Part shown: positions 1-64,000 of the stretch, one piece after another
Position numbering within the stretch: position 1 is the first letter of the stretch
Layout of the letters: each line of letters starts with the position of its first letter
Source: Lachnospiraceae bacterium M18-1
Lineage (GTDB): Bacteria > Bacillota > Clostridia > Lachnospirales > Lachnospiraceae
DNA: 64,000 nucleotides
Direction of reading: 5' to 3'
Assembly (NCBI GenBank): GCA_000403295.2
Contig: KE159610.1
Location: 291,387-355,386, forward strand
The notes under the pieces: model-generated
What the model saw: only the letters and a program-made list of their open reading frames with translations
Databases searched by the model: none
Told to the model about the DNA's origin: nothing
Program-made: the position numbers and the translations under genes

Positions 1-1635
1 ATCTGTCAGGAAGTTATAAGTGTCGCCTGTTCTGCCGATATAGTTCTGGCTGATCAGACGGTCAAGGCAGCCACGGACAGCTTCACGCATAATAATTTTA
101 TCCACACGAATATCATCTGCCCTCAGAATAACGATATTATCCAGATTAGAGGGAATATCATCAATATACCGAATCAGATACAGAAGTTTCAGCACATCCA
201 CATCCTGCTGTTCGATACCATCACCATTGTCCGCGGCTTTCTGGCAGCGCTCAATGACTCGGCGAATAGAACCGTCCAAGAAAGTATGTACGGTATCATA
301 AAAACGAAAGAATGGAACAAGTGCATATTCGTCCTTCTCCTGAATTTTCTGCGCCGCCTCCTGGAAGCCGGAAAGCATGGAACGCTCACCGCCGGAAAGA
401 TGCTTGCCGGAATTTCCGTGCTTACGGATTTCTGCAAATACCTTCTGCATAATGATAAACTGATACGGCACGAACGGGAAGTTCTCAGTGAACTCCCTCG
501 AACCAGAATACCCTTTAATATCCAGAATGGAACCGCTGAAGCTGAACAGGTTACGCAAAACGGAATCATTCTGCTCATAAACATTTTCCAAATCAGCAGC
601 TGCTTCTGGTTTCTTTTTCAAAATACGCTTCTGGATGACTTCATCCACAGAGGAAGAAGATAAGCTCAGTCTTGTTTTGAAACGAGCCTGAATACGGGAG
701 AACTCATCGGCACGAACTTTGATGATTTCATCAATCGCTTCCTGTCCGGTGCAGATGACCCAAATCTTACCTTCGCACTCACTGCCGATCTTTTCTGTCA
801 GAGACTGGAGATTCAAAAGCATATCGGTATCTGTACCAACATACTGGCCAACCTCGTCAATCATAAACAGCAGACGGAAGTTCGCCGGTTTGGTATCCAC
901 ATAGGCTTTTATATCTTCCACAAGCTGTGCGATAGAAATTTCTGTTGCGGTTTTATCATTGAACCAGCCTCGTGCATCGTCTTCGCTCATATCCAAAACT
1001 TCCATCAGAGTTGGAATAATGAACTTGCCATTGAACGCAAATGCACGACGCATTTCCAGCCAGGATTTTCCTTTTTTTTCCTCAAAAACTCTGCAAAACT
1101 CCTCCATCTTTCCCTGTTGGTCAATATAACGCTCCATCATGGCAACTTTCAGATTTTCACCGTAAAATCCCAGATGGTTATAAAACATTTTAGCGAAAAC
1201 ACGGAGGACAGCAGTCTTGTCTTTATTGCTGAATCCTTCGATGTCGATATTAAACAGAATTGTCTCTGTCTGTCCCTTGGTGGCACGATCAATCAGCATA
1301 AAGGTTGCCGGATCATCTTCAAATTTTTTACGGAAACGCTCTACACTGCGGACACCTTTTACTTCTTTATTTTCCAGAAGATAAGAAAGCATTTTCAGGA
1401 AATGAGATTTACCACTTCCAAAGAAACCTGAGATCCACACACCCATATCGGCTGTGGGCTGATCAAAGGCATCCCCGTAATAATTGAAAAATGTAATAAA
1501 ATGTTTTTTCAATTCTCTGGTGATGACGTATTCATTTAACTCCTGCTCAATCACATCGTCAGCAGCCTGATCTACTTTAATTACACCATTGATTTTGCGG
1601 TTGATGTCGTCCGCAAACATATCTCGAATCTTCAT
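1..1635 (-). CDS. brxC: BREX ATPase BrxC (5' part; continues past window edge)
   Basis: N-terminal 545 residues of the large P-loop ATPase of BREX phage-defence systems, which blocks phage replication together with the PglX methylase and PglZ. No stop codon occurs before base 1, so the gene leaves the window; the family is about 1200 residues. The Walker A motif GFFGSGKSH lies at residues 70-78 and a Walker B-like LLFMIDEVGQ near residue 258. The start ATG at 1635 follows AAGGGGG. It is the last gene here of an operon with the HTH gene, brxA and brxB, the order of type 1 BREX, so pglX, pglZ and brxL are expected to the left. The family call is from sequence reading and neighbours. Confidence 0.93.
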   Translation of the reverse strand, partial: MKIRDMFADDINRKINGVIKVDQAADDVIEQELNEYVITRELKKHFITFFNYYGDAFDQPTADMGVWISGFFGSGKSHFLKMLSYLLENKEVKGVRSVERFRKKFEDDPATFMLIDRATKGQTETILFNIDIEGFSNKDKTAVLRVFAKMFYNHLGFYGENLKVAMMERYIDQQGKMEEFCRVFEEKKGKSWLEMRRAFAFNGKFIIPTLMEVLDMSEDDARGWFNDKTATEISIAQLVEDIKAYVDTKPANFRLLFMIDEVGQYVGTDTDMLLNLQSLTEKIGSECEGKIWVICTGQEAIDEIIKVRADEFSRIQARFKTRLSLSSSSVDEVIQKRILKKKPEAAADLENVYEQNDSVLRNLFSFSGSILDIKGYSGSREFTENFPFVPYQFIIMQKVFAEIRKHGNSGKHLSGGERSMLSGFQEAAQKIQEKDEYALVPFFRFYDTVHTFLDGSIRRVIERCQKAADNGDGIEQQDVDVLKLLYLIRYIDDIPSNLDNIVILRADDIRVDKIIMREAVRGCLDRLISQNYIGRTGDTYNFLTD

Positions 1636-1725
1636 GGCTTTATCCCCCTTAATCTATTATGGACTTTGTCCATAATCATCGTTCGCCGCTCGCCAAATAT
1701 GCAAGCATATTTTTCTCGCTAACAC

Positions 1726-2286
1726 TCACTCTATCACGTTGAATGCCCGGTAATAATCATTTGATGTCAGACGATTGAACAGTTTTACATGGCGACCGTC
1801 AAACTCACCCGGATACATAACAAGAATCGGAACATCCGAAAAATGCGGCTGCAAAGCTTCCAGTAATGTATGGATTCTCATAAACGGAAATACTTCACCG
1901 ACACCCGTAAGCATCAGTACATCGCCTGGTTCATGTGGCTCGTACTGGATCTTATCAATAAACTCTCCATTGCCGATTGCAGAATTTAGCTGCTCCAGAA
2001 GATACACACTTCCATCAGCTTCTTCCATATCGGGAATTTCATCTGTGATGTCCATGTCATCGCAGATAGAGAGAAATGTTTTATATAAGTTGCAAATCTT
2101 CAAATGGCAATCCAGGAACTGATCGGTTTCCATCTGATTTACAAAATGCCGAACCACCATTTCATTTTCCGGCTCATAACAGAAGATTCTGATATTCACC
2201 TCATTGCTCAATCCCTTGCCTTCCAGGAACTCCGGATCCTGAATCAATGTCCGAACTTTGTCCAGACGTTCTTTTATGTCACGCAT
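1726..2286 (-). CDS. brxB: BREX protein BrxB (DUF1788)
   Basis: 186 residues, the usual size for BrxB/DUF1788, a small conserved component of BREX whose biochemical role is not settled. The N-terminus (MRDIKERLDKV) and the central region with NIRIFCYEPENEM are typical of the family, as is the C-terminal part with GVGEVFPF and a VMYPGEFDG motif. The ATG at 2286 follows TAGGAGGTAGCCA. It sits between brxA and brxC on the same strand, and a 90-bp gap separates it from brxC. Confidence 0.9.
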   Translation of the reverse strand: MRDIKERLDKVRTLIQDPEFLEGKGLSNEVNIRIFCYEPENEMVVRHFVNQMETDQFLDCHLKICNLYKTFLSICDDMDITDEIPDMEEADGSVYLLEQLNSAIGNGEFIDKIQYEPHEPGDVLMLTGVGEVFPFMRIHTLLEALQPHFSDVPILVMYPGEFDGRHVKLFNRLTSNDYYRAFNVIE

Positions 2287-2300
2287 TGGCTACCTCCTAC

Positions 2301-2327
2301 ACGAAATGCTTCACAGGAGCATTTCGT
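2301..2327 (-). other. Hairpin between brxA and brxB
   Basis: A perfect 10-bp inverted repeat, ACGAAATGCT and AGCATTTCGT, separated by 7 bases, lies in the 48-bp gap between brxA and brxB. There is no U-run, so it is unlikely to be a full terminator. It could be an mRNA processing or stability hairpin that sets different levels of BrxA and BrxB. Confidence 0.5.
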
Positions 2328-2334
2328 TGTACGC

Positions 2335-2946
2335 TTATGTGTATGAAAAGCAATTAAACGCTGGCAGTACCGCTGTATCGCCATTGCTTCTGATGGCATT
2401 CTCCAAAACAGGATGCAACCATACTGGATTCAAATGATCTGCCCCCCGATTGTCGAGATACTCCGTCTCCACAAGCACTCTGGCAATAATCTGTTTTAGC
2501 TTTGTGATTGTGCTGTCGCTCCAGGAAGCCACGGTATCATTCTGCTCCTGCAAACGCATAAAAAATGTATTCAAATCTATCTTACCAAAGGACGTGTCCC
2601 TTAACCGGTACTTCTCTCCAATGACTGTCAGCATAAACTCCCAAACAAGTCGGCTCTGCTTCATCATCGCATACAGGCAGATCTGCTTTGCTATCTCTGT
2701 CGGCTGCGATGCAATCGCAGAAACCAGAGTTTCATCTTCCAGAGCATGAAGTCGTTTCATACAGGCTTTTGCCATCCGTGTAATCGATTTTTCAGTTGGA
2801 TACTGGAAAAGATTCTGCTCCACAATTTCTGTTACAATCGCTTCATCTGAGAGACCTTCGCTCATCAGCTTTGCGGTGGAACGCATTTCATAGAAAAGGA
2901 ACGGTTCTCTGGTCAAAGACGCTATATACGGATAAGAATGATCCAT
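2335..2946 (-). CDS. brxA: BREX protein BrxA (DUF1819)
   Basis: 203-residue BrxA/DUF1819 protein, normally the first structural gene of a BREX operon. Published BrxA proteins are small helical DNA-binding proteins of this length. The N-terminus contains the family's TREPFLFYEMRSTAKL stretch, followed by the EIVEQNLFQYPTEKS region. The start ATG at 2946 follows GGAGG with good spacing. It lies 14 bp downstream of the HTH regulator gene and upstream of brxB, so the four genes are probably one transcript. Confidence 0.91.
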   Translation of the reverse strand: MDHSYPYIASLTREPFLFYEMRSTAKLMSEGLSDEAIVTEIVEQNLFQYPTEKSITRMAKACMKRLHALEDETLVSAIASQPTEIAKQICLYAMMKQSRLVWEFMLTVIGEKYRLRDTSFGKIDLNTFFMRLQEQNDTVASWSDSTITKLKQIIARVLVETEYLDNRGADHLNPVWLHPVLENAIRSNGDTAVLPAFNCFSYT

Positions 2947-2960
2947 AATGTTTTGCCTCC

Positions 2961-3179
2961 TTACGGTTCCTCTTTTTTATCAGGAACAAATTCCATGATG
3001 TCCCCAACATCGCAATTTAATACGGAACAAATTTTTTCTAATACATCCATGCTGACATTTTCATCTTTAGACAACTTCGACATTGTTGTCGTACTGAAAC
3101 CAGTCTGCAAGCGCAAGTCTTTTTTTATCATGTCTTTATCAATCAGCATTTTCCACAGCTTTTTATAGCATACTGCCAT
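2961..3179 (-). CDS. Small XRE-family HTH regulator of the BREX operon
   Basis: 72 residues of Cro/CI-type helix-turn-helix (YozG-like), almost nothing but the DNA-binding domain. The recognition region reads LRLQTGFSTTTMSKLSKDEN, followed by VLEKICSVLNCDVGDIM. I start at the ATG at 3179 because AGAGGTG lies just upstream; an ATG 18 bases earlier has no such site. It is first in the brxA-brxB-brxC operon and directly behind a promoter, so it probably represses or tunes that promoter. No effector domain is visible. Confidence 0.85.
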   Translation of the reverse strand: MAVCYKKLWKMLIDKDMIKKDLRLQTGFSTTTMSKLSKDENVSMDVLEKICSVLNCDVGDIMEFVPDKKEEP

Positions 3180-3236
3180 ATTGTCACCTCTTACCATTAT
3201 TCCTGTTCAAAGTTCAGTATTCTCGTTACTTCCTCT

Positions 3237-3265
3237 ATCATAGCATAGAAGTGCGAATAGTACAA
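3237..3265 (-). promoter_or_regulatory. Probable sigma-A promoter of the BREX operon
   Basis: On the minus strand TTGTAC (3265-3260) and TATGAT (3242-3237) are separated by exactly 17 bases and lie about 55 bp upstream of the HTH start codon. No other strong promoter is visible upstream of the operon. Confidence 0.6.
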
Positions 3266-3701
3266 TCAAGATGTCAAAATTTCAAATTCATGCTTTACGA
3301 ACTCGCAGTTCAGATTTGTCATTTTAGAAATCATGTTATAATTCATTCAACAATAAATTTGCATGCAAAAAACAGAGCTCAATTCCCATTCAAAATTTTA
3401 TTATTCGGAAAATCCCTCCCTGTTTTAAGCTCATTTTGTTTTCTTTTAAAAAAAGACTTTCCAAGCAATACAATACCTACATTCAATCTTACCACTGCGT
3501 TCATTCCCGGAGCCAGATCTTTTTCAAGAAAGTCCTTTTCGGGAATCCAAAAGACCTGGCCTTCGGCTACAGACACCAGCATACCAGATATTCTGCCATA
3601 AGCAAGAAAAGAGCGTGCTGTTTTTTTAACTTCACTTTTATGATTAAAAAGATAAAATCTATAGAAGCCAATAAAATGAGACAATTTCAGGAGGAAATCT
3701 T
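3266..3701. other. Intergenic region with no supported gene
   Basis: AT-rich gap between the divergent BREX operon and the 3702 HTH gene. Open frames of about 100 codons exist on both strands but overlap one another, lack family resemblance and lack convincing ribosome sites. I see no RNA gene. The last 20 bp hold the AGGAGG of the 3702 gene. Confidence 0.5.
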
Positions 3702-3965
3702 ATGCCAAAACCAAGAACTAAGACCGGCGAGAAAAACCTCATCAGCCGTCAATTAGTGGAACTTCGGAAACAACACCATTATTCCCAAAGGTATGTATCC
3801 TACCTGCTCCAACTTGCAGGCTATGACATGGATAAGAATGTGATCACCAGGATTGAAACAAACCAACGATACGTCACTGACCTGGAACTCCAGGCGCTCT
3901 CCCAAATCTTCCATGTCTCTTATGATTACCTCATAGACGGGAAAAACAAAGATGATCACACATAA
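3702..3965 (+). CDS. XRE-family HTH regulator next to recombinase remnants
   Basis: 87-residue helix-turn-helix protein. The HTH runs from about residue 13 to 80: LVELRKQHHYSQRYVSYLL, then VITRIETNQRYVTDLELQAL, then LSQIFHVSYDYLIDG. The ATG follows CAGGAGGAAATCTT. It is not fused to any other domain. It precedes three broken tyrosine recombinases on the same strand, so it may be the regulator of that former element; alternatively it belongs to an older gene arrangement cut by the element. Confidence 0.75.
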   Translation: MPKPRTKTGEKNLISRQLVELRKQHHYSQRYVSYLLQLAGYDMDKNVITRIETNQRYVTDLELQALSQIFHVSYDYLIDGKNKDDHT

Positions 3966-4010
3966 AGCGATGCTTGATTGTAAAACTGATAGCAGCCCTG
4001 CCTAAGCCGG

Positions 4011-4691
4011 TTGGATATAAAATGTCCGTACTGCTTATGCAGGGCTGGAGATCAGGAAAAGTCCCGGAAAGTCAGGCGCAAATCTAAAGTGCTCCTGCAT
4101 TATGAACTCAAGGACTTGTCGTTGATAGACAGGACGTTTTATGATTTAAACCCGGGAGCAATCTCTTTATTTAATGAGATACCGGAATCTGTGATTCATA
4201 TTTCCGTGGAAATTGTGGATAAAGCAAAATCCTATTCCCAGATGAATTTAAGTGATTCGTTTGTATTTACACTTGCGGATCATCTGCATTTCGCAACCAT
4301 TATTATGGCTAAGACCAAAACACAGATCACACTGCCAATGCCTGTTGATGTTGGAAATGCGATCTATGCATATCTTTGTAATGGCAGGCCCGCGTCCAAT
4401 GACCAGCATATTTTTATCCGAACGAAAGCGCCTTATGGAAAGTTGACTGGAAAAGTCTGTACAAAAGCCCTTTATCGGATCCTTCCGGAAAGAGAAGCAG
4501 TCAAAGGCGGCGGCTTTCATGTAACGCGTCGGACATTCGCAACAAATCTGCTGAGGAACCAGGCAGAAATTGATGCGGTGATGGATGCCCTTGGCCACCG
4601 GGATCCCACAAGTGTCATGACATATCTTCTCCTTGATGAGGAAAGAAGCAAAAGCTGTGCATTGTCTTTGTCAATGCCGGGATTCCAATGA
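4011..4691 (+). pseudogene. Chimeric ORF: BglG/LicT PRD fragment fused to tyrosine recombinase C-terminus
   Basis: A 226-codon frame made of two unrelated parts. Residues about 50-93 (LFNEIPESVIHISVEIV then LSDSFVFTLADHLHFA) match the start of a PRD domain of BglG/LicT-type transcription antiterminators. From about residue 95 the frame is the catalytic half of a tyrosine recombinase, with HVTRRTFATNLL (the H-x-x-R box), the LGHRDPTSVMTY region and the presumed Tyr nucleophile. The first catalytic Arg and the N-terminal DNA-binding domain are missing. The likely cause is a deletion or insertion joining a sugar-operon gene to an integrase. The product is not expected to recombine DNA. Confidence 0.7.
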
Positions 4692-4704
4692 AGGGAGGCT
4701 TGGC

Positions 4705-5199
4705 ATGAAGATAGCAGGATATGAATATCAGAGTTGTTTCGGCCCATACATACAACAGTTTTTGCAGGAAAAAAGAGATGCCGGGTTTATCTATGAATCT
4801 GAAGAATGGATCATGCAGTCAAAAGGTCGAAAAGACCGCATGGTCTATCTATCAGAAGATCTTACGGAGTTGCTGAGGGAGTATGTTTTTAAGCTGTCCT
4901 CAGTCTTTCTCTGCCAGTCGGTCTGGTTCTTTCCGGCCAGGAATCCCGAACAGCAGCTTAGCAACGTAACGATCGATAAAAGATTTCGTGACAGCTGGGC
5001 AAAAACTCCGTTTGCCAAAAACTGTGACCGAAACCCGACCGTCCATTGCCTCCGCCATAGTTTTGTCGTGAAGCGGATGAACCTCTGGATGGAAGAAGGG
5101 GTTTCCCTGAAAGAAATGCTGCCATTTTTAAGTAAATTTCTTGGCCATACAAGCCCGGAAGAGACGCTGTATTATTATCATCAGGTCGATTCCGCATAA
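4705..5199 (+). pseudogene. Internally deleted tyrosine recombinase (second of three)
   Basis: The frame starts like an integrase N-terminal SAM-like domain (PYIQQFLQEKRDAGFIYESE) and jumps after about 35 residues to the late catalytic domain (KGRKDRMVYLSEDL, then HCLRHSFVVKRM, then LGHTSPEETLYYYHQVD). About 150-200 residues, including the first catalytic Arg, are missing compared with a 350-400 residue recombinase. The ATG at 4705 has AGGGAGG upstream. It follows the chimeric recombinase by 13 bp, as in elements that carry several recombinases in a row. Confidence 0.75.
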
Positions 5200-5250
5200 T
5201 ACGTAGCCTTGACAAAACCTCTGCAAAAGTAATTCCGGAGGTGACCATAG

Positions 5251-6129
5251 ATGAGTAAGAAAAAAAGCAAAGAGAAACTGTTCTTCTCAAAAACACTGGA
5301 CTTCCTGGACCATTATCTGCCGGAGCAGGCCATGAAAAGCACCAACACGATTGAAACGTACAGAGATACATTGACGATATTCAGAAGATATCTCTCGGAT
5401 ACTCTCCGGCTGTCTATCCGAACATTCTGTTTTAAAGACTGCACCCATGATCTTCTGTTAGAATTCTTACACCACCTGCATGAAAGTGGAAATGCCGCGA
5501 CAACCTGTAATAACAGGCTCGCAGCCATCCGGGCCTATCTGTGGTATGCCGCGGGCAGTGATATCTCACTGCAGTCAGTTGCGCTGACAGCTTCACATGT
5601 CCCCTTTCTAAAAGTGCCAAAACGGATACGGGAGATCATAAAGGAAGAAGATCTGGCAGCATTATTATCGGCACCAGCGGGTACAAAAACCGGGAAACAT
5701 GACCGGATGATACTGATCCTCCTGTATGATTCAGCTGTCAGGGTATCAGAATTGTTGTCCCTTGATGTACAGTCTGTCAATCTGGAATCAGCCATCCCCT
5801 ATATCAGGATCTGCGGAAAAGGCGATAAAGAGCGGATCGTAAAGAAATATGCGGAACAGATACGTCCGGAACATCCGAATCTGCCCAAAAGCTGCTAACC
5901 GCATATGATCCGGAGGACAAAATCGACAAATATGTACCGGGATGGGGCAGAGTTGGAATTAATATCAAGAATACTTGGTCATTCATCAACAGAAACCACC
6001 AAGATTTATGCCATCCCTTCCGTTAAAATGATGCGGAATGTAATGGAAACAGGAAAACCAGCAACGGATGAGACACCCCAATGGCCAGATGAGGAGGAAG
6101 AATTGGCCAGACAATGTGGATTGCGCTAA
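5251..6129 (+). pseudogene. Tyrosine recombinase with internal deletion and in-frame stop (third of three)
   Basis: Begins normally with a core-binding domain (residues 10-110) and the first catalytic Arg in DSAVRVSELLSLD. After GKGDKERIV a segment is missing, and the frame hits a TAA at 5896-5898. In the same frame the sequence resumes with PHMIRRTKSTNMY (H-x-x-R), LGHSSTETTKIY (Tyr nucleophile) and a normal C-terminal tail to 6129. So this is one former gene of about 330 codons killed by a deletion and a nonsense codon. Together with the two genes before it, it forms a trio resembling Tn554-type or recombinase-in-trio elements. Confidence 0.8.
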
Positions 6130-6578
6130 AAAGTTATCCTTATCTTTTCAAGAAAAAACTGCATAAATGCGCTATTTCTTAAAAAGATGAGGATAAAAAT
6201 ATCGTGAGAATAAGCCGCAGGCCAGGTATACGGTGGTCCCGCCTGCCAGGTCAAGCATAATTTTTTAGTGTGTGGATCAAAGAGACCATCAGTTCACACG
6301 GGCAACCGGTGCTGACCTCGATCCGGATGCTTCCTGGAAGATGGTAAGCGATGAATAACCTGCCGGTTTTACATATTCTAAAATCTGTGGGATAATCTTT
6401 TTGATGGATAAGTGATTGACCGTATTCAAGATCTGTTCATAATAAGTTCTTAATAGAACCGAAGTATATTAGATTTATAAGTTTAAAAACGGAAAAAGGC
6501 TCCATAGCCTCCTGGAACGATAAACAGGATATCGCTTTTTATCAGCGATTGTTTTTTATCACAAATAAGGGGCAGCTA
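6130..6578. other. Non-coding border between recombinase remnants and IS66
   Basis: 449 bp with no credible frame. A TGTGGATCA motif at about 6274 resembles motifs in the IS66 interior at 8350-8480, suggesting that part of this stretch is the IS66 end downstream of tnpC. The exact element end could not be fixed by eye. Confidence 0.4.
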
Positions 6579-8249
6579 TCACAGTGGTATCTGCCCCCGG
6601 TTCTCCGGCGTTTCTGTTTCCGTGTCCATCACCTTGGAACAGCGTTCCTTTATAAAGTCACTCCACGGCATCATTGCTTCCACGCCTGCGGGCTCTTCCT
6701 TATAGTCCGGCATGTAAAGCAACAGGGTGTAAAGGTATTGGAACACGTTCAGGTGGTTTGCTTTCGCGGTTTCTACCAGGCTATAGATGATGGCACTCGA
6801 TCTCGCGCCGTTTACGGTATCGTGGAAAAGGAAGTTCTTTCTCCCGGTCGCATAGGACTTTGCACATCGTTCCGCCCGGTTATTCGAAATCTCACATCGC
6901 CCATCCAGCAGGTAGTTGCCCAGAAGTTCCCGATGGTTAGACGCATAGTTTACGGCTTTTTCCAACAGGCTGCCGCCCAGCGGCTCTACCGTTGCAAGCC
7001 AGGACCAGAAGCTGTCCCAGACAGGGACTTCCAACTCCAGGCGGCTGGTCTTTCGTTCTTCCGGGGACATCGCTTTTAGTGTCCGCTCTATACGAAAGAG
7101 TTGGTTGCAATAGCAAAGTCCGACCTCTGCTGGAATCCTCTGTTCTTCCTTTGCTTTTTCCGGATCAGCCGCATCTCCCGGGATTTCTTCCGGTGAGTTG
7201 ATGTCCAGCAGTTTTACTCTCTTTCGGCGGGCTGCCGGAATTGCTTCGAAGAAATATCTCCGGCAATGGGCAAGACAGCATACCAGGGTCACATTCTCCA
7301 CGCTGTTGTAGCCGGTATAGCCATCACACTCCAACAGTCCGGAGAACCCTTCCAGGAAATTTTTCGCATATTCACCTGCCCTCCCGGGCTGGTAATCATA
7401 AAGGATGATGGGCGGCTGGCCGTCGTTGCCGGTGAGATATATCCACAGATAAGAGTTTGAGGATGCCGCTTTCCCTTCCTCATGGAGGACCTGGCAGACG
7501 GTCTCATCCGCATGGAGGAGATCCCGTTTGATCAGGTATCCGTGGAGCAGGTTATAAACAGGCTCGAAATAGGCCAGCGCGCATTTGATACACCAGTTTG
7601 AGGTCGTCTCCCTGGCAAGCGGGGCACCCATTTGGAGCCAGTCCATTTCCTGGCGGTAAAAGGGAACCGAGTTCAGGAATTTCTGGTACATGACAAAGGC
7701 TGCCATAGACGGGGAAGCCGGGCTGTGTGCCAGCAGTGCAGTCGGTACCGGCGCCTTGACGATCGTGCCGGTATCTTCCTCACGGCAGACCGGACATGCA
7801 AGGACTTCCTGCATATATCGGATCCGTTCTACCTTTGCGGGCGTAATCCGCAGTTCCTCACGTACAAACTGCCATCCGATGGTCTCCATCGCAGCGTCAC
7901 AATCCGGACAAAGCCTCTGGTCTTGCGGCATCGCACAGTGTACTTCCCTGACCGGCAGGTTTTTGTAGAGATCTTCCCGCTTGGCTTTTGGTTTCCGGCG
8001 GGTATGGCTGCGGACAGTGGATTTCTCCGTCGGCTCTTCCTGCCCTGCTTCCTCCTGGGCAGCCCTGCCGGCGGTCCTTTCCCTGGAAGTGCCGAAAAAT
8101 TTCCTCTGGAATTCCGCAATGGTTTCATTCAGGTTCGCAACCGTAGCGTTTAGTTCCTGGATGGTTTTTTGGAGCTCCTGGATCTGTGCATTCTTTTGTT
8201 CAATTGTTTTTTGCAGGAATTCGATCAAATCGTCTTTATATTCCTCCAC
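6579..8249 (-). CDS. tnpC: IS66 transposase TnpC (DDE)
   Basis: 556-residue IS66 transposase, full length for the family. Residues 5-50 form a leucine-rich coiled coil. A zinc-finger region with CPDCDAAME and CPVCREED follows. The catalytic core includes DLLHADETVCQ (first Asp), ECDGYTGYN (second Asp) and NNRAERCAKSYATGRKNFLF (the Glu region). Immediately before the catalytic core is the usual APLARETTSNWC segment. It is separated from tnpB by a 296-bp gap, which is larger than usual for IS66. Confidence 0.92.
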   Translation of the reverse strand: MEEYKDDLIEFLQKTIEQKNAQIQELQKTIQELNATVANLNETIAEFQRKFFGTSRERTAGRAAQEEAGQEEPTEKSTVRSHTRRKPKAKREDLYKNLPVREVHCAMPQDQRLCPDCDAAMETIGWQFVREELRITPAKVERIRYMQEVLACPVCREEDTGTIVKAPVPTALLAHSPASPSMAAFVMYQKFLNSVPFYRQEMDWLQMGAPLARETTSNWCIKCALAYFEPVYNLLHGYLIKRDLLHADETVCQVLHEEGKAASSNSYLWIYLTGNDGQPPIILYDYQPGRAGEYAKNFLEGFSGLLECDGYTGYNSVENVTLVCCLAHCRRYFFEAIPAARRKRVKLLDINSPEEIPGDAADPEKAKEEQRIPAEVGLCYCNQLFRIERTLKAMSPEERKTSRLELEVPVWDSFWSWLATVEPLGGSLLEKAVNYASNHRELLGNYLLDGRCEISNNRAERCAKSYATGRKNFLFHDTVNGARSSAIIYSLVETAKANHLNVFQYLYTLLLYMPDYKEEPAGVEAMMPWSDFIKERCSKVMDTETETPENRGQIPL

Positions 8250-8545
8250 AGTCTGACCCGCCTTTCTGTTTTCGTTCCCTTTATTATAGAGGAAAACATG
8301 GAAGTCTGCAAACTGGCCCGGATACGTCCATCGGCATTTTGACGGACTTCTGATGTGTGGATCACTTCTGAAAATGCGGACTTATCCACCAAATGGCAGG
8401 ATCCTTATTCACAGAAACTGTCCGTCAGGCAGCTATTTGTGGATAAGCCTCCTGAAAATCTGCCGTTGTGTGGATAACTTTTCTTTTTCCGGCTCCTAAG
8501 AGCAGAAAAAAGAGTTTTAAATTCTCTGTTTTTCACAAATACGGT
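8250..8545. other. IS66 interior gap with clustered TTATCCACA-like motifs
   Basis: This 296-bp non-coding gap holds two perfect TGTGGATAA sites (8438-8446 and 8469-8477; the complement is the DnaA-box sequence TTATCCACA). It also has one TTATCCACC (8382-8390) and a related TGTGGATCA near 8355. Four related 9-mers within 125 bp is more than expected by chance, but the function is unknown. Confidence 0.5.
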
Positions 8546-8899
8546 CTAGAAATCCCTTTTTTGTGATGGACGTAACGCCCTGGGCTGGTCAATGGAAAGC
8601 CCTTCCATAAGCCATCGGTATTCCTGCCGGGTAAGCATCCGTGCTTCGGAGGCATTACGCGGCCATTGAAAACGGCCGGAGTCCAACCTCATATAAAGCA
8701 GAACAAAACCGTTTTTATCATGGTACAGTGCTTTGAGCCGGTCTGTCTTCCTGCCGCAAAAAAGATACAGTGTGTTTGCGTAAGGATCCATTTGGTAATG
8801 ATCCCGGAGGATCGACATAAGGCCATTGACCGAAAGCCTCATGTCTGTACGCCCTGTGATAAGGCAGAGCTTTGATACTCCGGAAATATCGCCTAACAC
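8546..8899 (-). CDS. tnpB: IS66 accessory protein TnpB (Orf2)
   Basis: 117-residue IS66 Orf2 protein. It shows the family sequence ITGRTDMRLSVNGL followed by YLFCGRKTDRLKALYHDKNG and the RFQWP segment. It overlaps the 3' end of orf1 by seven bases, the translationally coupled arrangement usual in IS66. The protein is required for transposition in some IS66 elements; its activity is not defined. Confidence 0.92.
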   Translation of the reverse strand: MLGDISGVSKLCLITGRTDMRLSVNGLMSILRDHYQMDPYANTLYLFCGRKTDRLKALYHDKNGFVLLYMRLDSGRFQWPRNASEARMLTRQEYRWLMEGLSIDQPRALRPSQKRDF

Positions 8900-9285
8900 A
8901 GGCTGCGCAGCGCAAGAAGGGTATTTTCGATGGTTTCTCTCGCCGCGTGATTAGAAATCTCAATGGGGATTCCCTGGAAATCGAACCGGAGCGCAGCCCC
9001 ATTGGCAGTGAAGGGATTCGGTGATGAAATTTTTTCCTGGCCTGAAAATAAGCTTTTCGAAATATCCAGACAGATAACTTCCTGTTTTTCGTAGGGGATG
9101 GCCTGGTGTATTTTTCGCGGGATCGTATAGCCCTTCTGGCGGAGACGCCGCGAATGGTAGTCAATGGCCTTTTCCGTAATCCCATGCTGTTCACACCAGA
9201 TTTTAACTTTCAAGCTGCTGGTCTTACAGTCCTTGATCAGGTCGAACCATTCCTGGTCGGTACGTTTGATACGTTTTTGAGCCAT
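8893..9285 (-). CDS. IS66 accessory protein TnpA (Orf1)
   Basis: 130-residue IS66 Orf1-type protein with an N-terminal HTH-like segment (WCEQHGITEKAIDYHSRRLR) and a C-terminal part with RFDFQGIPIEI. AGAGGTGAGCTTAC precedes the ATG. The frame is intact and coupled to tnpB. Confidence 0.85.
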   Translation of the reverse strand: MAQKRIKRTDQEWFDLIKDCKTSSLKVKIWCEQHGITEKAIDYHSRRLRQKGYTIPRKIHQAIPYEKQEVICLDISKSLFSGQEKISSPNPFTANGAALRFDFQGIPIEISNHAARETIENTLLALRSLC

Positions 9286-9318
9286 GTAAGCTCACCTCTT
9301 CTTATTTATTTGGAGTAA

Positions 9319-9480
9319 GCGCGCATAGAGCAACCGAATGTTTTGAAAGCCAACATGCCCTGAATGCAAAAACCTGGAAATGGGGGAATGCTTCTCCAGT
9401 CAAAGAGATTATTGCACAGATTTCTGGATTTGTAAAAACGCTAGATTATTCATCGCTTACGGAAGATGGACCGTTATGGG
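9319..9480 (+). pseudogene. Possible coding relic between IS66 copies
   Basis: An open stretch on the plus strand reads RATECFESQHALNAKTWKWG and continues with NASPVKEIIAQISGF without a start codon. Composition looks protein-like, but I do not recognise the family. It is wedged between an intact IS66 orf1 and the 3' end of an IS66 remnant, so it may be a scrap of a gene captured between insertions. Confidence 0.3.
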
Positions 9481-9720
9481 GGGATACTCCGACAACAGTT
9501 GGGAGGAAACCTCTAACTCAGAAGGTAGCCTGGCAAAGACTGGTTCCATCCCTTGAGCCAATTCGGACGGCTTCTGCATTTGTTTTCTGATCCAATAACT
9601 GAAAGTCGACAGGGGGACTTGATTTTCCTGACACCATTCTTTTCTTGACAATCCGCTTTTTTGGAAATCCTGAATCCGCTTCATCCAGAAATCTTCTTTT
9701 GTAAGGTTCGTTTCATTCAT
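9457..9720 (-). pseudogene. Second IS66 Orf1, truncated
   Basis: 87 codons matching the N-terminal half of an IS66 orf1 protein (DFWMKRIQDFQKSGLSRKEW, then VPLSTFSYWIRKQM). It differs in sequence from the intact orf1 at 8893-9285, so it belongs to a different IS66. The ATG has AAGGAGG upstream. The frame ends soon after the HTH, and no tnpB or tnpC of this element follows. Confidence 0.7.
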
Positions 9721-9778
9721 AGGCAGTACCTCCTTGATTTGGAGCTATTGTATCAAAAATGATGGTGGATTCATAGAT

Positions 9779-9800
9779 ACGGATTATTTCGAGCTTACAT
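9779..9800 (-). repeat. Probable left end of the IS66 remnant
   Basis: Reading the minus strand inward from 9798, GTAAGCTCGAAATAATCC resembles IS66 left ends, which begin GTAAGC. It lies about 70 bp upstream of the truncated orf1 and exactly where the neighbouring transposase reading frame is broken, as expected for an insertion point. Confidence 0.5.
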
Positions 9801-10532
9801 TTATCCTTCCTCCGATTTGAAATGCCCGTAAGGGGAGGTATGGGAAACCACGGCAGTGCCATCGCCGGAGACGGTGAGGTCATTGGAATCGACCAGCCCA
9901 AGGCGCAGGGAAGGGAACACGGCAAGGATGGAAAAAATCTTTTGAAGCGCGGCTTCCGGATTTTCGGAGGCAGGTTTTCCATCCATGATACTGTTGGCGA
10001 TATCCCTGGTAGTAATTGAGGAAGGATCTTCCGGTTCTATCAGTTTGCCATCAGCACCGATCTCCTTTTTGGGTTTCCTGCCGTTTTTGCCGGAGGGGAG
10101 CAGGAACGATCTGGAATAACTATCCCGCGGTGCCAGCCAGAAGCGGTCCATAAAATCATAATAGGAACCGAGGGGCGGCAGTTCTTGGGTGGACGCGCAG
10201 CCGATGAGGACGGTAAGTGAAATGGATTCTGGAAGTACTTTCCTCTCCCATAGAGTGAGGCTTGTATGAGCTTTTGTCTCATTAAAAAGCAGTACAAAAA
10301 GGATCAGGGAACGCAGGATCTGGGCCTGATGTGTAGCGGGACGTCCTCCATTGGAGTAAAAGGCTGGGATGTATTGAGTAAGCGCGTCCAGGTTGAGGTT
10401 CAAGAGTTTCTGGGATTCCTCTTTGTAAGAGTCGAAGGAATATTTGGGATTGTTACGTGAGAGCCTGCGGCCAATCTTAGTGACCAGGGTTCGATACTCG
10501 TTATGGTTTTGCCATAATTCGGGTTTGAACAT
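9801..10532 (-). pseudogene. Transposase truncated at its C-terminus by the IS66 remnant
   Basis: Starts at the ATG at 10532 (MFKPELWQNHNEYRTL), which has an AGGAGGTCAC site; longer upstream starts do not. The protein contains YYDFMDRFWLAPRD and a GLVDSNDLTVSGDGTAVVSH stretch that look like a DDE-type transposase with its first catalytic Asp. The frame then ends within a few residues at the IS66 boundary near 9800, so the rest of the catalytic domain is missing. I recognise it as a Clostridia transposase type but cannot name the IS family. Confidence 0.65.
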
Positions 10533-10929
10533 AAATGTGACCTCCTTTTGTTTAAGTAGTAGTGGTGAAAAAATATGCCTTAAACAAAAGGGCCGTTTTA
10601 GCGTGTATGTCAAGAGTATTTTGAAATTTTTTTTCAGGGAGAAAGTGGTTATGTATGTTTCCTCCTGCATCTGCTCCTCGCCGGATTCTCTTGCAGAGTT
10701 TCACCTTGATGCTTCTGTAATGTTTCAAGACCTCACCATAGGAAATCCATATTTCTGCCCTTTCAATTCTGCCATAGACCGCATCTACAATAACAGCGTC
10801 CTCGTCTTTCTTCTCCGGACATTTTCCGTTTCTGTCATGGGAACAGAATATTCATGAAAGCACTGTATTTTCAGCATTGTTCAACTATTTTGTGTATTAC
10901 AGGTGTACAGTTCAATATTAAACTAAATA
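10533..10929. other. Gap with an unassigned open stretch
   Basis: No gene can be supported. On the minus strand about 60 codons (roughly 10830-10650) are open and read like protein (KKDEDAVIVDAVYGRIERAE), but there is no start with a ribosome site and I do not recognise a family. It may be a relic of a gene cut by the neighbouring transposase. Confidence 0.35.
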
Positions 10930-10958
10930 TTTACAAGTGAACTAAAAAATGTTATAAT
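10930..10958 (+). promoter_or_regulatory. Promoter of the antitoxin RNA
   Basis: TTTACA (10930-10935), a 17-base spacer and a perfect TATAAT (10953-10958) on the plus strand. It points toward the 3' end of the small toxin gene on the other strand. Confidence 0.8.
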
Positions 10959-10964
10959 CATAGA

Positions 10965-11060
10965 CATAAAAGGAGCAACCACCCACAAAGTGGTTAGCCT
11001 CATAAGTAAGTTATAAGCCTACCTGAATCGGCCAAGAAACAAGGTAGGCTTATTTATTTT
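10965..11060 (+). ncRNA. Antisense antitoxin RNA of a type I toxin-antitoxin locus
   Basis: An RNA from the promoter above would start near 10965 and contain two hairpins. The first is AACCAC...GTGGTT near 10978. The second is AAGCCTACCT...AGGTAGGCTT (11016-11052), followed by TATTTATTTT as a terminator. The RNA would overlap the 3' end and 3' untranslated region of the convergent toxin mRNA, the layout of txpA/RatA-type systems. The second hairpin is symmetric, so it can also end the toxin transcript. Exact ends are inferred. Confidence 0.72.
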
Positions 11061-11146
11061 CGCTTGTTCTTCCTATCTATGTAGGCAAGCAGCGCAATTA
11101 AAAATGTTGCGAACAGCATTAAATCCTGAAACGTAAACATTTCCAT
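11054..11146 (-). CDS. Putative holin-like type I toxin (30 residues)
   Basis: A 30-codon gene, too short for ordinary ORF calling: a start MEMFTFQDL, a hydrophobic helix MLFATFLIALLAYI and a basic tail DRKNKRK. This pattern matches the putative holin-like toxin family (Hol_Tox). The toxin is expected to insert in the cytoplasmic membrane and depolarise the cell when not repressed. A strong GGGGAGGTGG site precedes the ATG at 11146. A canonical promoter lies upstream and a convergent RNA overlaps its 3' end, together making a full type I toxin-antitoxin cassette of about 320 bp. Confidence 0.85.
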   Translation of the reverse strand: MEMFTFQDLMLFATFLIALLAYIDRKNKRK

Positions 11147-11217
11147 CCACACCACCTCCCCTCTTTTTCAAGTGTAGGGAGGCTTTCCACCTTGTAACAC
11201 GATCACTCCTTGGTAAG

Positions 11218-11246
11218 ATTCTACCATATATATTCCCTTCTGACAA
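11218..11246 (-). promoter_or_regulatory. Promoter of the holin-like toxin gene
   Basis: Minus-strand TTGTCA (11246-11241), a 17-base spacer and TAGAAT (11223-11218). It would give a leader of about 65 nt before the toxin ATG at 11146. Confidence 0.75.
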
Positions 11247-11324
11247 CTCATATAGCGTCCATATATCCATGAAAAAAGGGGATATCTATTTCCCGGCAGC
11301 CCCTCTTTTCTCTATCTTACATTA

Positions 11325-11717
11325 TTATTTTACCCTGTACTCGCAGATGTCCCTCCGGCTTCTCTGTATATGCCGTTTCATGAGATTCCCTGCCAGTTCC
11401 CCGTCTTGTTCCCGAATGGCTTCCAGAATCCTTTTATGCTCTGAGCCCCCGCTCTGAGAGCCGATCGTCTGATTGGCCTGCTGATAATATCCAAGAATGT
11501 CCTGAATGATATCCATCACCTTTATAACCAGATTGCTTAAAAGGAGCTGCGGAGACGTTTCTTTTACAAAAGTTCCCATCCTTTTCTTTCTGACCACTCC
11601 CCGCTTACAATCTTTTCCTTCATATATTCCAATACCGCTTCTCCGGTATTCTCTTTCATACTGCCCATACCGTAATACCTCCAGATTGCTTTTTATTCCT
11701 GTATTTCTATTACTCAA
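11325..11717 (-). pseudogene. Decayed GntR/FCD-type regulator
   Basis: The C-terminal part HKRILEAIREQDGELAGNLM plus KRHIQRSRRD matches the end of the FCD effector domain of FadR-subfamily GntR regulators. The N-terminal part has a scrap of the winged helix (RKKRMGTFV) but lacks most of the HTH and much of the FCD domain. Intact relatives are about 220-240 residues; this frame is 130. I read it as a remnant, not a working regulator. Confidence 0.6.
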
Positions 11718-11806
11718 TTCCTCTATCCACCAATTTTTCTCCTAACCGTGTCACTCCCATCACCTCCATCAATTCGTCCATCTCAGTATCTGGTTTTCTC
11801 CCCCGC

Positions 11807-12463
11807 TTAAAGCTCCTTCTTCTGAAAAATACGCGCCGTCAGCAGAAATGACAGGAAGAATGCAAGCAGTGCGCACACCAGGATAGCCGCCCCTGCCGTC
11901 ATGATCTGAAAGGCAGTCATGTGGGGGCCGAACCAGCGGTTCATCAGTGAACTGGCTCCCATAATCACCCCAATGCCGCCAAGCAGGCTGACCCCGATGA
12001 GTATCTCGCTGCGTTCCTCTCCTCCGAGATAAAACAGAGGGAAAAAGATGGCTCCCATAAACAGGCTGAGCCCGATCCCCACAACATACACCATAAAAAT
12101 GTCCGTGTCTTTGTCAAAAGGGAATCCATAAAACAGGATGGACAGTGCCGCCGCGGTTCCCGCAAGCAGCATTCCTATGCAAAGCCAGGCCATTTGACTT
12201 AGAAAATAGCTTTTCACAATATCCGTACGCCTGATCGGAGCCGTCAGCTTGTATTTACTCCACTTTGACACGCTTTCCCTGCGCAGGCTTGCCGCAGCTA
12301 TGACAGAAAATCCCGTCATGCACAGCAGCATATAGCCGATAATAAAAATCTGCGCATCGTGATCTATCCCAACGACAAAAATCCCAAGCACCAGCATCAT
12401 GGCCGAAAACAGCTTCGCATTGGACAGCACCGCATAAACATTATTTTTCAGAAGTCCCTTCAT
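11807..12463 (-). CDS. ABC-2 type transporter membrane subunit
   Basis: 218 residues with about six hydrophobic segments and short loops, the size of the permease partner in YtrA-regulated ABC systems. It overlaps the ATPase gene 12460-13326 by four bases (ATGA), so translation is coupled. It probably exports or senses a cell-envelope-active compound with the ATPase. The substrate is not visible from sequence. Confidence 0.82.
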   Translation of the reverse strand: MKGLLKNNVYAVLSNAKLFSAMMLVLGIFVVGIDHDAQIFIIGYMLLCMTGFSVIAAASLRRESVSKWSKYKLTAPIRRTDIVKSYFLSQMAWLCIGMLLAGTAAALSILFYGFPFDKDTDIFMVYVVGIGLSLFMGAIFFPLFYLGGEERSEILIGVSLLGGIGVIMGASSLMNRWFGPHMTAFQIMTAGAAILVCALLAFFLSFLLTARIFQKKEL

Positions 12464-13326
12464 ATCCGTTCCCCCTTTACCAAAAGCAGCATGATCTCAT
12501 CCAGCGAAGCATGGTCTAAAACTGTGTCCCTGTACTTTTTTTCCGCTTCTTTGCCGTCAGACACCAGCACGTCAATCTGAAAATCCCGTTTCCGATAGGC
12601 TATGATATCCCCCCGGTCCAGCGCGTCAAACTGGCTCTCCTTACAGCGCATGACCGCGTAATGATAGGCCAGGTCATTTTTGGAAGCGGTCAGGAGCACG
12701 TTTCCCTCATGGATAAAGGTAATGTAATCCGCAATCTTCTCCAGGTCGCTCGTAATGTGGGAGGACAGCAGGATGGAATGGTCCTCTTCCTGCACAAAAT
12801 CCAGAAATACGTCCAGGATCTCATCCCGCATAACGGGGTCCAAACCGCCGGTGGGTTCATCCAGAATCAAAAGCTTCGGGTGATGGGAAAGCGCCGCAAA
12901 AAGCGCCAGCTTCATCGTCATCCCTCTGGAATAGGTCCCGATCTTCTGTCCGGCAGGCAGGTGAAAATCCTGCAGGTATTTTTGAAACATTGCAGGGTCC
13001 CACGCCTGATACAGTCCGCCCATGATCTCCGACAACTGCGCCGCCGTCAGGTATCCGGGAAAATTATCTCCGTCATAGACCACGCCGATCTTTTCCCTTA
13101 TGGCCGTGTCCTGATCCCCCATCTCCTGTCCAAACAGCCGGATCGTTCCGCCGTCCCTGGAGGACGTGTTCAGGATGCAGCCGATGGCGGTCGTCTTTCC
13201 CGCACCGTTTTGTCCGACCAGTCCCATAACTGCGCCGTAAGGCAGAGAAAATGATACCCTGTCCAGTACAAAACCGTCTTTCGGAAATCTTTTCGATACC
13301 TGATCCAGTTCTAAAATATAGTCCAT
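12460..13326 (-). CDS. ABC transporter ATP-binding protein
   Basis: 288-residue ATPase. Walker A GQNGAGKTT is near residues 36-44, the signature-region motif is YSRGMTMKLALFAAL, Walker B with D-loop is LLILDEPTGGLDPV, and the switch His is in LLSSHI. I prefer the ATG at 13326, nine bases after AGGAGG, over the one at 13335, which touches that site. It is the middle gene of a regulator-ATPase-permease operon, the layout of antibiotic-responsive ytr-type loci. Confidence 0.9.
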   Translation of the reverse strand: MDYILELDQVSKRFPKDGFVLDRVSFSLPYGAVMGLVGQNGAGKTTAIGCILNTSSRDGGTIRLFGQEMGDQDTAIREKIGVVYDGDNFPGYLTAAQLSEIMGGLYQAWDPAMFQKYLQDFHLPAGQKIGTYSRGMTMKLALFAALSHHPKLLILDEPTGGLDPVMRDEILDVFLDFVQEEDHSILLSSHITSDLEKIADYITFIHEGNVLLTASKNDLAYHYAVMRCKESQFDALDRGDIIAYRKRDFQIDVLVSDGKEAEKKYRDTVLDHASLDEIMLLLVKGERI

Positions 13327-13327
13327 A

Positions 13328-13705
13328 TCAATCATCCTCCTCGTAGAATAATGCCAGAAGCTCCGTCAGCTTTTCCAGGGAAATGCCGCTCATCCGGCCG
13401 ATCTCTGCGGCAGCCTGTAAGTGCTCCTCCGCGATCCGCTGCTGCTCCTCCTGGTAAAATTCCTTGTTCTGTGCCGATACAAAACTTCCCCGGCCGACAG
13501 TGGTTTCGATAAATCCATCCCTCTGCAGATCCTCATATGCTTTCTGAACCGTGATCACGCTGACATGGATCGACTTCGCCAGAGCCCGCATGGAAGGGAT
13601 TGCGTCCCCGGCCTGCAGCTCTCCGCTCATGATCATGGCTTTGATCTGGGATGTAATCTGTTCATAGATCGGCTTATTGGCATTATTGCTGATAATGATC
13701 TCCAT
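13328..13705 (-). CDS. GntR-family regulator, YtrA subfamily
   Basis: 125 residues: a winged-helix DNA-binding domain (PIYEQITSQIKAMIM, then ALAKSIHVSVITVQKAYEDL and GRGSFVS) and a short C-terminal helical tail, as in YtrA regulators that lack a large effector domain. The ATG at 13705 is chosen because the preceding codons overlap the promoter; GGTGG lies just upstream. It precedes the ABC genes and probably represses its own operon through the palindrome at 13738-13758. Confidence 0.9.
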   Translation of the reverse strand: MEIIISNNANKPIYEQITSQIKAMIMSGELQAGDAIPSMRALAKSIHVSVITVQKAYEDLQRDGFIETTVGRGSFVSAQNKEFYQEEQQRIAEEHLQAAAEIGRMSGISLEKLTELLALFYEEDD

Positions 13706-13737
13706 GCTCCACCGCCTTTTCTTTTTTATATGTAAAG

Positions 13738-13785
13738 TGTACTTATTGTACAAGTACATTATATCATCCTGAATCTTTTTGTCAA
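13738..13785 (-). promoter_or_regulatory. Promoter and GntR operator of the ABC operon
   Basis: On the minus strand TTGACA (13785-13780), a 16-base spacer and TATAAT (13763-13758) form a near-consensus promoter. Directly downstream is a 21-bp inverted repeat TGTACTT-N7-AAGTACA (13758-13738). The position just after the -10 box suits repression by the YtrA-type regulator encoded next. Confidence 0.82.
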
Positions 13786-13824
13786 CCACTTGCTTCTGTA
13801 TTTCATATCTGCTAAAATAATTCC

Positions 13825-13868
13825 GTTACTGTTCACACCCTTTGGGTGCTCCAGTAACAGTATCCAGC
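13825..13868 (+). repeat. Dispersed palindromic repeat A, copy 1
   Basis: A 44-bp sequence whose core GTTACTG...CACCC...GGGTG...CAGTAAC is an inverted repeat, followed by AGTATCCAGC. Nearly the same 44 bp occur on the opposite strand at 49705-49748, and a diverged copy is at 41780-41816. It lies just upstream of the CmpB-like gene. Confidence 0.85.
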
Positions 13869-13919
13869 AAAAGAATCATTTGTCAAAAAAAGGTTCTGAA
13901 AATACAAATGAGGTGTATG

Positions 13920-14738
13920 ATGCATATAACAACAATATTTATCTGGTTTATTTTATACAGTATTCTGGGATGGATCTATGAAACGATCTTCTGCAGTGTA
14001 AAGACTCTGAAATGGGACAACCGGGGCATGCTCATCGGGCCCTACTGCCCGATCTACGGCGTAGGCGCGGTACTGGACGTGCTGGTCTGCAGCGGGCTCC
14101 CCAATTACGGCGCGGTATTTCTGACCTGTATGCTCGGCTCCGCGGTCCTGGAATATACCACCTCGTATACTACGGAAAAGCTGTTTCACGCGGTATGGTG
14201 GGATTACAGCGATCTCCCTCTGAACATCAAGGGCCGGATCTGTTTGCCCTGTTCCCTGGGCTTCGGCGCGGCCGGACTGATCGTGCTGTACGGCATCCAC
14301 CCTTATATGGTGCGTGTCACCGACTCCCTTTCGCTTTCCTGGCAGGAGCCTGCCGCATTGCTTCTGATGGCGGTTTTCTCCGCGGACTGCGCGCTGACGG
14401 CAGACTCCCTGATCGCGCTGAACGTCAAGCTGGAGACCACCATGAAGGCCATTGACTCGCAGATTTCGGAGCGGTATGACGCATGGATTGAGAACACAAG
14501 GCAGAACCTTTCCGAAGGGCTGGAAACCCTGAAAGAAAAAATTTCCCTGGAAGAATTTCGCGAACGCAGGATGATGGAGGAATTAAAGCATACGCTTTCC
14601 ACCATGAACTGGAACCAGACCCGGGCGCTCCGCTCCTCCGTATCCTTCCGCCATGCGCGGTACCGCGAACTGGGAAGCAGGATGAAGCATGCGCTCTCCT
14701 TCCGCAGGAAAGAGACAGAAAGGCAGGATCTGAAATGA
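13920..14738 (+). CDS. CmpB-like putative ABC transporter permease (PF06541-type)
   Basis: 272 residues. Five or so membrane segments in the first 170 residues include the family motif GWIYET near the N-terminus and NRGMLIGPYCPIYGVGA. A long charged, probably coiled C-terminal tail (about residues 175-272) follows. The family is annotated as putative ABC transporter permease, but its function is unproven. A GAGGTG site supports the ATG at 13920; a start at 13842 is also open but runs through repeat A. Its stop overlaps the HD gene (ATGA). Confidence 0.8.
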   Translation: MHITTIFIWFILYSILGWIYETIFCSVKTLKWDNRGMLIGPYCPIYGVGAVLDVLVCSGLPNYGAVFLTCMLGSAVLEYTTSYTTEKLFHAVWWDYSDLPLNIKGRICLPCSLGFGAAGLIVLYGIHPYMVRVTDSLSLSWQEPAALLLMAVFSADCALTADSLIALNVKLETTMKAIDSQISERYDAWIENTRQNLSEGLETLKEKISLEEFRERRMMEELKHTLSTMNWNQTRALRSSVSFRHARYRELGSRMKHALSFRRKETERQDLK

Positions 14739-15208
14739 GATTGACAAAAAAAGAACGATCCGAGATCAGAAAACATCTTCGTGGGCTGAATCTGACGGAG
14801 GAGGCCCAGCTTATGAAGCGTTTTATCCAGCATGGGCGCATTTCCACCTATGAACATGTACTCAGCGTAACCCGGCTCAGCTTTTATCTGAACCGCCGCC
14901 TGCACCTCGGCGCGTCGGATTCCGAACTGGTGCGGGGCGCGTTTCTCCATGACTTTTATTTGTACGACTGGCACATAAGCGATTCCCACGAGCGGCTCCA
15001 CGGATTCCATCATCCGTCAGTCGCCCTGAAAAATGCCATGCGGCTGTATACACTCTCTCCGGTGGAGCAGAATATCATCCAAAGCCACATGTGGCCCCTG
15101 ACGCTGTTCTCGCTTCCGAAGTGCAGGGCCGCGGTGATCGTCTGTCTTGCGGATAAGATCTGCTCCACTTATGAGACGCTTGTACGAAGCAATCCTTTTC
15201 CTTGCTGA
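14735..15208 (+). CDS. HD-domain hydrolase
   Basis: 157 residues with the HD metal-binding pattern: YEHVLSVTR (first His), GAFLHDFYLYD (HD pair), then QSHMWPLTL and CLADKICS with the last Asp. Members hydrolyse phosphoesters; the substrate is unknown. It is coupled to the CmpB-like gene, a pairing common in Lachnospiraceae. The C-terminus (ETLVRSNPFPC) looks shortened compared with relatives of about 165-180 residues, so the last few codons may have been altered. Confidence 0.8.
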   Translation: MRLTKKERSEIRKHLRGLNLTEEAQLMKRFIQHGRISTYEHVLSVTRLSFYLNRRLHLGASDSELVRGAFLHDFYLYDWHISDSHERLHGFHHPSVALKNAMRLYTLSPVEQNIIQSHMWPLTLFSLPKCRAAVIVCLADKICSTYETLVRSNPFPC

Positions 15209-15428
15209 ATTGCAGAATATCATCTTATAGATATTCAGAAAAAATGCAGCACAGTTAAGGATTATTTGACTAAGTGCCGTTTTGCCCTTACATACCCAAA
15301 CAATTATTTTGTAACTGTCCAATGTCCGCTTCTATGAGAGCCGATATTCTCAATCATTCCTTTATTGCACAGCAATGTTTTGTGCTTTCTTTTCTCTCGG
15401 TTTTGGTAACATTCATTTACTCTCACCT
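15209..15428. other. Non-coding gap before element copy 1
   Basis: 220 bp without a credible gene. It ends in CCTAA at 15429-15433, which also occurs at the far end of the inserted element. Confidence 0.4.
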
Positions 15429-15457
15429 CCTAACCCGGATAAACCGGAAAAGTTTTT

Positions 15458-15504
15458 TTGCATTTCCTCCAAATTTCAAGTACAATAAAGAAAAATATTG
15501 GAGG
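15458..15504 (+). promoter_or_regulatory. Element promoter and ribosome-site-masking inverted repeat
   Basis: TTGCAT (15458-15463), a 17-base spacer and TACAAT (15481-15486) form a promoter inside the element. CCTCCAA (15466-15472) is the exact complement of TTGGAGG (15498-15504), which contains the ribosome binding site. A transcript from the internal promoter starts after the first arm and stays translatable. A transcript entering from outside would contain both arms and could fold to hide the site. Confidence 0.65.
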
Positions 15505-15512
15505 ATGTGTTC

Positions 15513-17015
15513 ATGTTACTTACGGATAAATATGCTGACAAAATGAATGGTATCATCACTTGCTATGACCGTATGATCATCCAGGGCTATATCCCCGGAT
15601 GGAGTTATGCGGAAGGTATGACCAGCTATTTAAAAGCCAACAACATCCGTATTTTTGATTTTTCGACTTTCTCCCAGCCCCTTACGGAACAGGTTCGTGT
15701 AAATGCCCAGCGCATTGCAGATGAAAACGGCATCCAGATTGAGTTCATCCGGAAACTCCGGGCGTTCCGAAAAGATGACCGCATCCAGGAGATCATTCAG
15801 AAAACCGGTAAGTCTGAGGGGCTGATTCATATCTTTTCTGCCATGGAACAATGCAATACTTATAAGCCATGGCATGATAAAACAACCGGAAAAACATTCC
15901 TTAAGTTTGACCAAAGCAAATGTCTCCATTATTATTTTTATTTTATAGATAAAGAACTCGGCTTGTGTTATCTCCGGGTTCCCACCTGGGCTCCCTTCCG
16001 ACTGCAGTTCTACATGAACGGTCATAATCTTCTGGCCCATAAGCTGCAAAAGAAAGGGATCACTTACCGTATGCATGATAACGCCTTCCTTGAAATCTCA
16101 GATGTCGAAACTGCCCAGAAACTATCTGACAGAATCAACCCGGAAGGTCTCCATAAAATCCTGGATGTATTTGCAAAACGCTACTGTCCCATTGCGGAAT
16201 CGCTCGGTCTCGGCTACACTTGGACAGTCCAACAGATTGAGTGTGCAACCGATATCATGTTCAAACAGGCCTGTGACCTGGAGCCCCTTTATGATGAGAT
16301 CATCCGGACGGCAATCTTTACGGTAAAGCCGGATAACATCGCTGCATTCCTGGGACAGCGCATTACCTATAACTGTAAGAAAGAAGTCGGTACAAACTAT
16401 AACCAGCGTATTCTCGGTACGAGAATCAAACACCATATGGGTGATGTATCAATTAAAATGTATGATAAATTTGGCTGTGTCTTACGGATAGAAAGTACTT
16501 GCAATGACATCGGGACTTTTCGTGTAAAACGGAAAGTGGAACACAGGGACGGCAGTTCCACAGAACAAAAAGCGCCTTTGAAAAAAAGTATTTATAGCCT
16601 GTATCAGTTATTCACAATCATGAAAGCCGCCAACTACCGGTATCTGGAATTCGTATCATCCTTTGATGACCACAGCGGCGGAAAGAAGAATCTTACAAAA
16701 GCAACAGAGGCTGTTAAGGAGAAAGGCCGTTCCTACCGTGGGCTGAACTTCTTTTCCCCAAAAGATCTGTTGGTACTGGAAGTGATCAGCCGGGGCGAAT
16801 ACATGACTTTTGGAATGCAGGGAAAGGATATCCGCCGCCAGCTGGAGGATATCAGTCCGTCTGCCATGTCGAGAATTTTTAAGCGGCTCCGTCTCCATGG
16901 GATTATTGAACGGGTTCAAGGAACTTATAAGTATTTTACAACAGCTTACGGCAAAGAGGTCATTGCGGCAGGATTAACCGTTAGAAACCTTGTGCTTATA
17001 CCAGCATTGGCATAA
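15513..17015 (+). CDS. Putative transposase of the 1648-bp element (winged-helix C-terminus)
   Basis: 500 residues from the ATG at 15513, eight bases after GGAGG. I recognise this as a widespread but poorly named family often labelled MarR-like because of its C-terminal winged helix (about residues 440-480: SPSAMSRIFKRLRLHGIIER). The centre holds a conserved block, IKHHMGDVSIKMYDKFG then VLRIESTCND, whose YDK...LRIE pattern recalls replication-initiator or relaxase-like proteins. I cannot identify catalytic residues with certainty. The identical second copy at 52014-53516 and the precise element borders argue that it is the mobility protein. Confidence 0.7.
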   Translation: MLLTDKYADKMNGIITCYDRMIIQGYIPGWSYAEGMTSYLKANNIRIFDFSTFSQPLTEQVRVNAQRIADENGIQIEFIRKLRAFRKDDRIQEIIQKTGKSEGLIHIFSAMEQCNTYKPWHDKTTGKTFLKFDQSKCLHYYFYFIDKELGLCYLRVPTWAPFRLQFYMNGHNLLAHKLQKKGITYRMHDNAFLEISDVETAQKLSDRINPEGLHKILDVFAKRYCPIAESLGLGYTWTVQQIECATDIMFKQACDLEPLYDEIIRTAIFTVKPDNIAAFLGQRITYNCKKEVGTNYNQRILGTRIKHHMGDVSIKMYDKFGCVLRIESTCNDIGTFRVKRKVEHRDGSSTEQKAPLKKSIYSLYQLFTIMKAANYRYLEFVSSFDDHSGGKKNLTKATEAVKEKGRSYRGLNFFSPKDLLVLEVISRGEYMTFGMQGKDIRRQLEDISPSAMSRIFKRLRLHGIIERVQGTYKYFTTAYGKEVIAAGLTVRNLVLIPALA

Positions 17016-17076
17016 GTGTTTTTCTTATGCAGAAATTTTGCCATTTTGCGTCAAAAAATATTTATAAGTGGCCTAA

Positions 17077-17345
17077 GGTTCAGCCCATTCCCAGCCCGTC
17101 GACTGGCCGGGTATTGTAATACGGCTGATGCTGACTTCTCACGACAAATCTTGTTTCAACCGTGGTTCCTAAAAAAACTTCCCACGTCCGTGAGACCTCC
17201 CCGGGTACTCACACATTCTTTCCCTCTTATGTCCGCCATATTTACTGCAAATGATTCCGTGTAGTTATTGGGCTTTGACTTGTCTGGCAGTCTTATCCTC
17301 ATTTACAGCCTGATATGATTTCTGTTCGTCAGACCAGAGGTTTGC
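17077..17345 (+). other. Structured-looking non-coding segment, possibly part of another element
   Basis: No credible gene. The text has pairing arms such as CTCACG (about 17136) with CGTGAG (about 17189). Its second half (GGTTTGCCTCCAGTTTCCTTCAGATTC) resembles non-coding sequence I associate with clostridial mobile elements, though I cannot name the family. The element copy 1 border lies directly upstream. Confidence 0.35.
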
Positions 17346-17411
17346 CTCCAGTTTCCTTCAGATTCGCAATCGCATGGCGGCATCCTCCCATTGCCGCCGA
17401 TGGGCATTGAA

Positions 17412-17498
17412 AACGGCGGCTTTCGATTTCTCAAAAGCCGCCGTTCGGGGCGTAGCGATTTTCCTGCTTGTACGACGGCTTTTTTCTTTTGCCGTCGT
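17412..17498 (-). terminator. Two strong hairpins downstream of the coiled-coil protein gene
   Basis: AACGGCGGCTTT (17412-17423) pairs with AAAGCCGCCGTT (17434-17445), and ACGACGGC (17472-17479) pairs with GCCGTCGT (17491-17498). They lie 11-97 bp after the stop of the 17509-18027 gene. The first ends in a short TTTT on the minus strand, so at least one probably terminates that transcript. Confidence 0.5.
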
Positions 17499-17508
17499 GT
17501 GGCAGACA

Positions 17509-18027
17509 TTAGGAGTATGTATATGTAGCGTGCTGACGCCTATATGTGTCATTGTCCTTTTGGCTCAATTCTTTTTCTATCTGTGCCAATTTTGCTTTCA
17601 AATCCTCTGTTTTGCTTTCATCTGTTTCCCTGTTGATTTGCTGCTCCAGCTCTTGTTTCTGCTTTTTTAGTTTTTCAATCTCACGGTCAACCTTGTCGGT
17701 ATTGCAGGTGCAACTTTGCCCATCTTTGTCAGAGCCGCTTTTTTCCGGCCCTTCCGCACTCTTGTCCCGATCAGAAGCATCTGGGGCATCCTCTGCCCGC
17801 TCCGGGTCAGCGAAATAGAATTTAGGCTTGCCGTCCTCGTCTTTGCCAAGCCAATAACGCCCTGATGGTTCCGTTTTTTCCTCCGGAACATATTCATCCA
17901 TCACAGGTTTTTGGTAGCGCGATTGGGTTTCATCTTCGGGCCGCTGGACTTTTTTCGGTTCCTCCACACCAGCAAGCGGCACAGACGGCTGCGCTGCGCC
18001 AAAGTTTATTCCAGAAATAGACTGCAT
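17509..18027 (-). CDS. Hypothetical protein with charged coiled coil
   Basis: 172 residues starting at the ATG at 18027, eight bases after GGAGG. The N-terminus MQSISGINFGAAQPS resembles small repeat-poor proteins found beside GHKL kinases in Lachnospiraceae. The middle is acidic and probably disordered, with a short WLGKDEDGKPKFYFADPE segment. Residues 125-165 form a heptad-rich coiled coil (EIEKLKKQKQELEQQI). A CTC dyad lies before the coil. No signal peptide is seen. It follows the kinase gene on the same strand with a 72-bp gap. Function unknown. Confidence 0.65.
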   Translation of the reverse strand: MQSISGINFGAAQPSVPLAGVEEPKKVQRPEDETQSRYQKPVMDEYVPEEKTEPSGRYWLGKDEDGKPKFYFADPERAEDAPDASDRDKSAEGPEKSGSDKDGQSCTCNTDKVDREIEKLKKQKQELEQQINRETDESKTEDLKAKLAQIEKELSQKDNDTYRRQHATYTYS

Positions 18028-18099
18028 AATATATTCCTCCAATCCACAAGATAGGCAACTGATATTGCTACTATCAGTTTACCCCGTAAAAAAAGAATT

Positions 18100-19410
18100 T
18101 CAAGGCTTTTGTATTGAAATGCTCTCTGGATGTATTGAAATGTTCAGCAACACGTTCAAAGAGAACCTCCGTTCAATTTTCTCTGTCAACATCGCACCGT
18201 GATATTTCTCTGCTACAGCTCTGATATTGGAAAGGCCGGTTCCCGTTGGTGGCAGCGGATTATCTGAACAGGTATTTTCAAATGCCAGCATATAGAAGTC
18301 GCCCTGCCGCTCTCCGCTGATGCGAATTGACCTTACTCCCTCAATGGATTGACACGCACTGATCGCGTTGTCCAAAGCATTGGCAAAAATCACACATAAA
18401 TCAAAATCATCTATTCCGCAAGGGGTTGGAAGGAACAATGAAACCTCAGCTGTAATCCCATCTGCTTTTGCCATCTTTAACTTTTCTCCCAGCAAAATAT
18501 CCACCACTGAATTACCTGTCTGACAAGGAAATGACAACGTGGTTGAGACTGTTTCCAGCTTTTGCAGATAGGCTTTGCTCTCTTCCAATTTGTTATTGTT
18601 AAGCAGGGCGCTCAATACAGAAAGATGATTTTTAATATCGTGGCGGAATGCTTTTGTCTGTTCATAGCGAGTTTGTGCCTCGGCAATATATATTTTCTGT
18701 GCCTGGACTGCTTGAGACAAAGATTGCATTTCTGCTTTGGTCTGTAAACTGCGGCATAGGTGACGATAGGCATACAAGGTACAGAGTAAAGCTCCCAGCC
18801 CTAGGGCTTGCAAAAACAGCAGCGCAGTATGTTCCAACAGAAGGGCAGGAGACAACACATCATAGTAAATCTGTGTATATGAGGTCTGCATGATATACAA
18901 TTCTGCGGTAAAGAAAAACAGAACAGGGAACAATAAGCAGCCCATATTTGTCATGTGTCCAATTTCTTCTGGCGATATGGATTTTACTACGCTTGTATAG
19001 CAGGCAATACTTATGGCCAGGGAGACCGCTGTTGCCGCTGTGACCATTGAGTACAAAAGCAGGGTGTTCGTCACACGGGGAAATATCACCGCCTCCACCG
19101 AGTTGATAAGCCCAAAGGAAAACTGGGAGATGTAATTGGCGAGGATTGCCGCAACCCAGGACGCAGAGGGACGATTGCCCAGAATAAAACGGTTTACCCC
19201 ATACAAAATAAGCAGTTCTATCCCAATCACTATAATCCATGGGAAAGAAAACTTACTTGCAATCCAGTCCAAAATGAAGAAAATGAAAATGTATATGGCA
19301 AAATTATATGCCTTCTGTTTTTTCCCGGTGAGGCTGGCACAAAAGTAAACGTGCATAATGCCTTGGGCTATCAGGCAAAAAATATTAAGCCCTATACTAA
19401 AATAATCCAT
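18100..19410 (-). CDS. AgrC-like GHKL sensor histidine kinase
   Basis: 436 residues. Residues 1-215 form six or seven membrane helices as in AgrC-type peptide receptors. A dimerisation helix then carries the phospho-acceptor His in FRHDIKNHLSVLSALL. The GHKL ATPase domain has NALDNAISAC (N box) and GTGLSNIRAVAEKYHG (G box). No LytTR response regulator gene is adjacent, so it is an orphan here or the partner is elsewhere. Its start codon overlaps the end of a possible 38-codon peptide gene. Confidence 0.9.
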   Translation of the reverse strand: MDYFSIGLNIFCLIAQGIMHVYFCASLTGKKQKAYNFAIYIFIFFILDWIASKFSFPWIIVIGIELLILYGVNRFILGNRPSASWVAAILANYISQFSFGLINSVEAVIFPRVTNTLLLYSMVTAATAVSLAISIACYTSVVKSISPEEIGHMTNMGCLLFPVLFFFTAELYIMQTSYTQIYYDVLSPALLLEHTALLFLQALGLGALLCTLYAYRHLCRSLQTKAEMQSLSQAVQAQKIYIAEAQTRYEQTKAFRHDIKNHLSVLSALLNNNKLEESKAYLQKLETVSTTLSFPCQTGNSVVDILLGEKLKMAKADGITAEVSLFLPTPCGIDDFDLCVIFANALDNAISACQSIEGVRSIRISGERQGDFYMLAFENTCSDNPLPPTGTGLSNIRAVAEKYHGAMLTEKIERRFSLNVLLNISIHPESISIQKP

Positions 19411-19513
19411 AACAGCTATTCCTCTCTTTCATGTAGCGCAAGAGGGCCTGTGGCAAATCTCGTTCACGCAGTCTGGAAACAGGTGTTTCTACGAGCAATT
19501 CTGATATTTTCAA
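19397..19513 (-). CDS. Possible 38-residue peptide gene coupled to the kinase
   Basis: A TTG-start frame ends 14 bases inside the kinase gene. The peptide begins MKISELLVETPVSRLRE and ends KERNSCYGLF. GAAAGGGAA upstream is a modest ribosome site. Single Cys five residues from a hydrophobic C-terminus, next to an AgrC-like receptor, is suggestive of a signalling-peptide precursor. AgrD peptides normally have further residues after the ring, and no AgrB gene is present. It may instead be the relic of a lost upstream gene. Confidence 0.35.
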   Translation of the reverse strand: MKISELLVETPVSRLRERDLPQALLRYMKERNSCYGLF

Positions 19514-19592
19514 CTTTATTTCCCTTTCTTGAGTTGGTCTGGCAACGTCTGATTTTTAAACAAACAGACAAAATCTAGACCTCTTAAATACA

Positions 19593-19627
19593 ATAGCTGC
19601 TTTACCGTATTACCGTAAAGCAGCTAT
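19593..19627. terminator. Perfect 13-bp hairpin between DegV and kinase genes
   Basis: ATAGCTGCTTTAC (19593-19605) pairs perfectly with GTAAAGCAGCTAT (19615-19627). It lies about 70 bp after the DegV stop and upstream of the possible peptide gene. The minus-strand tail TTGTATTT is only partly U-rich, so it is a probable terminator of the DegV transcript or an operator. Confidence 0.5.
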
Positions 19628-19695
19628 CATCCCTTCCAGACATTCTTCGATTACAAAATGCCTGCCCTTACTGAAATGTGTTTAACCCTCGCCTC

Positions 19696-20553
19696 TTATA
19701 CCTTCTTTGTACAAGTCACCGCCATGGCTCCTGCCCCGATATGGCAGGCAATGCTCAGGGAAAGCGGGTTCTCCATGATCTCATACTCCGGGAAATGGCT
19801 GTGGATCTCTTCCTTCCACTCTGCCGCCTCTTCCTTCCCGCAGGTATACGCCATCCCCAAAATCAATTGGGACTCCTTCCCCGCAAACCGTTCCTTGATA
19901 TCCTTCTCAATTGCCTGCAGCATGGTCCGCTTTGCCGCCTTCCAGCCCCGCACCTTTGCAAAGGCATCCAGCTTTTCTCCCTGGATCTGCAGTACCGGTT
20001 TTAAGTTCAGCACGGTTCCCAGAGCCGCGGCCGCGGGGGTGATCCTGCCGCCTTTTTTCAGATATTTCAACGTATCCACGGTGATGTAGATGGTGGATTC
20101 AAATTTTTCTCTTTCTAAGATTTCCCGGATCTCCGCCGCCGACTTTCCTGCGTCGCGCAGCTCCATGGCATCTATGACGGACCGCTCCTGGGTCACGGAA
20201 ATCCTCTGGTTATTCACCACCTGCACCCGCCCGTTGTAGTCCTCTGCCAGTGAAACAGCGGTCTCGCAGGAACTGCTCAGGCCGCTGGACATAGGGATAT
20301 GCACCAGCTCGTCGTATTCTTCCAGAGCCCTGTCCCACAGATCCATGACATCCCCCGGCGACGGCTGGGACGTGGAAATATCCGCATCCTCCCCAAGCCG
20401 TTTGTAAAACTCCTCCTGGGTCAGGGTAATGTCTTCCAGAAAGAGTTCCCCATTGATATAGAACGGCATCGGAAGGACATAGATCCCCATCTCCTTTCCC
20501 TTTGCCTGTGTAATCCCGCTGTTGCTGTCTGTTACAATCGCTATCCTGCTCAT
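19696..20553 (-). CDS. DegV family fatty-acid-binding protein
   Basis: 285 residues from the ATG of MSRIAIVTDSNSG. DegV/FakB-like proteins bind a fatty acid for the FakA kinase or act as lipid carriers. Seen here are the TDSNSG N-terminal motif, STSQPSPGD, MSSGLSSSC (lipid head-group loop) and a C-terminal domain with ACHIGAGAMAV. An in-frame extension to 20712 reaches into the UPF0210 gene and is rejected. It is the last gene of the housekeeping block transcribed leftward. Confidence 0.9.
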   Translation of the reverse strand: MSRIAIVTDSNSGITQAKGKEMGIYVLPMPFYINGELFLEDITLTQEEFYKRLGEDADISTSQPSPGDVMDLWDRALEEYDELVHIPMSSGLSSSCETAVSLAEDYNGRVQVVNNQRISVTQERSVIDAMELRDAGKSAAEIREILEREKFESTIYITVDTLKYLKKGGRITPAAAALGTVLNLKPVLQIQGEKLDAFAKVRGWKAAKRTMLQAIEKDIKERFAGKESQLILGMAYTCGKEEAAEWKEEIHSHFPEYEIMENPLSLSIACHIGAGAMAVTCTKKV

Positions 20554-20638
20554 TTTATCGTCTCTTGCTCCTTTAATATTCCTGCAGTCCCAAAAACGTT
20601 CCGCCGGCCTGTTTTCCGAACTGTTCCCGGCGACTGCA

Positions 20639-22003
20639 TCAATTCTTAAAACTATGGATCGGCGCCGGAATCCGTCCTTTCCGGCTGATGAATGTGTCGC
20701 ATCCAAATTCATTCACCGGAATAATGGGCGCATAGCCCAGAAGCCCTCCAAATTCCGCCGTCTCGCCCACATCTTTTCCGATCACCGGGATCAGCCTTAC
20801 CGCCGTGGTCTTCTGGTTCACCATGCCGATGGCCATTTCGTCCGCAATGATCCCGGCAATGGTGCTGGCCTTCGTCTTGCCCGGAATGGCGATCATATCC
20901 AGGCCCACAGAACAGACGCAGGTCATGGCTTCCAACTTCTCCAGCGTCAGAGAACCGACGTTCACCGCGTCGATCATTCCCTGGTCCTCGCTCACCGGGA
21001 TAAATGCGCCGCTTAAGCCCCCCACATAGGAGGAGGCCATCACACCGCCCTTTTTCACCTGGTCATTGAGCATGGCCAGGGCCGCCGTAGTCCCCGGCGC
21101 GCCGACCCTCTCCAGGCCGATCTCTTCCAGGATCTCCGCCACGCTGTCCCCGATGGCCGGAGTGGGCGCCAGGGACAGATCCACGATTCCGAAGGGGATT
21201 CCCATCCGCTTCGATGCCTCTCCCGCCACAAGCTGGCCTACCCGGGTCACCTTGAAGGCGGTCTTCTTAATGGTCTCGCAGAGTTCCTCGAATCCCTTGC
21301 CCCGAACCTTTTCCAATGCCTTCTTCACGACGCCCGGCCCGCTGACTCCCACGTTGATGACCGCGTCCGCCTCCGTCACGCCCAGAAATGCCCCTGCCAT
21401 AAACGGATTGTCGTCCGGCGCGTTGCAGAATACCACCAGCTTTGCACAGCCCAGGGAATCCCGGTCCTTGGTGGCCTCGGCTGTGGCCTTTACGATCTCC
21501 CCGCAGAGGCGAACCGCATCCATATTGATCCCGGTCCTGGTGGAGCCTACATTGACGGAGCTGCAGATCCGCTCCGTCTCCGCCAGCGCCTGGGGGATCG
21601 ACCGGATCAGGTATTCCTCGCTTTTCGTCATTCCCTTGGACACCAGTGCGGAATATCCGCCGATAAAGTTTACGCCTACGGTCTGCGCCGCCCGGTCCAG
21701 CGTCCGGGCGATGGTCACAAAATCCTCCGGGCGTCTGCACGCCGCAGACCCCACCAGGGAAATGGGCGTAATGGAGATCCGCTTGTTGACGATCGGAATG
21801 CCGAACTCCTTTTCAATGTCCCGGCCTGTGCTGACCAGATCCTTCGCCACCCTGGTGATCTTCTCATAGATCTTTTCATTCAGCGCTACCAGATCCGAGT
21901 CGATGCAGTCCAGCAGGCTGATCCCCAGCGTGATCGTACGCACGTCCAGGTTCTCATGCTCGATCATTTCGTTTGTCTCTGAAACTTCATACATATTAAT
22001 CAT
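20639..22003 (-). CDS. UPF0210 / DUF711 (PFL) family protein
   Basis: 454 residues from the ATG at 22003, preceded by AGGTGAGG. This is the typical length for UPF0210. Characteristic segments are [19 protein letters not shown] near the N-terminus, [14 protein letters not shown] in the middle and a Gly-rich C-terminal part. The fold is related to radical-type glycyl proteins, but no enzyme activity is established. It directly follows the ACT-domain gene, a pairing conserved in Firmicutes that suggests a joint role, perhaps amino-acid responsive. Confidence 0.92.
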
Positions 22004-22055
22004 ATCTGTTTTCCTCACCTTTTGCGGCTGATTCTGTCTGTCGCAGCATTCTTTG

Positions 22056-22328
22056 TTACAGCCTGTGCATTTTCTCAAAAATTTCTTCTCTCTGGCAGCG
22101 GATATTGACCCCGATCTCCTTGCCCAGCTTTTCCAGATCATCACAGATCTTTGTAAACTGGGTATCCTTCTCCGTCACATCCACAATCATCATCATATTA
22201 AAGTATCCCTGCACGATAGTCTGGGAAATGTCCAGAATGTTGATCCCATTTTCCGCAAGGTAGGTGCATACCTTCGCGATGATCCCCACGGTATCCTTCC
22301 CCAGCACGGTTACGATGCATTTCTTCAT
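22056..22328 (-). CDS. ACT domain protein (UPF0237)
   Basis: 90 residues, a single ACT domain: [20 protein letters not shown], then [20 protein letters not shown]. Single-ACT proteins of this group bind amino acids and act as small sensors. The start is placed at the ATG at 22328, after CAGGAGGAACAGGAC; the in-frame extension upstream translates repeat B and is not protein-like. It is followed by UPF0210. Confidence 0.93.
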
Positions 22329-22350
22329 GTCCTGTTCCTCCTGTAATATA

Positions 22351-22468
22351 TAACCAATTTGCGCAGCAAATTGATTACCTTCTGAATGCAGCCACTTGCG
22401 CAGCAAATTGATTGCCTTTTGAATGCAGCCACTTGCGCAGCAAGTGATTGTTTGCCGGCCATCCGGCC
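22351..22468. repeat. Dispersed repeat B, copy 1 (TTGCGCAGCAA hairpins)
   Basis: Three successive short palindromes (AATTTGCGCAGCAAATT, then CTTGCGCAGCAA twice) within related spacer text (TTGATTGCCTTTTGAATGCAGCCA). The same design recurs at 39151-39250. This copy ends 23 bp before the start codon of the ACT gene, so it would lie in that gene's leader if transcription starts upstream. Confidence 0.85.
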
Positions 22469-22471
22469 CTT

Positions 22472-23269
22472 TCAAAAAGAGTATATCTCCGATACCTTGT
22501 CCCGTTTCGCAACGGTCATATCCAGATCTTCCCCTTTATAAGCGTTATCGCCCAGCGTCACTTCCAGCTTCACGGTTTCATACGCCAACTTCACATAATT
22601 ATTTTCCTTGCTCAGATGCCCCAGGACGATGTGCTTCAAATTATCATGTAGTATATCACAAAGAAGCCGTCCTGACAATTCATTTGACAAATGTCCTTTC
22701 TCCCCCAGAATCCGCTGCTTCAGATAATAAGGGTAAGCCCCTACCTCCAGCATATGTATGTCGTGGTTTGCCTCTAAGAGCACCGCGTCCAGATTTTTCA
22801 GCTTGCCTACCACGTAATCCGTATACATCCCCAGATCCGTGGCCACGGCCGCCGCTTTTCCTGCGCACTCCATCCGGTAGCCGGTGGGCTCGTTGGCGTC
22901 ATGGGAAATGGCAAATGGGTCGATGGTGATATCCCCAAGGGAAAATTTCTCGTCGATCCGGATGGGATGAAACAGCCCCTCCGGCATCTTTCCCAGGCTG
23001 GAATAGCCTTTGATCCCCTCAATGGTTCCCGGTGACGCATAGATGGGAATCCCGTATTTCCTGCTGAATACGCCCAGACCCTGGATATGATCCGAATGCT
23101 CGTGGGTCACCAGGATTCCCGTCAATTCCTCCCCTTTGATGTCCAGTTCCTTTAGACCCGCTTCGATGCGCTTTTTGCTGATCCCCGTATCCACCAGAAG
23201 ATGGGTATGGTCGCTGCCGACGTAAATGCAGTTCCCGCTGCTCCCGCTGGCAATGCTGCACAATCTCAT
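22472..23269 (-). CDS. walJ: Metallo-beta-lactamase fold hydrolase WalJ/YycJ
   Basis: 265 residues, the size of WalJ/YycJ. The N-terminus SIASGSSGNCIYV and the metal motif THEHSDHIQG are diagnostic. Further metal ligands are likely in ISHDANEPTG and LEANHD, and VLGHLSKENN near the C-terminus is typical. WalJ proteins have 5'-to-3' exonuclease activity and take part in coordinating replication and cell-wall growth. It overlaps coaE by four bases. Confidence 0.92.
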   Translation of the reverse strand: MRLCSIASGSSGNCIYVGSDHTHLLVDTGISKKRIEAGLKELDIKGEELTGILVTHEHSDHIQGLGVFSRKYGIPIYASPGTIEGIKGYSSLGKMPEGLFHPIRIDEKFSLGDITIDPFAISHDANEPTGYRMECAGKAAAVATDLGMYTDYVVGKLKNLDAVLLEANHDIHMLEVGAYPYYLKQRILGEKGHLSNELSGRLLCDILHDNLKHIVLGHLSKENNYVKLAYETVKLEVTLGDNAYKGEDLDMTVAKRDKVSEIYSF

Positions 23270-23847
23270 AATAATTCTCCTATCTGTTTCTTTGTATTTT
23301 CAAATGCACCGCTGTTGTCAATGACCGCCGTGCAGATTTTTCGAAATGCCGCTTCCGAAGGCTGGGACCGGATCATCCCCCGGGTCCGCTCCTCTGTATA
23401 TCCCCGGGAGCGCGCCAGACGCAGGCAGCGAACCGATTCCTCCGCGTAGACATACCACATTTCCCCGCAGAGATCCCCGTAATCCACATCGGGAAACAGC
23501 GCCGACTCCAGCACATACAGTTCCTCGCCTTCCCTCTCTTTTTGGGAAATGTCCTGCTCCACCCATCGCCGCACTTCCGGGTGGACGATGGAATTTAGAA
23601 GGGCCAGTTTTTGGGGGCTGGAAAACACGGTTTCGGCCAGCTTTCCCCGGTCCAGCTCTCCGTCTGCCCCCAGGATGTCCCGGCCGAATGCCTCCACGAT
23701 CCGTTCATAGCAGGGCTGCCCCTTTTGCTGGAGACGCCTTGCCGCGTCATCCAGCGGGGAGACCACGGCCCCGTACGCTTCCTGCAGAAATTGGAGGACT
23801 TCACTTTTCCCGGAACCGACCCCTCCGGTAATTCCCAGTATTTTCAT
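23266..23847 (-). CDS. coaE: Dephospho-CoA kinase
   Basis: 193 residues. CoaE phosphorylates dephospho-CoA in the last step of coenzyme A synthesis. The P-loop GGVGSGKSEVL is at residues 8-18, followed by the substrate region LDDAARRLQQKG, NSIVHPEVRRWV and the lid with VYAEESVRCLRLARSR. It sits between polA and walJ, the polA-coaE linkage being common in Firmicutes. Confidence 0.95.
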   Translation of the reverse strand: MKILGITGGVGSGKSEVLQFLQEAYGAVVSPLDDAARRLQQKGQPCYERIVEAFGRDILGADGELDRGKLAETVFSSPQKLALLNSIVHPEVRRWVEQDISQKEREGEELYVLESALFPDVDYGDLCGEMWYVYAEESVRCLRLARSRGYTEERTRGMIRSQPSEAAFRKICTAVIDNSGAFENTKKQIGELL

Positions 23848-23862
23848 CATTTTCCGCCTGCC

Positions 23863-26478
23863 TTACTTCGCCTCATACCAGTTCTTTCCGGTATGCATAT
23901 CCACAATCAGCGGCACCTGCAGATCTGCCGCCTGCTCCATCTGCTCCTGCAGGATTGCTTTTACCTGCTCCAGTTCTTCCTCATATGCCTCGATGAGCAG
24001 TTCGTCATGCACCTGCAGAATCAATTTTGACTTCAAGCCTTTTTCCTTCAATTCCCGGGCTACCCCGATCATCGCGATCTTGATCACGTCCGCCGCAGTC
24101 CCCTGAATGGGCGCGTTCATAGCCACCCGTTCCCCGAAGCTGCGCTGCATGAAGTTGCTGGATTTCAGCTCCGGCACCGGCCTGCGCCGCCCAAACAATG
24201 TCACCACATAGCCGTTTTTCTTGGCATGGGCCACCTGCTCGTCCAGAAACTGCTTGACTCCCGGATAGGTATCAAAGTAATTCTCGATATACTGGGCCGC
24301 TTCCTTTCTCGTAATACTCAGATCCTGGCTCAGCCCGAAGGAACTGATCCCGTACACGATCCCGAAGTTTACCGCCTTGGCATTGCGCCGCTGCAGGTCC
24401 GTCACTTCCTCAAAGGGCACGTGGAATACCTGGGACGCCGTGGTCCTGTGGATGTCCTGGGCCTCCCGGTATGCCTGGATGAGCTGGGCGTCCCCGGAGC
24501 AGTGGGCCAAAATCCGCAGCTCAATCTGGGAATAATCCGCGTCCACGAACACACAGCCCTCCTTCGGCACAAAGACCTTCCGGATCAGCCGTCCCAGTTC
24601 CATCCGAATGGGAATGTTCTGGAGGTTCGGGTCCGTGCTGCTAAGACGCCCGGTCGCCGTGATGGTCTGGTGGAATTTTCCGTGAATCCTTCCGTCCGAT
24701 CCGATAAAATTGGCCAGCCCGTCCGCATAAGTGGACTTCAGCTTTGCAAGCTGGCGGTACTCCAGAATCTTCGCCACCACCGGGTAATCCGGCGCCAGCT
24801 TTTCCAGTACATCCGCCGCCGTGGAAAATCCGGTCTTTGTCTTTTTGCCGCCTGTAAGCCCCATATGCTCAAACAATACCACCCCGAGCTGCTTGGGCGA
24901 ATTGATGTTAAAAGTCTCCCCCGCCAGCTCATAGATTTCCTTTTCCAGTTCCAGTATCCTTGCGCCCAACTGGTCTCCGTATACTTTCAGCGCCTCTCCT
25001 TCGATCTTCACCCCTGCCTGCTCCATCTCATAGAGGGTAAACAAAAGGGGCATCTCAATCTCCGTAAACAGGTCATACATGCCCGCAGCTTTTAGCTTCT
25101 CTGTCAAAGGCTCCGCCGCCTTGTAAGCCGTATAAGCTTCGTAGCAGGCGCGCATGGAGGCGTCTGCCTTTTCGTTGATGAGCAGATGAAGCTGCTCCCT
25201 GGCCACGTCCTCGTAGCCGTAATCATTTTTCAGAGGGTTCAGCAGATACGCCGCCACCGTGGCGTCAAAGCAGTGCTCCCTGCGGGTGATGGGCAGCTCC
25301 GGCAGATATTTTTTCAGGTCAAACATCACGAACCGCTCCACCGCGTCCGCCACTTCGCACAGCTTTCCGAACAGGTATCCCATATCCATGTCCATATCGC
25401 AGGGTATGGAATAGATCTGCTCCTCCCCATAGCAGACGGCGATCCTGCCGTATCCCGACGCATGGGCAAACAGGGGCAGCACATTTCCCCCGTCCTCGGA
25501 AACCGCGATTCCCACCGCGGCCGACTTCTTTGCCTCCTCAAAAATCCGTTCCAGCAGGCCGCTATCCGTCACTTCCTGAAAATGATCCTCCACCGCATTG
25601 GTATCGGCCTCCACATCAAACCGGCTGAGCAGATTTTTGAACTGCAGCCGCTGGAAATAGTCGTGGGCCTCCTTTGTGTAAGGATTGCCGAACCTGGCCT
25701 GCTCCAGGTCAAAACCGATCTCAGCCCGGGTATCGATGGTGGCCAGCGTCTTGCTCATACACGCCTGATCCCAGTACTCCTGCAGGTTCTTGCTGGCCCT
25801 GGGGGGCTTGATCTCCGCCGCATGGGCATAGGCATTTTCAATGGAGCCGTATTCCTGGATGATCTTGGTGGCGGTCTTTTCCCCCACTCCCGGCACCCCC
25901 GGGATATTATCCGAAGCGTCTCCCATGAGCGCCTTCACGTCAATAAATTCCGTGGGAGTCACCCCGTAAGCTTCCTTCACATCCGCGGCATAGTAATCCG
26001 TCACCTCGGTTCTGCCCTGCTTTGTCCTGGGAATCCGGATCTTCACATGCTCCGTGGCAAGCTGCAGCGTATCCCGGTCTCCGGAAATGATGGACACCTC
26101 CATCCCCTTTTCCTCGCAAGTCCGGGAAATGGTCCCCAGCAGGTCGTCCGCCTCCAGCCCGGCCTGCTCCACGATCTCAATCTGCATGGCCTCCAGCACT
26201 TCCTTGATCACCGGAACCTGTTGCCGCAGCTCTTCCGCCATGGGCTTTCTCGTCCCTTTGTAGTCCGCATACATCTCATGCCGAAAGGTTGGCGCATGGA
26301 CGTCAAAGGTGACCGTCAGATATTCCGGTTTTTCCTCGTCCAGGATCTTGAACAGGATATTCAAAAACCCGAAGATGGCGTTGGTGTGCAGCCCTTCCGA
26401 GTTGGTCAGGTCCGGCACCCCGTAAAATGCCCGGTTCAGAATACTGTGTCCGTCAATCAAAACAATTTTTTCGTTCAT
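23863..26478 (-). CDS. polA: DNA polymerase I
   Basis: 871 residues. The 5'-3' exonuclease domain (about 1-290) has VLIDGHSILNRAFYG, DGHS and ISGDRDTLQL motifs. The central 3'-5' exonuclease-like domain (about 300-470) lacks the D-x-E motif (it reads VGIAVSEDGG), so proofreading is probably lost, as in Bacillus-type enzymes. The polymerase domain has motif A DADYSQIELRILAH (about 645), motif B RRNAKAVNFGIVYG (about 706) and motif C QVHDELLIEA (about 819). It is the first gene of the leftward block. Confidence 0.97.
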   Translation of the reverse strand: MNEKIVLIDGHSILNRAFYGVPDLTNSEGLHTNAIFGFLNILFKILDEEKPEYLTVTFDVHAPTFRHEMYADYKGTRKPMAEELRQQVPVIKEVLEAMQIEIVEQAGLEADDLLGTISRTCEEKGMEVSIISGDRDTLQLATEHVKIRIPRTKQGRTEVTDYYAADVKEAYGVTPTEFIDVKALMGDASDNIPGVPGVGEKTATKIIQEYGSIENAYAHAAEIKPPRASKNLQEYWDQACMSKTLATIDTRAEIGFDLEQARFGNPYTKEAHDYFQRLQFKNLLSRFDVEADTNAVEDHFQEVTDSGLLERIFEEAKKSAAVGIAVSEDGGNVLPLFAHASGYGRIAVCYGEEQIYSIPCDMDMDMGYLFGKLCEVADAVERFVMFDLKKYLPELPITRREHCFDATVAAYLLNPLKNDYGYEDVAREQLHLLINEKADASMRACYEAYTAYKAAEPLTEKLKAAGMYDLFTEIEMPLLFTLYEMEQAGVKIEGEALKVYGDQLGARILELEKEIYELAGETFNINSPKQLGVVLFEHMGLTGGKKTKTGFSTAADVLEKLAPDYPVVAKILEYRQLAKLKSTYADGLANFIGSDGRIHGKFHQTITATGRLSSTDPNLQNIPIRMELGRLIRKVFVPKEGCVFVDADYSQIELRILAHCSGDAQLIQAYREAQDIHRTTASQVFHVPFEEVTDLQRRNAKAVNFGIVYGISSFGLSQDLSITRKEAAQYIENYFDTYPGVKQFLDEQVAHAKKNGYVVTLFGRRRPVPELKSSNFMQRSFGERVAMNAPIQGTAADVIKIAMIGVARELKEKGLKSKLILQVHDELLIEAYEEELEQVKAILQEQMEQAADLQVPLIVDMHTGKNWYEAK

Positions 26479-26640
26479 AGGAGCTTCTCCTTCTATATAA
26501 ATTTCACATCTTTTTCCAAATCATACAAGATAGTATACACTAAAAGAAATCTTTTTAAAAGGAGTTTTTTTCCCCTCCCATTCCGTCCGTGGATATGTTA
26601 TAGTAGGAAATGTAAAAAGTGAAAAGGAGAATCGGATATT

Positions 26641-27312
26641 ATGAATCAGCAGAATACTGCACATTTGGACGGCATTATATTTGACGTAGATGGAACACTG
26701 TGGGATTCCACGGAGCAGGCCGCTCAGGTCTGGACCCGGGCCGTGCGGGAGCATACGGATCTGGATACCCGGGTGAGCGCAGACCGCCTGCGGGGCCTCT
26801 TCGGGAAGACCATGACGGAAATCTCCGGCGCGTTATTTCCCACCTTGTCAGAGGCCGAACAGGCGAAAGTCATGGAAGCCTGCTATGCTTACGAAAATGC
26901 ATATCTGGAAGAGCATCCCGGCGTACTCTATGAGGGCGTTGCGGAGACGTTCCGGGCATTGGCGGAGAGAACCAGCCTTTACATTGTCAGCAACTGCCAG
27001 TGCGGGTATATTGAGCTGTTCCTGCGTGCCGCCGGACTGGAGGACTGTGTAAAGGATCATCTCTGTTTTGGGGAGACGCTGGTTTCCAAGGGCCGGACCA
27101 TCCGCCTGCTGATGGAGAGAAACCACCTGGAGCATGTGGTCTATGTGGGGGATACCCAGGGCGACGCGGATGCCTGCAGGGAAGCGGAAATCCCCTTCAT
27201 CCTTGCGGAATACGGATTCGGCGACGTGCCCGATGCCAGGCAGCGGATTCAAAAGATTTCTGAATTGTGCGAGCTGCTGAGTGAAAAGAAAGGAAATGCT
27301 CATGAAAAATGA
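26641..27312 (+). CDS. HAD-family hydrolase (phosphoglycolate phosphatase-like)
   Basis: 223 residues with HAD motif I FDVDGTLWDST (nucleophile and acid Asp), motif II SNCQCG, the Lys of motif III near ETLVSKGRTI and motif IV YVGDTQGDADAC. The helical cap between residues 20 and 85 makes it subfamily IA, like Gph or PgmB-type enzymes. GAAAAGGAGAATC lies before the ATG. It overlaps the nitroreductase gene by 11 bases and is divergent from polA. Confidence 0.88.
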   Translation: MNQQNTAHLDGIIFDVDGTLWDSTEQAAQVWTRAVREHTDLDTRVSADRLRGLFGKTMTEISGALFPTLSEAEQAKVMEACYAYENAYLEEHPGVLYEGVAETFRALAERTSLYIVSNCQCGYIELFLRAAGLEDCVKDHLCFGETLVSKGRTIRLLMERNHLEHVVYVGDTQGDADACREAEIPFILAEYGFGDVPDARQRIQKISELCELLSEKKGNAHEK

Positions 27313-28057
27313 AATACTGAAACAATTAGCAAACCGAAAATCAGTAAGGGTTTTTGAAGACCGGGAGATTCCCAAGGAGGACAAAGCAGCCATCATCACA
27401 GCCGCCGCCATGGCTCCCACTGCGGGCAACCAGCAGCTCTACACCATCCTGGATGTGACCGACCAGGAATTGAAGGACCGTCTGGCCGACCTCTGCGACC
27501 ACCAGCCCTTTATAGCGAAAGCCAACCTGGTGCTGGCCTTTTGCGCGGACTGTAAAAAATGGTACGACGCCTTCGCTGCTGCCGGATGCAGCCCCCGCAG
27601 GCCGGGCGCCGGGGATCTTCTGCTGGCAGTCGATGACGCGCTGATCGCCGCGCAGAATGCAGTCACCGCGGCCGAAAGCCTTGGGATCGGCTCCTGCTAC
27701 ATCGGCGATGTTATGGAAAACTGCGAACAGATGCGCGACTTGCTGCAGCTTCCCAGGTATGTATTCCCTGCTGCCCTTCTGGTCTTCGGCTATCCCACCG
27801 AACAGCAGAAGTCCCGGAAAAAACCGCAGCGGATCGACGAAGCATATCTCGTCCATGAAAATACTTACCATACGATGTCTGACCAGGAGCTCTCTGATAT
27901 GCTCTCCTTCCACGCCGGGGAGAAGGATTATGATGCTTGGATACAGGCATTTTGCAATCGGAAGTATCATTCTGATTTTTCAAGGGAAATGAGCCGGTCT
28001 GTAGGGGTATATCTCCGGGATTTTCTTGACGGTGCGGAAGAATCGCGCGATGAATAG
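27302..28057 (+). CDS. Nitroreductase family FMN protein
   Basis: 251 residues starting at the ATG at 27302, which has AAAGGAAA upstream. FMN-binding features are NRKSVRVFED near residue 11, AAAMAPTAGNQQ around 35-45 and SLGIGSCYIGDV in the second half. Members reduce nitro compounds, quinones or flavins with NAD(P)H. It is translationally coupled to the HAD hydrolase gene. The substrate cannot be told from sequence. Confidence 0.9.
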   Translation: MKNEILKQLANRKSVRVFEDREIPKEDKAAIITAAAMAPTAGNQQLYTILDVTDQELKDRLADLCDHQPFIAKANLVLAFCADCKKWYDAFAAAGCSPRRPGAGDLLLAVDDALIAAQNAVTAAESLGIGSCYIGDVMENCEQMRDLLQLPRYVFPAALLVFGYPTEQQKSRKKPQRIDEAYLVHENTYHTMSDQELSDMLSFHAGEKDYDAWIQAFCNRKYHSDFSREMSRSVGVYLRDFLDGAEESRDE

Positions 28058-28080
28058 TACCAGAACCACCTGTTATTTCA

Positions 28081-28218
28081 GACTTACAAGTCGAAAACTT
28101 TGATTTTGCATAAAGTTTTCGGCCTGTAAGTCTGAAATTTTGATTTTGTACGGTATTTTCGACCTGCATGTCTGAAGCTTTGATTTTGTACGGTGTTTTC
28201 ACCTGCAGGTCTGAAATG
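28081..28218. repeat. Tandem array of 40-bp units (three and a half copies)
   Basis: Units 28081-28120, 28121-28160 and 28161-28200 are each exactly 40 bp and share TTTGATTTTG...TTTTC. A partial fourth unit starts at 28201. Units differ by 5-10 bases. There are no spacers, so this is a minisatellite-like array, not a CRISPR. It lies between the nitroreductase and a convergent hypothetical gene. Confidence 0.85.
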
Positions 28219-28231
28219 ATTCCATGACGTT

Positions 28232-28807
28232 TTATGCCCGAATATCCAGCCCTCCCGCTGTGCCGAATTTCCCGGATACCATGGACGTGATGCTCTCGTC
28301 TGCAAAAACCTCATCCAAAACACCCGCAGGAATCTGATCTCCATATGTCCAGCCGGGCACCCTCTCCTTTACAGCTCCTGCGACCTTTCTTGAAACGCTT
28401 ATTTCGAACTGTCCCAAAGTCCATGCCGCAGCCGCACGGTCGCTTTTCTTTAACGTTTTATAATATGCATTCTTTGCCTGCGCCATCTCTTCCCATTCGG
28501 CTTCATTGTCGCCGGACATGCCGTTATATTTGTAAAACGCATCTTTCACGTTGTCAAAAACACGCTGCTTCATTTCATCCGACACCTGGATGATCTTTCT
28601 TGCGTTTGGGTTGTTCGTGACGCACATTCCTTCCACACCATACGAATTTTTGTAATGTCCGGTAAGCAAATCCTCCAGCGTATTCCTGCCGCCGGCATTG
28701 GGTCTTCTGGATGCCCCGCCGAAAAGCGGCATGTTCGCATGGATTCCGCGTCCGTGCGTTCCTAAAAAAAGCCGCATGATTCCCTGATAATAATTCCCTA
28801 TATACAT
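28232..28807 (-). CDS. Hypothetical protein, Lachnospiraceae type
   Basis: 191 residues from the ATG at 28807, seven bases after AGGAGGG. The N-terminus has a Gly-rich GTHGRGIHANMPLFGGAS stretch, followed by a conserved-looking helical region (LEDLLTGHYKNSYG, then MKQRVFDNVKDAFYKYNG). There are no membrane segments and no enzyme motif. It lies just downstream of a kinase remnant, like the 17509 protein lies behind an intact kinase, so the two may be comparable accessory genes. Function unknown. Confidence 0.65.
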   Translation of the reverse strand: MYIGNYYQGIMRLFLGTHGRGIHANMPLFGGASRRPNAGGRNTLEDLLTGHYKNSYGVEGMCVTNNPNARKIIQVSDEMKQRVFDNVKDAFYKYNGMSGDNEAEWEEMAQAKNAYYKTLKKSDRAAAAWTLGQFEISVSRKVAGAVKERVPGWTYGDQIPAGVLDEVFADESITSMVSGKFGTAGGLDIRA

Positions 28808-28822
28808 GATCAATCCCTCCTA

Positions 28823-29575
28823 CTATTCAAATCCAACCGGGTTCCAAACTCCATCCTCTTCTCTCCTCTCATTTTTCATCATCACAGACAGGATGAACAC
28901 CCTGCCGTTCACCTTAAAATCCATTGTCCCCTGGTATTTCCTTGCCGTACTTTTGATATTGGAAAGCCCGATCCCATGGGACTCCCTGTCCTCCTTGACG
29001 GTTTCCGGAAACTCATCCTGCCCTTTCTTTACCAGCCGTCCGTCGAAACTGTTCTCTATCTTTAAGATCAGAAGATTTCCTTTCTGCAAAGAACTCAGCC
29101 GAATGAAAGCGTCCGCCCCTGGTTCTTCCGCTTTTAGCCTTTTACACGCCTCGATGGCGTTGTCCAAAGCATTTCCCAGGATAATGCCCACATCATAGCT
29201 CTGGATCTTAAGCCCCGGCGGGAACAGCAGCCCGTCCGCCTCCAGTTTCAGATCCGGAACTTCCCGCAGGGCTTCATAATATTTCATATTCAGCAGGGTA
29301 TCCACAATCCCATTCCCTGTCCGAAAACGGACCTCCAGCTTCTCAAACGTCCGGTTCAGCTCCGCCAGATAGTCTTTCAGTTCCGCATGCTCTTTCAAAA
29401 TTTGGGGGGCGCCGTCCTCCATTGCGACTATGATGATGCGCAGCAGCAGACAGAGCATCAGCCCCACAGCAGACGGAGTAAGGAGAAATAAAAGTTCTGT
29501 CCTGCGGATACCGTATTCTTTTTCACGGAAATGAAAGCATCTGGACTTCACCAAATGCTTTCTAAAATAATCCAC
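28823..29575 (-). pseudogene. GHKL histidine kinase lacking the phospho-acceptor region
   Basis: 250 codons: one membrane helix (LLFLLTPSAVGLMLCLLL), then a jump into LKDYLAELNRTFEKLEVRF and a good GHKL ATPase domain (NALDNAIEACKRL, GIGLSNIKSTARKYQG). The His box (RHD-K-NH) expected just before LKDYL is absent, and most of the sensor domain is missing. This is best read as an in-frame deletion derivative that cannot autophosphorylate in the usual way. Confidence 0.75.
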
Positions 29576-29588
29576 TATTTATAATTAT

Positions 29589-29915
29589 CTACATAAAACT
29601 AATAATTAAATCTTTTGCTTCATTCCAGATATCCTCTGGACATTCCTCTTTAAATTCAGCATTTCTGGCTTTTATGTCCAGCATTTTTGCTTGATCACAT
29701 AGTATGACTCCCGTAGTCTGTGTTCGTTCATCCAGTTCTATATGAAATGGATGATTTTTGTTCGTATTGGTTATAGGGCAAACCAGAGCTATTGAACTGT
29801 GCTGATTCAAAATATTATTGCTTAAGACAATTGCTGGTCTTCTTCCTTTTTGTTCATGTCCCCTTTGAGGACTAAAATCCATAACAATTATATCACCTTG
29901 CTTATAAGTTACCAC
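29589..29915 (-). CDS. mazF: MazF/PemK-type mRNA interferase toxin
   Basis: 108 residues, the normal size. Family features are YKQGDIIVMDFSPQRGHEQKG at the N-terminus, RRPAIVLSNN and the VCPITNT segment. MazF toxins cut RNA at short sequences and are held inactive by MazE. The gene overlaps the antitoxin by seven bases, the usual coupled order. Confidence 0.93.
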   Translation of the reverse strand: MVTYKQGDIIVMDFSPQRGHEQKGRRPAIVLSNNILNQHSSIALVCPITNTNKNHPFHIELDERTQTTGVILCDQAKMLDIKARNAEFKEECPEDIWNEAKDLIISFM

Positions 29916-30232
29916 TGTTCATTACCTACTGGATTCCCTACATCAGCCTCTTCTGTACTTTCGACATAAATTTCTTCAATCGGTCTTTTATAGAATGCTT
30001 CCAGCCTTTCTTGTAAATTCGTATATTTTGGCTTATTGACTTTTTCAATAGTCATTTTCCCATCGCAAATATTTATTCCCACTGTGTCATCCTCTTTTAA
30101 ATCCATTTGCGATAATATTTCCTTTGACAATCTAATTCCTTGACTATTTCCCCACCTCCTTATAGTCGTTTTCGCTGCAAAAATGCCTATTGGTTTTCTC
30201 TGTTGATCTTTTGGCATTAAATTTGTTTTCAT
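29909..30232 (-). CDS. mazE: MazE-type antitoxin (AbrB-like)
   Basis: 107 residues. The SpoVT/AbrB swapped-hairpin DNA-binding domain is at about residues 20-65 (TTIRRWGNSQGIRLSKEIL, then DDTVGINICDGKMTIEKV). The C-terminal tail is acidic and would wrap the toxin. A GAAGG site precedes the ATG. The antitoxin-toxin complex probably binds the palindromic promoter at 30334-30362. Confidence 0.9.
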   Translation of the reverse strand: MKTNLMPKDQQRKPIGIFAAKTTIRRWGNSQGIRLSKEILSQMDLKEDDTVGINICDGKMTIEKVNKPKYTNLQERLEAFYKRPIEEIYVESTEEADVGNPVGNEQW

Positions 30233-30333
30233 TATTCTTTTCCTTCTGGCATGTTCTTATTTCTGTTTTTGGTTGATTCCTTAGTTTTATCTTCATTCAC
30301 GCAAGTATATACAACGGATATCCTTATAGGATT

Positions 30334-30362
30334 AGTATACACAAAGTATATACTTCTGTCAA
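30334..30362 (-). promoter_or_regulatory. Autoregulated mazEF promoter
   Basis: Minus-strand TTGACA (30362-30357), a 17-base spacer and TATACT (30339-30334). The spacer and flanks contain repeated GTATATAC/GTATAC palindromes that are plausible MazE-binding sites. The 80-codon frame upstream (30474-30232) crosses this promoter and is therefore not counted as a gene. Confidence 0.75.
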
Positions 30363-30647
30363 TATAAATATAATCCGTTTCGGATATCCGTTTCAGCATA
30401 TATTCGATCCGTGCATGTTTCTTGTCGGACCGATAATAGAAACTATCTGTATATTTCACTGACCGCATCACCAAAGATCTGAGACGCTTGATCGATTGGG
30501 AAGGATTAAGTCATTCCAATAAGATCCGCTGTTCTTATATCTGTAAATTTCCTTCTACTATTATAGCACTTCAAGTTTATTCAAAAGGGAATACTGCGAA
30601 AGTCCTCTCATATTGTTGCTGCTGATATACATATCCTCGCCTCCCTC

Positions 30648-31412
30648 TTATATCTTCAAATCCAGATTCGCGCCAACCTGCGGCTGATCTTTTATGGTGG
30701 TTTTGCCCGCATCCTCTTCCTTGGTTGCTACGATGATTGTTTTCATATCTGCGTCATTCAGATAAATCGTGCCGTCTTGGGAAGCAGACATTTTTTCTTC
30801 TAAGAGCTGCTCTGCTTTGTTATAGGCTGATCCATCCCCTGCCTTTTCCGCTTTCTTTTCTTCTAATGTTTCCGCTAATTTTTCCTTCCTTTCTGTTGCC
30901 TTTTCTTTTGTCTTTTCAAACAGTTTCTCAGAAATTTTCTTCCTTTCTTCCCGCATCTTAGCACTCATTTTTAACATACCATCGTTTCTGGTTTGCATTC
31001 TGCAATGATATTTTCCGTTCTCATCAATATAACTGTGCTGATACACTATAGTCCAGCCAGTGGCTTTCGCCATGCCTTCTGCCAATCTAGACATAGACTC
31101 AACGCCTTTTATCATGTCTTTCATATCCTTCTCTTTTTCGGGATCATTCTGCATTTTTTTCAAAAGTTGGGGATTGACGGTCAGTGACTTGCCACTTTTG
31201 GCTGATGAGCAGACATTCCCAACCTTAAAATCTACGCTTGGAACAAGTTTGGCCAGTTCATTCGCATACTCTGCTGTCTTCTTGGATTTACTGTTTTCTG
31301 CCGTCTCCTGTGTTTTTTCTGTTTCCTTCTTTTTCGTGCTGCCTGCAGCAGAGTTTCCCGCCATACCCTGCGCTACATAACTTCTGTAATTGTTTGTAAT
31401 CTCCATTGCCAT
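30648..31412 (-). CDS. DUF6033 family protein
   Basis: 254 residues from the ATG at 31412, which follows AAGGAGG. Segments such as MEITNNYRSYV, LTVNPQLLKKMQNDPEKEK and GWTIVYQHSYIDENGKYH are those I recognise from DUF6033 of Lachnospiraceae. Residues 165-205 are a Lys/Glu-rich coiled coil. No signal peptide. It is the third gene of a BlaI-BlaR1 operon (58-bp gap), so its expression is probably released by that sensor pair. Function unknown. Confidence 0.8.
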   Translation of the reverse strand: MAMEITNNYRSYVAQGMAGNSAAGSTKKKETEKTQETAENSKSKKTAEYANELAKLVPSVDFKVGNVCSSAKSGKSLTVNPQLLKKMQNDPEKEKDMKDMIKGVESMSRLAEGMAKATGWTIVYQHSYIDENGKYHCRMQTRNDGMLKMSAKMREERKKISEKLFEKTKEKATERKEKLAETLEEKKAEKAGDGSAYNKAEQLLEEKMSASQDGTIYLNDADMKTIIVATKEEDAGKTTIKDQPQVGANLDLKI

Positions 31413-31470
31413 AATTTTTTCCTCCTTGATAATAAATTTATTTGAAATCCATTTCACCTGTACAGTTGGC

Positions 31471-32715
31471 CTATAATATTTCAAGCAACTCATAATACCA
31501 GTAATTCCTTATACTTTCATAGGGAATCTGTATTATCCTGTCTTTTGAACTGTTTTCATAAATACAGGATTCCGCTATGCCAGCCAAACCCGGAAGTTTA
31601 TAAAATCCGCCGAAGACAATCCAAATTTCTCCTTCTGCATTGTTTTCTTCTAAAAAATCCTCAAAGGCCTGCCTTTCAACATAAACGTATCTGTCATCAT
31701 ACGAAATCATCTGGCTTAATTCCTCGGTATCATAAGAAATAACTTGAGGTTCCCCGTCATAATTTCCAACTAGAATGTCCCTGCTTTCATTGCAGCGGGC
31801 ATAGGAATGTGTATGTACCGCCAACAGCATGGCCGCAATCATCAGAAAAGCTGTGGCTAACATGCCTACGCACAGTTTTTTCCGGTATGGACGGAAACTG
31901 GCAATTTCGCCCATCCTCCTTTTCATGTCTGCAAATTCCCTTTCCCCCGCATAGGTGACGGCAGGCGGCGTACCCTCCGATTTTGAACTCAGCAGTTTCA
32001 GGGTTTTCAGCAGCACCATGCCATATTCATGAGCCGTCCTTCTGCTGCTTTGTATGCACACCCTGTCGCAGATATCCTCCATATCTGCACGGAAATGTTT
32101 CTGGAAAACTGTCAGTAATGGGTTGATCCACAGGAGGCATCTGAGCATATCCCATGCAAAGCCAAACCATAAATGCCCTAACCGGATATGCGTCTGCTCA
32201 TGCTGTATAACAGACTTAAGCTCATCTTTGCTGTAACTGTCCGCCATCACTTTCGGCAGGACGATTTTCGGCTTTAACAGCCCGACGGTAAATGGCGTGA
32301 TATTCATGTCTGTAACATAGATACGGACATTTTCAAACATAACTTTTTCCATTCCGGAAGCAGTTCTTTGAAGACGTATCCGTTTTCCAAATATACAGAT
32401 GGCAGTCACCAGAATGCCTGCCATATAAATGCGGTCACCCCACAGCCATGAAGCCGTTACTGCCGTAATCCTCCATGTTGCTTTTAGTACGGCGGCATTT
32501 TCATAAAACATCTTCAATCTTCCAAGAAACGGGATGACCAGGAACAATGCCCACGACATTCCCCTTAAAAAAGTCCGTTCCGAAAAAAATATCTTCCGGA
32601 GCAGCATCACAAGCCCGATCAGCACGAAGGAAAATGCCGCACACCGCACAAGCTGGGTAGTGTAATAAGCCGTGCAAAAATTTATAAGGCTGGCTAATTG
32701 TCTCCAGTCGGGCAT
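31471..32715 (-). CDS. BlaR1/MecR1-type M56 membrane metallopeptidase
   Basis: 414 residues. Several N-terminal membrane helices precede the cytoplasmic zinc site VIQHEQTHIRLGH (HExxH at about residue 170), and RADMEDICDRVC probably supplies the third ligand. One more helix near residue 275 leads to a 120-residue external tail that is not a penicillin-binding domain, so the signal is unlikely to be a beta-lactam by the known mechanism. It is coupled to blaI and probably triggers cleavage of that repressor. Start chosen at the ATG eight bases after GGAG. Confidence 0.88.
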   Translation of the reverse strand: MPDWRQLASLINFCTAYYTTQLVRCAAFSFVLIGLVMLLRKIFFSERTFLRGMSWALFLVIPFLGRLKMFYENAAVLKATWRITAVTASWLWGDRIYMAGILVTAICIFGKRIRLQRTASGMEKVMFENVRIYVTDMNITPFTVGLLKPKIVLPKVMADSYSKDELKSVIQHEQTHIRLGHLWFGFAWDMLRCLLWINPLLTVFQKHFRADMEDICDRVCIQSSRRTAHEYGMVLLKTLKLLSSKSEGTPPAVTYAGEREFADMKRRMGEIASFRPYRKKLCVGMLATAFLMIAAMLLAVHTHSYARCNESRDILVGNYDGEPQVISYDTEELSQMISYDDRYVYVERQAFEDFLEENNAEGEIWIVFGGFYKLPGLAGIAESCIYENSSKDRIIQIPYESIRNYWYYELLEIL

Positions 32716-32720
32716 GGCCA

Positions 32721-33134
32721 TCACTCCTTTTTATCCAAGGATTCCGCATTCTGCCCCTTGCTTTTCTCCAGAATCTCCTTCAGTTCCTTTATCTGCTCAT
32801 CTGTCAATGCGAAGCTCTGCAGCAGTGCCGCCATCGCATTTGTCCCGCTGCCGGAAAAATAGCTGTCCACAAACTTCCTGCTTTTCTCCTTCACGCATTC
32901 CTCCTTCTGCTTCAGCACATAGTAGTGGTAAACCCTCGAATCATGCTCATCCACGGTGTATCCGAGGATATCCTTCTGGTTCAGGCGGTTCATCAGCACC
33001 CGCACCATCCTCATCGACATATCCACATTCCCCTGCATCCTCTTGTAGACCTCAGAGGATGTCAGCGGCGTATCGCTTGCCCATAGAACTTCCATGATCT
33101 GCCATTCGCTCGGTGTAATCTCTTCCTTTGCCAT
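32721..33134 (-). CDS. BlaI/MecI-type repressor
   Basis: 137 residues with the BlaI winged helix (ITPSEWQIMEVLWASDTPLT, then MSMRMVRVLMNRLNQKDILG) and the C-terminal dimerisation helices (FVDSYFSGSGTNAMAALLQS). It precedes the M56 peptidase gene with overlapping stop and start. By analogy it represses its own operon until cleaved. Confidence 0.93.
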   Translation of the reverse strand: MAKEEITPSEWQIMEVLWASDTPLTSSEVYKRMQGNVDMSMRMVRVLMNRLNQKDILGYTVDEHDSRVYHYYVLKQKEECVKEKSRKFVDSYFSGSGTNAMAALLQSFALTDEQIKELKEILEKSKGQNAESLDKKE

Positions 33135-33297
33135 ATCTCTGCCTTCCTTTCATTTTATTTCGACACTTTATATATCGGTCAATTATCGTTAATCATTAAG
33201 AGCCATTGACGTTTTTATATGATATGTGTATGGACAGATCATAGTTAAGCACTTCCCCTCTTTCCAAGTAATTTCCGGCCTGCCTACAGAAATAACA

Positions 33298-33337
33298 GAC
33301 CGCCGCATATAGAGAATAAGTCCACAGCGGCGGTCAC
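33298..33337 (-). terminator. Hairpin terminator after the radical-SAM remnant
   Basis: GACCGCCGC and GCGGCGGTC pair across a 20-base loop; on the minus strand the stem is followed by TGTTATTT. It separates the remnant from the BlaI operon. Confidence 0.55.
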
Positions 33338-33344
33338 TACCCGG

Positions 33345-33831
33345 TTATTTTGGTTTCAATTTTGCTTCTACCAACTCCTTATGGTAAAAATAATTTATAT
33401 GTTTTATTGAATGTTCAACGCAATATTCCTCAATCTCAACGGAAAGATTGTTCCAGAACCCCATGTTCCCTTTTACATATATTTCATCATATAATTCCAC
33501 TAATTGTGGGTAGGCATTTTTTATGTAGCTGAGGATATCCTGTTTATAACTCCCACGCAGGTTCAGATTTTCAAACCAGTATTCATCCACGAATCTGTGT
33601 GTTTTTACTATTATTTCCTTATAATCTGTTATGCCCGGAAAGATGGGCGACATGAACAAAACGGTATATATGCCGTTCTCATGCAATGTTTCTATCGTTT
33701 CAAGCCGTTTTCCGATGCTGCTGGCACGATCCATATCACTTTTAAACTGCTCATCCAATGTATTGACCGAAACCGAAACTTTCAGATTTTTACACTGTTT
33801 CAGTAAATCAATGTCCCTTAACTTCTTTTTC
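33345..33831 (-). pseudogene. C-terminal fragment of a radical-SAM (SPL-like) protein
   Basis: The frame, read back to about 33831, gives LRDIDLLKQCKNLKVSVSVN then TLDEQFKSDMDRASSIGKRL and VLFMSPIFPGITDY. This matches the C-terminal half of SPL-family radical-SAM proteins. The CxxxCxxC cluster motif and N-terminal half are missing. An in-frame stop lies directly upstream, where the sequence joins the end of the DUF5680 protein gene. It is a 5'-truncated relic. Confidence 0.7.
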
Positions 33832-33839
33832 TACCATGT

Positions 33840-34514
33840 TCATAAGATAGTCCCTCCGTGGAACATACAGGCGTATACCTTTTTCTGCCTACAATATATC
33901 CGTTCCTCTCCTGAAAAACATTCAAAATCACCCTGCACTTGGCACTGGTACATATAATCGCCTTTCTGATAGAATTCCGGCCCTCGGAACGGCATGGAAA
34001 CCGACACATGGGAAAGCGCTTCTTTCAAAAATATAATATCAAGATTCTCATCCAGGCTCTCCCCGTAATAATTCATAGCCCACACTGCATGATTCCTTAT
34101 CCAGACACGTTCCCCGCCTATGAATTTCTGCCCGCCAAGGTAAGTATCCATATACAGGTAATCACCATCTTCATAACGGAAATCGTGGGAGCCAGGCTGT
34201 GACGGCATGATTTCATTTTCATCCGTGATATATGTGTTATTTTTTGCCCTGACTAAAAAAATCCTGATATCCTGCATAGAATATTTATGGTCATAAAAGA
34301 GGCTGATTGTACAGATATCATTTTCCTTCACAAGCCTGTCTATGGAGACTTTAAAAATCTCACTAAACTGTATAAGGTTCTGAATATCCGGAAAAGACTG
34401 TCCATTCTCCCATTTTGTTATAGACTGTCTTGATATATCCAGCCTGTTAGCAAGTTCTTCCTGTGACAGTTTCATATTTGTTCTTAGTAATTGCAATTTT
34501 TCTTTAAATTCCAT
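33840..34514 (-). CDS. HTH regulator with C-terminal DUF5680 domain
   Basis: 224 residues. An XRE HTH occupies residues 5-60 (LRTNMKLSQEELANRLDISR, then SITKWENGQSFPDIQNLIQ). A DUF5680 domain fills residues 85-224, with SHDFRYEDGDYLYMDTYLGG, RGPEFYQKGDYMYQC and the ending YACMFHGG. Such proteins are found near accessory genes; the DUF5680 ligand is unknown. The start ATG follows a reasonable site. Confidence 0.87.
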   Translation of the reverse strand: MEFKEKLQLLRTNMKLSQEELANRLDISRQSITKWENGQSFPDIQNLIQFSEIFKVSIDRLVKENDICTISLFYDHKYSMQDIRIFLVRAKNNTYITDENEIMPSQPGSHDFRYEDGDYLYMDTYLGGQKFIGGERVWIRNHAVWAMNYYGESLDENLDIIFLKEALSHVSVSMPFRGPEFYQKGDYMYQCQVQGDFECFSGEERIYCRQKKVYACMFHGGTIL

Positions 34515-35211
34515 TCTGACATCCTCCAGACATTCATTATACTTTAGCGTTTTTCCATAATCAATCCACCTATGTGTTCCAATCCGGCAACTGTTGGTTG
34601 CTTTCCAAAAAACAATTGTTCACTCTCTCTAAATTGAAAGGGACGGCTGCCCCGAAAGGCGGCACAAACGCAAACCGCCGTGTAAGCATATTAACTCTGA
34701 TTTCCCCGCTTTCCAACTTATTATTTTCTGAAGCACTATAAAAATATCTGTGATATTTGAAATGTAAAGAAATGAATTTTGAAATCTTAGGACATGAGAA
34801 AAAGGACTGCCGAAACAGTCCTTCTACCGTTTTATCATTTATCCATTTAATTTTTACTGTTTTATTCATATACAAACACGGAAACTCTGAAACAGAAGTT
34901 CGCACCCCTACGAATGTAAAAACGCCCCTGAAAGCACACGGAAATAATGTAACTTTTGAATCTATGTAGTGCCGAAAATGGCGGATTTACGGGCTTTATC
35001 GACTTTCCGTGTCCGTATCTGCCGGGGAAGGAGACACCTTTGGATGCCTAAGTTATCGCCTCTATTTTCCCCTAGATATAAATGTCTTTTTTTCAGCTTG
35101 CTTTCCCGCCTAATATACTTTGATAATCCTCTGTGCAATCGTTTGCAACCATATTGAACCTTTTGCTTCTGCAGCTTCGGCTTGTGCTCGGGCCAGTCTC
35201 CCGCTGTTCTT
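34515..35211. other. 697-bp region without a supported gene
   Basis: Both strands have open frames of up to 110 codons, but none has a family look or a ribosome site. A plus-strand stretch near 34890-34965 (EVRTPTNVKTPLKAHGNNV) looks like the end of a protein and may be a relic; I cannot name it. The sequence probably marks a rearrangement junction. Confidence 0.4.
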
Positions 35212-35982
35212 CTATCTTATTTTCCAAGATCTGCTTTCGGAGCATTTTCTTGCCATACCAGATATCATCCGCTCTCTTGCTGCTTCGGAATATAGTTCCA
35301 ATTTTCTTTTATTTTCTTCGGCAAAATCACTGAAAATATCTGGCCCCAATTCAATATGGTTTCCAATCCGATCCGCCCTGGTACGATTTTCCGTGAAGCC
35401 AAGCACGAAATCCAGATCCTTTTCATGCCAGGCGGCTTCTTTCGATAAATGCAGCCTGCTGCAGGACGCAAGCCTCTCCCGAATCATGGCAACAAAATCA
35501 AACCGTTCGTTTATCCCCACATCTTCCTTCCCATAGAGATTGCTGGTACTGATCTTATGATACTCTCCCGGTTTAAAATATGCCAGCGCGTCTATTTCAA
35601 GAGGGGTGGTATTGTAAGGATCAATCTGCTTCACATCTATTTTTTCTTCAAATAACTTTCCATGCTCATCTACACCTCTCGCAACCAGTACCGGATTCTC
35701 CTCTGTGGATTCGGCCGCATGAAAAAATCTGTATTCTATTCCTGGAGCCTTCCAGTGCCATCCAATCGCTTTTTCATCCTTGAGCGCATACTTACATGGT
35801 ATTTTATCCACTTCGGCACAGGTTTCAAAATTTCCTCTCGATACAGTTTTAATATAGCGCTCCTCATGAGACACATTTGTCCCATAGGTACCGTTCCTGC
35901 TGCTTTTTTTGCTGCTATTCGCTGCCTGATATTGTAACTGCCCTGCTGCCGAAGAATAACTCCCATAAGAAATCCCTACCAT
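35212..35982 (-). CDS. Hypothetical protein in the second BlaI/M56 operon
   Basis: 256 residues from the ATG at 35982, after GGAGG. The N-terminus (MVGISYGSYSSAAGQLQYQ) has the same Gly/Ser/Gln-rich, disordered look as the DUF6033 and 17509 proteins. The middle contains PGIEYRFFHAAESTEENPVL and YNTTPLEIDALAYFKPGEYH. There is no signal peptide or membrane helix. It is the third gene after an M56 peptidase and a BlaI-like repressor, so it is probably part of the response they control. Function unknown. Confidence 0.68.
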   Translation of the reverse strand: MVGISYGSYSSAAGQLQYQAANSSKKSSRNGTYGTNVSHEERYIKTVSRGNFETCAEVDKIPCKYALKDEKAIGWHWKAPGIEYRFFHAAESTEENPVLVARGVDEHGKLFEEKIDVKQIDPYNTTPLEIDALAYFKPGEYHKISTSNLYGKEDVGINERFDFVAMIRERLASCSRLHLSKEAAWHEKDLDFVLGFTENRTRADRIGNHIELGPDIFSDFAEENKRKLELYSEAARERMISGMARKCSESRSWKIR

Positions 35983-36004
35983 CAATAAATACCTCCTATA
36001 CAAT

Positions 36005-36373
36005 TCACAATAATTTCTTTAACTCTTCTGCCTCTTCCTCAGACAATTTTTTGTCGCCTATAAAGGCAGCAAACAGCCGGCTGATGGAATTGTCAAAGCA
36101 TTCCTCTACTAAATGCCGTGTCCAGTTATGGATCAACTCCTCCTTGCTGCACAATGCATAATACATATAATGTGTAGAACTTCTGTCTGTTCCTACCATT
36201 TTGATTTTTTGTAAATTGATCAAATACGTATTTAAGGTTTGTGCTTTCCATGTTTTTTTCCATTCATTCTGCGCTACGTCCATGATCTCTTTAAAAGACA
36301 TAGGTTCCCCCGTCCGCCACAGCAGCTCCATAATCAGCATTTCCGTATTAGATAATCCGTAATTTCTTCCCAT
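36005..36373 (-). CDS. BlaI/MecI-like repressor
   Basis: 122 residues. The winged helix covers residues 1-75 (LSNTEMLIMELLWRTGEPMS, then TLNTYLINLQKIKMVGT) and the dimerisation part follows (HLVEECFDNSISRLFAAF). It lies downstream of an M56 peptidase gene, the reverse order of the 32-kb module. It probably represses this operon. Confidence 0.88.
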   Translation of the reverse strand: MGRNYGLSNTEMLIMELLWRTGEPMSFKEIMDVAQNEWKKTWKAQTLNTYLINLQKIKMVGTDRSSTHYMYYALCSKEELIHNWTRHLVEECFDNSISRLFAAFIGDKKLSEEEAEELKKLL

Positions 36374-36394
36374 ACAATCTTCCCCTTTCCTTCA

Positions 36395-37723
36395 TCAATG
36401 CGGACATTTTCCATACCATTTCAGCACAATTTCATCACTTGTTTTTACATAGCCGCAAGAAGTACACCTCTGCGCTTCATAAGTTGTCGCCGAACAGTCT
36501 CCACTGCTGTTTTTACTATGGAATGTTGTTGTCCCAGCAGCATATTTGTGTTTGCAGTCGTCCCTTGTATCATTGTTATCATCCTTTATCTCATAGACAT
36601 TTCCGGCATCATCAACAAAAAAATGCTCATATGGAAGTTCTTCAACCTCCAGCTTTAATTCCCCCACGGTAAACTGAAAATCAAATCCCTGTTCGGCGTA
36701 GACAGGCCCATGATCCGTTATATTCACCGGCGGGTCATACGCGCAGACCGTAATCCCGCCCATCACACCGATCAGCGCCGTTATCAGCGCAGACAAAATT
36801 CTTTTGTTTTTTCTAACTGCTTTCATTTCTACGATCCGCCTTTTAAAGGCTCTCTTACTGTTTCCCCCCAAAATTCCAACAGAAAATTCATTACCGGCCA
36901 TACTTTTCTGTACCGCAAGCTTCAGAAGCAATTCGCCATATGCTTTGCGTGCCGGTTCTTCTTTTCCTCTCAGCACAATATTGTCACAATATATCTCACT
37001 GATATTTAAAATCTCATTGTACAGGATATATGTAAACGGGTTGAACCAATGGACTGCTATCGCCGCCATACCTAAAAATCTTATAAGAACATCCCGATTC
37101 TTAACATGTACCAGCTCGTGCTTCAGCACATCATGATATAAGTTCTGATCAGCCTCATCCCGATTCCATGGAGGTATTATGACCGTCGGGGAAGCGATAC
37201 CCATCGTGATCGGCGCCTTACAATATTCAGAGCATAAAAGCTTTACATTTCTCCTGATATCCAATTCGCTTTTTATCGCATGAAGCATATCCTGGTGCTC
37301 TTGCTCCACTGGTATATTTGAATATTCCAGACATGTTTTTCTCCTTTTCCAATATCGAAGGGCATACCACGAAATAACAACAAACGAGAGAAGTCCCATC
37401 CCGAGTATGAATATGAGCATTTTTTCCAACGCTGATGATACATATAAGGAACTGCCATCTGCATAAAATGCATAGCTTGTATTCAAAAGGCTGGCCGGCC
37501 GGCTGAACAGATCAACCGCCCGTGGACAAAATCCAACTATCGAATCCTTGATTTCAGATAAGATAACCGGAAACGGAATCAGATAAAAGGCAAGCGCAAT
37601 CTTTAAAATACGATATCTCCATGACACGGAAAAATACCTTTTCGCAATTGGAGATACGAGTAAATACAAGAGCAAAATAACACTTCCCGAAAGTGACATG
37701 ATCAGCAAAAAATTATTTGTCAT
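36395..37723 (-). CDS. M56 membrane metallopeptidase (BlaR1-like) with Cys/His tail
   Basis: 442 residues. About four membrane helices, the zinc motif LKHELVHVKNRDV (HExxH near residue 201) and a third-ligand region ISEIYCDNIVL are present. A single helix near 315 leads to a C-terminal extracellular part. The last 45 residues contain HKYAAG, CSATTYEAQRCTSCGY and GKCPH, a zinc-ribbon-like set of Cys and His that is unusual for BlaR1. No penicillin-binding domain is present. It is first in an operon with a BlaI-like gene. Confidence 0.85.
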   Translation of the reverse strand: MTNNFLLIMSLSGSVILLLYLLVSPIAKRYFSVSWRYRILKIALAFYLIPFPVILSEIKDSIVGFCPRAVDLFSRPASLLNTSYAFYADGSSLYVSSALEKMLIFILGMGLLSFVVISWYALRYWKRRKTCLEYSNIPVEQEHQDMLHAIKSELDIRRNVKLLCSEYCKAPITMGIASPTVIIPPWNRDEADQNLYHDVLKHELVHVKNRDVLIRFLGMAAIAVHWFNPFTYILYNEILNISEIYCDNIVLRGKEEPARKAYGELLLKLAVQKSMAGNEFSVGILGGNSKRAFKRRIVEMKAVRKNKRILSALITALIGVMGGITVCAYDPPVNITDHGPVYAEQGFDFQFTVGELKLEVEELPYEHFFVDDAGNVYEIKDDNNDTRDDCKHKYAAGTTTFHSKNSSGDCSATTYEAQRCTSCGYVKTSDEIVLKWYGKCPH

Positions 37724-37802
37724 TCCACCGCCTCCCTCTTGTATTAAATATTCTTAATATAAATTATATCTAATTCGAAAAATAATGTCAATAGCAATTT
37801 CC

Positions 37803-37841
37803 AAAAAAATAATAGGGGGAATCTGCTTCTATCCCCCCTAT
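37803..37841 (-). terminator. Intrinsic terminator of the MFS transporter gene
   Basis: On the minus strand ATAGGGGGGATAGAAGCAGA leads into TTCCCCCTAT, followed by TATTTTTTT. GC-rich stem plus U-run, about 40 bp after the MFS stop codon. Confidence 0.85.
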
Positions 37842-37881
37842 CGCCTTGATTCGGCATTCACATCCGGATGGTTTTCGATTT

Positions 37882-39126
37882 TTATGCTGACAATCCTTTT
37901 AAAGTTTTTCTTGTCTGAATGGCAATTACAAGCGATACAACTCCCGAAAAGAGAACGGCCGCATATTCACGTCCTTTGCATATTTCAAACAGAACACCGT
38001 AGAATGCGTTGCCTAAAGGCTGTGCACACATGGAAACGGTAAGAATGACCGCAATCACCTTTCCAATTAAATTCTGCGGGGTTTCTGTTTGGATCAAGGA
38101 CATCATCTGCACGGTGAAAAGCGCTGAACATGTTGTAATGGCAAAGCTGCATACGGTTATGACGATATAATTTACGATTGCAGACGAAAACAGTACCAAT
38201 GAAGCGCTCATAGGAAACACGCAGACCGCACAGGCGACTATGAAATTGCCCGATTTGCGGACCGCCAGTTTGTCTGCAAAAATGCCTGCTCCGATCCCAC
38301 CTGCCAATCCGCCTGCTGCCAGCGCTCCCTCTGCAAATCCATACAGCCTGTTTGCCTGTGAAGCTTCGAAAGCCAATACCTCCGTTACCAGATATGGAAG
38401 TGCGACAATGAGCATTGCGGAAAGGAACAAATTGATTCCGCAGACCGAAAGAACGACCTTTCCAATCACAGGCTTTTCCTTTCGGATCAATCGGATGCTC
38501 TCTGCAAAATCGGTTCTGACTGTCTTCAAAATACCGCCCTCCGAAGCCTGTTTCCGGAACGGTATTTGAATGAAAATTTCCATAACCGCCGACATCATAA
38601 AACATACCATGCAGACCCACAATACCGGCTTTAACCCATATACACTGTATAAAACACCTCCAAGTACAGGGCCGATCAAAGACGCAAAGGAGCTGATCGT
38701 ATTGATGATGGAATTTGCCGCCATAAAATGCTCCTGGCTGGTAAGCGCGGGGATGCTTGCCTGCACGGACGGCTGATATGCTCCTGCGATGCCGTACAGA
38801 AGCATCAGCGTCACCGTCAGAAGAAACAGGAGATTCACTTCATTCATAAGCAGAGAAAAAGCCAGGATCACTGCCGCCGTAAAAAAATCCAGGATTACCA
38901 TAATATTTCTTTTATTGACCCGGTCCGCTACAATGCCGCCGATGGGCGACAGCAAAATAGCCGGAATAAACGCGCATGCCGTAACCGTTCCGTAAAGCGC
39001 CGATGAACCTGTCAAATTTAATAAATACAGCGGCAGCGCAAACCGGATTGTCGCATTGCCGAATAAAGAAATGATCTGACCGATGACCACCAATGTAAAA
39101 TCCTTTGAAAATAATTTTTGATTCAT
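37882..39126 (-). CDS. MFS transporter (macrolide-efflux-like)
   Basis: 414 residues with about 12 membrane helices. The N-terminal half has SLFGNATIRFALPLYLLN and the loop motif GGIVADRVNKRNIM, typical of the MefA/MFS_3 exporter group. The ATG at 39126 follows GGGAGG; a longer frame would translate repeat B. It is divergent from the MarR gene at 39488, whose product may control it. The substrate is unknown. Confidence 0.87.
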   Translation of the reverse strand: MNQKLFSKDFTLVVIGQIISLFGNATIRFALPLYLLNLTGSSALYGTVTACAFIPAILLSPIGGIVADRVNKRNIMVILDFFTAAVILAFSLLMNEVNLLFLLTVTLMLLYGIAGAYQPSVQASIPALTSQEHFMAANSIINTISSFASLIGPVLGGVLYSVYGLKPVLWVCMVCFMMSAVMEIFIQIPFRKQASEGGILKTVRTDFAESIRLIRKEKPVIGKVVLSVCGINLFLSAMLIVALPYLVTEVLAFEASQANRLYGFAEGALAAGGLAGGIGAGIFADKLAVRKSGNFIVACAVCVFPMSASLVLFSSAIVNYIVITVCSFAITTCSALFTVQMMSLIQTETPQNLIGKVIAVILTVSMCAQPLGNAFYGVLFEICKGREYAAVLFSGVVSLVIAIQTRKTLKGLSA

Positions 39127-39150
39127 ACTTGAAACCTCCCGTTTTTTTTG

Positions 39151-39250
39151 TAACCAATTTGCGAAGCAAATTGATTGCCTGCTGAATGTAACCACTTGCG
39201 CAGCAAGTGATTGCTTGCCCGCCATCTGCGAAGCAGATTTTAAATGCGGG
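39151..39250. repeat. Dispersed repeat B, copy 2
   Basis: TAACCAATTTGCGAAGCAAA followed by CACTTGCGCAGCAAGTG and TCTGCGAAGCAGA: three small hairpins with spacers like those at 22351-22468. It begins 25 bp upstream of the MFS start codon, nearly the same distance as copy 1 from the ACT gene. Confidence 0.85.
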
Positions 39251-39421
39251 CAATACCCGTATCATTTTTTCATACGATACTTTACACTACCTTTTGTTTT
39301 TCCTGCTTCGTAACTGTCTGAATATCTCTTTTTAATACCGCACGCCGGTATGTATAATATATTAACATACTGTTGGTATGTTTGTCAAGATATTTTTTTC
39401 CCTACCCGTACCTGTTTTACT

Positions 39422-39454
39422 ATAGTTGACATGTCAACTATTTTCCTGTATGAT
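39422..39454 (+). promoter_or_regulatory. MarR promoter with perfect 20-bp palindromic operator
   Basis: TTGACA (39426-39431), a 17-base spacer and TATGAT (39449-39454). The -35 box is embedded in the perfect 20-bp palindrome ATAGTTGACATGTCAACTAT (39422-39441). A bound MarR dimer would block the polymerase, so autorepression is likely. Confidence 0.82.
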
Positions 39455-39487
39455 GAGTTCATCAGCCAACCGGAGGTGAATCTACAC

Positions 39488-39925
39488 GTGATAGGAAAAC
39501 AGATCAGCATCTTATTCCGCCAGCTCAATTTGTATTTCAACCGTGAATTAAGCGATATCCATATTTCCTCGACGGAGCTGCTGTATTTATCCTCACTTTA
39601 TGCAAACGACGGCATCCCCCAGGACGACCTGGCCCAGGAATATACCGTGGACAAAGCCGCTGTCACAAGAACTATACAGTTGATGGAAAAAAAGGGACTG
39701 GTACTCCGCCGGACAGATGCCTCCGACAAACGTGCGAAAAAAATTTATTTGACGGAAAAGGCCCGTTCTCTGGAACCAAAGCTGCGAGAATTACAAGCCC
39801 GCTGGATCTCTGCCATGACAGAGGGGATGAACACATCGGAGATTGTGCATTTCACCAAACTGGTTCATACGATGGCAGAACGGGCGAAACAATTAAATCA
39901 AAAAGAAATCGGAGGAGAAACATGA
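39488..39925 (+). CDS. MarR family regulator (GTG start)
   Basis: 145 residues. The start is the GTG at 39488, eight bases after GGAGGTG; upstream ATG codons lie before the promoter. The winged helix reads GIPQDDLAQEYTVDKAAVTR, then IQLMEKKGLVLRRTDASDKRA, flanked by dimerisation helices. It probably controls the divergent MFS exporter and itself through the 39422 palindrome. Its stop overlaps the next, broken gene. Confidence 0.9.
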   Translation: MIGKQISILFRQLNLYFNRELSDIHISSTELLYLSSLYANDGIPQDDLAQEYTVDKAAVTRTIQLMEKKGLVLRRTDASDKRAKKIYLTEKARSLEPKLRELQARWISAMTEGMNTSEIVHFTKLVHTMAERAKQLNQKEIGGET

Positions 39926-40307
39926 AGGCATTGATTATCTACACTTCCGTACATCACGAAAACACAAAAAAGTAGTGGTTATCAAGGGCATCATGAAACA
40001 TATGGACACCTCCATCGGGGAGTTTGACGTCATCGAACCGGATTACCTGTTTATGAAGGAATTTGTTGCAAACGCGGTCTACGACGATTACGACCGGCTG
40101 GTGCAGCTATGCGATTCTCTGGCTATGCCCACCGGCTTCTGCCTTCTGGAAAAACGATTTGTGGACGTGACGATACGCTACGGCGTCCACCCGGCGACCA
40201 TCGGCAGATGGAAAAAGATTCTGGAAATCAAAGCGATGTTTGAAAAGAAGATGGGCTGTTCTGTCTACAGCCTGCTTCCGGGCATCGTGGAAAACAGTTT
40301 TCGTTAG
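39922..40307 (+). pseudogene. Composite relic: flavodoxin start plus HD-hydrolase C-terminus
   Basis: The ATG at 39922 (ATGA overlap with marR, after GGAGG) begins MKALIIYTSVHHENTKK, a flavodoxin N-terminus, and stops at a TAG at 39973-39975. The following frame (39975-40307) reads KHMDTSIGEFDVIEPDYLF, DDYDRLVQLCDSLAMPTGF and LLPGIVENSF, the C-terminal part of an HD-domain phosphohydrolase. Neither domain is complete. A deletion appears to have joined two neighbouring genes. Confidence 0.7.
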
Positions 40308-40315
40308 GAGCGCCC

Positions 40316-41635
40316 TTACCTCTCCCGAAGAGATTCCCTGCTCAGAAGTCCCCCGGTGATGATCAGGGTCACTGACTCCGTCACAGGCGCCGCCAGCCAG
40401 ACCCCGGTCATCCCGAACAGGGCCGGCAGCGTGAAGATACAGGCCAGCAAAACCACCAGCCCCCGGGAGAAGGAGATCGCGGCCGACTCCGCTGCCTTTC
40501 CGACGGCGGTAAAATAGAACGATGTAATGGCGTTGATCCCGGAAAAGAAAAAGGAAACCATAAAAATCAGAATCCCCGACCGGACCATCCCCGCCACATG
40601 TTCATTCTGTACGAAAAGACCGCCGTACCAGTCCGCGCTTAAGGCCATCAGCAGGAATACCGCCGCCCCTGCCCCGAAAACATACCGGTTCGTCCGTTTC
40701 CGGATATCCGAAGCCAGCATTTTCTCCCCGGCCCCATAGCAGAAGCTGATCAGCGGGCTTGATCCCTGGCCGAATCCTACGATGACCATGCTGAATGCAT
40801 ACGCCGTATACCCGACAATGGTAAAAGCCGTCACCCCGTCCACGCCGATCTGTCTCATGATCACAAAATTATAGGCAAACATTGTAATCCCCGTTGAGAT
40901 TTCCCCGATAAACTCCGAGCTTCCGTTGAGCAGCGCCTGCACACAGACCTCCCCGGAAAAGCGAAATTTCCCCAGGCGGTAGATGCGGGCTTTTTTCCAA
41001 AAATAGTATAACAGAAAGAGCAGGGACACCGCTGCGGAGATCAGGGACGCAGCCGCGATCCCGGCCGCCCCTTTGTGAAAACATCCGGCAAACAGGTAAT
41101 CCAGCAGGATATTCAGCAGCACGTTCAAGATCGTGACTTTCATAAAGTACCGGGGACTGCCCTCTCCCCGGATGAACATACCGAGAGAAGAATTGACCAC
41201 CATGATCGGAAGCTCCAGCAGCATGATCCGGTAGTACTCCTGAAAATAAACGATTACCCGTTCATCCGCATGCAGGATACGCAGCATCGGTCCAAAGCCG
41301 AAACCTATGAGGACGCTGATCCCTGCCGAAAGGAACAGGGTGAGCGCGATCGTCTGGCGGAAGACCTGATTGCCGGTTTCCCGTTCACCGGCGCCAAGGG
41401 CCATTCCGGCAATCGCCACCCCTCCGATGGATACCATCAGCCCCACGCCCAGGTACAGATACACGATAGGCAGCCCCAGGTTCACGGCTGCGATCGCCTC
41501 CTTCCCCACATAATTTCCCATAAAAAATCCGTCCGCAACGGTGATCCATGACGTAAGCATCATGGCAATGATGGACGGTATGGAAAACTGCAGGATCATG
41601 CTTGACGTACTGTTTTTAATCTGTTTCAGTTCCAT
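40316..41635 (-). CDS. MATE family efflux transporter
   Basis: 439 residues with 12 membrane segments in two similar halves. Segments typical of MATE proteins include FSIPSIIAMMLTSWITVADG near the N-terminus, GEGSPRYFMKVTILNVLLN and GQGSSPLISFCYGAG in the second half. It would export cationic drugs or metabolites using Na+ or H+. The ATG at 41635 has AGGAGG upstream. It faces the HD relic on the other strand. Confidence 0.92.
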   Translation of the reverse strand: MELKQIKNSTSSMILQFSIPSIIAMMLTSWITVADGFFMGNYVGKEAIAAVNLGLPIVYLYLGVGLMVSIGGVAIAGMALGAGERETGNQVFRQTIALTLFLSAGISVLIGFGFGPMLRILHADERVIVYFQEYYRIMLLELPIMVVNSSLGMFIRGEGSPRYFMKVTILNVLLNILLDYLFAGCFHKGAAGIAAASLISAAVSLLFLLYYFWKKARIYRLGKFRFSGEVCVQALLNGSSEFIGEISTGITMFAYNFVIMRQIGVDGVTAFTIVGYTAYAFSMVIVGFGQGSSPLISFCYGAGEKMLASDIRKRTNRYVFGAGAAVFLLMALSADWYGGLFVQNEHVAGMVRSGILIFMVSFFFSGINAITSFYFTAVGKAAESAAISFSRGLVVLLACIFTLPALFGMTGVWLAAPVTESVTLIITGGLLSRESLRER

Positions 41636-41779
41636 AATAAAACCTCCTTACAATGAATCCCTTTTGATACGGTATCCATTATAAGGAGGAGATTGATTAT
41701 ATACTTCTGGATTCTTGCCCTTCGGGTATGGCGCATCCCATCCGGGCTGTTGCAGGGTGGGATGTACGGTCAGCTTTTC

Positions 41780-41816
41780 GTTACTGTGAGCACCCGGCCA
41801 GGGTGTGAACATTAAC
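41780..41816. repeat. Dispersed palindromic repeat A, diverged copy
   Basis: GTTACTG...CACCC...GGGTG...CATTAAC with AGC after it, the same inverted-repeat plan as 13825-13868. It touches the stop codon of the AraC gene and may act as its terminator stem. Confidence 0.7.
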
Positions 41817-42654
41817 AGCTTTTCACCGGAAGGCAGATGTCCAGTTCCATATACATGGTTTCACAATCTATCTTATGATAAATGTCAAACACGCTTCTGC
41901 CGGAGTCCAGTTCACGGCGGGTCCCGGGCAGCCATACCAGGAATAGTGTCTGATAGGCGGCGTAAATATATTTTGCATGCCCTTTGAAATGATACACAAA
42001 GCAAGTGCCGCCCTGAATCCGCAGCGTATTTTCCAGCGGACAGCCTACCGGGACGCTCATGCAGATATCATAAAGGCACTGCTCCTGAGAGGTTACCGCC
42101 GGGTCGTCATAGGTGCGCTCCAAAAACTTCGTATCATCCGTGATATACTTCTCATATTTTTTGATAAATCCGTCCCAGTCTCTGGAAAGCCGCTCGTAGC
42201 TGCCGATCCGCCTTTCATAGATCACCTCGTAATCCGGGATCTCCTCCACTGTGATCTTGGCGTTGCATTCCTCAAAGCTTTCCGTATGCCATTTCTCATG
42301 ATGGAAAAACGGGTGCTCTATGGAAGATCTGCGGCATTTTTTCCGAAAAACAGCCGGAGCCATGCGGTAATGCTGACGGAATGCGGAGCTGAAATTGGAC
42401 GAGCTGTAGCCATAATCCGCCCCGATCTCCGTGATCCTGCGCTCCTGCTCCGTCTTTAAGCGGAACGCGCTCTGTTCCAGACGCAGCCGCCTGATAAACG
42501 CATATACGCTTTCCCCGGTCTGCTCCTTGAACAGGCGGCTGAAATAATATTTGGAAAAATGGCAGTATTCCGCCACGTCGTCCAACGTCACATCCTCTTC
42601 CATGTGGCGCAGTATATAGTCGATTGCCTGGTTGACACTTTCATTTGTAATCAT
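41812..42654 (-). CDS. AraC-family regulator with GyrI-like effector domain
   Basis: 280 residues. Two HTH motifs in residues 5-105 (VTLDDVAEYCHFSKYYFSRL, then ITEIGADYGYSSSNFSSAFR) are followed by a GyrI-like small-molecule-binding domain (about 125-280). The start ATG overlaps the stop of the HipA-like kinase gene (ATGA), so the two are co-translated. Such Rob/SoxS-type proteins respond to drugs or metabolites and often control exporters, such as the nearby MATE gene. Confidence 0.88.
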   Translation of the reverse strand: MITNESVNQAIDYILRHMEEDVTLDDVAEYCHFSKYYFSRLFKEQTGESVYAFIRRLRLEQSAFRLKTEQERRITEIGADYGYSSSNFSSAFRQHYRMAPAVFRKKCRRSSIEHPFFHHEKWHTESFEECNAKITVEEIPDYEVIYERRIGSYERLSRDWDGFIKKYEKYITDDTKFLERTYDDPAVTSQEQCLYDICMSVPVGCPLENTLRIQGGTCFVYHFKGHAKYIYAAYQTLFLVWLPGTRRELDSGRSVFDIYHKIDCETMYMELDICLPVKSC

Positions 42655-43727
42655 AAATCCTTCAGCCTCCGGTTCCTCGTCAAAACGCCTTCCCACTGCT
42701 CCTCCGTCAAAAACTCAGGCCGTTCCATTTCCTCCACCCTTTTCAGATCCATTCCCAGCTCCTTCTGGGCCGCAGCCGCCGATTCGTACAATGTCATCTG
42801 CTCTCTTCTGGTCTGTGAGAACACATGGGAGTAGCCGGCGAAGGCATGGTCATGATCAAACAGGGGACAATAGCCTGTCAGCCTCCCGGTTGCATTTTCC
42901 ATAAAAAATCCCCAGTTCTGCTCATGTCTGTCATTGTTGTTCAGAATATAATCTGCAATCTGCATTTTCAGATAAAACTCCCTGTCCGCTTTTTCGGCTT
43001 CCTCATAGGCATCCAGCCCGTAATTTCCGCAGAATATCTGAAATTCCTCAAATGTCACCATAGAAACCTCCTGGGAGGTAAACAGCTCTGCATTCACAAC
43101 GGCATCACCCACGCTTTCGATCCACTCTCTCCGTTCTTCCGTCAGATAGGAGCAAAGCTCTTCCTCTGATGAAATCCGGTAATGGATGTGGGGAATATCC
43201 AATGCAGTCAATATCCGGTCTGCGGGAATTTCGTATTTTCCGACTTTGTGCAGATAAAGAGTCCCGTTCTTCCGAATCCAGCCTTTTGCGCTTGCCCCCA
43301 GTGTGGTAAGCTCCGGCGTATGGATGTCCTGCCGCCTGTCAAGCGTCTCCCCAGAGCAGTGTACGCTGGCTCCGGAGAGGGATATCTCGGTGATATATAA
43401 AGATAACGGATTTTGGAACAGGTTCACCTCTTCCCACACCCTTTTGTCCCCGTCCTGCCGAATCCAGTACGCATCCTCCAGGCTCAGCCCCCGGCATGCC
43501 TTGCACACGGCATATCGGTTGGTCTGAGAGAGCCGGAGCGCATTCAGTATCTCCTTGGCAAAGCTCCGCCCGATGGACAAGGTACGGTTCGAGGCCCACT
43601 CGATGAAATCTATAAAAGTTATATTTTCTTTCCTGAGAGAAAACGGAAGCCGGTCAAAATCCAGAATCGTACAGGTTCCGTTTTCCCCGATATCCAGAAG
43701 GGGAATGTCCTTTAATAACAACTGCAT
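42651..43727 (-). CDS. HipA-like Ser/Thr kinase
   Basis: 358 residues starting at the ATG at 43727, after GAGGTGGCCT. The kinase core shows the HipA/CtkA catalytic loop DYILNNNDRHEQNWGFFMEN and the metal-binding PLFDHDHAF. There is no HipB antitoxin gene; the partner is an AraC regulator. HipA-type kinases phosphorylate proteins such as tRNA synthetases and can stop growth; this group is also often associated with regulators rather than toxins. The substrate is unknown. Confidence 0.8.
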   Translation of the reverse strand: MQLLLKDIPLLDIGENGTCTILDFDRLPFSLRKENITFIDFIEWASNRTLSIGRSFAKEILNALRLSQTNRYAVCKACRGLSLEDAYWIRQDGDKRVWEEVNLFQNPLSLYITEISLSGASVHCSGETLDRRQDIHTPELTTLGASAKGWIRKNGTLYLHKVGKYEIPADRILTALDIPHIHYRISSEEELCSYLTEERREWIESVGDAVVNAELFTSQEVSMVTFEEFQIFCGNYGLDAYEEAEKADREFYLKMQIADYILNNNDRHEQNWGFFMENATGRLTGYCPLFDHDHAFAGYSHVFSQTRREQMTLYESAAAAQKELGMDLKRVEEMERPEFLTEEQWEGVLTRNRRLKDL

Positions 43728-44021
43728 AGGCCACCTCAAAATGCGTTCTTTCTGCGGGTATGAGTCCCGGATGAGACTCTTTGAGTACTCTCTTTTTCTC
43801 GGGGGTGAATTTCGGATGGAAGTTCTGCCCTTTTTCCTATTATACGTTTTTGCGGACCTCTTTACAACTGGAAATCCCGGATGTTCGTCTCTTTCTTTTT
43901 TTATTTGTCGGGTGTTTTTTAATACATGCGAAGAAAAAATTTCCAGGCCCTTTATTGAACTGCCTCAATGCCCCTAAAATAATGTAAGATTCTTAAAGCA
44001 TACCCACTATATACTCATAAT

Positions 44022-44858
44022 TCACAAATATATAAATGGTTCTTTTGCATCCACAAACGTAATGGGGAGTTTTGGAAATCGTTTCTGCAGCCATGGCACC
44101 AGATACTTCATTCCTGGTTCTTCACTCCGTTCATGACCAAGGGTCAGCATGGCACGATGGAACCCCATCTGATACGCATCATTAATATAAGCACACACCG
44201 TCCACTCCGTAATATCTCCCACGATCAGCAGATCCAGGCCGTTGCGCTCCATCACCTGCATCGGCATTTCCTCTACACCAAGCCCAAGGCTTCCGCCGCC
44301 GACCAAAATGCCTGTACGCTTCACCTTCATTTCCGGGGAACCAATAATCTGTATGGTATCCATGTCCAGCCTTTTTTTGAAAAATTCTGCCAGTTCCCCT
44401 ACCGTAGTCTCCGGCAGTTCATAGATCCACGGCTGCTTTTCATCGGGCTGCAGATACCCGCGCCAGTCCAATTCCTCTATCAGCCCCTCATAAATATAAT
44501 CCTTTTCCGAACCGATATGCATATGGTCATGAAAACGCCATATCGTAATATCATGCTCTTCCAGGTATTTCCGTTTCGCCAGATAAATACTGTCGTCTTT
44601 GCACCAGTCTGTCGCATCATTTCCGGTAAACCAGGTTGGTTCATGGGAAATAATAAAATTCGCCCCCAGGTGCACTGCCTCCTGAATCACATGAAATGTA
44701 GGCATAAATGTAGTTACGATCCCTGTCACCTCATTGTCCGGACTTCCTACAGTAATCACATCACAGGTCTGCTCGAACTTCGGACCGCCGCACATATCCT
44801 TTAAGATTCGATCAATGACCTCCTGAACTTTCAAATTTCTTTCCATATTTTCTGACAT
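44022..44858 (-). CDS. NIF3/DUF34-family dinuclear metal protein
   Basis: 278 residues. Metal-binding His/Glu positions are likely in ANFIISHEPTWFTG, RFHDHMHIG and TLGHERSEEPGMKYL. The family forms hexamers with two-metal centres; its activity is debated. It is the last gene of an operon with a GPH symporter and an esterase, so a hydrolytic role on a sugar-related compound is possible but unproven. The 280-bp region downstream shows nothing recognisable. Confidence 0.85.
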   Translation of the reverse strand: MSENMERNLKVQEVIDRILKDMCGGPKFEQTCDVITVGSPDNEVTGIVTTFMPTFHVIQEAVHLGANFIISHEPTWFTGNDATDWCKDDSIYLAKRKYLEEHDITIWRFHDHMHIGSEKDYIYEGLIEELDWRGYLQPDEKQPWIYELPETTVGELAEFFKKRLDMDTIQIIGSPEMKVKRTGILVGGGSLGLGVEEMPMQVMERNGLDLLIVGDITEWTVCAYINDAYQMGFHRAMLTLGHERSEEPGMKYLVPWLQKRFPKLPITFVDAKEPFIYL

Positions 44859-44918
44859 TCGATTTTTCTCCTTCCACTATGAAAATCGTCCCCCCGGATT
44901 ACAAAATATTATCCTCTG

Positions 44919-46280
44919 TCAATTTCCTGCCTTTTGGGCAGCTTTCCGCTCTTTGATTTCTTTTATGAATTGCGGATTTTTTGTTTCTACATCCAGGAAC
45001 CAAATATCTACCAACAGGATGATCGCCACAACCAGCGGCCCGAATTTGAAAAATGCGTCAATACCTGAAACGGTAGAGGCGGCCTGTGTTTCCAGAGCCC
45101 CGTTATAACCGATGGCGCTCAGCACAAAGCCAAATGCCGCAGTCAGCGCGCCCTGTCCTACCTTGGCACCGACCGAGCTTGCGGAAAACAGAACAGACTG
45201 AACGCGGATACCGGTCTTCCACTCCCCGTAGTCAATGGTATCCCCAATCAGCGCCCCTGCCATCCCCATGGCGAAGCCCATTCCAATCCCGCACATAAGC
45301 GCAGTCACGAACAGAACCGTATTGCTCGTAGGCAGTAGGATAAACGCAATCTGCGCCGTCAGCATGCATATGGAACCGAACAGGACCATCTGGCGTTTGG
45401 TAAACTTCCTGAGAAAAAACGGCGCGATCGCAGACAAAAATACGCCTGGAAGGTTGGAGCAGGCCACAAAGGTTCCCATCAGCGCCATGTTTCCCAGAAC
45501 CGAATTCAGGTAGTAAACCGAGACGGACAGATTGAAGGTCAGAATAAAGTTAGCCATCAGGTTTACTACAAATGCCATCCACCAGTATTTATTCACAACC
45601 GCACACTTTACGCCTACGATCAGATTCTCCGGCGGTACTTCATTTTCCACCCGCTCCTTGACAAAGATCACGTTCAGTACCAGGGGAATCAGGCCTATAA
45701 TACCGAATACCAGGATGGATTTAATCCAGGCAGACTGCTGCCCCTGCCCGCCAAAGAACTCTACCATGGGCATCATCGCAGAAGCCATAATGGTCTGGGT
45801 CAGCGCGGAAAACATCATATTGAAGATCAGCATCTGAGAACGATCCACCGAGTCATTTGTCACATAGGACGGCAGGGAACCGAACGCCATGCCGACATAC
45901 GTATATAATACCGTATTGAACAAGTTGTAGGTAATAAAAATATAAATAATTCGCAGCGCAAGGCTTCCGTCCGGAACCAGAAATACCAATATGACAGAAA
46001 ATATCATGGGAATGGACCATTTCAGAACAACCGGGATACAATGTCCCCTTTTGCTCCTGTGGCTATCTATAATCTGTCCGGCAATCAGATCGGAAATGCC
46101 GTCAAAAATCTTGGAAAACGCGATCACTGCTCCCACCAGAGCCGCATTTAACAGAATGACATCCGTATAGAAAAACAGGACATAAGTGCTGAATAGTGTA
46201 TACAGGGCGTTCATACCAAATGCGCCGGAACCATAGATTAATTTTTCAAATAAACTGATTTTACTCGTATCCTTTAACAT
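44919..46280 (-). CDS. GPH-type sugar:cation symporter (MFS_2)
   Basis: 453 residues with 12 membrane helices. The N-terminal region has SKIFDGISDLIAGQIIDSHR, the hallmark loop of glycoside-pentoside-hexuronide symporters, and the second half has GDTIDYGEWKTGIRVQSVLF, another hallmark. It would import a glycoside with Na+ or H+. It lies between the esterase and NIF3 genes on one transcript, probably controlled by the divergent AraC gene. Confidence 0.92.
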   Translation of the reverse strand: MLKDTSKISLFEKLIYGSGAFGMNALYTLFSTYVLFFYTDVILLNAALVGAVIAFSKIFDGISDLIAGQIIDSHRSKRGHCIPVVLKWSIPMIFSVILVFLVPDGSLALRIIYIFITYNLFNTVLYTYVGMAFGSLPSYVTNDSVDRSQMLIFNMMFSALTQTIMASAMMPMVEFFGGQGQQSAWIKSILVFGIIGLIPLVLNVIFVKERVENEVPPENLIVGVKCAVVNKYWWMAFVVNLMANFILTFNLSVSVYYLNSVLGNMALMGTFVACSNLPGVFLSAIAPFFLRKFTKRQMVLFGSICMLTAQIAFILLPTSNTVLFVTALMCGIGMGFAMGMAGALIGDTIDYGEWKTGIRVQSVLFSASSVGAKVGQGALTAAFGFVLSAIGYNGALETQAASTVSGIDAFFKFGPLVVAIILLVDIWFLDVETKNPQFIKEIKERKAAQKAGN

Positions 46281-46298
46281 AGTTTTCCCCTTCTCTCT

Positions 46299-47102
46299 TT
46301 AGTTTTCTCCAACCAGAAATACAAATGCTTCTTCCAGATGCTTATTCCAGAAATCCCAGTCATGACAGCCGCTGTCCTCAATGTATACAAAATCTGCATT
46401 CTGTTCCTTTAAGAAGTCGCGCACAGTATGATTTTCCTTCAGCAGGATATCCTCACTGCCTTCGGCCATATAGATCTTCGGAATTTCTTCTCCGTTCCTT
46501 TTCAGCTCCTGATAAATAAATCTGGGATCCAGATCGCTTTCTCCAATCTTCTTGGGATCTCCGAATACCCTACACTGATATGCCGCGTCAGAAATGCCGT
46601 CATCCGCAGGGACTCCTCCGCTATCCACTATACGAACCGGCACATAAGCCCCAGAAAGCGCAATTATTTTCGAAAAATTGCGGGTGTATTTCAACCCGTT
46701 GCGCATGGCTCCGTAGCCTCCCATGGACAGCCCCCCGATAAACGTATCCTCTCGCTTGTGAGACAGATGGAAGAGCCTGCGCGTATATTCTACCAATTCT
46801 TCTCCAATATATCTTCCAAAATACCGTTTTTCCACAGGATTGTCCACATAAAAGCTGTTGTCGCCGTCTGGCATGACCACAGCGATCCCATATTTTTTGC
46901 TTAGCTCACGTACCCGGGTATTGACCAGATAATCCGTCTCATCCCCGGTATAACCGTGCAGCAGATACAGTGTCCTCATTTTTCCGGTTATAAAATCCGG
47001 TTCTCCATACTCGCTGAATGCCCCGTCATTTGGAAGCACTGCCGTAAACGGCACATTACGCATCAGACAGTTGGAAAAAAATTTTACTTGGATGATTGCC
47101 AT
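46299..47102 (-). CDS. Alpha/beta-hydrolase esterase
   Basis: 267 residues, related to tributyrin esterase/esterase D-type proteins. The nucleophile elbow GLSMGGYG (Ser), the oxyanion region LYLLHGYTGDE, a likely acid in MAEGSEDILL and the catalytic His in DSGCHDWDFW are all present. No signal peptide, so it acts in the cytoplasm, perhaps deacylating an imported acylated glycoside. First gene of the esterase-symporter-NIF3 operon. Confidence 0.88.
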   Translation of the reverse strand: MAIIQVKFFSNCLMRNVPFTAVLPNDGAFSEYGEPDFITGKMRTLYLLHGYTGDETDYLVNTRVRELSKKYGIAVVMPDGDNSFYVDNPVEKRYFGRYIGEELVEYTRRLFHLSHKREDTFIGGLSMGGYGAMRNGLKYTRNFSKIIALSGAYVPVRIVDSGGVPADDGISDAAYQCRVFGDPKKIGESDLDPRFIYQELKRNGEEIPKIYMAEGSEDILLKENHTVRDFLKEQNADFVYIEDSGCHDWDFWNKHLEEAFVFLVGEN

Positions 47103-47289
47103 AGTTTTCGTCTCCTCTCATTCTATACTTTATGATATCACATGCGAAAAAACTACGCAGACAGCTTTTCATCTACTGTGGTATCCAAATATTTACGGCC
47201 GTTTTTTCAATTCTTATTATATAAAATAATATGGTTCCATGGATGTGATTCCATGCGGAAAAAAATGTAAAATATTGATATTTTTTGCA

Positions 47290-47318
47290 TTGACTTTTCC
47301 AAGTAATTATGCTATTTT
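47290..47318 (+). promoter_or_regulatory. Probable promoter of the AraC gene
   Basis: TTGACT (47290-47295), 17 bases, TATTTT (47313-47318). The divergent gap also holds a TTCCATGGATGTGATTCCAT repeat (about 47233), a candidate AraC site for the esterase operon. Confidence 0.5.
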
Positions 47319-47367
47319 CCAGTCATATGAAGTTTTCGTAAAGTAGCTTTCCCCGAGGAGGTAAAAA

Positions 47368-48273
47368 ATGAATGCATTCCATGAAATCGTGGTGCCGCCC
47401 GATAATTTTCCCGCGGTTATACTGATTCATTCACCTGAAAATACAACCATCTGTGAGATGCACTGGCATGAATGCATGGAACTGGTTGCTTCCCTGGATT
47501 CCCGCCTGTATGTTACCTGCGGCCAGAACGAAGTCACTCTTATGGAAAATGATGTTACAATTGTCAATAGCTCCATGATCCACCGTGTCACCCCTGTGAA
47601 AGGGCATGCCATCGTAAGCCTTTCCCTCCGTCTGGATCCCGGATTATTTAAAAACTATTCAAAAGAAAACCACAACTGGTTCGACCTGAGCCGAAACGAA
47701 GAAGCGCGCAGAGATATCGCCTCCTGCTGCAGGAACCTTTATGAACTTTATGCGGCGAAAGAAGAAAATCCCGGATTGCTCCTGGAGGCAAATGCCCTTG
47801 TGTTCCACATCGTATATCTGATGATCACATATTGCTGTGTCTCGCGTATGGGCAGTCCCCAGGCACATTCTGAAAAATATTACGGCCGCTACCGTGAGCT
47901 CATGTCCTACATGGAGGAACACTACAGCCAGCCGCTTACCCTGGATGAAATCGCGGATTTGCTGCATCTATCCAAAGAACATATCTCACGGGAGTTCCGC
48001 TCCTATGTGGGTGAAGGGTTCCGGGAGCATCTGACGAAGATCCGTCTGATCAATGCGCAGAAGGATCTGCTTGGAAGTGATCTTCCGCTAATTGATATCG
48101 CCATCAAAAACGGCTTTCCGAATCTGCGGGCTTATAATCATTCCTTCCAGAAATACTATGATATCCCGCCAGCGCAGTACCGGCGGAACTACAAACGCCG
48201 GAACGACAAAGTAGAATATGCGGATGTCCTGCTTGTAAGGCAGAGTGAAAAAAAGAATCCGATCGGAGTATAA
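47368..48273 (+). CDS. AraC-family regulator with N-terminal cupin domain
   Basis: 301 residues. The cupin-like sensor (residues 1-170) contains MHWHECMELVASLDS, and the double HTH occupies about 195-290 (LTLDEIADLLHLSKEHISRE, then LIDIAIKNGFPNLRAYNHSF). The ATG follows GAGGAGG. It is divergent from the esterase-symporter operon and probably activates it in response to a sugar. Confidence 0.9.
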   Translation: MNAFHEIVVPPDNFPAVILIHSPENTTICEMHWHECMELVASLDSRLYVTCGQNEVTLMENDVTIVNSSMIHRVTPVKGHAIVSLSLRLDPGLFKNYSKENHNWFDLSRNEEARRDIASCCRNLYELYAAKEENPGLLLEANALVFHIVYLMITYCCVSRMGSPQAHSEKYYGRYRELMSYMEEHYSQPLTLDEIADLLHLSKEHISREFRSYVGEGFREHLTKIRLINAQKDLLGSDLPLIDIAIKNGFPNLRAYNHSFQKYYDIPPAQYRRNYKRRNDKVEYADVLLVRQSEKKNPIGV

Positions 48274-48394
48274 ATCCAACCAGTAAAATAGCGATTCTCT
48301 TCCATTTTTTTCTTGACATTTGGCAGGAATCAGGGTAAACTAGCGGCAACGGTATAGATATCCCTGCATTTCCATGCAGGCAGTTATACCCAAT

Positions 48395-48545
48395 AAAAGG
48401 GAGTAGCTTCCATTGAGAACAACACCAGGGCCTTTGTTTTTTCACATCCCTGCCTTTTCGTTCTCAGTGTGATACGAAATCGTCACCACGTTCATTCCTG
48501 ATATGATCCGGTTCGTATTGTCAATTAGCAAGACTTTTATTGCAG
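48395..48545 (+). ncRNA. yybP-ykoY family (Mn2+) riboswitch
   Basis: Conserved parts appear in order: AAAAGGGAGTAGC (48396-48408), a long stem GAGAAC...GTTCTC (48415-48465), CGTCACC (48481-48487), GATATG (48510-48515) and GCAAGACTTTT (48528-48538), whose last bases pair with the opening AAAAG. The 3' arm overlaps an intrinsic terminator, so ligand binding should favour read-through. The family senses Mn2+ and often precedes cation transporters, fitting the antiporter gene downstream. Confidence 0.85.
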
Positions 48546-48587
48546 GATTACATAACAGTTGTAACTCTGCAGTAAAAGTCTTTTTTT
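48530..48587 (+). terminator. Riboswitch expression-platform terminator
   Basis: AAGACTTTTATTGCAG (48530-48545) pairs with CTGCAGTAAAAGTCTT (48567-48582) with one mismatch, followed by a run of T. The first arm is shared with the riboswitch P1 stem, giving mutually exclusive folds. Confidence 0.85.
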
Positions 48588-48620
48588 GCTGCAGGCCACA
48601 CAGACAAAGGGAGGAAAAAA

Positions 48621-49580
48621 ATGGTATATGTATTTTTAGTTCTGGGATTTGTATTGTTGATCAAAGGCGCGGATTTTTTTGTAGACGGGAGCTCCAGCGC
48701 GGCAAAGCTTTTGAAGATCCCGACGATCATCATCGGGCTGACTGTGGTCGCGTTCGGGACCAGCATGCCCGAAGCCTCTGTCAGCGTCACCGCCGCTCTC
48801 AAGGGGCAGAATGGACTGGCCGTGAGCAATGTGCTGGGCTCCAATATTTTCAATCTTCTGATTGTACTTGGCTTCAGCTCTGTGATCCGTCCCCTGAAGG
48901 CAAGCCCCACTGTCCTGAAAAAGGAATTTCCTTTTTCCATCCTCATCACGGCCGTACTTGCACTGCTTTGCACCGGCCTGTCCTTCGGCGGACTCTTCGA
49001 CGGCACAGGCAGCTTTCATCTGGACCGGATCGACGGATTGGCGCTTCTGGTCTTATTCCTTGTCTTTTTAGTTTCACAGGTCAGAGGCGCTTTGAAGGCC
49101 CGGACCGATGAATCCGGGGAGGATTACGAAACCATGTCCCCCCTGAAAAGCGTCCTTCTTGTCCTCGTCGGGCTGGCCGGAATCATCCTGGGCGGAGATC
49201 TGGTCGTGGACAGCGCATGCGAGATCGCCCTGCAGTATGGGCTGAGCCAGTCCTTCATCGGGCTCACCATCGTCGCCATGGGAACCTCCCTGCCGGAGCT
49301 TGTCACCTCCATGGTCGCCGCCCAAAAGGGTGAAAATGACCTGGCTCTTGGAAATGTGGTCGGCTCCAATATTTTCAATATCCTTCTGATCCTGGGAATG
49401 AGCGCGGCCATCTCCCCCATCACAGTCGATGGAGAAGCCATCTTTGATATGCTGCTCCTGATCGTTATGAGCGGCATTGCTTATGTATTTACCAGGAGTA
49501 AAGGGGTGCTTTCCAAAAAGGAGGGTGTACTCTTCCTGTTGATGTATGCCATATATTTTGTCTATATTTATCTCAGATAA
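48621..49580 (+). CDS. Calcium/sodium (CaCA-type) antiporter
   Basis: 319 residues, ten or eleven membrane helices in two inverted halves. Each half holds the alpha-repeat signature: GTSMPEASVSVTAAL with NVLGSNIFN, and GTSLPELVTSMVAAQ with NVVGSNIFN. A charged cytoplasmic loop lies around residue 155-175. It probably exchanges Ca2+ (or Mn2+) for Na+ or H+. It sits behind a Mn2+-type riboswitch, suggesting manganese efflux as its physiological job. Confidence 0.93.
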   Translation: MVYVFLVLGFVLLIKGADFFVDGSSSAAKLLKIPTIIIGLTVVAFGTSMPEASVSVTAALKGQNGLAVSNVLGSNIFNLLIVLGFSSVIRPLKASPTVLKKEFPFSILITAVLALLCTGLSFGGLFDGTGSFHLDRIDGLALLVLFLVFLVSQVRGALKARTDESGEDYETMSPLKSVLLVLVGLAGIILGGDLVVDSACEIALQYGLSQSFIGLTIVAMGTSLPELVTSMVAAQKGENDLALGNVVGSNIFNILLILGMSAAISPITVDGEAIFDMLLLIVMSGIAYVFTRSKGVLSKKEGVLFLLMYAIYFVYIYLR

Positions 49581-49911
49581 CGGCAGATCAAAGGTGGGCG
49601 CACTTACTGTTCACACGGCATCTTGCACTGCGCTGCAAGGTGTCCGACCAATGAAGTGATGACAGCGATATATCCAGCCCCTCGCCGAAGGCGACTTAAA
49701 ATGGGCTGGATACTGTTACTGGAGCACCCGTAGGGTGTGAACAGTAACTGGGCGTCTCCGGTACAATCGGCGGCAGCCACAAACATATGGCGCGGCGCGA
49801 AAAGTTCTGTTATAATAAAATCTGTGCAGCAATTCAGGACCTGCTGCAATGCGCGCCGTTACTGCAAATCCTAACTGCGCACCACATACATTGGCGGAGG
49901 AAAAGAGAAAC
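49581..49911. other. Gap containing repeat A
   Basis: 331 bp without a supported gene; it contains repeat A at 49705-49748, and the promoter of the exonuclease gene is probably after it. Confidence 0.4.
49705..49748 (-). repeat. Dispersed palindromic repeat A, copy 2
   Basis: GCTGGATACTGTTACTGGAG continuing through GCACCC..GGGTG to CAGTAAC is the reverse complement of 13825-13868 with only a few differences in the loop. Confidence 0.85.
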
Positions 49912-50589
49912 ATGCTTGGAGACAAAAGAGGAAAAAAACAGAATAAATATACGGCAGACTATGTAGTTTTCGACCTGGAGACCACCGGAACCAGCGCGGT
50001 CAATGATGCGGTCATCGAGATCTCTGCGATCCTGGTGCAAAACGGCAGAACCGCGGATGAATTTTCAACGCTGGTGAACCCGGAGAGACCCATCCCCTAT
50101 CATGCCTCAAAAGTGAATCATATCTATGACGACATGGTAGCACAGGCGCCCTTATTTGAAAAAGCGCTGGCTGATTTTGATGTGTTTATCGGAGACCGGA
50201 TTCTGGTTGGTCACAATATCCATACCTTTGACATGAGGTTTCTCTGGCGTGACGCGGAAAAATACTGGGGAAAGACCATTGCAAATGATTACATCGACAC
50301 GCTGCCCCTGGCCAGACAGTGCCTGCCCCAGCTTTCCAACTACAAGCTGACGGACCTGGCCTCTTATTACCATATTTCCACAGACGGGGCCCACCGTGCC
50401 CTTGCCGACTGCAGCATGAATCAGAAGATTTTCGAAAAGCTGGGCCAGGAGCTCTCCTCTCTGAAGGCTGCGCAAAATCTGAAAACCTGCCCCAGGTGCG
50501 GCCAGCTTTTGAAAAAACGCAGCGGAAAATTTGGAGACTTCTGGGGATGCAGCGGGTATCCGAACTGTCGATATACGGAGAATATCTAA
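49912..50589 (+). CDS. DEDDh 3'-5' exonuclease with C-terminal zinc finger
   Basis: 225 residues. The exonuclease domain (about 18-180) has VFDLETTGTS (D-x-E), VGHNIHTFDMRFL and HRALADC (His and last Asp), like DnaQ and PolC exonuclease domains. A four-Cys topoisomerase-type zinc finger (CPRC...CSGYPNC) ends the protein, suggesting DNA binding. The ATG at 49912 has GGAGG upstream. It is not a subunit of an obvious operon. Confidence 0.9.
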   Translation: MLGDKRGKKQNKYTADYVVFDLETTGTSAVNDAVIEISAILVQNGRTADEFSTLVNPERPIPYHASKVNHIYDDMVAQAPLFEKALADFDVFIGDRILVGHNIHTFDMRFLWRDAEKYWGKTIANDYIDTLPLARQCLPQLSNYKLTDLASYYHISTDGAHRALADCSMNQKIFEKLGQELSSLKAAQNLKTCPRCGQLLKKRSGKFGDFWGCSGYPNCRYTENI

Positions 50590-50617
50590 GGCTCTCCTCC
50601 AGGGCTTCCGGGAAAAT

Positions 50618-50972
50618 GGCACGACGAGACGGTTGTAATGCTTTCCCACAAAAACCCGACAGCGTAATCAACGTAAAAGTGGAGTTTGGCGAAGGTGAGG
50701 GTAAAGTGCCGCTTGATAATATTGCCAAGAGAGCTACAGCATACAAACCGAAAGAGCGAGTTATATACAAGATGATTAAGGAATACATAGAGGCGAAGTA
50801 TGGTTTCAAAGTACATACCGCATATATAGCAGAGGTAAAGAGAGAATTAGGATTGCCGATGTATGATGCCCCTAATGCGGTAGAGGAATTGAAACAGCCG
50901 AGGAAACACCAAACGGCAGAGAAAGCGGAAGCAATAAAGGATGCTTTGGAGTATTTTGGGATAATTATTTAA
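50618..50972 (+). pseudogene. C-terminal relic of a class I RNA methyltransferase (RumA/RlmD-like)
   Basis: Residues ETVVMLSHK in one frame continue as KPDSVINVKVEFGEGEGKVP and YIEAKYGFKVHTAYIAEVKR in the next, a frameshift near 50655. The tail matches the C-terminal extension seen on clostridial RumA-like 23S rRNA uracil methyltransferases. The catalytic domain is missing. Such tails are common debris at integration sites. Confidence 0.6.
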
Positions 50973-51023
50973 GATGAAGAAAAGGAAGAGGGTATTGCTG
51001 ATATCTCACAAAATATTGATAGA

Positions 51024-51053
51024 TTGACTTATTGCATTTATCAGTGGTAGAAT
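51024..51053 (+). promoter_or_regulatory. Possible promoter of the ABC-three-component operon
   Basis: TTGACT (51024-51029), 18 bases, TAGAAT (51048-51053), in the AT-rich leader of the operon. Between it and the first gene is an HTH-like scrap (TKIAGALEIDSYILFMA) ending in the TGA that overlaps the next ATG, perhaps the end of a lost regulator. Confidence 0.45.
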
Positions 51054-51952
51054 TTTATCAAAGAAGAGTGAAAAAGAAAGTATTATATTGGAGAATGTAC
51101 AAAGATAGCTGGAGCATTAGAGATTGATTCCTATATACTTTTTATGGCTAGTGTGAGTTCTGATGGGAGGGGGATAGAATGAACCGTAGTAATTATTTTA
51201 ATTACATAGAAGAAAAACTAAATATACTATCGTATCGTATAAAAAGTAGAGGCAAAATAAATTTACTAGATTTAAATATTTATTCTGAGACATTTTTTGC
51301 TGAGCTTATGAATCGCTTGTTGGGATATGAGTTAGAAAATATTAATGTTATCAAACAAAATACAGAGGGAATAGATTTAGTTGATAATAAAAATAGGGTT
51401 ATTGTTCAAGTCTCAGCTACCTCTTCAAAACAAAAGATTGAAAACTCTTTAGCTAAAAAGATTTTTGAAGATTATTCTGGATTTGGTTTTAAGTTTATTG
51501 CAATTTCAGGAGATGCTGATAAACTAAGGACACAAACATTTGTGAATCCCTACAAAGTTATTTTTTCGCCATCGAACGATATATATGATATTAAATCATT
51601 GTTGAATATTGTTTTGAATATGCAGATTAGTGTTCAACGAGGATTGTATGAATTTTTAAAAGATGAGTTGGGAAGTTTTGTTGACATAGTTAAGGTCGAT
51701 TCTAATTTGGCGTCTATTATTAATATACTATCTCAGGAAGATTTGTCAGGTATAGTTGATTCGCCGGAAATAAATTCATTTGAAATATTAAGAAAAATAG
51801 AATTTAATGATTTATTGACTGTTCAACCTACCATAGATGATTATAAAATTTATTATAGCAGATTAGACGAAAAGTATAAAGAATTTGATAAACAAGGTGC
51901 AAATAAAAGTCTCTCTGTTTTGGCAGTTATTCGAAAACAGTATATTAAATTA

Positions 51953-53600
51953 TTAGGCCACTTATAAATATTTTTTGACGCAAAATGGCAAAATTTCTGC
52001 ATAAGAAAAACACTTATGCCAATGCTGGTATAAGCACAAGGTTTCTAACGGTTAATCCTGCCGCAATGACCTCTTTGCCGTAAGCTGTTGTAAAATACTT
52101 ATAAGTTCCTTGAACCCGTTCAATAATCCCATGGAGACGGAGCCGCTTAAAAATTCTCGACATGGCAGACGGACTGATATCCTCCAGCTGGCGGCGGATA
52201 TCCTTTCCCTGCATTCCAAAAGTCATGTATTCGCCCCGGCTGATCACTTCCAGTACCAACAGATCTTTTGGGGAAAAGAAGTTCAGCCCACGGTAGGAAC
52301 GGCCTTTCTCCTTAACAGCCTCTGTTGCTTTTGTAAGATTCTTCTTTCCGCCGCTGTGGTCATCAAAGGATGATACGAATTCCAGATACCGGTAGTTGGC
52401 GGCTTTCATGATTGTGAATAACTGATACAGGCTATAAATACTTTTTTTCAAAGGCGCTTTTTGTTCTGTGGAACTGCCGTCCCTGTGTTCCACTTTCCGT
52501 TTTACACGAAAAGTCCCGATGTCATTGCAAGTACTTTCTATCCGTAAGACACAGCCAAATTTATCATACATTTTAATTGATACATCACCCATATGGTGTT
52601 TGATTCTCGTACCGAGAATACGCTGGTTATAGTTTGTACCGACTTCTTTCTTACAGTTATAGGTAATGCGCTGTCCCAGGAATGCAGCGATGTTATCCGG
52701 CTTTACCGTAAAGATTGCCGTCCGGATGATCTCATCATAAAGGGGCTCCAGGTCACAGGCCTGTTTGAACATGATATCGGTTGCACACTCAATCTGTTGG
52801 ACTGTCCAAGTGTAGCCGAGACCGAGCGATTCCGCAATGGGACAGTAGCGTTTTGCAAATACATCCAGGATTTTATGGAGACCTTCCGGGTTGATTCTGT
52901 CAGATAGTTTCTGGGCAGTTTCGACATCTGAGATTTCAAGGAAGGCGTTATCATGCATACGGTAAGTGATCCCTTTCTTTTGCAGCTTATGGGCCAGAAG
53001 ATTATGACCGTTCATGTAGAACTGCAGTCGGAAGGGAGCCCAGGTGGGAACCCGGAGATAACACAAGCCGAGTTCTTTATCTATAAAATAAAAATAATAA
53101 TGGAGACATTTGCTTTGGTCAAACTTAAGGAATGTTTTTCCGGTTGTTTTATCATGCCATGGCTTATAAGTATTGCATTGTTCCATGGCAGAAAAGATAT
53201 GAATCAGCCCCTCAGACTTACCGGTTTTCTGAATGATCTCCTGGATGCGGTCATCTTTTCGGAACGCCCGGAGTTTCCGGATGAACTCAATCTGGATGCC
53301 GTTTTCATCTGCAATGCGCTGGGCATTTACACGAACCTGTTCCGTAAGGGGCTGGGAGAAAGTCGAAAAATCAAAAATACGGATGTTGTTGGCTTTTAAA
53401 TAGCTGGTCATACCTTCCGCATAACTCCATCCGGGGATATAGCCCTGGATGATCATACGGTCATAGCAAGTGATGATACCATTCATTTTGTCAGCATATT
53501 TATCCGTAAGTAACATGAACACATCCTCCAATATTTTTCTTTATTGTACTTGAAATTTGGAGGAAATGCAAAAAAACTTTTCCGGTTTATCCGGGTTAGG
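51953..53600 (-). mobile_element. Unclassified 1648-bp insertion element, copy 2
   Basis: Same 1648 bp as 15429-17076 but on the minus strand, with TTAGG (complement CCTAA) at both borders (51953-51957 and 53596-53600). The interrupted gene can be rebuilt exactly by deleting one TTAGG plus the 1638-bp core, which supports a 5-bp duplication of the target. Confidence 0.88.
52014..53516 (-). CDS. Putative transposase, second identical copy
   Basis: 500-residue protein identical to the product of 15513-17015 over its full length, and the antisense frames are the same too, so the DNA is essentially identical. The start, ribosome site and right-end hairpin are shared. It points against the direction of the ABC-3C operon, so it does not obviously drive downstream genes. 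Confidence 0.7.
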   Translation of the reverse strand: MLLTDKYADKMNGIITCYDRMIIQGYIPGWSYAEGMTSYLKANNIRIFDFSTFSQPLTEQVRVNAQRIADENGIQIEFIRKLRAFRKDDRIQEIIQKTGKSEGLIHIFSAMEQCNTYKPWHDKTTGKTFLKFDQSKCLHYYFYFIDKELGLCYLRVPTWAPFRLQFYMNGHNLLAHKLQKKGITYRMHDNAFLEISDVETAQKLSDRINPEGLHKILDVFAKRYCPIAESLGLGYTWTVQQIECATDIMFKQACDLEPLYDEIIRTAIFTVKPDNIAAFLGQRITYNCKKEVGTNYNQRILGTRIKHHMGDVSIKMYDKFGCVLRIESTCNDIGTFRVKRKVEHRDGSSTEQKAPLKKSIYSLYQLFTIMKAANYRYLEFVSSFDDHSGGKKNLTKATEAVKEKGRSYRGLNFFSPKDLLVLEVISRGEYMTFGMQGKDIRRQLEDISPSAMSRIFKRLRLHGIIERVQGTYKYFTTAYGKEVIAAGLTVRNLVLIPALA

Positions 53601-53779
53601 GGAAAATGTAGAACCATATGAGCTGTTTTTTTCCATTATAGACAATTTAATTGAGCTAATAATGAATAGTAAAAATTATGTAGAAATACCTTATGAAGAA
53701 TTGGAAATGTGTGTCTCTATTTTGGTTGTGGATGCATTTATTCGTTGTAAGATATTTAAGAATCCGGAGGGATATAATC

Positions 53780-54007
53780 ATGTTATTACCTGACAATATA
53801 CATCCCGAATTAAGTATATATTATAATGGTTCAGTTGTTCTTGGAGAGCTGAGAAAAATGGATAATCAGACAATTATGGATTTGTATCAAAATGTAAAGG
53901 TCAAAAATGAAATGTCTTTTCCAACTTTTATGTTATGTCTTGATTGGTTATATTTAATCGAAGTGGCAAAAATGGATGAAAGGGGGTATATTCAATTATG
54001 TTTATGA
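53780..54007 (+). CDS. ABC-three-component middle component (MC6-like)
   Basis: 75 residues from the ATG at 53780, which follows GGAGGG. Sequence MLLPDNIHPELSIYYNGSVV then FPTFMLCLDWLYLIEVAKMD is the compact winged-helix-like middle component of ABC-3C systems. It overlaps both neighbours, the split SMEK gene before and the ATPase after, so the three were one translational unit. In the family it links the effector to the ATPase. Confidence 0.82.
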   Translation: MLLPDNIHPELSIYYNGSVVLGELRKMDNQTIMDLYQNVKVKNEMSFPTFMLCLDWLYLIEVAKMDERGYIQLCL

Positions 54008-55719
54008 AGAAACTTATAATATCAAGTCCGTCTGAGATTATTCGAGAAATAGACTTTTGTTCTGGACTAAATCTAATTATTGATGATACCCCGGTTGAAG
54101 ATACTAAATCAACTGGAAATAATGTTGGAAAAACAACGGTCTTAAAATTGGTCGATTTTTGCTTGGGGGCGAAAGGGAGTATAATTTATACAGATACAGA
54201 AAATAAAAAAGAAACTTATGATGTTGTAAAAAATTTTTTGGTTGATGAAGAAATAGAAATCAAACTTATTTTAACTGAAAACTTAAATGATCCAAATGCA
54301 AAACAATTAGAAATTCAGAGGAATTTTTTGCAGCGAAAAAAGGCTGTTAGAAAAATTAATGGAAAAGCCATTCTTGACAAAGATTTTGAAGATGAACTGG
54401 AAAAAAATATAATGCCAGATAAAGATGCCGAAAAACCTACTTTTAGACAGATCATATCTCATAATATTCGTTATAAGGATGACAGTATAAATAATACTCT
54501 AAAAACATTGGATAAATTTACTTCAGATGTAGAATACGAAACATTATACTTATATTTACTAGGATGTTCTTTTAATGAAGGAGCAAAAAAACAAGCATTG
54601 GTCACTAAAATCAATCAAGAAAAAACATTTAGAGAGCGATTGGAGAAAAAACAGACAAAAACGACCTATGAAATAGCATTAGATTTGGTTGATGATGAAA
54701 TTAATGCTCTTAATGGAAAAAAAGCGTCTTTTAATTTAAATGAAACATTAGAAGAAGATTTGGAGCAACTTAATATTGTTAAATATAATATTAACAGAAC
54801 AAGTGCATTAATTAGTAAATTTGAAATTCGTAAGAATTTGATAGAAGAATCTCGGAGAGATTTAGAACAAAGTATTTCGCATATTGATTTGCAACAATTA
54901 AGATTACTATATGAAGAAGCTGCTGAGAACATTTCTGGTATTCAGAAAACATTTGAGGATTTAGTTGCATTTCATAATAATATGGTGATAGAAAAAGTAA
55001 AGTATATTTCTCAGGATTTGCCTGAATTAATACAGAAGTTGAAAGATTCACAAGAGGAATTATCTTTACTATTAAGGCAAGAAAAAGAATTGACAGACAA
55101 AGTTGCTAAAGGAGACTCTTTTGAAGAATTAGAGAAAATAATTTTTGAATTGAATGAAAAGTATAGACTAAAAGGTGAGTATGAAAGCATAATTTCTCAG
55201 ATAAATGAAGTTGAAGAAAATATAGATACACTTAATGAGCAAATTGGAAACATAGATCATTATCTTTTTTCAGGAGATTTTGAAATTCTGTTAAAAGAAC
55301 AGGTTAAAAAATTTAATAAAATATTTTCTAATATTTCACAAGAATTGTATGGCGAAAAATATGCGCTTACGTTTAAAAAAGAAATAAATAAAAAAGAGCA
55401 ACAATTTTATAAATTTAATGCCTTTAATGCCAATATGAGTTCTGGTAAGAAACAGGGGGAAATTTTATGTTTTGATTTGGCATATTTATTGTTTGCTGAT
55501 GAAGAACAACTTCCTTGTTTGCATTTTTTGCTTAATGATAAGAAAGAACTTATGCATGATAATCAATTAATTAAGGTTGCAGAATTTGTACAAAATGAAA
55601 ATATTCAGTTAGTAATTTCTATATTAAAGGATAAATTACCAGTGGCTGTATTGGACAAAGCACATATTGCAGTAGAACTTTCCCAACAAGAAAAATTGTT
55701 TAGAATTGAAAATAGATAG
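53998..55719 (+). CDS. ABC-three-component ATPase (Rad50-like, DUF2326)
   Basis: 573 residues. Walker A GNNVGKTTVLKLVDF at about 41-55, long coiled coils (about 205-420, e.g. RRDLEQSISHIDLQQLRLLY), then the C-terminal half of the ATPase with NANMSSGKKQGEILCFDLAY (signature region) and LPCLHFLLNDK (Walker B region). DUF2326 ATPases power ABC-3C conflict systems, which are thought to detect foreign nucleic acid and activate a linked effector. The gene is AT-rich compared with neighbours, suggesting transfer. Confidence 0.88.
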   Translation: MFMKKLIISSPSEIIREIDFCSGLNLIIDDTPVEDTKSTGNNVGKTTVLKLVDFCLGAKGSIIYTDTENKKETYDVVKNFLVDEEIEIKLILTENLNDPNAKQLEIQRNFLQRKKAVRKINGKAILDKDFEDELEKNIMPDKDAEKPTFRQIISHNIRYKDDSINNTLKTLDKFTSDVEYETLYLYLLGCSFNEGAKKQALVTKINQEKTFRERLEKKQTKTTYEIALDLVDDEINALNGKKASFNLNETLEEDLEQLNIVKYNINRTSALISKFEIRKNLIEESRRDLEQSISHIDLQQLRLLYEEAAENISGIQKTFEDLVAFHNNMVIEKVKYISQDLPELIQKLKDSQEELSLLLRQEKELTDKVAKGDSFEELEKIIFELNEKYRLKGEYESIISQINEVEENIDTLNEQIGNIDHYLFSGDFEILLKEQVKKFNKIFSNISQELYGEKYALTFKKEINKKEQQFYKFNAFNANMSSGKKQGEILCFDLAYLLFADEEQLPCLHFLLNDKKELMHDNQLIKVAEFVQNENIQLVISILKDKLPVAVLDKAHIAVELSQQEKLFRIENR

Positions 55720-55749
55720 AGATTTTGAATATTTTATGGAAACGTATCT

Positions 55750-55966
55750 TTTTACTTGTCAGTAGTTGATGGAAAATTAAAATTGTCGAATGGAAATCTT
55801 ACAATTGTATTGTTGCTGTGTAAGGGTAAAGATAAAATGGTAGCAGAATATATTTTGAAAGATATTGACAAACCAAGTTAGTGAATACAAACTTTTCAAT
55901 CATGTTTCAGATGAATTACAGGACAAGTTGCCATCGATTGAAGATATTGAAAAAAGACTCAATTGA
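55750..55966 (+). pseudogene. C-terminal relic of a YhcG/DUF1016-type PD-(D/E)XK nuclease
   Basis: FYLSVVDGKLKLSNGNLTIV then LLLCKGKDKMVAEYILKDID in one frame, stopping at KP-S; the next frame continues VSEYKLFNHVSDELQDKLPS then IEDIEKRLN. This matches the end of YhcG-type nucleases, with a small deletion causing a frameshift near 55875. The N-terminal half is missing. It directly follows the ABC-3C operon. Confidence 0.72.
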
Positions 55967-56238
55967 AATTTTGCATTAGGGTGGTGCAAAATTGGTGGAA
56001 CTTATATTTTGTGGGAAAAGGGTTGCACGTACGGTATTACTACTGTATAAATATTGCCCATATTTCCTTAATTTTGTGGGGATATGTTCTAATTTGGTAC
56101 TCATGTGGACACGTGAGAAACCGGAAGAAAATGTATCGGCTTCCAGGGCTGCCGGATTAAGCGGAAGATCTTATGCTTCTGCAGGATTCGGCAACCCTTT
56201 CAAAGATTCACAGCTCCTATTTCTGTAATATCCGGATC
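55967..56238. other. Non-coding remainder after the nuclease relic
   Basis: Short overlapping frames of 65-78 codons are present, but nothing is recognisable. This is the right border of the AT-rich island; GC content rises again from about 56130. Confidence 0.4.
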
Positions 56239-56874
56239 TTATACTTCTGCAATGTCCAGAAGTTCTTTGAATGCCTGGATCTTATAATCTGCCTTCCCGT
56301 ACCCTGATGCGTCCCCGATGCCCACGGACTTCATCCCTGCCGCCCGGGCCGCATCAATCCCGGCGTATGCGTCCTCCACAACCACACATTCTTCGGCGCC
56401 GATCCCCAAAAATTCCCCAGCTTTCACAAACACCTCCGGATCCGGCTTGGAATGGGTGATGTTGGTGCCGTCGGAAATTGCGTCAAATGCATCCAGAAGC
56501 CCCACCCGTTCCAGAATGAATTTCGCATTTTTGCTGGAGGAACCGATGGCCAGCCTGTAGCCCGCAGCCCGCAGTGCGTCCAGCGTATTCCGCACCTCGT
56601 CCGAAACATCTGCGGGAGTCATGGTATGCAGCAGCTCCCGGTAGGTGTTGTTCTTCTCCTCCATCAGTTCCGCCTTTTTTTCCTCCGTCAGCACTTCCTC
56701 ACATTTTTCCAGAATGATCTCCAGGCTCTCCGCGCGGCTCACACCACGCAGACGGTTATTGATGACCTCATCAAAATAAATTCCCATCCTGTCCGCCATC
56801 TTTTTCCACGCCTGATAGTGGAACTTGTCCGTAAATACAATCACTCCGTCCAAATCAAAAATAAAAGCCTTCAT
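56239..56874 (-). CDS. pgmB: Beta-phosphoglucomutase
   Basis: 211 residues. HAD motif I FDLDGVIVFTD, the cap signature NNRLRGVSRAESL, motif II IGSSSKNAKF, Lys in THSKPDPEVF and motif IV VVEDAYAGIDAA are those of beta-PGM, which converts beta-glucose-1-phosphate to glucose-6-phosphate after phosphorolysis of maltose- or trehalose-type sugars. It fits the neighbouring glycosidase genes. ATG at 56874. Confidence 0.9.
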   Translation of the reverse strand: MKAFIFDLDGVIVFTDKFHYQAWKKMADRMGIYFDEVINNRLRGVSRAESLEIILEKCEEVLTEEKKAELMEEKNNTYRELLHTMTPADVSDEVRNTLDALRAAGYRLAIGSSSKNAKFILERVGLLDAFDAISDGTNITHSKPDPEVFVKAGEFLGIGAEECVVVEDAYAGIDAARAAGMKSVGIGDASGYGKADYKIQAFKELLDIAEV

Positions 56875-56924
56875 GTTCTGTCTCCTTCTTAATTTTATAT
56901 TCGTGCGTCAACACACATCCGTAT

Positions 56925-57053
56925 AAAAGTCTCTCAATCTCCGTCTCTGCAAAAAATCACTCAATTTCCATCTCTATGTAAAAGTCTCTCAATTTCCGTC
57001 TCTGCGAAAAAATCACCGGATTTCTATATCTGCGCAAAATCACGCAATCTCAA
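56925..57053. repeat. Tandem 27-28-bp repeats (about four and a half units)
   Basis: Units start AAAAGTCTCTCAATCTCCGT and AAAAATCACTCAATTTCCAT alternately; two of them form a 55-bp super-repeat (56925-56979 and 56980 on). The array runs into the last codons of the GH43 gene. No spacers, so not a CRISPR. Confidence 0.75.
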
Positions 57054-58533
57054 ATGATGCGAAATCCACCGTTCCCTCTTTTACAAGAAAATAAAGCGCA
57101 TGTTTTCCTGCTTCCACTTGAAGTCCGGTCGTTACATGCTTCCAGTTCTTTGAATCCACTGCTGCCGACCCGACCATAGTTCCCGCCTGTGGATCGGGAC
57201 TGTCCGCCCGCACCTCCAGGCATCCAAGGCCCCGCAGCTCCACGGTAATCCGGGATTCCGTTCCTTCAAACTGAAAGTATTTAAAGCCTGCCGCCGACCC
57301 GGTACGCAGGTTGCGGATATATGGTTTCAGCCCCTTCTCTCCCGTCTCGTCCGCCTCTTCCGTGATATACGGCATTTCCTCCGGCAGTTCGGGCACTGCC
57401 TCGCCCGGGCCGCTCATCACAACCTGCCCTACCTGTTCCCGGTCTGCCTCGGTGAGATGGCAGGCGATGCAGGAGTCATACGCCCCTTTCGCAGGCAGCG
57501 GGCCGTCATGGAGTCCGCAGCTTGTAATCTCAATCTGGGGAATGGTTCCGTCCTCCAAAATCTTCACCGCATCCGCGCACCCCTGTCTGGAAAATGCGGT
57601 TCCATGGGTATGTCTGTGCCAGAAAATATAGAGCCGGTCCCCGATCCTTTCCAGACCGCCGTGGTTATTTCCTGTATAATTCACTGCAAGGGTATTTCCC
57701 TCATATCCCAGGTCTCCATTGGATACGATCACCCCTTTGTACGCAAAAGGGCCCTCGGGAGTATCCGCCGTCCCATAACACAGTTCATGCCCCTGCAGGC
57801 TGGAATAGACAAAATAATACCGGTTTCCCAGCTTCCGGATGCTGGACGCTTCAAAAAACGGATGCGCTTCATAGGAAGTCCCCTTTGCCGTATCTATACC
57901 ATTTGCCACACACTTCGGCTCGCTGATGATGGTGTGCATATCCTGTGCCAGCTTCACTATCATGGCCCCCGGAAATATCACCTGCTCCATCCCCGGAAAT
58001 TTCCGGGCCGGCGCGAATCCATAATAAAGATAATTCCCGCTTTCCTCCGAGAGAATGGCCGGATCGAACCATCGCCCCGCGTCCGGGATTGTACCGTCCT
58101 CCCTGCGCACGAAATCCAGAAATTCGTATTGTCCTGCAGGCGTATCACAGACTGCCACGGAAATCACGTTTACAAAATCCAGCGCATAGTACAGGTAATA
58201 TCTGCCGTCCGGCCCCTGCGCCACATCCGGCGCATATAAAAGATGCGGATTTTCCTCCGTTCCCAGGGGTATTCCGATCTCAGGCAGCTTTTTTCCGTAG
58301 GGTGCGCCGTTCAGCGGGTCCTGCATTTTTTTATAGATAACACCCTCACAGGTCCACACGCCCGGCTCCTCAACCGGTGCGCTCCAGCACACATAATCCT
58401 CTTCACAGAATGAGGTCCCTCCAAGCCGGTCATGGCTTCCGTAAATGTAGACCCGATCCCCAAACACATGGGGTTCGCCGTCCGGAACAGTCTCCCAGAA
58501 AGGAAGGTATGGATTCAGTCCTGATGTTTTCAT
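57040..58533 (-). CDS. Glycoside hydrolase family 43 protein
   Basis: 497 residues. A five-bladed propeller domain (about 1-330) starts NPYLPFWETVPDGEPHVFGD and has DAGRWFDPAILSEE and EAHPFFEASSIRKLG, which carry the likely catalytic acids of GH43 (arabinofuranosidase or xylosidase type). A C-terminal beta-sandwich CBM6-like domain (about 380-497) follows. No signal peptide, so it probably acts on imported oligosaccharides. It lies beside pgmB and upstream of an ATPase/TOPRIM pair that interrupts the sugar locus. Confidence 0.87.
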   Translation of the reverse strand: MKTSGLNPYLPFWETVPDGEPHVFGDRVYIYGSHDRLGGTSFCEEDYVCWSAPVEEPGVWTCEGVIYKKMQDPLNGAPYGKKLPEIGIPLGTEENPHLLYAPDVAQGPDGRYYLYYALDFVNVISVAVCDTPAGQYEFLDFVRREDGTIPDAGRWFDPAILSEESGNYLYYGFAPARKFPGMEQVIFPGAMIVKLAQDMHTIISEPKCVANGIDTAKGTSYEAHPFFEASSIRKLGNRYYFVYSSLQGHELCYGTADTPEGPFAYKGVIVSNGDLGYEGNTLAVNYTGNNHGGLERIGDRLYIFWHRHTHGTAFSRQGCADAVKILEDGTIPQIEITSCGLHDGPLPAKGAYDSCIACHLTEADREQVGQVVMSGPGEAVPELPEEMPYITEEADETGEKGLKPYIRNLRTGSAAGFKYFQFEGTESRITVELRGLGCLEVRADSPDPQAGTMVGSAAVDSKNWKHVTTGLQVEAGKHALYFLVKEGTVDFASFEIA

Positions 58534-58610
58534 GAAATTCCTCCTCGAGATTTTTTCAAATGCACTTCAATACTTTTTCATGATAGCAACAGCCGGGGAC
58601 AGAATCCATG

Positions 58611-58643
58611 TAGTAATTTATTCAGAATCCGACCTTTTTTCAG
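58611..58643 (-). promoter_or_regulatory. Upstream box shared with the GH3 gene
   Basis: On the minus strand CTGAAAAAAGGTCGGATTCT then GAATAAATTACTA. The same text with four or so changes occurs at 63103-63136 before GH3. The two lie 78 and about 110 bp upstream of their start codons. CTGAA...TTCAG/TTCTG at the ends is a partial inverted repeat, as for an operator. Confidence 0.6.
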
Positions 58644-58719
58644 TTTGTTTCCCGGCCTTCAAAAATCCTGTGCAGAGCACCTCCTGCCGGCCACTTTTCT
58701 GGATATGGCGGCATACAAA

Positions 58720-58786
58720 AAGCGGCAGAGATACGTCGAAACTAATGGTGGTAATCCCCATTACTTCCGACTTATCTCTGCCGCTT
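58720..58786 (-). terminator. 67-bp nested palindrome after the TOPRIM-like gene
   Basis: AAGCGGCAGAGATA (58720-58733) pairs perfectly with TATCTCTGCCGCTT (58773-58786). Inside, GTCG/CGAC and TAATGG/CCATTA also pair. On the minus strand the stem ends in CTTTTTG, so it can terminate the ATPase/TOPRIM transcript. Its length and nested symmetry are unusual for a simple terminator. Confidence 0.65.
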
Positions 58787-58884
58787 GCCCTATTCTATGA
58801 TTTGGATATCTTATGCTGCTTCTTTTCTGTCTATTTTAGCTTTTTGCCGGACCGCCTGTCCTTTTGTCTGATTTACGCAGAATA

Positions 58885-59589
58885 TCATACTGGATTTATG
58901 TCAAAATATACGTGTAAATTTGTATGTCTCTCTAATGAATGTATGCCCTCCCGTATATATTTCCACGAAGCCGGAAATGAATCCGGTACACCATTTACGA
59001 CTTCATCCCGCAAAAAATCAATAAACAGTTCTTCTTTTCCTGCAAACTCAGAATAAAATGCATCTGCATAATCCCCTTTCAATTCTTTATCAAGATTCTG
59101 TATGTTATATAATGCATGATCCAGATTTGACGACATAAAATATCCAACATACGGAATGCCTTTGATATTCTGCAGGCTAAGCAAATAATCCATTAATTTA
59201 CTCTTTCTTCTATTTCTCTCCAAAACACTGTTTACATTTTTGCAGCTTATATTTTCCGGCGAATATATATACTCCGATGTAGTTCCTTTTACGACGGCCG
59301 CATCCGGAATGTATGCCCCATCCATATCAAAAATATGGACAATCTGCCAAATATGCCTTGGCAGGAGCTTTTTATCCTGCATATACGCATATACTTTTCT
59401 GTAAATTAGTTCCGGAGCTTTATCTGCGCTGATATTTTCATCACTTGTGATGTCACCATCCGTAAATTTAAAAATGATGTTTTTATGTTTATAAATTTTC
59501 TGAAAAATTTTTTCCAATGCTTTTTTGTCAGAGCATCCCTCTACGATAAAAACAACCGTCTTTTTCAGTTCAGCAGTTTTTTTAGACAT
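58885..59589 (-). CDS. TOPRIM-like protein (DUF4435-type), partner of an AAA ATPase
   Basis: 234 residues. TOPRIM-like pattern: IVEGCSDKKALEKIF at residues 15-29 (catalytic Glu) and IVHIFDMDGAYI at 84-95 (D-x-D at 88-90). The rest is helical with SNLDHALYNIQNLDKEL. Toprim nucleases of this layout pair with ABC-like ATPases in defence systems such as PARIS and OLD-type pairs. GGAAAGGGGAG precedes the ATG. It is 60 bp downstream of the ATPase gene on the same transcript. Function inferred. Confidence 0.65.
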   Translation of the reverse strand: MSKKTAELKKTVVFIVEGCSDKKALEKIFQKIYKHKNIIFKFTDGDITSDENISADKAPELIYRKVYAYMQDKKLLPRHIWQIVHIFDMDGAYIPDAAVVKGTTSEYIYSPENISCKNVNSVLERNRRKSKLMDYLLSLQNIKGIPYVGYFMSSNLDHALYNIQNLDKELKGDYADAFYSEFAGKEELFIDFLRDEVVNGVPDSFPASWKYIREGIHSLERHTNLHVYFDINPV

Positions 59590-59649
59590 CAGACTCCCCT
59601 TTCCTTATATGAACAGGTACAGCAAAACACCTATTCCAAATCTGGACAA

Positions 59650-61128
59650 TTACATTCTTTTATCTAATTTTGCCCTGAATTGATCTGAAAAATGAATTTT
59701 TATATTATCGCTGTTCTTTTTGCATGCGCGCCTGAATGCGTAGCCAATGGACTGGAGATCCGCTTCGTCATATAGCTCCTCCTTCTGGCCTCCGATCGTA
59801 ATTGTTCTGATATAAAAATCTCTTGGATTATGATTTTTCTCTTTCCCTGTAAGACGTATATATCTATTCTTAGGATTCAATGTGGTACAGACGATATTCC
59901 TGATATTTAGTTTTTCAAAGGCACGCAGATTATGAGATGTAAATATGAGCTGCCCTTTTGCTTCTTCATTTAAAACCCCCAAAATCTCACCCAACAGGTA
60001 TTCAAAAATTCCGGAATCTAATTCATCAACCGCCAGGCAGATCTCCGGGTAATTATACAAGGAAATCAAATAGTTCAGAAGAGAAATAATCCTCTTGATC
60101 CCTTCTGATTCATATTTTGTCAAAAATTCCTTGCCTGCCCGAACGGAATACACCTGTACCAGTATATTCTTATTTCCTTCTTTATCCAACTCCTCATCCA
60201 CAGGCCGTATTTCAATGCTTAAATCTGAAATAATCGCTTTCAAAGCAATATTGATTGCTTTGACCGCCTCCGCCAATTGAATATATAAGCTCTCTGGAAT
60301 TTTTCCCTGACCGCCCATAACAAGCGGAAGGCATCCCTGTATAATAAAATTGCTGCTTTCTGCATGTACATTAACCGGCAGAATAGCATTTCTGTTGATA
60401 TCTGCAAGCTGGCTTACCTTCACTACCTGAAAATAAAGCCTTCCAAAATTAGATAGCCCCAGCAGAACCCTGCTTAATATGCTCTGTTCCGAATCATCCG
60501 CAGACTCCTCTTTGGTCAGCTTCCCCCGCATAAGGTCATTAAAAAAAATGGACAGATTTTTCTGTGCGCAGTAAACCGCCAGGTTCTGCAGCCCTTTCGC
60601 GATCCCGGTACTTTCCAACTCCTTTGGATGTCCGGTCTGAAAAGAAACAGCGGCATTATTTATAATAGAGCCCGGATCAAAGTAAGGATTCTGAAATCCC
60701 AGATCTCTTTTTGCCTTCCATGCCGCACCCCTCTGCCAATACACAATTTTTTCCGAGCACAGATGAATTTTTCTTTCTTCATGATCCGCATCCAAAGAAA
60801 CCTCATATTGGGCTTTATACCTGGCCGTGCCATATTCGATATAGAACATCGTCGTAATACAGGTCCGGCCTTCAGTGGCCAGCAGCCCTTCATATGGCTC
60901 ATATGGAATCTCTTCTCCGGCCAGAATACATTTCAATATTGCCAATGCTTCGATCATTGCGGTTTTTCCAGATCCATTTTGTCCGTATAAACCGACGATG
61001 TCATTTTTTTCAATTCCGGCGTTCTTTTGAACCGAGCCGTAATTCATATAGCGGATTTCTCCATACTCCACATTTTTAAAATTGGCCAGCTCATTCTGAA
61101 TGATACGAACGATACACTGATTCTCCAT
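59650..61128 (-). CDS. AAA/ABC-type ATPase of a two-gene putative defence pair
   Basis: 492 residues from the ATG at 61128, after AAAGGTGG. Walker A GLYGQNGSGKTAMIEAL at 47-63. A middle insert of about 250 residues has no obvious coiled coil. Walker B ICLAVDELDSGIFEYLLGEI is near 365-385 and the switch LIFTSHNLRAFEKL follows. This is the OLD/AAA_15 style of single-chain ATPase seen in phage-exclusion systems. The C-terminal 70 residues contain RIRTITIGGQK-like text without a nuclease motif. The partner is the TOPRIM-like protein. Confidence 0.75.
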   Translation of the reverse strand: MENQCIVRIIQNELANFKNVEYGEIRYMNYGSVQKNAGIEKNDIVGLYGQNGSGKTAMIEALAILKCILAGEEIPYEPYEGLLATEGRTCITTMFYIEYGTARYKAQYEVSLDADHEERKIHLCSEKIVYWQRGAAWKAKRDLGFQNPYFDPGSIINNAAVSFQTGHPKELESTGIAKGLQNLAVYCAQKNLSIFFNDLMRGKLTKEESADDSEQSILSRVLLGLSNFGRLYFQVVKVSQLADINRNAILPVNVHAESSNFIIQGCLPLVMGGQGKIPESLYIQLAEAVKAINIALKAIISDLSIEIRPVDEELDKEGNKNILVQVYSVRAGKEFLTKYESEGIKRIISLLNYLISLYNYPEICLAVDELDSGIFEYLLGEILGVLNEEAKGQLIFTSHNLRAFEKLNIRNIVCTTLNPKNRYIRLTGKEKNHNPRDFYIRTITIGGQKEELYDEADLQSIGYAFRRACKKNSDNIKIHFSDQFRAKLDKRM

Positions 61129-61285
61129 CTTTCCACCTTTTCTATCATAATCATACATTTTGTCCGATTCAGATATTTTTAGTCTTTTGTAAGGAATTAT
61201 ACTCTAAAACATACAAAATGTCCAGTTTTTATGATCGTTCTTTAGGCCAATCCATTACTATTTATAGTCATGCATCTGCACTTCC

Positions 61286-62995
61286 TCAAAACTCCGCTCC
61301 CCATACCCCGCAGAACGGATCCACCGGATTCACACCCTGAAATGCGGACCTTCCCACGATCTTATCAATCACCTGATCCACCACTTCCTCCGTGGGCGTG
61401 TACCCGTTGATAAACGTCCGAAACATGGGCGCATCCAGCAGATGGTATGGGTTTGCGATGGAAATGAACATTGCCGGAACCTCGTTTAAAAACCAGGGTG
61501 CGTCCGCCGCCATCAGGTGCAGCCAGTCGATCCTTCTCACGGACTGGTTGCTGGCCGTATCCAGGCATGCCACGTAGACCGCCAGGTCGAATTTGCTTTG
61601 GATGTCCTCCACCCCGCCTTCAAACATCTCATGAAAATCCGGTCTGGAATAGTCAAACAGCGTCACCTCAAAGCCTTCCTTTTCCAGCTTTTCCTTTACC
61701 AGTCCGATGGCCCCGTCTCCATCTTTGAAGCCGCCCTCCAGGCGGTCCTCCAGAAGGTAAAGGCGGATTCTTTTATATGTATCCGGTGAGATTGGGAGCA
61801 GATTCTGTGTATCCTTTACAAGAGTCACACTTTTATCCGCGCATTCTCTCGCCCATGCCCGATGCTCTCCGCAGGCAACAACGGACAGTGCCTCTTCCCC
61901 GGGCACAAGGGTCCCCGTTTCTTTTTTTCCGGGCAGATCCATGGCCGCCTTCATGGCCAGTATCCGGGTCACGGCCTCGTCCACCCGTTCCATGCTCAGA
62001 CGGCCGTCTGCGATGGCTTCCTGCACAAACCGGTAATCCTCCCGGATGTCCTTGTTGAACAGGATCATGTCGCACCCTGCTGCCAGTGCTGCCGGGATTG
62101 CCTGGGAACGTTTCATGGAGGTATTGAAGCCCACCATCGGCGTCGCGTCCGTTGTGATCATGCCGTTGAAGCCCAGTTTCCCCCGCAGCAGCCCCTGGAG
62201 GATTTCTTTTGACAGGGTGGCCGGAAGGATCTCTTCGTCCTTCAATTCCGGATTGATGTACTTGCTGTACGCAGGCTGCAGGATATGCCCCACCATGACG
62301 GACAGAGCCCCTGCGTCCACAACCTCCTGCCAGATGGCCCCGTAGGTTTTGTCATAGTCTTCCACCGACAGGCTGTTCACAGAGGCCACCAGATGCTGGT
62401 CCCGTTCGTCCACCCCGTCCCCTGGAAAATGCTTGACCGCCGCGGCAACGCCCTGGTCACTGAGTCCCTTTAGCTGCTCCCTGACAAATGTGGTGACCCG
62501 TTTCTGGTCGCTTCCGAAGGTCCGCACGTTGGTGATGGGATTGCGGAAATTCAGATCCAGGTCGCAGATGGGCGCAAAGGCCCAGTTGCATCCCACGGCC
62601 ATGGCTTCTTTTCCCGCAATCGCCCCCAGGCGGTAAGCCTGTACCGGGTCATCGGTAGCCGCCGCCCCCATGGGCCTTGCAAAATACGTCCCGTCCGAGC
62701 AGATCCCGTTGCCGCCGGATTCCAGGTTTGCGCCGAAGAGCATGGGGATTCTGGAATGCTCCTGAAGAAAGCGGTGTGTCTTCTGGATCTCTGCCGCCGG
62801 CATGGGCCGGTACATGATCGCGCCGGGTTTGTACTCCTCCAGAAATTCCTTTAAGAAACCTTCCTCCGTATTGCCGCCGACAGGGCAGAACATCTGCCCG
62901 ATCTTCTCCTCTGTGCTCATCCCCGCCAGTGTGTCATAGACCCATTTTTCCTTTTTGTCATCCAGAAAAAACGGATTTGCTTTTAAATCCAACAT
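61286..62995 (-). CDS. Glycoside hydrolase family 3 protein
   Basis: 569 residues from the ATG at 62995, after AAGGAGG. The N-terminal barrel shows KHFPGDGVDERDQH, the His/Asp general-acid dyad loop of NagZ-type GH3 enzymes, and the nucleophile Asp in MITTDATPMVGF. A C-terminal alpha/beta sandwich (about 390-560) follows. The loop type suggests N-acetylhexosaminidase activity rather than beta-glucosidase. No signal peptide. It shares an upstream box with GH43. Confidence 0.88.
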   Translation of the reverse strand: MLDLKANPFFLDDKKEKWVYDTLAGMSTEEKIGQMFCPVGGNTEEGFLKEFLEEYKPGAIMYRPMPAAEIQKTHRFLQEHSRIPMLFGANLESGGNGICSDGTYFARPMGAAATDDPVQAYRLGAIAGKEAMAVGCNWAFAPICDLDLNFRNPITNVRTFGSDQKRVTTFVREQLKGLSDQGVAAAVKHFPGDGVDERDQHLVASVNSLSVEDYDKTYGAIWQEVVDAGALSVMVGHILQPAYSKYINPELKDEEILPATLSKEILQGLLRGKLGFNGMITTDATPMVGFNTSMKRSQAIPAALAAGCDMILFNKDIREDYRFVQEAIADGRLSMERVDEAVTRILAMKAAMDLPGKKETGTLVPGEEALSVVACGEHRAWARECADKSVTLVKDTQNLLPISPDTYKRIRLYLLEDRLEGGFKDGDGAIGLVKEKLEKEGFEVTLFDYSRPDFHEMFEGGVEDIQSKFDLAVYVACLDTASNQSVRRIDWLHLMAADAPWFLNEVPAMFISIANPYHLLDAPMFRTFINGYTPTEEVVDQVIDKIVGRSAFQGVNPVDPFCGVWGAEF

Positions 62996-63318
62996 CTCAT
63001 CTTCCTCCTTAACCGATGCAGCCAATTCTCACGGCATGCTTTTTGGAATCCCTCTGTCCTGATTCTATATACAGCATACGCCTGCAAAAAGTGGAATGCA
63101 ATGTATTATTTTTTTCTGAATCCGACATTTTTTCAGTGTATGATCGGATGCGTTCGGCTTTCCTGGCTGTTTTCGGTTCGAAGAACAAAAAAAGAAGGAG
63201 CAGCCTGGAAATAGGATTTATACACAACATACCGCGCATGTTTGATGATTCGCGATATACTGTAGAAAATCAGCTATTTCCTGACTGCCCCGCCTTTTTT
63301 AATTGTAAATTATGAAAG
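62996..63318. other. GH3 upstream region
   Basis: 323 bp between GH3 and the 55-residue protein gene. It holds the shared box at 63103-63136; nothing else is recognised. Confidence 0.5.
63103..63136 (-). promoter_or_regulatory. Upstream box shared with the GH43 gene
   Basis: On the minus strand CTGAAAAAATGTCGGATTCA then GAAAAAAATAATA; CTGAA-N11-TTCAG is a perfect inverted repeat in this copy. See 58611-58643 for the partner. Confidence 0.6.
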
Positions 63319-63486
63319 CTATTCTTTTATCTTATCAAGCTCTGCCAAATGAATACCACAAGCTGTCAAGATTACTTTTAATTCAATATACCGATCTTTC
63401 ATAACTTTATACGCTTCTGAATCTTTTTCAGACAGTATCATATAATTTTGTAATCTTGAAAACTCTTCAATATTATTTTGCAGCAT
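63319..63486 (-). CDS. Small conserved-looking protein (55 residues)
   Basis: A 56-codon gene, below the usual ORF-size cut. It begins MLQNNIEEFSRLQNYMILSE, then KDSEAYKVMKDRYIELKVIL, and ends TACGIHLAELDKIKE. AAGGAGGG lies eight to ten bases before the ATG at 63486. The composition is helical and acidic/basic balanced, with one Cys; no membrane segment. I do not recognise the family. It lies between the GH3 gene and the next glycosidase. Confidence 0.7.
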   Translation of the reverse strand: MLQNNIEEFSRLQNYMILSEKDSEAYKVMKDRYIELKVILTACGIHLAELDKIKE

Positions 63487-63587
63487 TTATGTAATTCCCT
63501 CCTTCGTTATAATGAAAATACGTCTATGAGATCGTTCCATTATAACAAAAGGATTTTTGAGTGTAAAGCCTTTAGCAGCACTCTTTT

Positions 63588-64000
63588 TTACCACTCAAAT
63601 ACTTTCTTTACCGCCTTTTCCTCATCCATATTATAATAGGTCTGTTCTTTCACCGGAGCCTCCGTCTGTTCTCTGGACGCAATCAGCACCCAGTCATGCT
63701 CCGGGCCGGAATCCGGGGCGGATACGCTGAGTTTCCCTCCGGCTGCCTGTGCAGTCTCTGCTGCTTCTGCCCTTTGCCCGGCGTGGGTATAGAACTTCCC
63801 GTCCCTCGGATTATACCACCACAGGCAGACTTCCCCGTCAAACTCCCGGGTCGCTTCCGGCTTCCACACATTTCCCAGGTTCAGGACGGCCCCGCCCCCG
63901 CTTGGAAAATAGACGCAGGCAAACCTTTCATCCAGGCAGGTACATGCCTGCAGATGCAGATCCAGCACATCCTCCCCCTCGGTCTGAGGCAGTATCTCCC
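63588..64000 (-). CDS. C-terminal part of a DUF4038-type glycoside hydrolase (partial)
   Basis: The frame is open to base 64000, so only the last 137 residues are in the window. The sequence (LDLHLQACTCLDERFACVYF, then CLWWYNPRDGKFYTHAG) matches the C-terminal collagen-binding-like domain of DUF4038/GH140-like enzymes. The end DWVLIAS is typical. Together with GH3, GH43 and pgmB it makes a plant-glycan or host-glycan utilisation locus. Confidence 0.7.
   Translation of the reverse strand, partial: EILPQTEGEDVLDLHLQACTCLDERFACVYFPSGGGAVLNLGNVWKPEATREFDGEVCLWWYNPRDGKFYTHAGQRAEAAETAQAAGGKLSVSAPDSGPEHDWVLIASREQTEAPVKEQTYYNMDEEKAVKKVFEW

Follow-up and report, generated by a model that had tools for sequence, protein, structure and literature searches.

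What is the 1648-bp sequence that occurs twice in a 64,000-nt stretch of Lachnospiraceae bacterium M18-1 (contig KE159610.1; hereafter the window), and what kind of enzyme could move it? Copy A (15429-17076, plus strand) and copy B (51953-53600, minus strand) are identical over 1648 bp and have unrelated flanks, which bears out the original prediction of two same-length copies with exact borders encoding the same 500-residue protein. The unrelated flanks, together with the occurrence in independent genomes, rule out a chance repeat or an assembly duplicate. The 1.65-kb element carries a single long gene, of 500 residues, and our preferred reading, to which we give a probability of about 0.73, is that of an autonomous insertion sequence (IS) whose only protein would be a single-strand tyrosine-type endonuclease with a predicted Rep_trans (TBP-like) fold and a C-terminal winged helix. 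Copy A of the element proper is probably 15434-17076, beside the target CCTAA at 15429-15433, and the features of both copies are as follows.

15429-15433, plus strand: target pentanucleotide CCTAA at the left border of copy A, probably host DNA (inferred for copy A)
15434-17076, plus strand: element proper, copy A (CCCGG...GGCCTAA), delimited by close-site comparison and the empty site of locus L024
15435-15447, plus strand: left-end hairpin CCGG-N5-CCGG adjoining the border, a pattern present in 48 of 50 loci
15500-15504, plus strand: GGAGG, ribosome-binding-like, read from the sequence
15513-17015, plus strand: putative transposase gene, 500 aa, with ATG at 15513 behind GGAGG, from the reading frame and relatives
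15513-16577, plus strand: residues 1-355, predicted TBP/Rep_trans-like catalytic region (D19, E243, Y317, E327), from the model
16461-16463, plus strand: codon of Y317, the proposed nucleophile in KxYxK (99 of 99 rows; strand 312-319 of the model)
16755-16982, plus strand: residues 415-490, C-terminal winged helix, from weak profile matches and fold matches
17065-17076, plus strand: right-end motif TAAGTGGCCTAA (right-end pattern in 45 of 50 loci)
51953-53595, minus strand: element proper, copy B, by copy comparison
52014-53516, minus strand: putative transposase gene, copy B, by copy comparison
53596-53600, minus strand: target CCTAA, copy B, by copy comparison and frame test

Copies of the element are dispersed within several genomes. 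All six full-length copies in Dorea sp. 5-2 are identical, as are the five compared of the seven full-length copies in Anaerolineales H5_CFX5, while the five full-length copies in Lachnospiraceae A4 are all at least 99.1% identical; within each genome the sites differ. The exact empty site of the Dorea copy L024 was recovered in a relative (G451, locus L102), where 245 bp align at 100% identity and CCTAA is present once. Furthermore, an 81% orthologue of the L023 site (L132) contains CCCAA once, and a 70% empty-site match for L045 was uninformative. For copies A, B, L019, L020 and L021 no empty site was found in five genomes, nor, for the three L-copies, in a further comparison with 47 genomes; this search covered six of seven joined sites against the five genomes, with L024 treated separately, and four of nine sites of a second set against the 47, the A4 and ASF492 sites being left out. 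The left flank of copy A recurs in genome G001; the intervening region is a different one. The close sites compared have no longer shared flanks, in keeping with the discrete element originally proposed. Identical dispersed copies, one exact empty site and ends conserved across phyla are strong evidence of mobility: the element is a real insertion sequence.

The number of target copies left in the host was also assessed by rejoining interrupted reading frames at 25 sites. By a rule and threshold of our own, eight cases were clear: five favoured one target copy (L024, L045, L030, L031, L034), two favoured none (L029, L040) and one favoured two (L079, counting a 4-nt motif). We read L029 as an insertion flanked by a stop codon and a start codon, and L040 as a one-sided frame. 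Copy B and L081 gave the longest frame with one target copy, yet fell below the clarity threshold. Copy B is inserted in SMEK-CTD10, a gene belonging to an ABC-three-component type system; the two parts of this gene are listed here.

51179-51952, plus strand: 5' part of the SMEK-CTD10 (ABC-3C type) gene split by copy B, with SMEK_N and CTD10 profile positions 1-84
53601-53793, plus strand: 3' part of the SMEK-CTD10 gene, with CTD10 profile positions 93-134

Among the three joins tried, the frame of this gene is open only with one CCTAA (323 aa; without CCTAA it is 264 aa, and with two copies 260 aa). Within 51179-55716 of the window, the SMEK-CTD10 gene is followed by a DUF2326 gene matching the PADLOC models PDC-M68B and LmuB; the pair is probably a defence system, which copy B interrupts.

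The ends were compared across 50 loci, namely those judged full length among 80 kept loci plus one plasmid locus; further copies from the same genome, truncated, interrupted and edge copies, and the divergent L100 and L101, which lack both patterns, were left out. The left-end hairpin pattern is present in 48 of these loci and the right-end pattern in 45. The left end reads (C)CTAA-(C/G)-CCGG-N5-CCGG-AACCAAACAGG, the AACCAAACAGG part being absent in Lachnospiraceae, and right ends resemble TAAGNNGCCTAA in Lachnospiraceae and GTAAGNGACTAA in other groups. At 42 loci selected for the hairpin, a set which omits L039 and L083 as they have no perfect hairpin, the left five bases are CCTAA (37), CCCAA (3), ACTAA (1) and CCTGA (1). 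CCTAA stands on both the left and the right at all 20 tabulated close sites, a table that omits L022 (right flank unsequenced), L036, L039, L041, L043 and L085; among these, L039 is without the left pattern, no right-end match was obtained for L041, and the last bases of L085 are GGCTTAA. Target motif and ends are established by these comparisons. The orientation relative to the replication strand, 13 against 7 at 20 Lachnospiraceae sites, has no clear bias.

The outer pair of the left hairpin takes the forms C-G, G-C and T-A, both of its positions being altered in 4 of 34 rows, and its covariation score was reached by none of 500 shuffles, in a set of 34 of the 42 loci where pairing is present by selection because the finder demands it. 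One pair is altered at both positions, a number that 120 of 500 shuffles reached as well, and the outer pair is broken in L083, outside this set. A general hairpin at the right end is not supported and was rejected. The earlier description of the ends combined a lack of long inverted repeats with subterminal hairpins; no inverted repeats were seen at the element ends.

Loci with a variant left site are informative on the nature of the two motifs. L067, L071 and L093 have CCCAA on the left and GACTAA on the right, L075 has CCTGA and GATTAA, and L064 has ACTAA and GACTAA, so that the variant is not followed by the right end at four of five loci (L067, L071, L093, L075). Moreover, 7 of 7 H5_CFX5 sites end on the right in GCACTA, the next base being free, and have CCTAA on the left. 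Since the right end ignores both the left variants and the left motif of H5_CFX5, the left motif looks like the target and the right one like part of the element, an asymmetry as for a one-strand nickase; the last A of CTAA is assignable to either target or element. One-strand nicking is further suggested by the lack of inverted repeats, the CTA(A) at both borders and the hairpin beside the left border.

Divergent subfamilies repeat this layout with other letters. In A4 subfamily 2 (about 35% identity), CATA marks either border at 4 of 4 sites, and a hairpin GCAGCC-(TAC or AAT)-GGCTGC lies beside the left border, which is inexact because the letters common to paired copies extend a few bases past CATA. 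In H5_CFX5 subfamily 3 (about 24%), CTA stands on either side at 3 of 3 sites, and the hairpin is TTTGCTGAG/CTCAGCAAA. In a Rhodococcus subfamily the left CTA is followed by GGGGC-TGC-GCCCC, with shared letters further out, and the right CTAG is accompanied by 0, 1 or 2 extra 8-bp units of CTACCTAG. As border motif and hairpin letters vary by subfamily, it is the layout, and not the letters, that is constant.

Some loci depart from the intact form. In L056, successive copies of the 8-bp unit GTACCTAA extend beyond the right end, after the gene (about 7555-7630), and every unit contains the target motif; such repeat runs possibly reflect repeated nicking or slippage at the right end. In L084 (9227 to about 9500) a left end and right-end-like sequence occur without a transposase gene, like a non-autonomous derivative. 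Three genomes (L045, L047, L048) have copies with a common breakpoint at element base 1024-1025, close to codon 314. In L045 the gap at this break is unsequenced, and the insert in L048 (6941-10438) contains, in our reading, three consecutive tyrosine-recombinase-like genes, which we take to resemble a recombinase-in-trio element. A group II intron was rejected as the cause of the shared break, given no Rfam match and the three recombinase-like genes of the L048 insert.

Sequence searches with the 500-aa protein returned nothing convincing outside the C-terminal winged helix: against the PDB, the single protein gave chance rows and the profile gave winged helices or chance rows. The winged-helix C-terminus foreseen in the original prediction was recovered at residues 415-490, by weak profile matches and fold matches. 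An AlphaFold2 model of the protein has a pLDDT of 89; an earlier model, built from close relatives, had a pLDDT of 66, and its best 50 fold rows were winged helices only. The best Foldseek match in the PDB is RepSTK1, a rolling-circle initiator of the Rep_trans (pT181) type; for 4cij the whole-chain TM-scores are low (0.18 by query, 0.31 by target; rmsd 14), and this entry is absent among the best 50 VIA rows. A TBP-like two-lobed beta fold is thus present by prediction. The Rep/relaxase-like fold raised at the outset is in this respect recognisable in the model, whose best match is a rolling-circle initiator, of the Rep_trans (TBP-like) and not the HUH kind.

In the Rep_trans active site, as set out in part of PMC4797284, D46, D142 in RxDxAxD, Y191 in R189-x-Y-x-K193 and R212-x-E214 are the key residues, with each metal ligand on a separate strand, and a section of PMC6499999 reports that nicking by the RelSt3 relaxase is lost on changing equivalent residues. 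The model has counterparts of these residues in an identical order, and each sits on a separate strand: D19 on the first (11-26), E243 on the first strand of the second lobe (236-250) within Q241-x-E243-x-(A/S), Y317 within K315-x-Y317-x-K319 (312-319), and E327 within R325-x-E327 (323-330). YxK is found in 99 of 99 rows and RxE in 98 of 99, and the active-site residues hold in the divergent subfamilies. The predicted fold and the invariant residues in Rep_trans order are likewise shown. In motif I, E243 stands where Rep_trans has D; of motif II (T/SxY/ExG) only the R299..G302 stretch is similar, G302 occurring in 79 of 99 rows; and the later E of motif III (YxKxxE) is not clearly kept.

Profile comparisons did not link the protein to these families. 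PF02486 had no match in the window protein (E up to 10) or in five relatives (E up to 1), PF25227 had none in the window protein or the five relatives, and neither was among the 25 of 42 families listed for 41 relatives; hhalign gave a probability of 0.2 of 100 against MobT and 0.1 of 100 against one Rep-Arvir protein. In the portion of PMC13107129 concerned with Rep-Arvir, these proteins are reported to carry a single tyrosine in a TBP-like catalytic domain, with a MarR-like winged helix after it, and are tied to Rep_trans by structure, not sequence.

Several of the observations above bear on double-strand cut-and-paste at a strict CTA(A) target, with a 3-5 bp duplication and the CTAA on each side being target DNA. 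This is the best of the alternatives, and an unlikely one. CCTAA on both sides at the 20 tabulated close sites, with one in the empty site, CATA on both sides in subfamily 2 and the two copies favoured at L079 would all agree with it. It is opposed by the lack of inverted repeats and of any DDE transposase family match, by the ends that differ at four of five variant-left loci (L064 fits either) and at the seven H5_CFX5 sites with GCACTA against CCTAA, and by a predicted fold that is of a single-strand endonuclease.

Relatives of the protein are numerous. At E 1e-3, at least 7961 clusters passed in a search from the window protein (7998 candidates scored), at least 8000 in one from a Rhodococcus relative of about 23% identity (8000 candidates) and at least 7998 in one from an alignment of mixed relatives (7998 candidates), these roughly 8000 per search being lower bounds on sets that may overlap. 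Among GTDB representatives, 162 stretches matched the search patterns, 141 of them encoded a relative and 80 were kept, from Lachnospiraceae, other Bacillota, Delta-, Beta- and Gammaproteobacteria, Nitrospirota, Planctomycetota, Actinomycetota, Acidobacteria, Bacteroidetes, Ignavibacteriae, Chloroflexota and Armatimonadetes; one archaeal MAG (L088) is also among the loci, its reading frame being interrupted. In a sample from the nearest genome's phylum, matches occurred in 10 of 299 genomes, and several of these were fragmentary. The element had no match in phage records or E. coli, and viral contigs held pattern stretches with a relative in 0 of 36 and 1 of 31 cases, the one being an edge fragment. 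Plasmids gave no near match to the element DNA, and 11 plasmid records encode a protein relative. For several protein clusters (P0010, P0011, P0018, P0022, P0031 and others) the longest contig measures about 1640-1650 bases and so matches the element in length; such contigs could be collapsed repeats or free circles.

The element might instead belong to an already catalogued IS family that is absent from protein libraries, for example an ISNCY entry of ISfinder. We hold this to be slightly less probable again than cut-and-paste: no transposase model is among the Pfam/NCBIfam matches listed, the source names in the rows listed for relatives are hypothetical protein or MarR/ArsR regulator, and no paper listed by the literature searches, whose coverage excluded preprints and ISfinder, names an IS with a Rep_trans-like enzyme. 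An HUH (Y1/Y2) single-strand transposase akin to IS200/IS605 or IS91 would have similar ends, with no inverted repeats, no clear duplication, a short target and a left-end hairpin. It is nonetheless very improbable, as no HUH profile was found for the window protein, for five relatives or among the 25 of 42 families listed, no HUH row was recognised among the best 50 in each of two fold searches, the proposed tyrosine lies on a beta strand of the model and not on a helix, and the nearest solved fold is Rep_trans. Least credible of all is that the protein is a regulator or passenger mobilised by another enzyme, as its winged helix and occasional MarR/ArsR annotation might suggest, for it is encoded by the only long gene of a 1.65-kb element whose conserved ends flank that gene across many phyla.

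The best reading is a probably unrecognised IS family with a predicted non-HUH, Rep_trans-like tyrosine transposase, and the original proposal is supported by the evidence of mobility and by the fold match. In such an element, the winged helix would bind the ends as duplex DNA, and the catalytic region, probably a dimer, would hold a metal through D19, E243 and E327. Y317 would cut the gene-sense strand twice, first directly behind the CTA(A) of the left border, where the hairpin lies, and then behind the CTA(A) of the right end; the left flank may then be joined to the right flank, restoring the target. The released single strand, either excised or displaced by rolling-circle copying, would be attached behind a CTA(A) at a new site, and the host would then copy it. 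This route would not require a target duplication, because the right end has its own copy of the nick motif.

On a broader scale, we consider it reasonably probable, with less assurance than for the element itself, that these proteins form a new transposase class beside the DDE, serine, tyrosine-recombinase, HUH and reverse-transcriptase classes: Rep_trans/TBP-fold tyrosine endonucleases that move insertion sequences via single strands, in many phyla and thousands of protein clusters. Their filing under hypothetical proteins or MarR-type regulators would explain why they have gone unnoticed, and a family so common yet mostly unnamed is missed by genome annotation. To our knowledge, rolling-circle-type transposition is known from HUH enzymes only. 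If our reading is correct, a second, unrelated rolling-circle endonuclease fold also gave rise to insertion sequences. It would provide enzymes whose target is short and subfamily-specific (CTAA, CTA or CATA), a choice that is directly testable, and may connect Rep_trans, MOBT, Rep-Arvir and transposition.

Among known systems, IS200/IS605 elements (Y1 HUH) have no inverted repeats, a short fixed target by the left end, a left hairpin and probably no duplication. The element shares all of these traits, and differs in fold and metal ligands, in a protein of about 500 aa, in having no general right-end hairpin and in a nick motif that is alike at both ends. IS91/ISCR and Helitrons (Y2 HUH) resemble it in rolling-circle-type logic and the lack of inverted repeats, IS91 and Helitrons being named for rolling-circle transposition in the relevant part of a review (PMC5714925); they have the HUH fold and two tyrosines, whereas the element has no helicase and a single candidate tyrosine. 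Rep-Arvir (PF25227/DUF7845, RepSNJ2) shares the order of a TBP-like domain and then a MarR-like winged helix, as outlined in a portion of PMC13107129, but comprises replication initiators of archaeal viruses and plasmids, and the element protein has no PF25227 or hhalign match. The Rep_trans initiators and MOBT relaxases (PF02486; RepDE, RepSTK1, RelSt3) are the best solved fold match: the element protein has, in matching order, counterparts of the metal-binding D, D/E and E, of YxK with a basic residue two before, and of RxE, and their origins place the nick site beside or in a hairpin, as proposed for the left end of the element. The element protein differs from them in having no sequence-profile match and in not clearly keeping motif II and the E of YxKxxE, and its gene lies in a short unit with its own ends, which moves in the genome.
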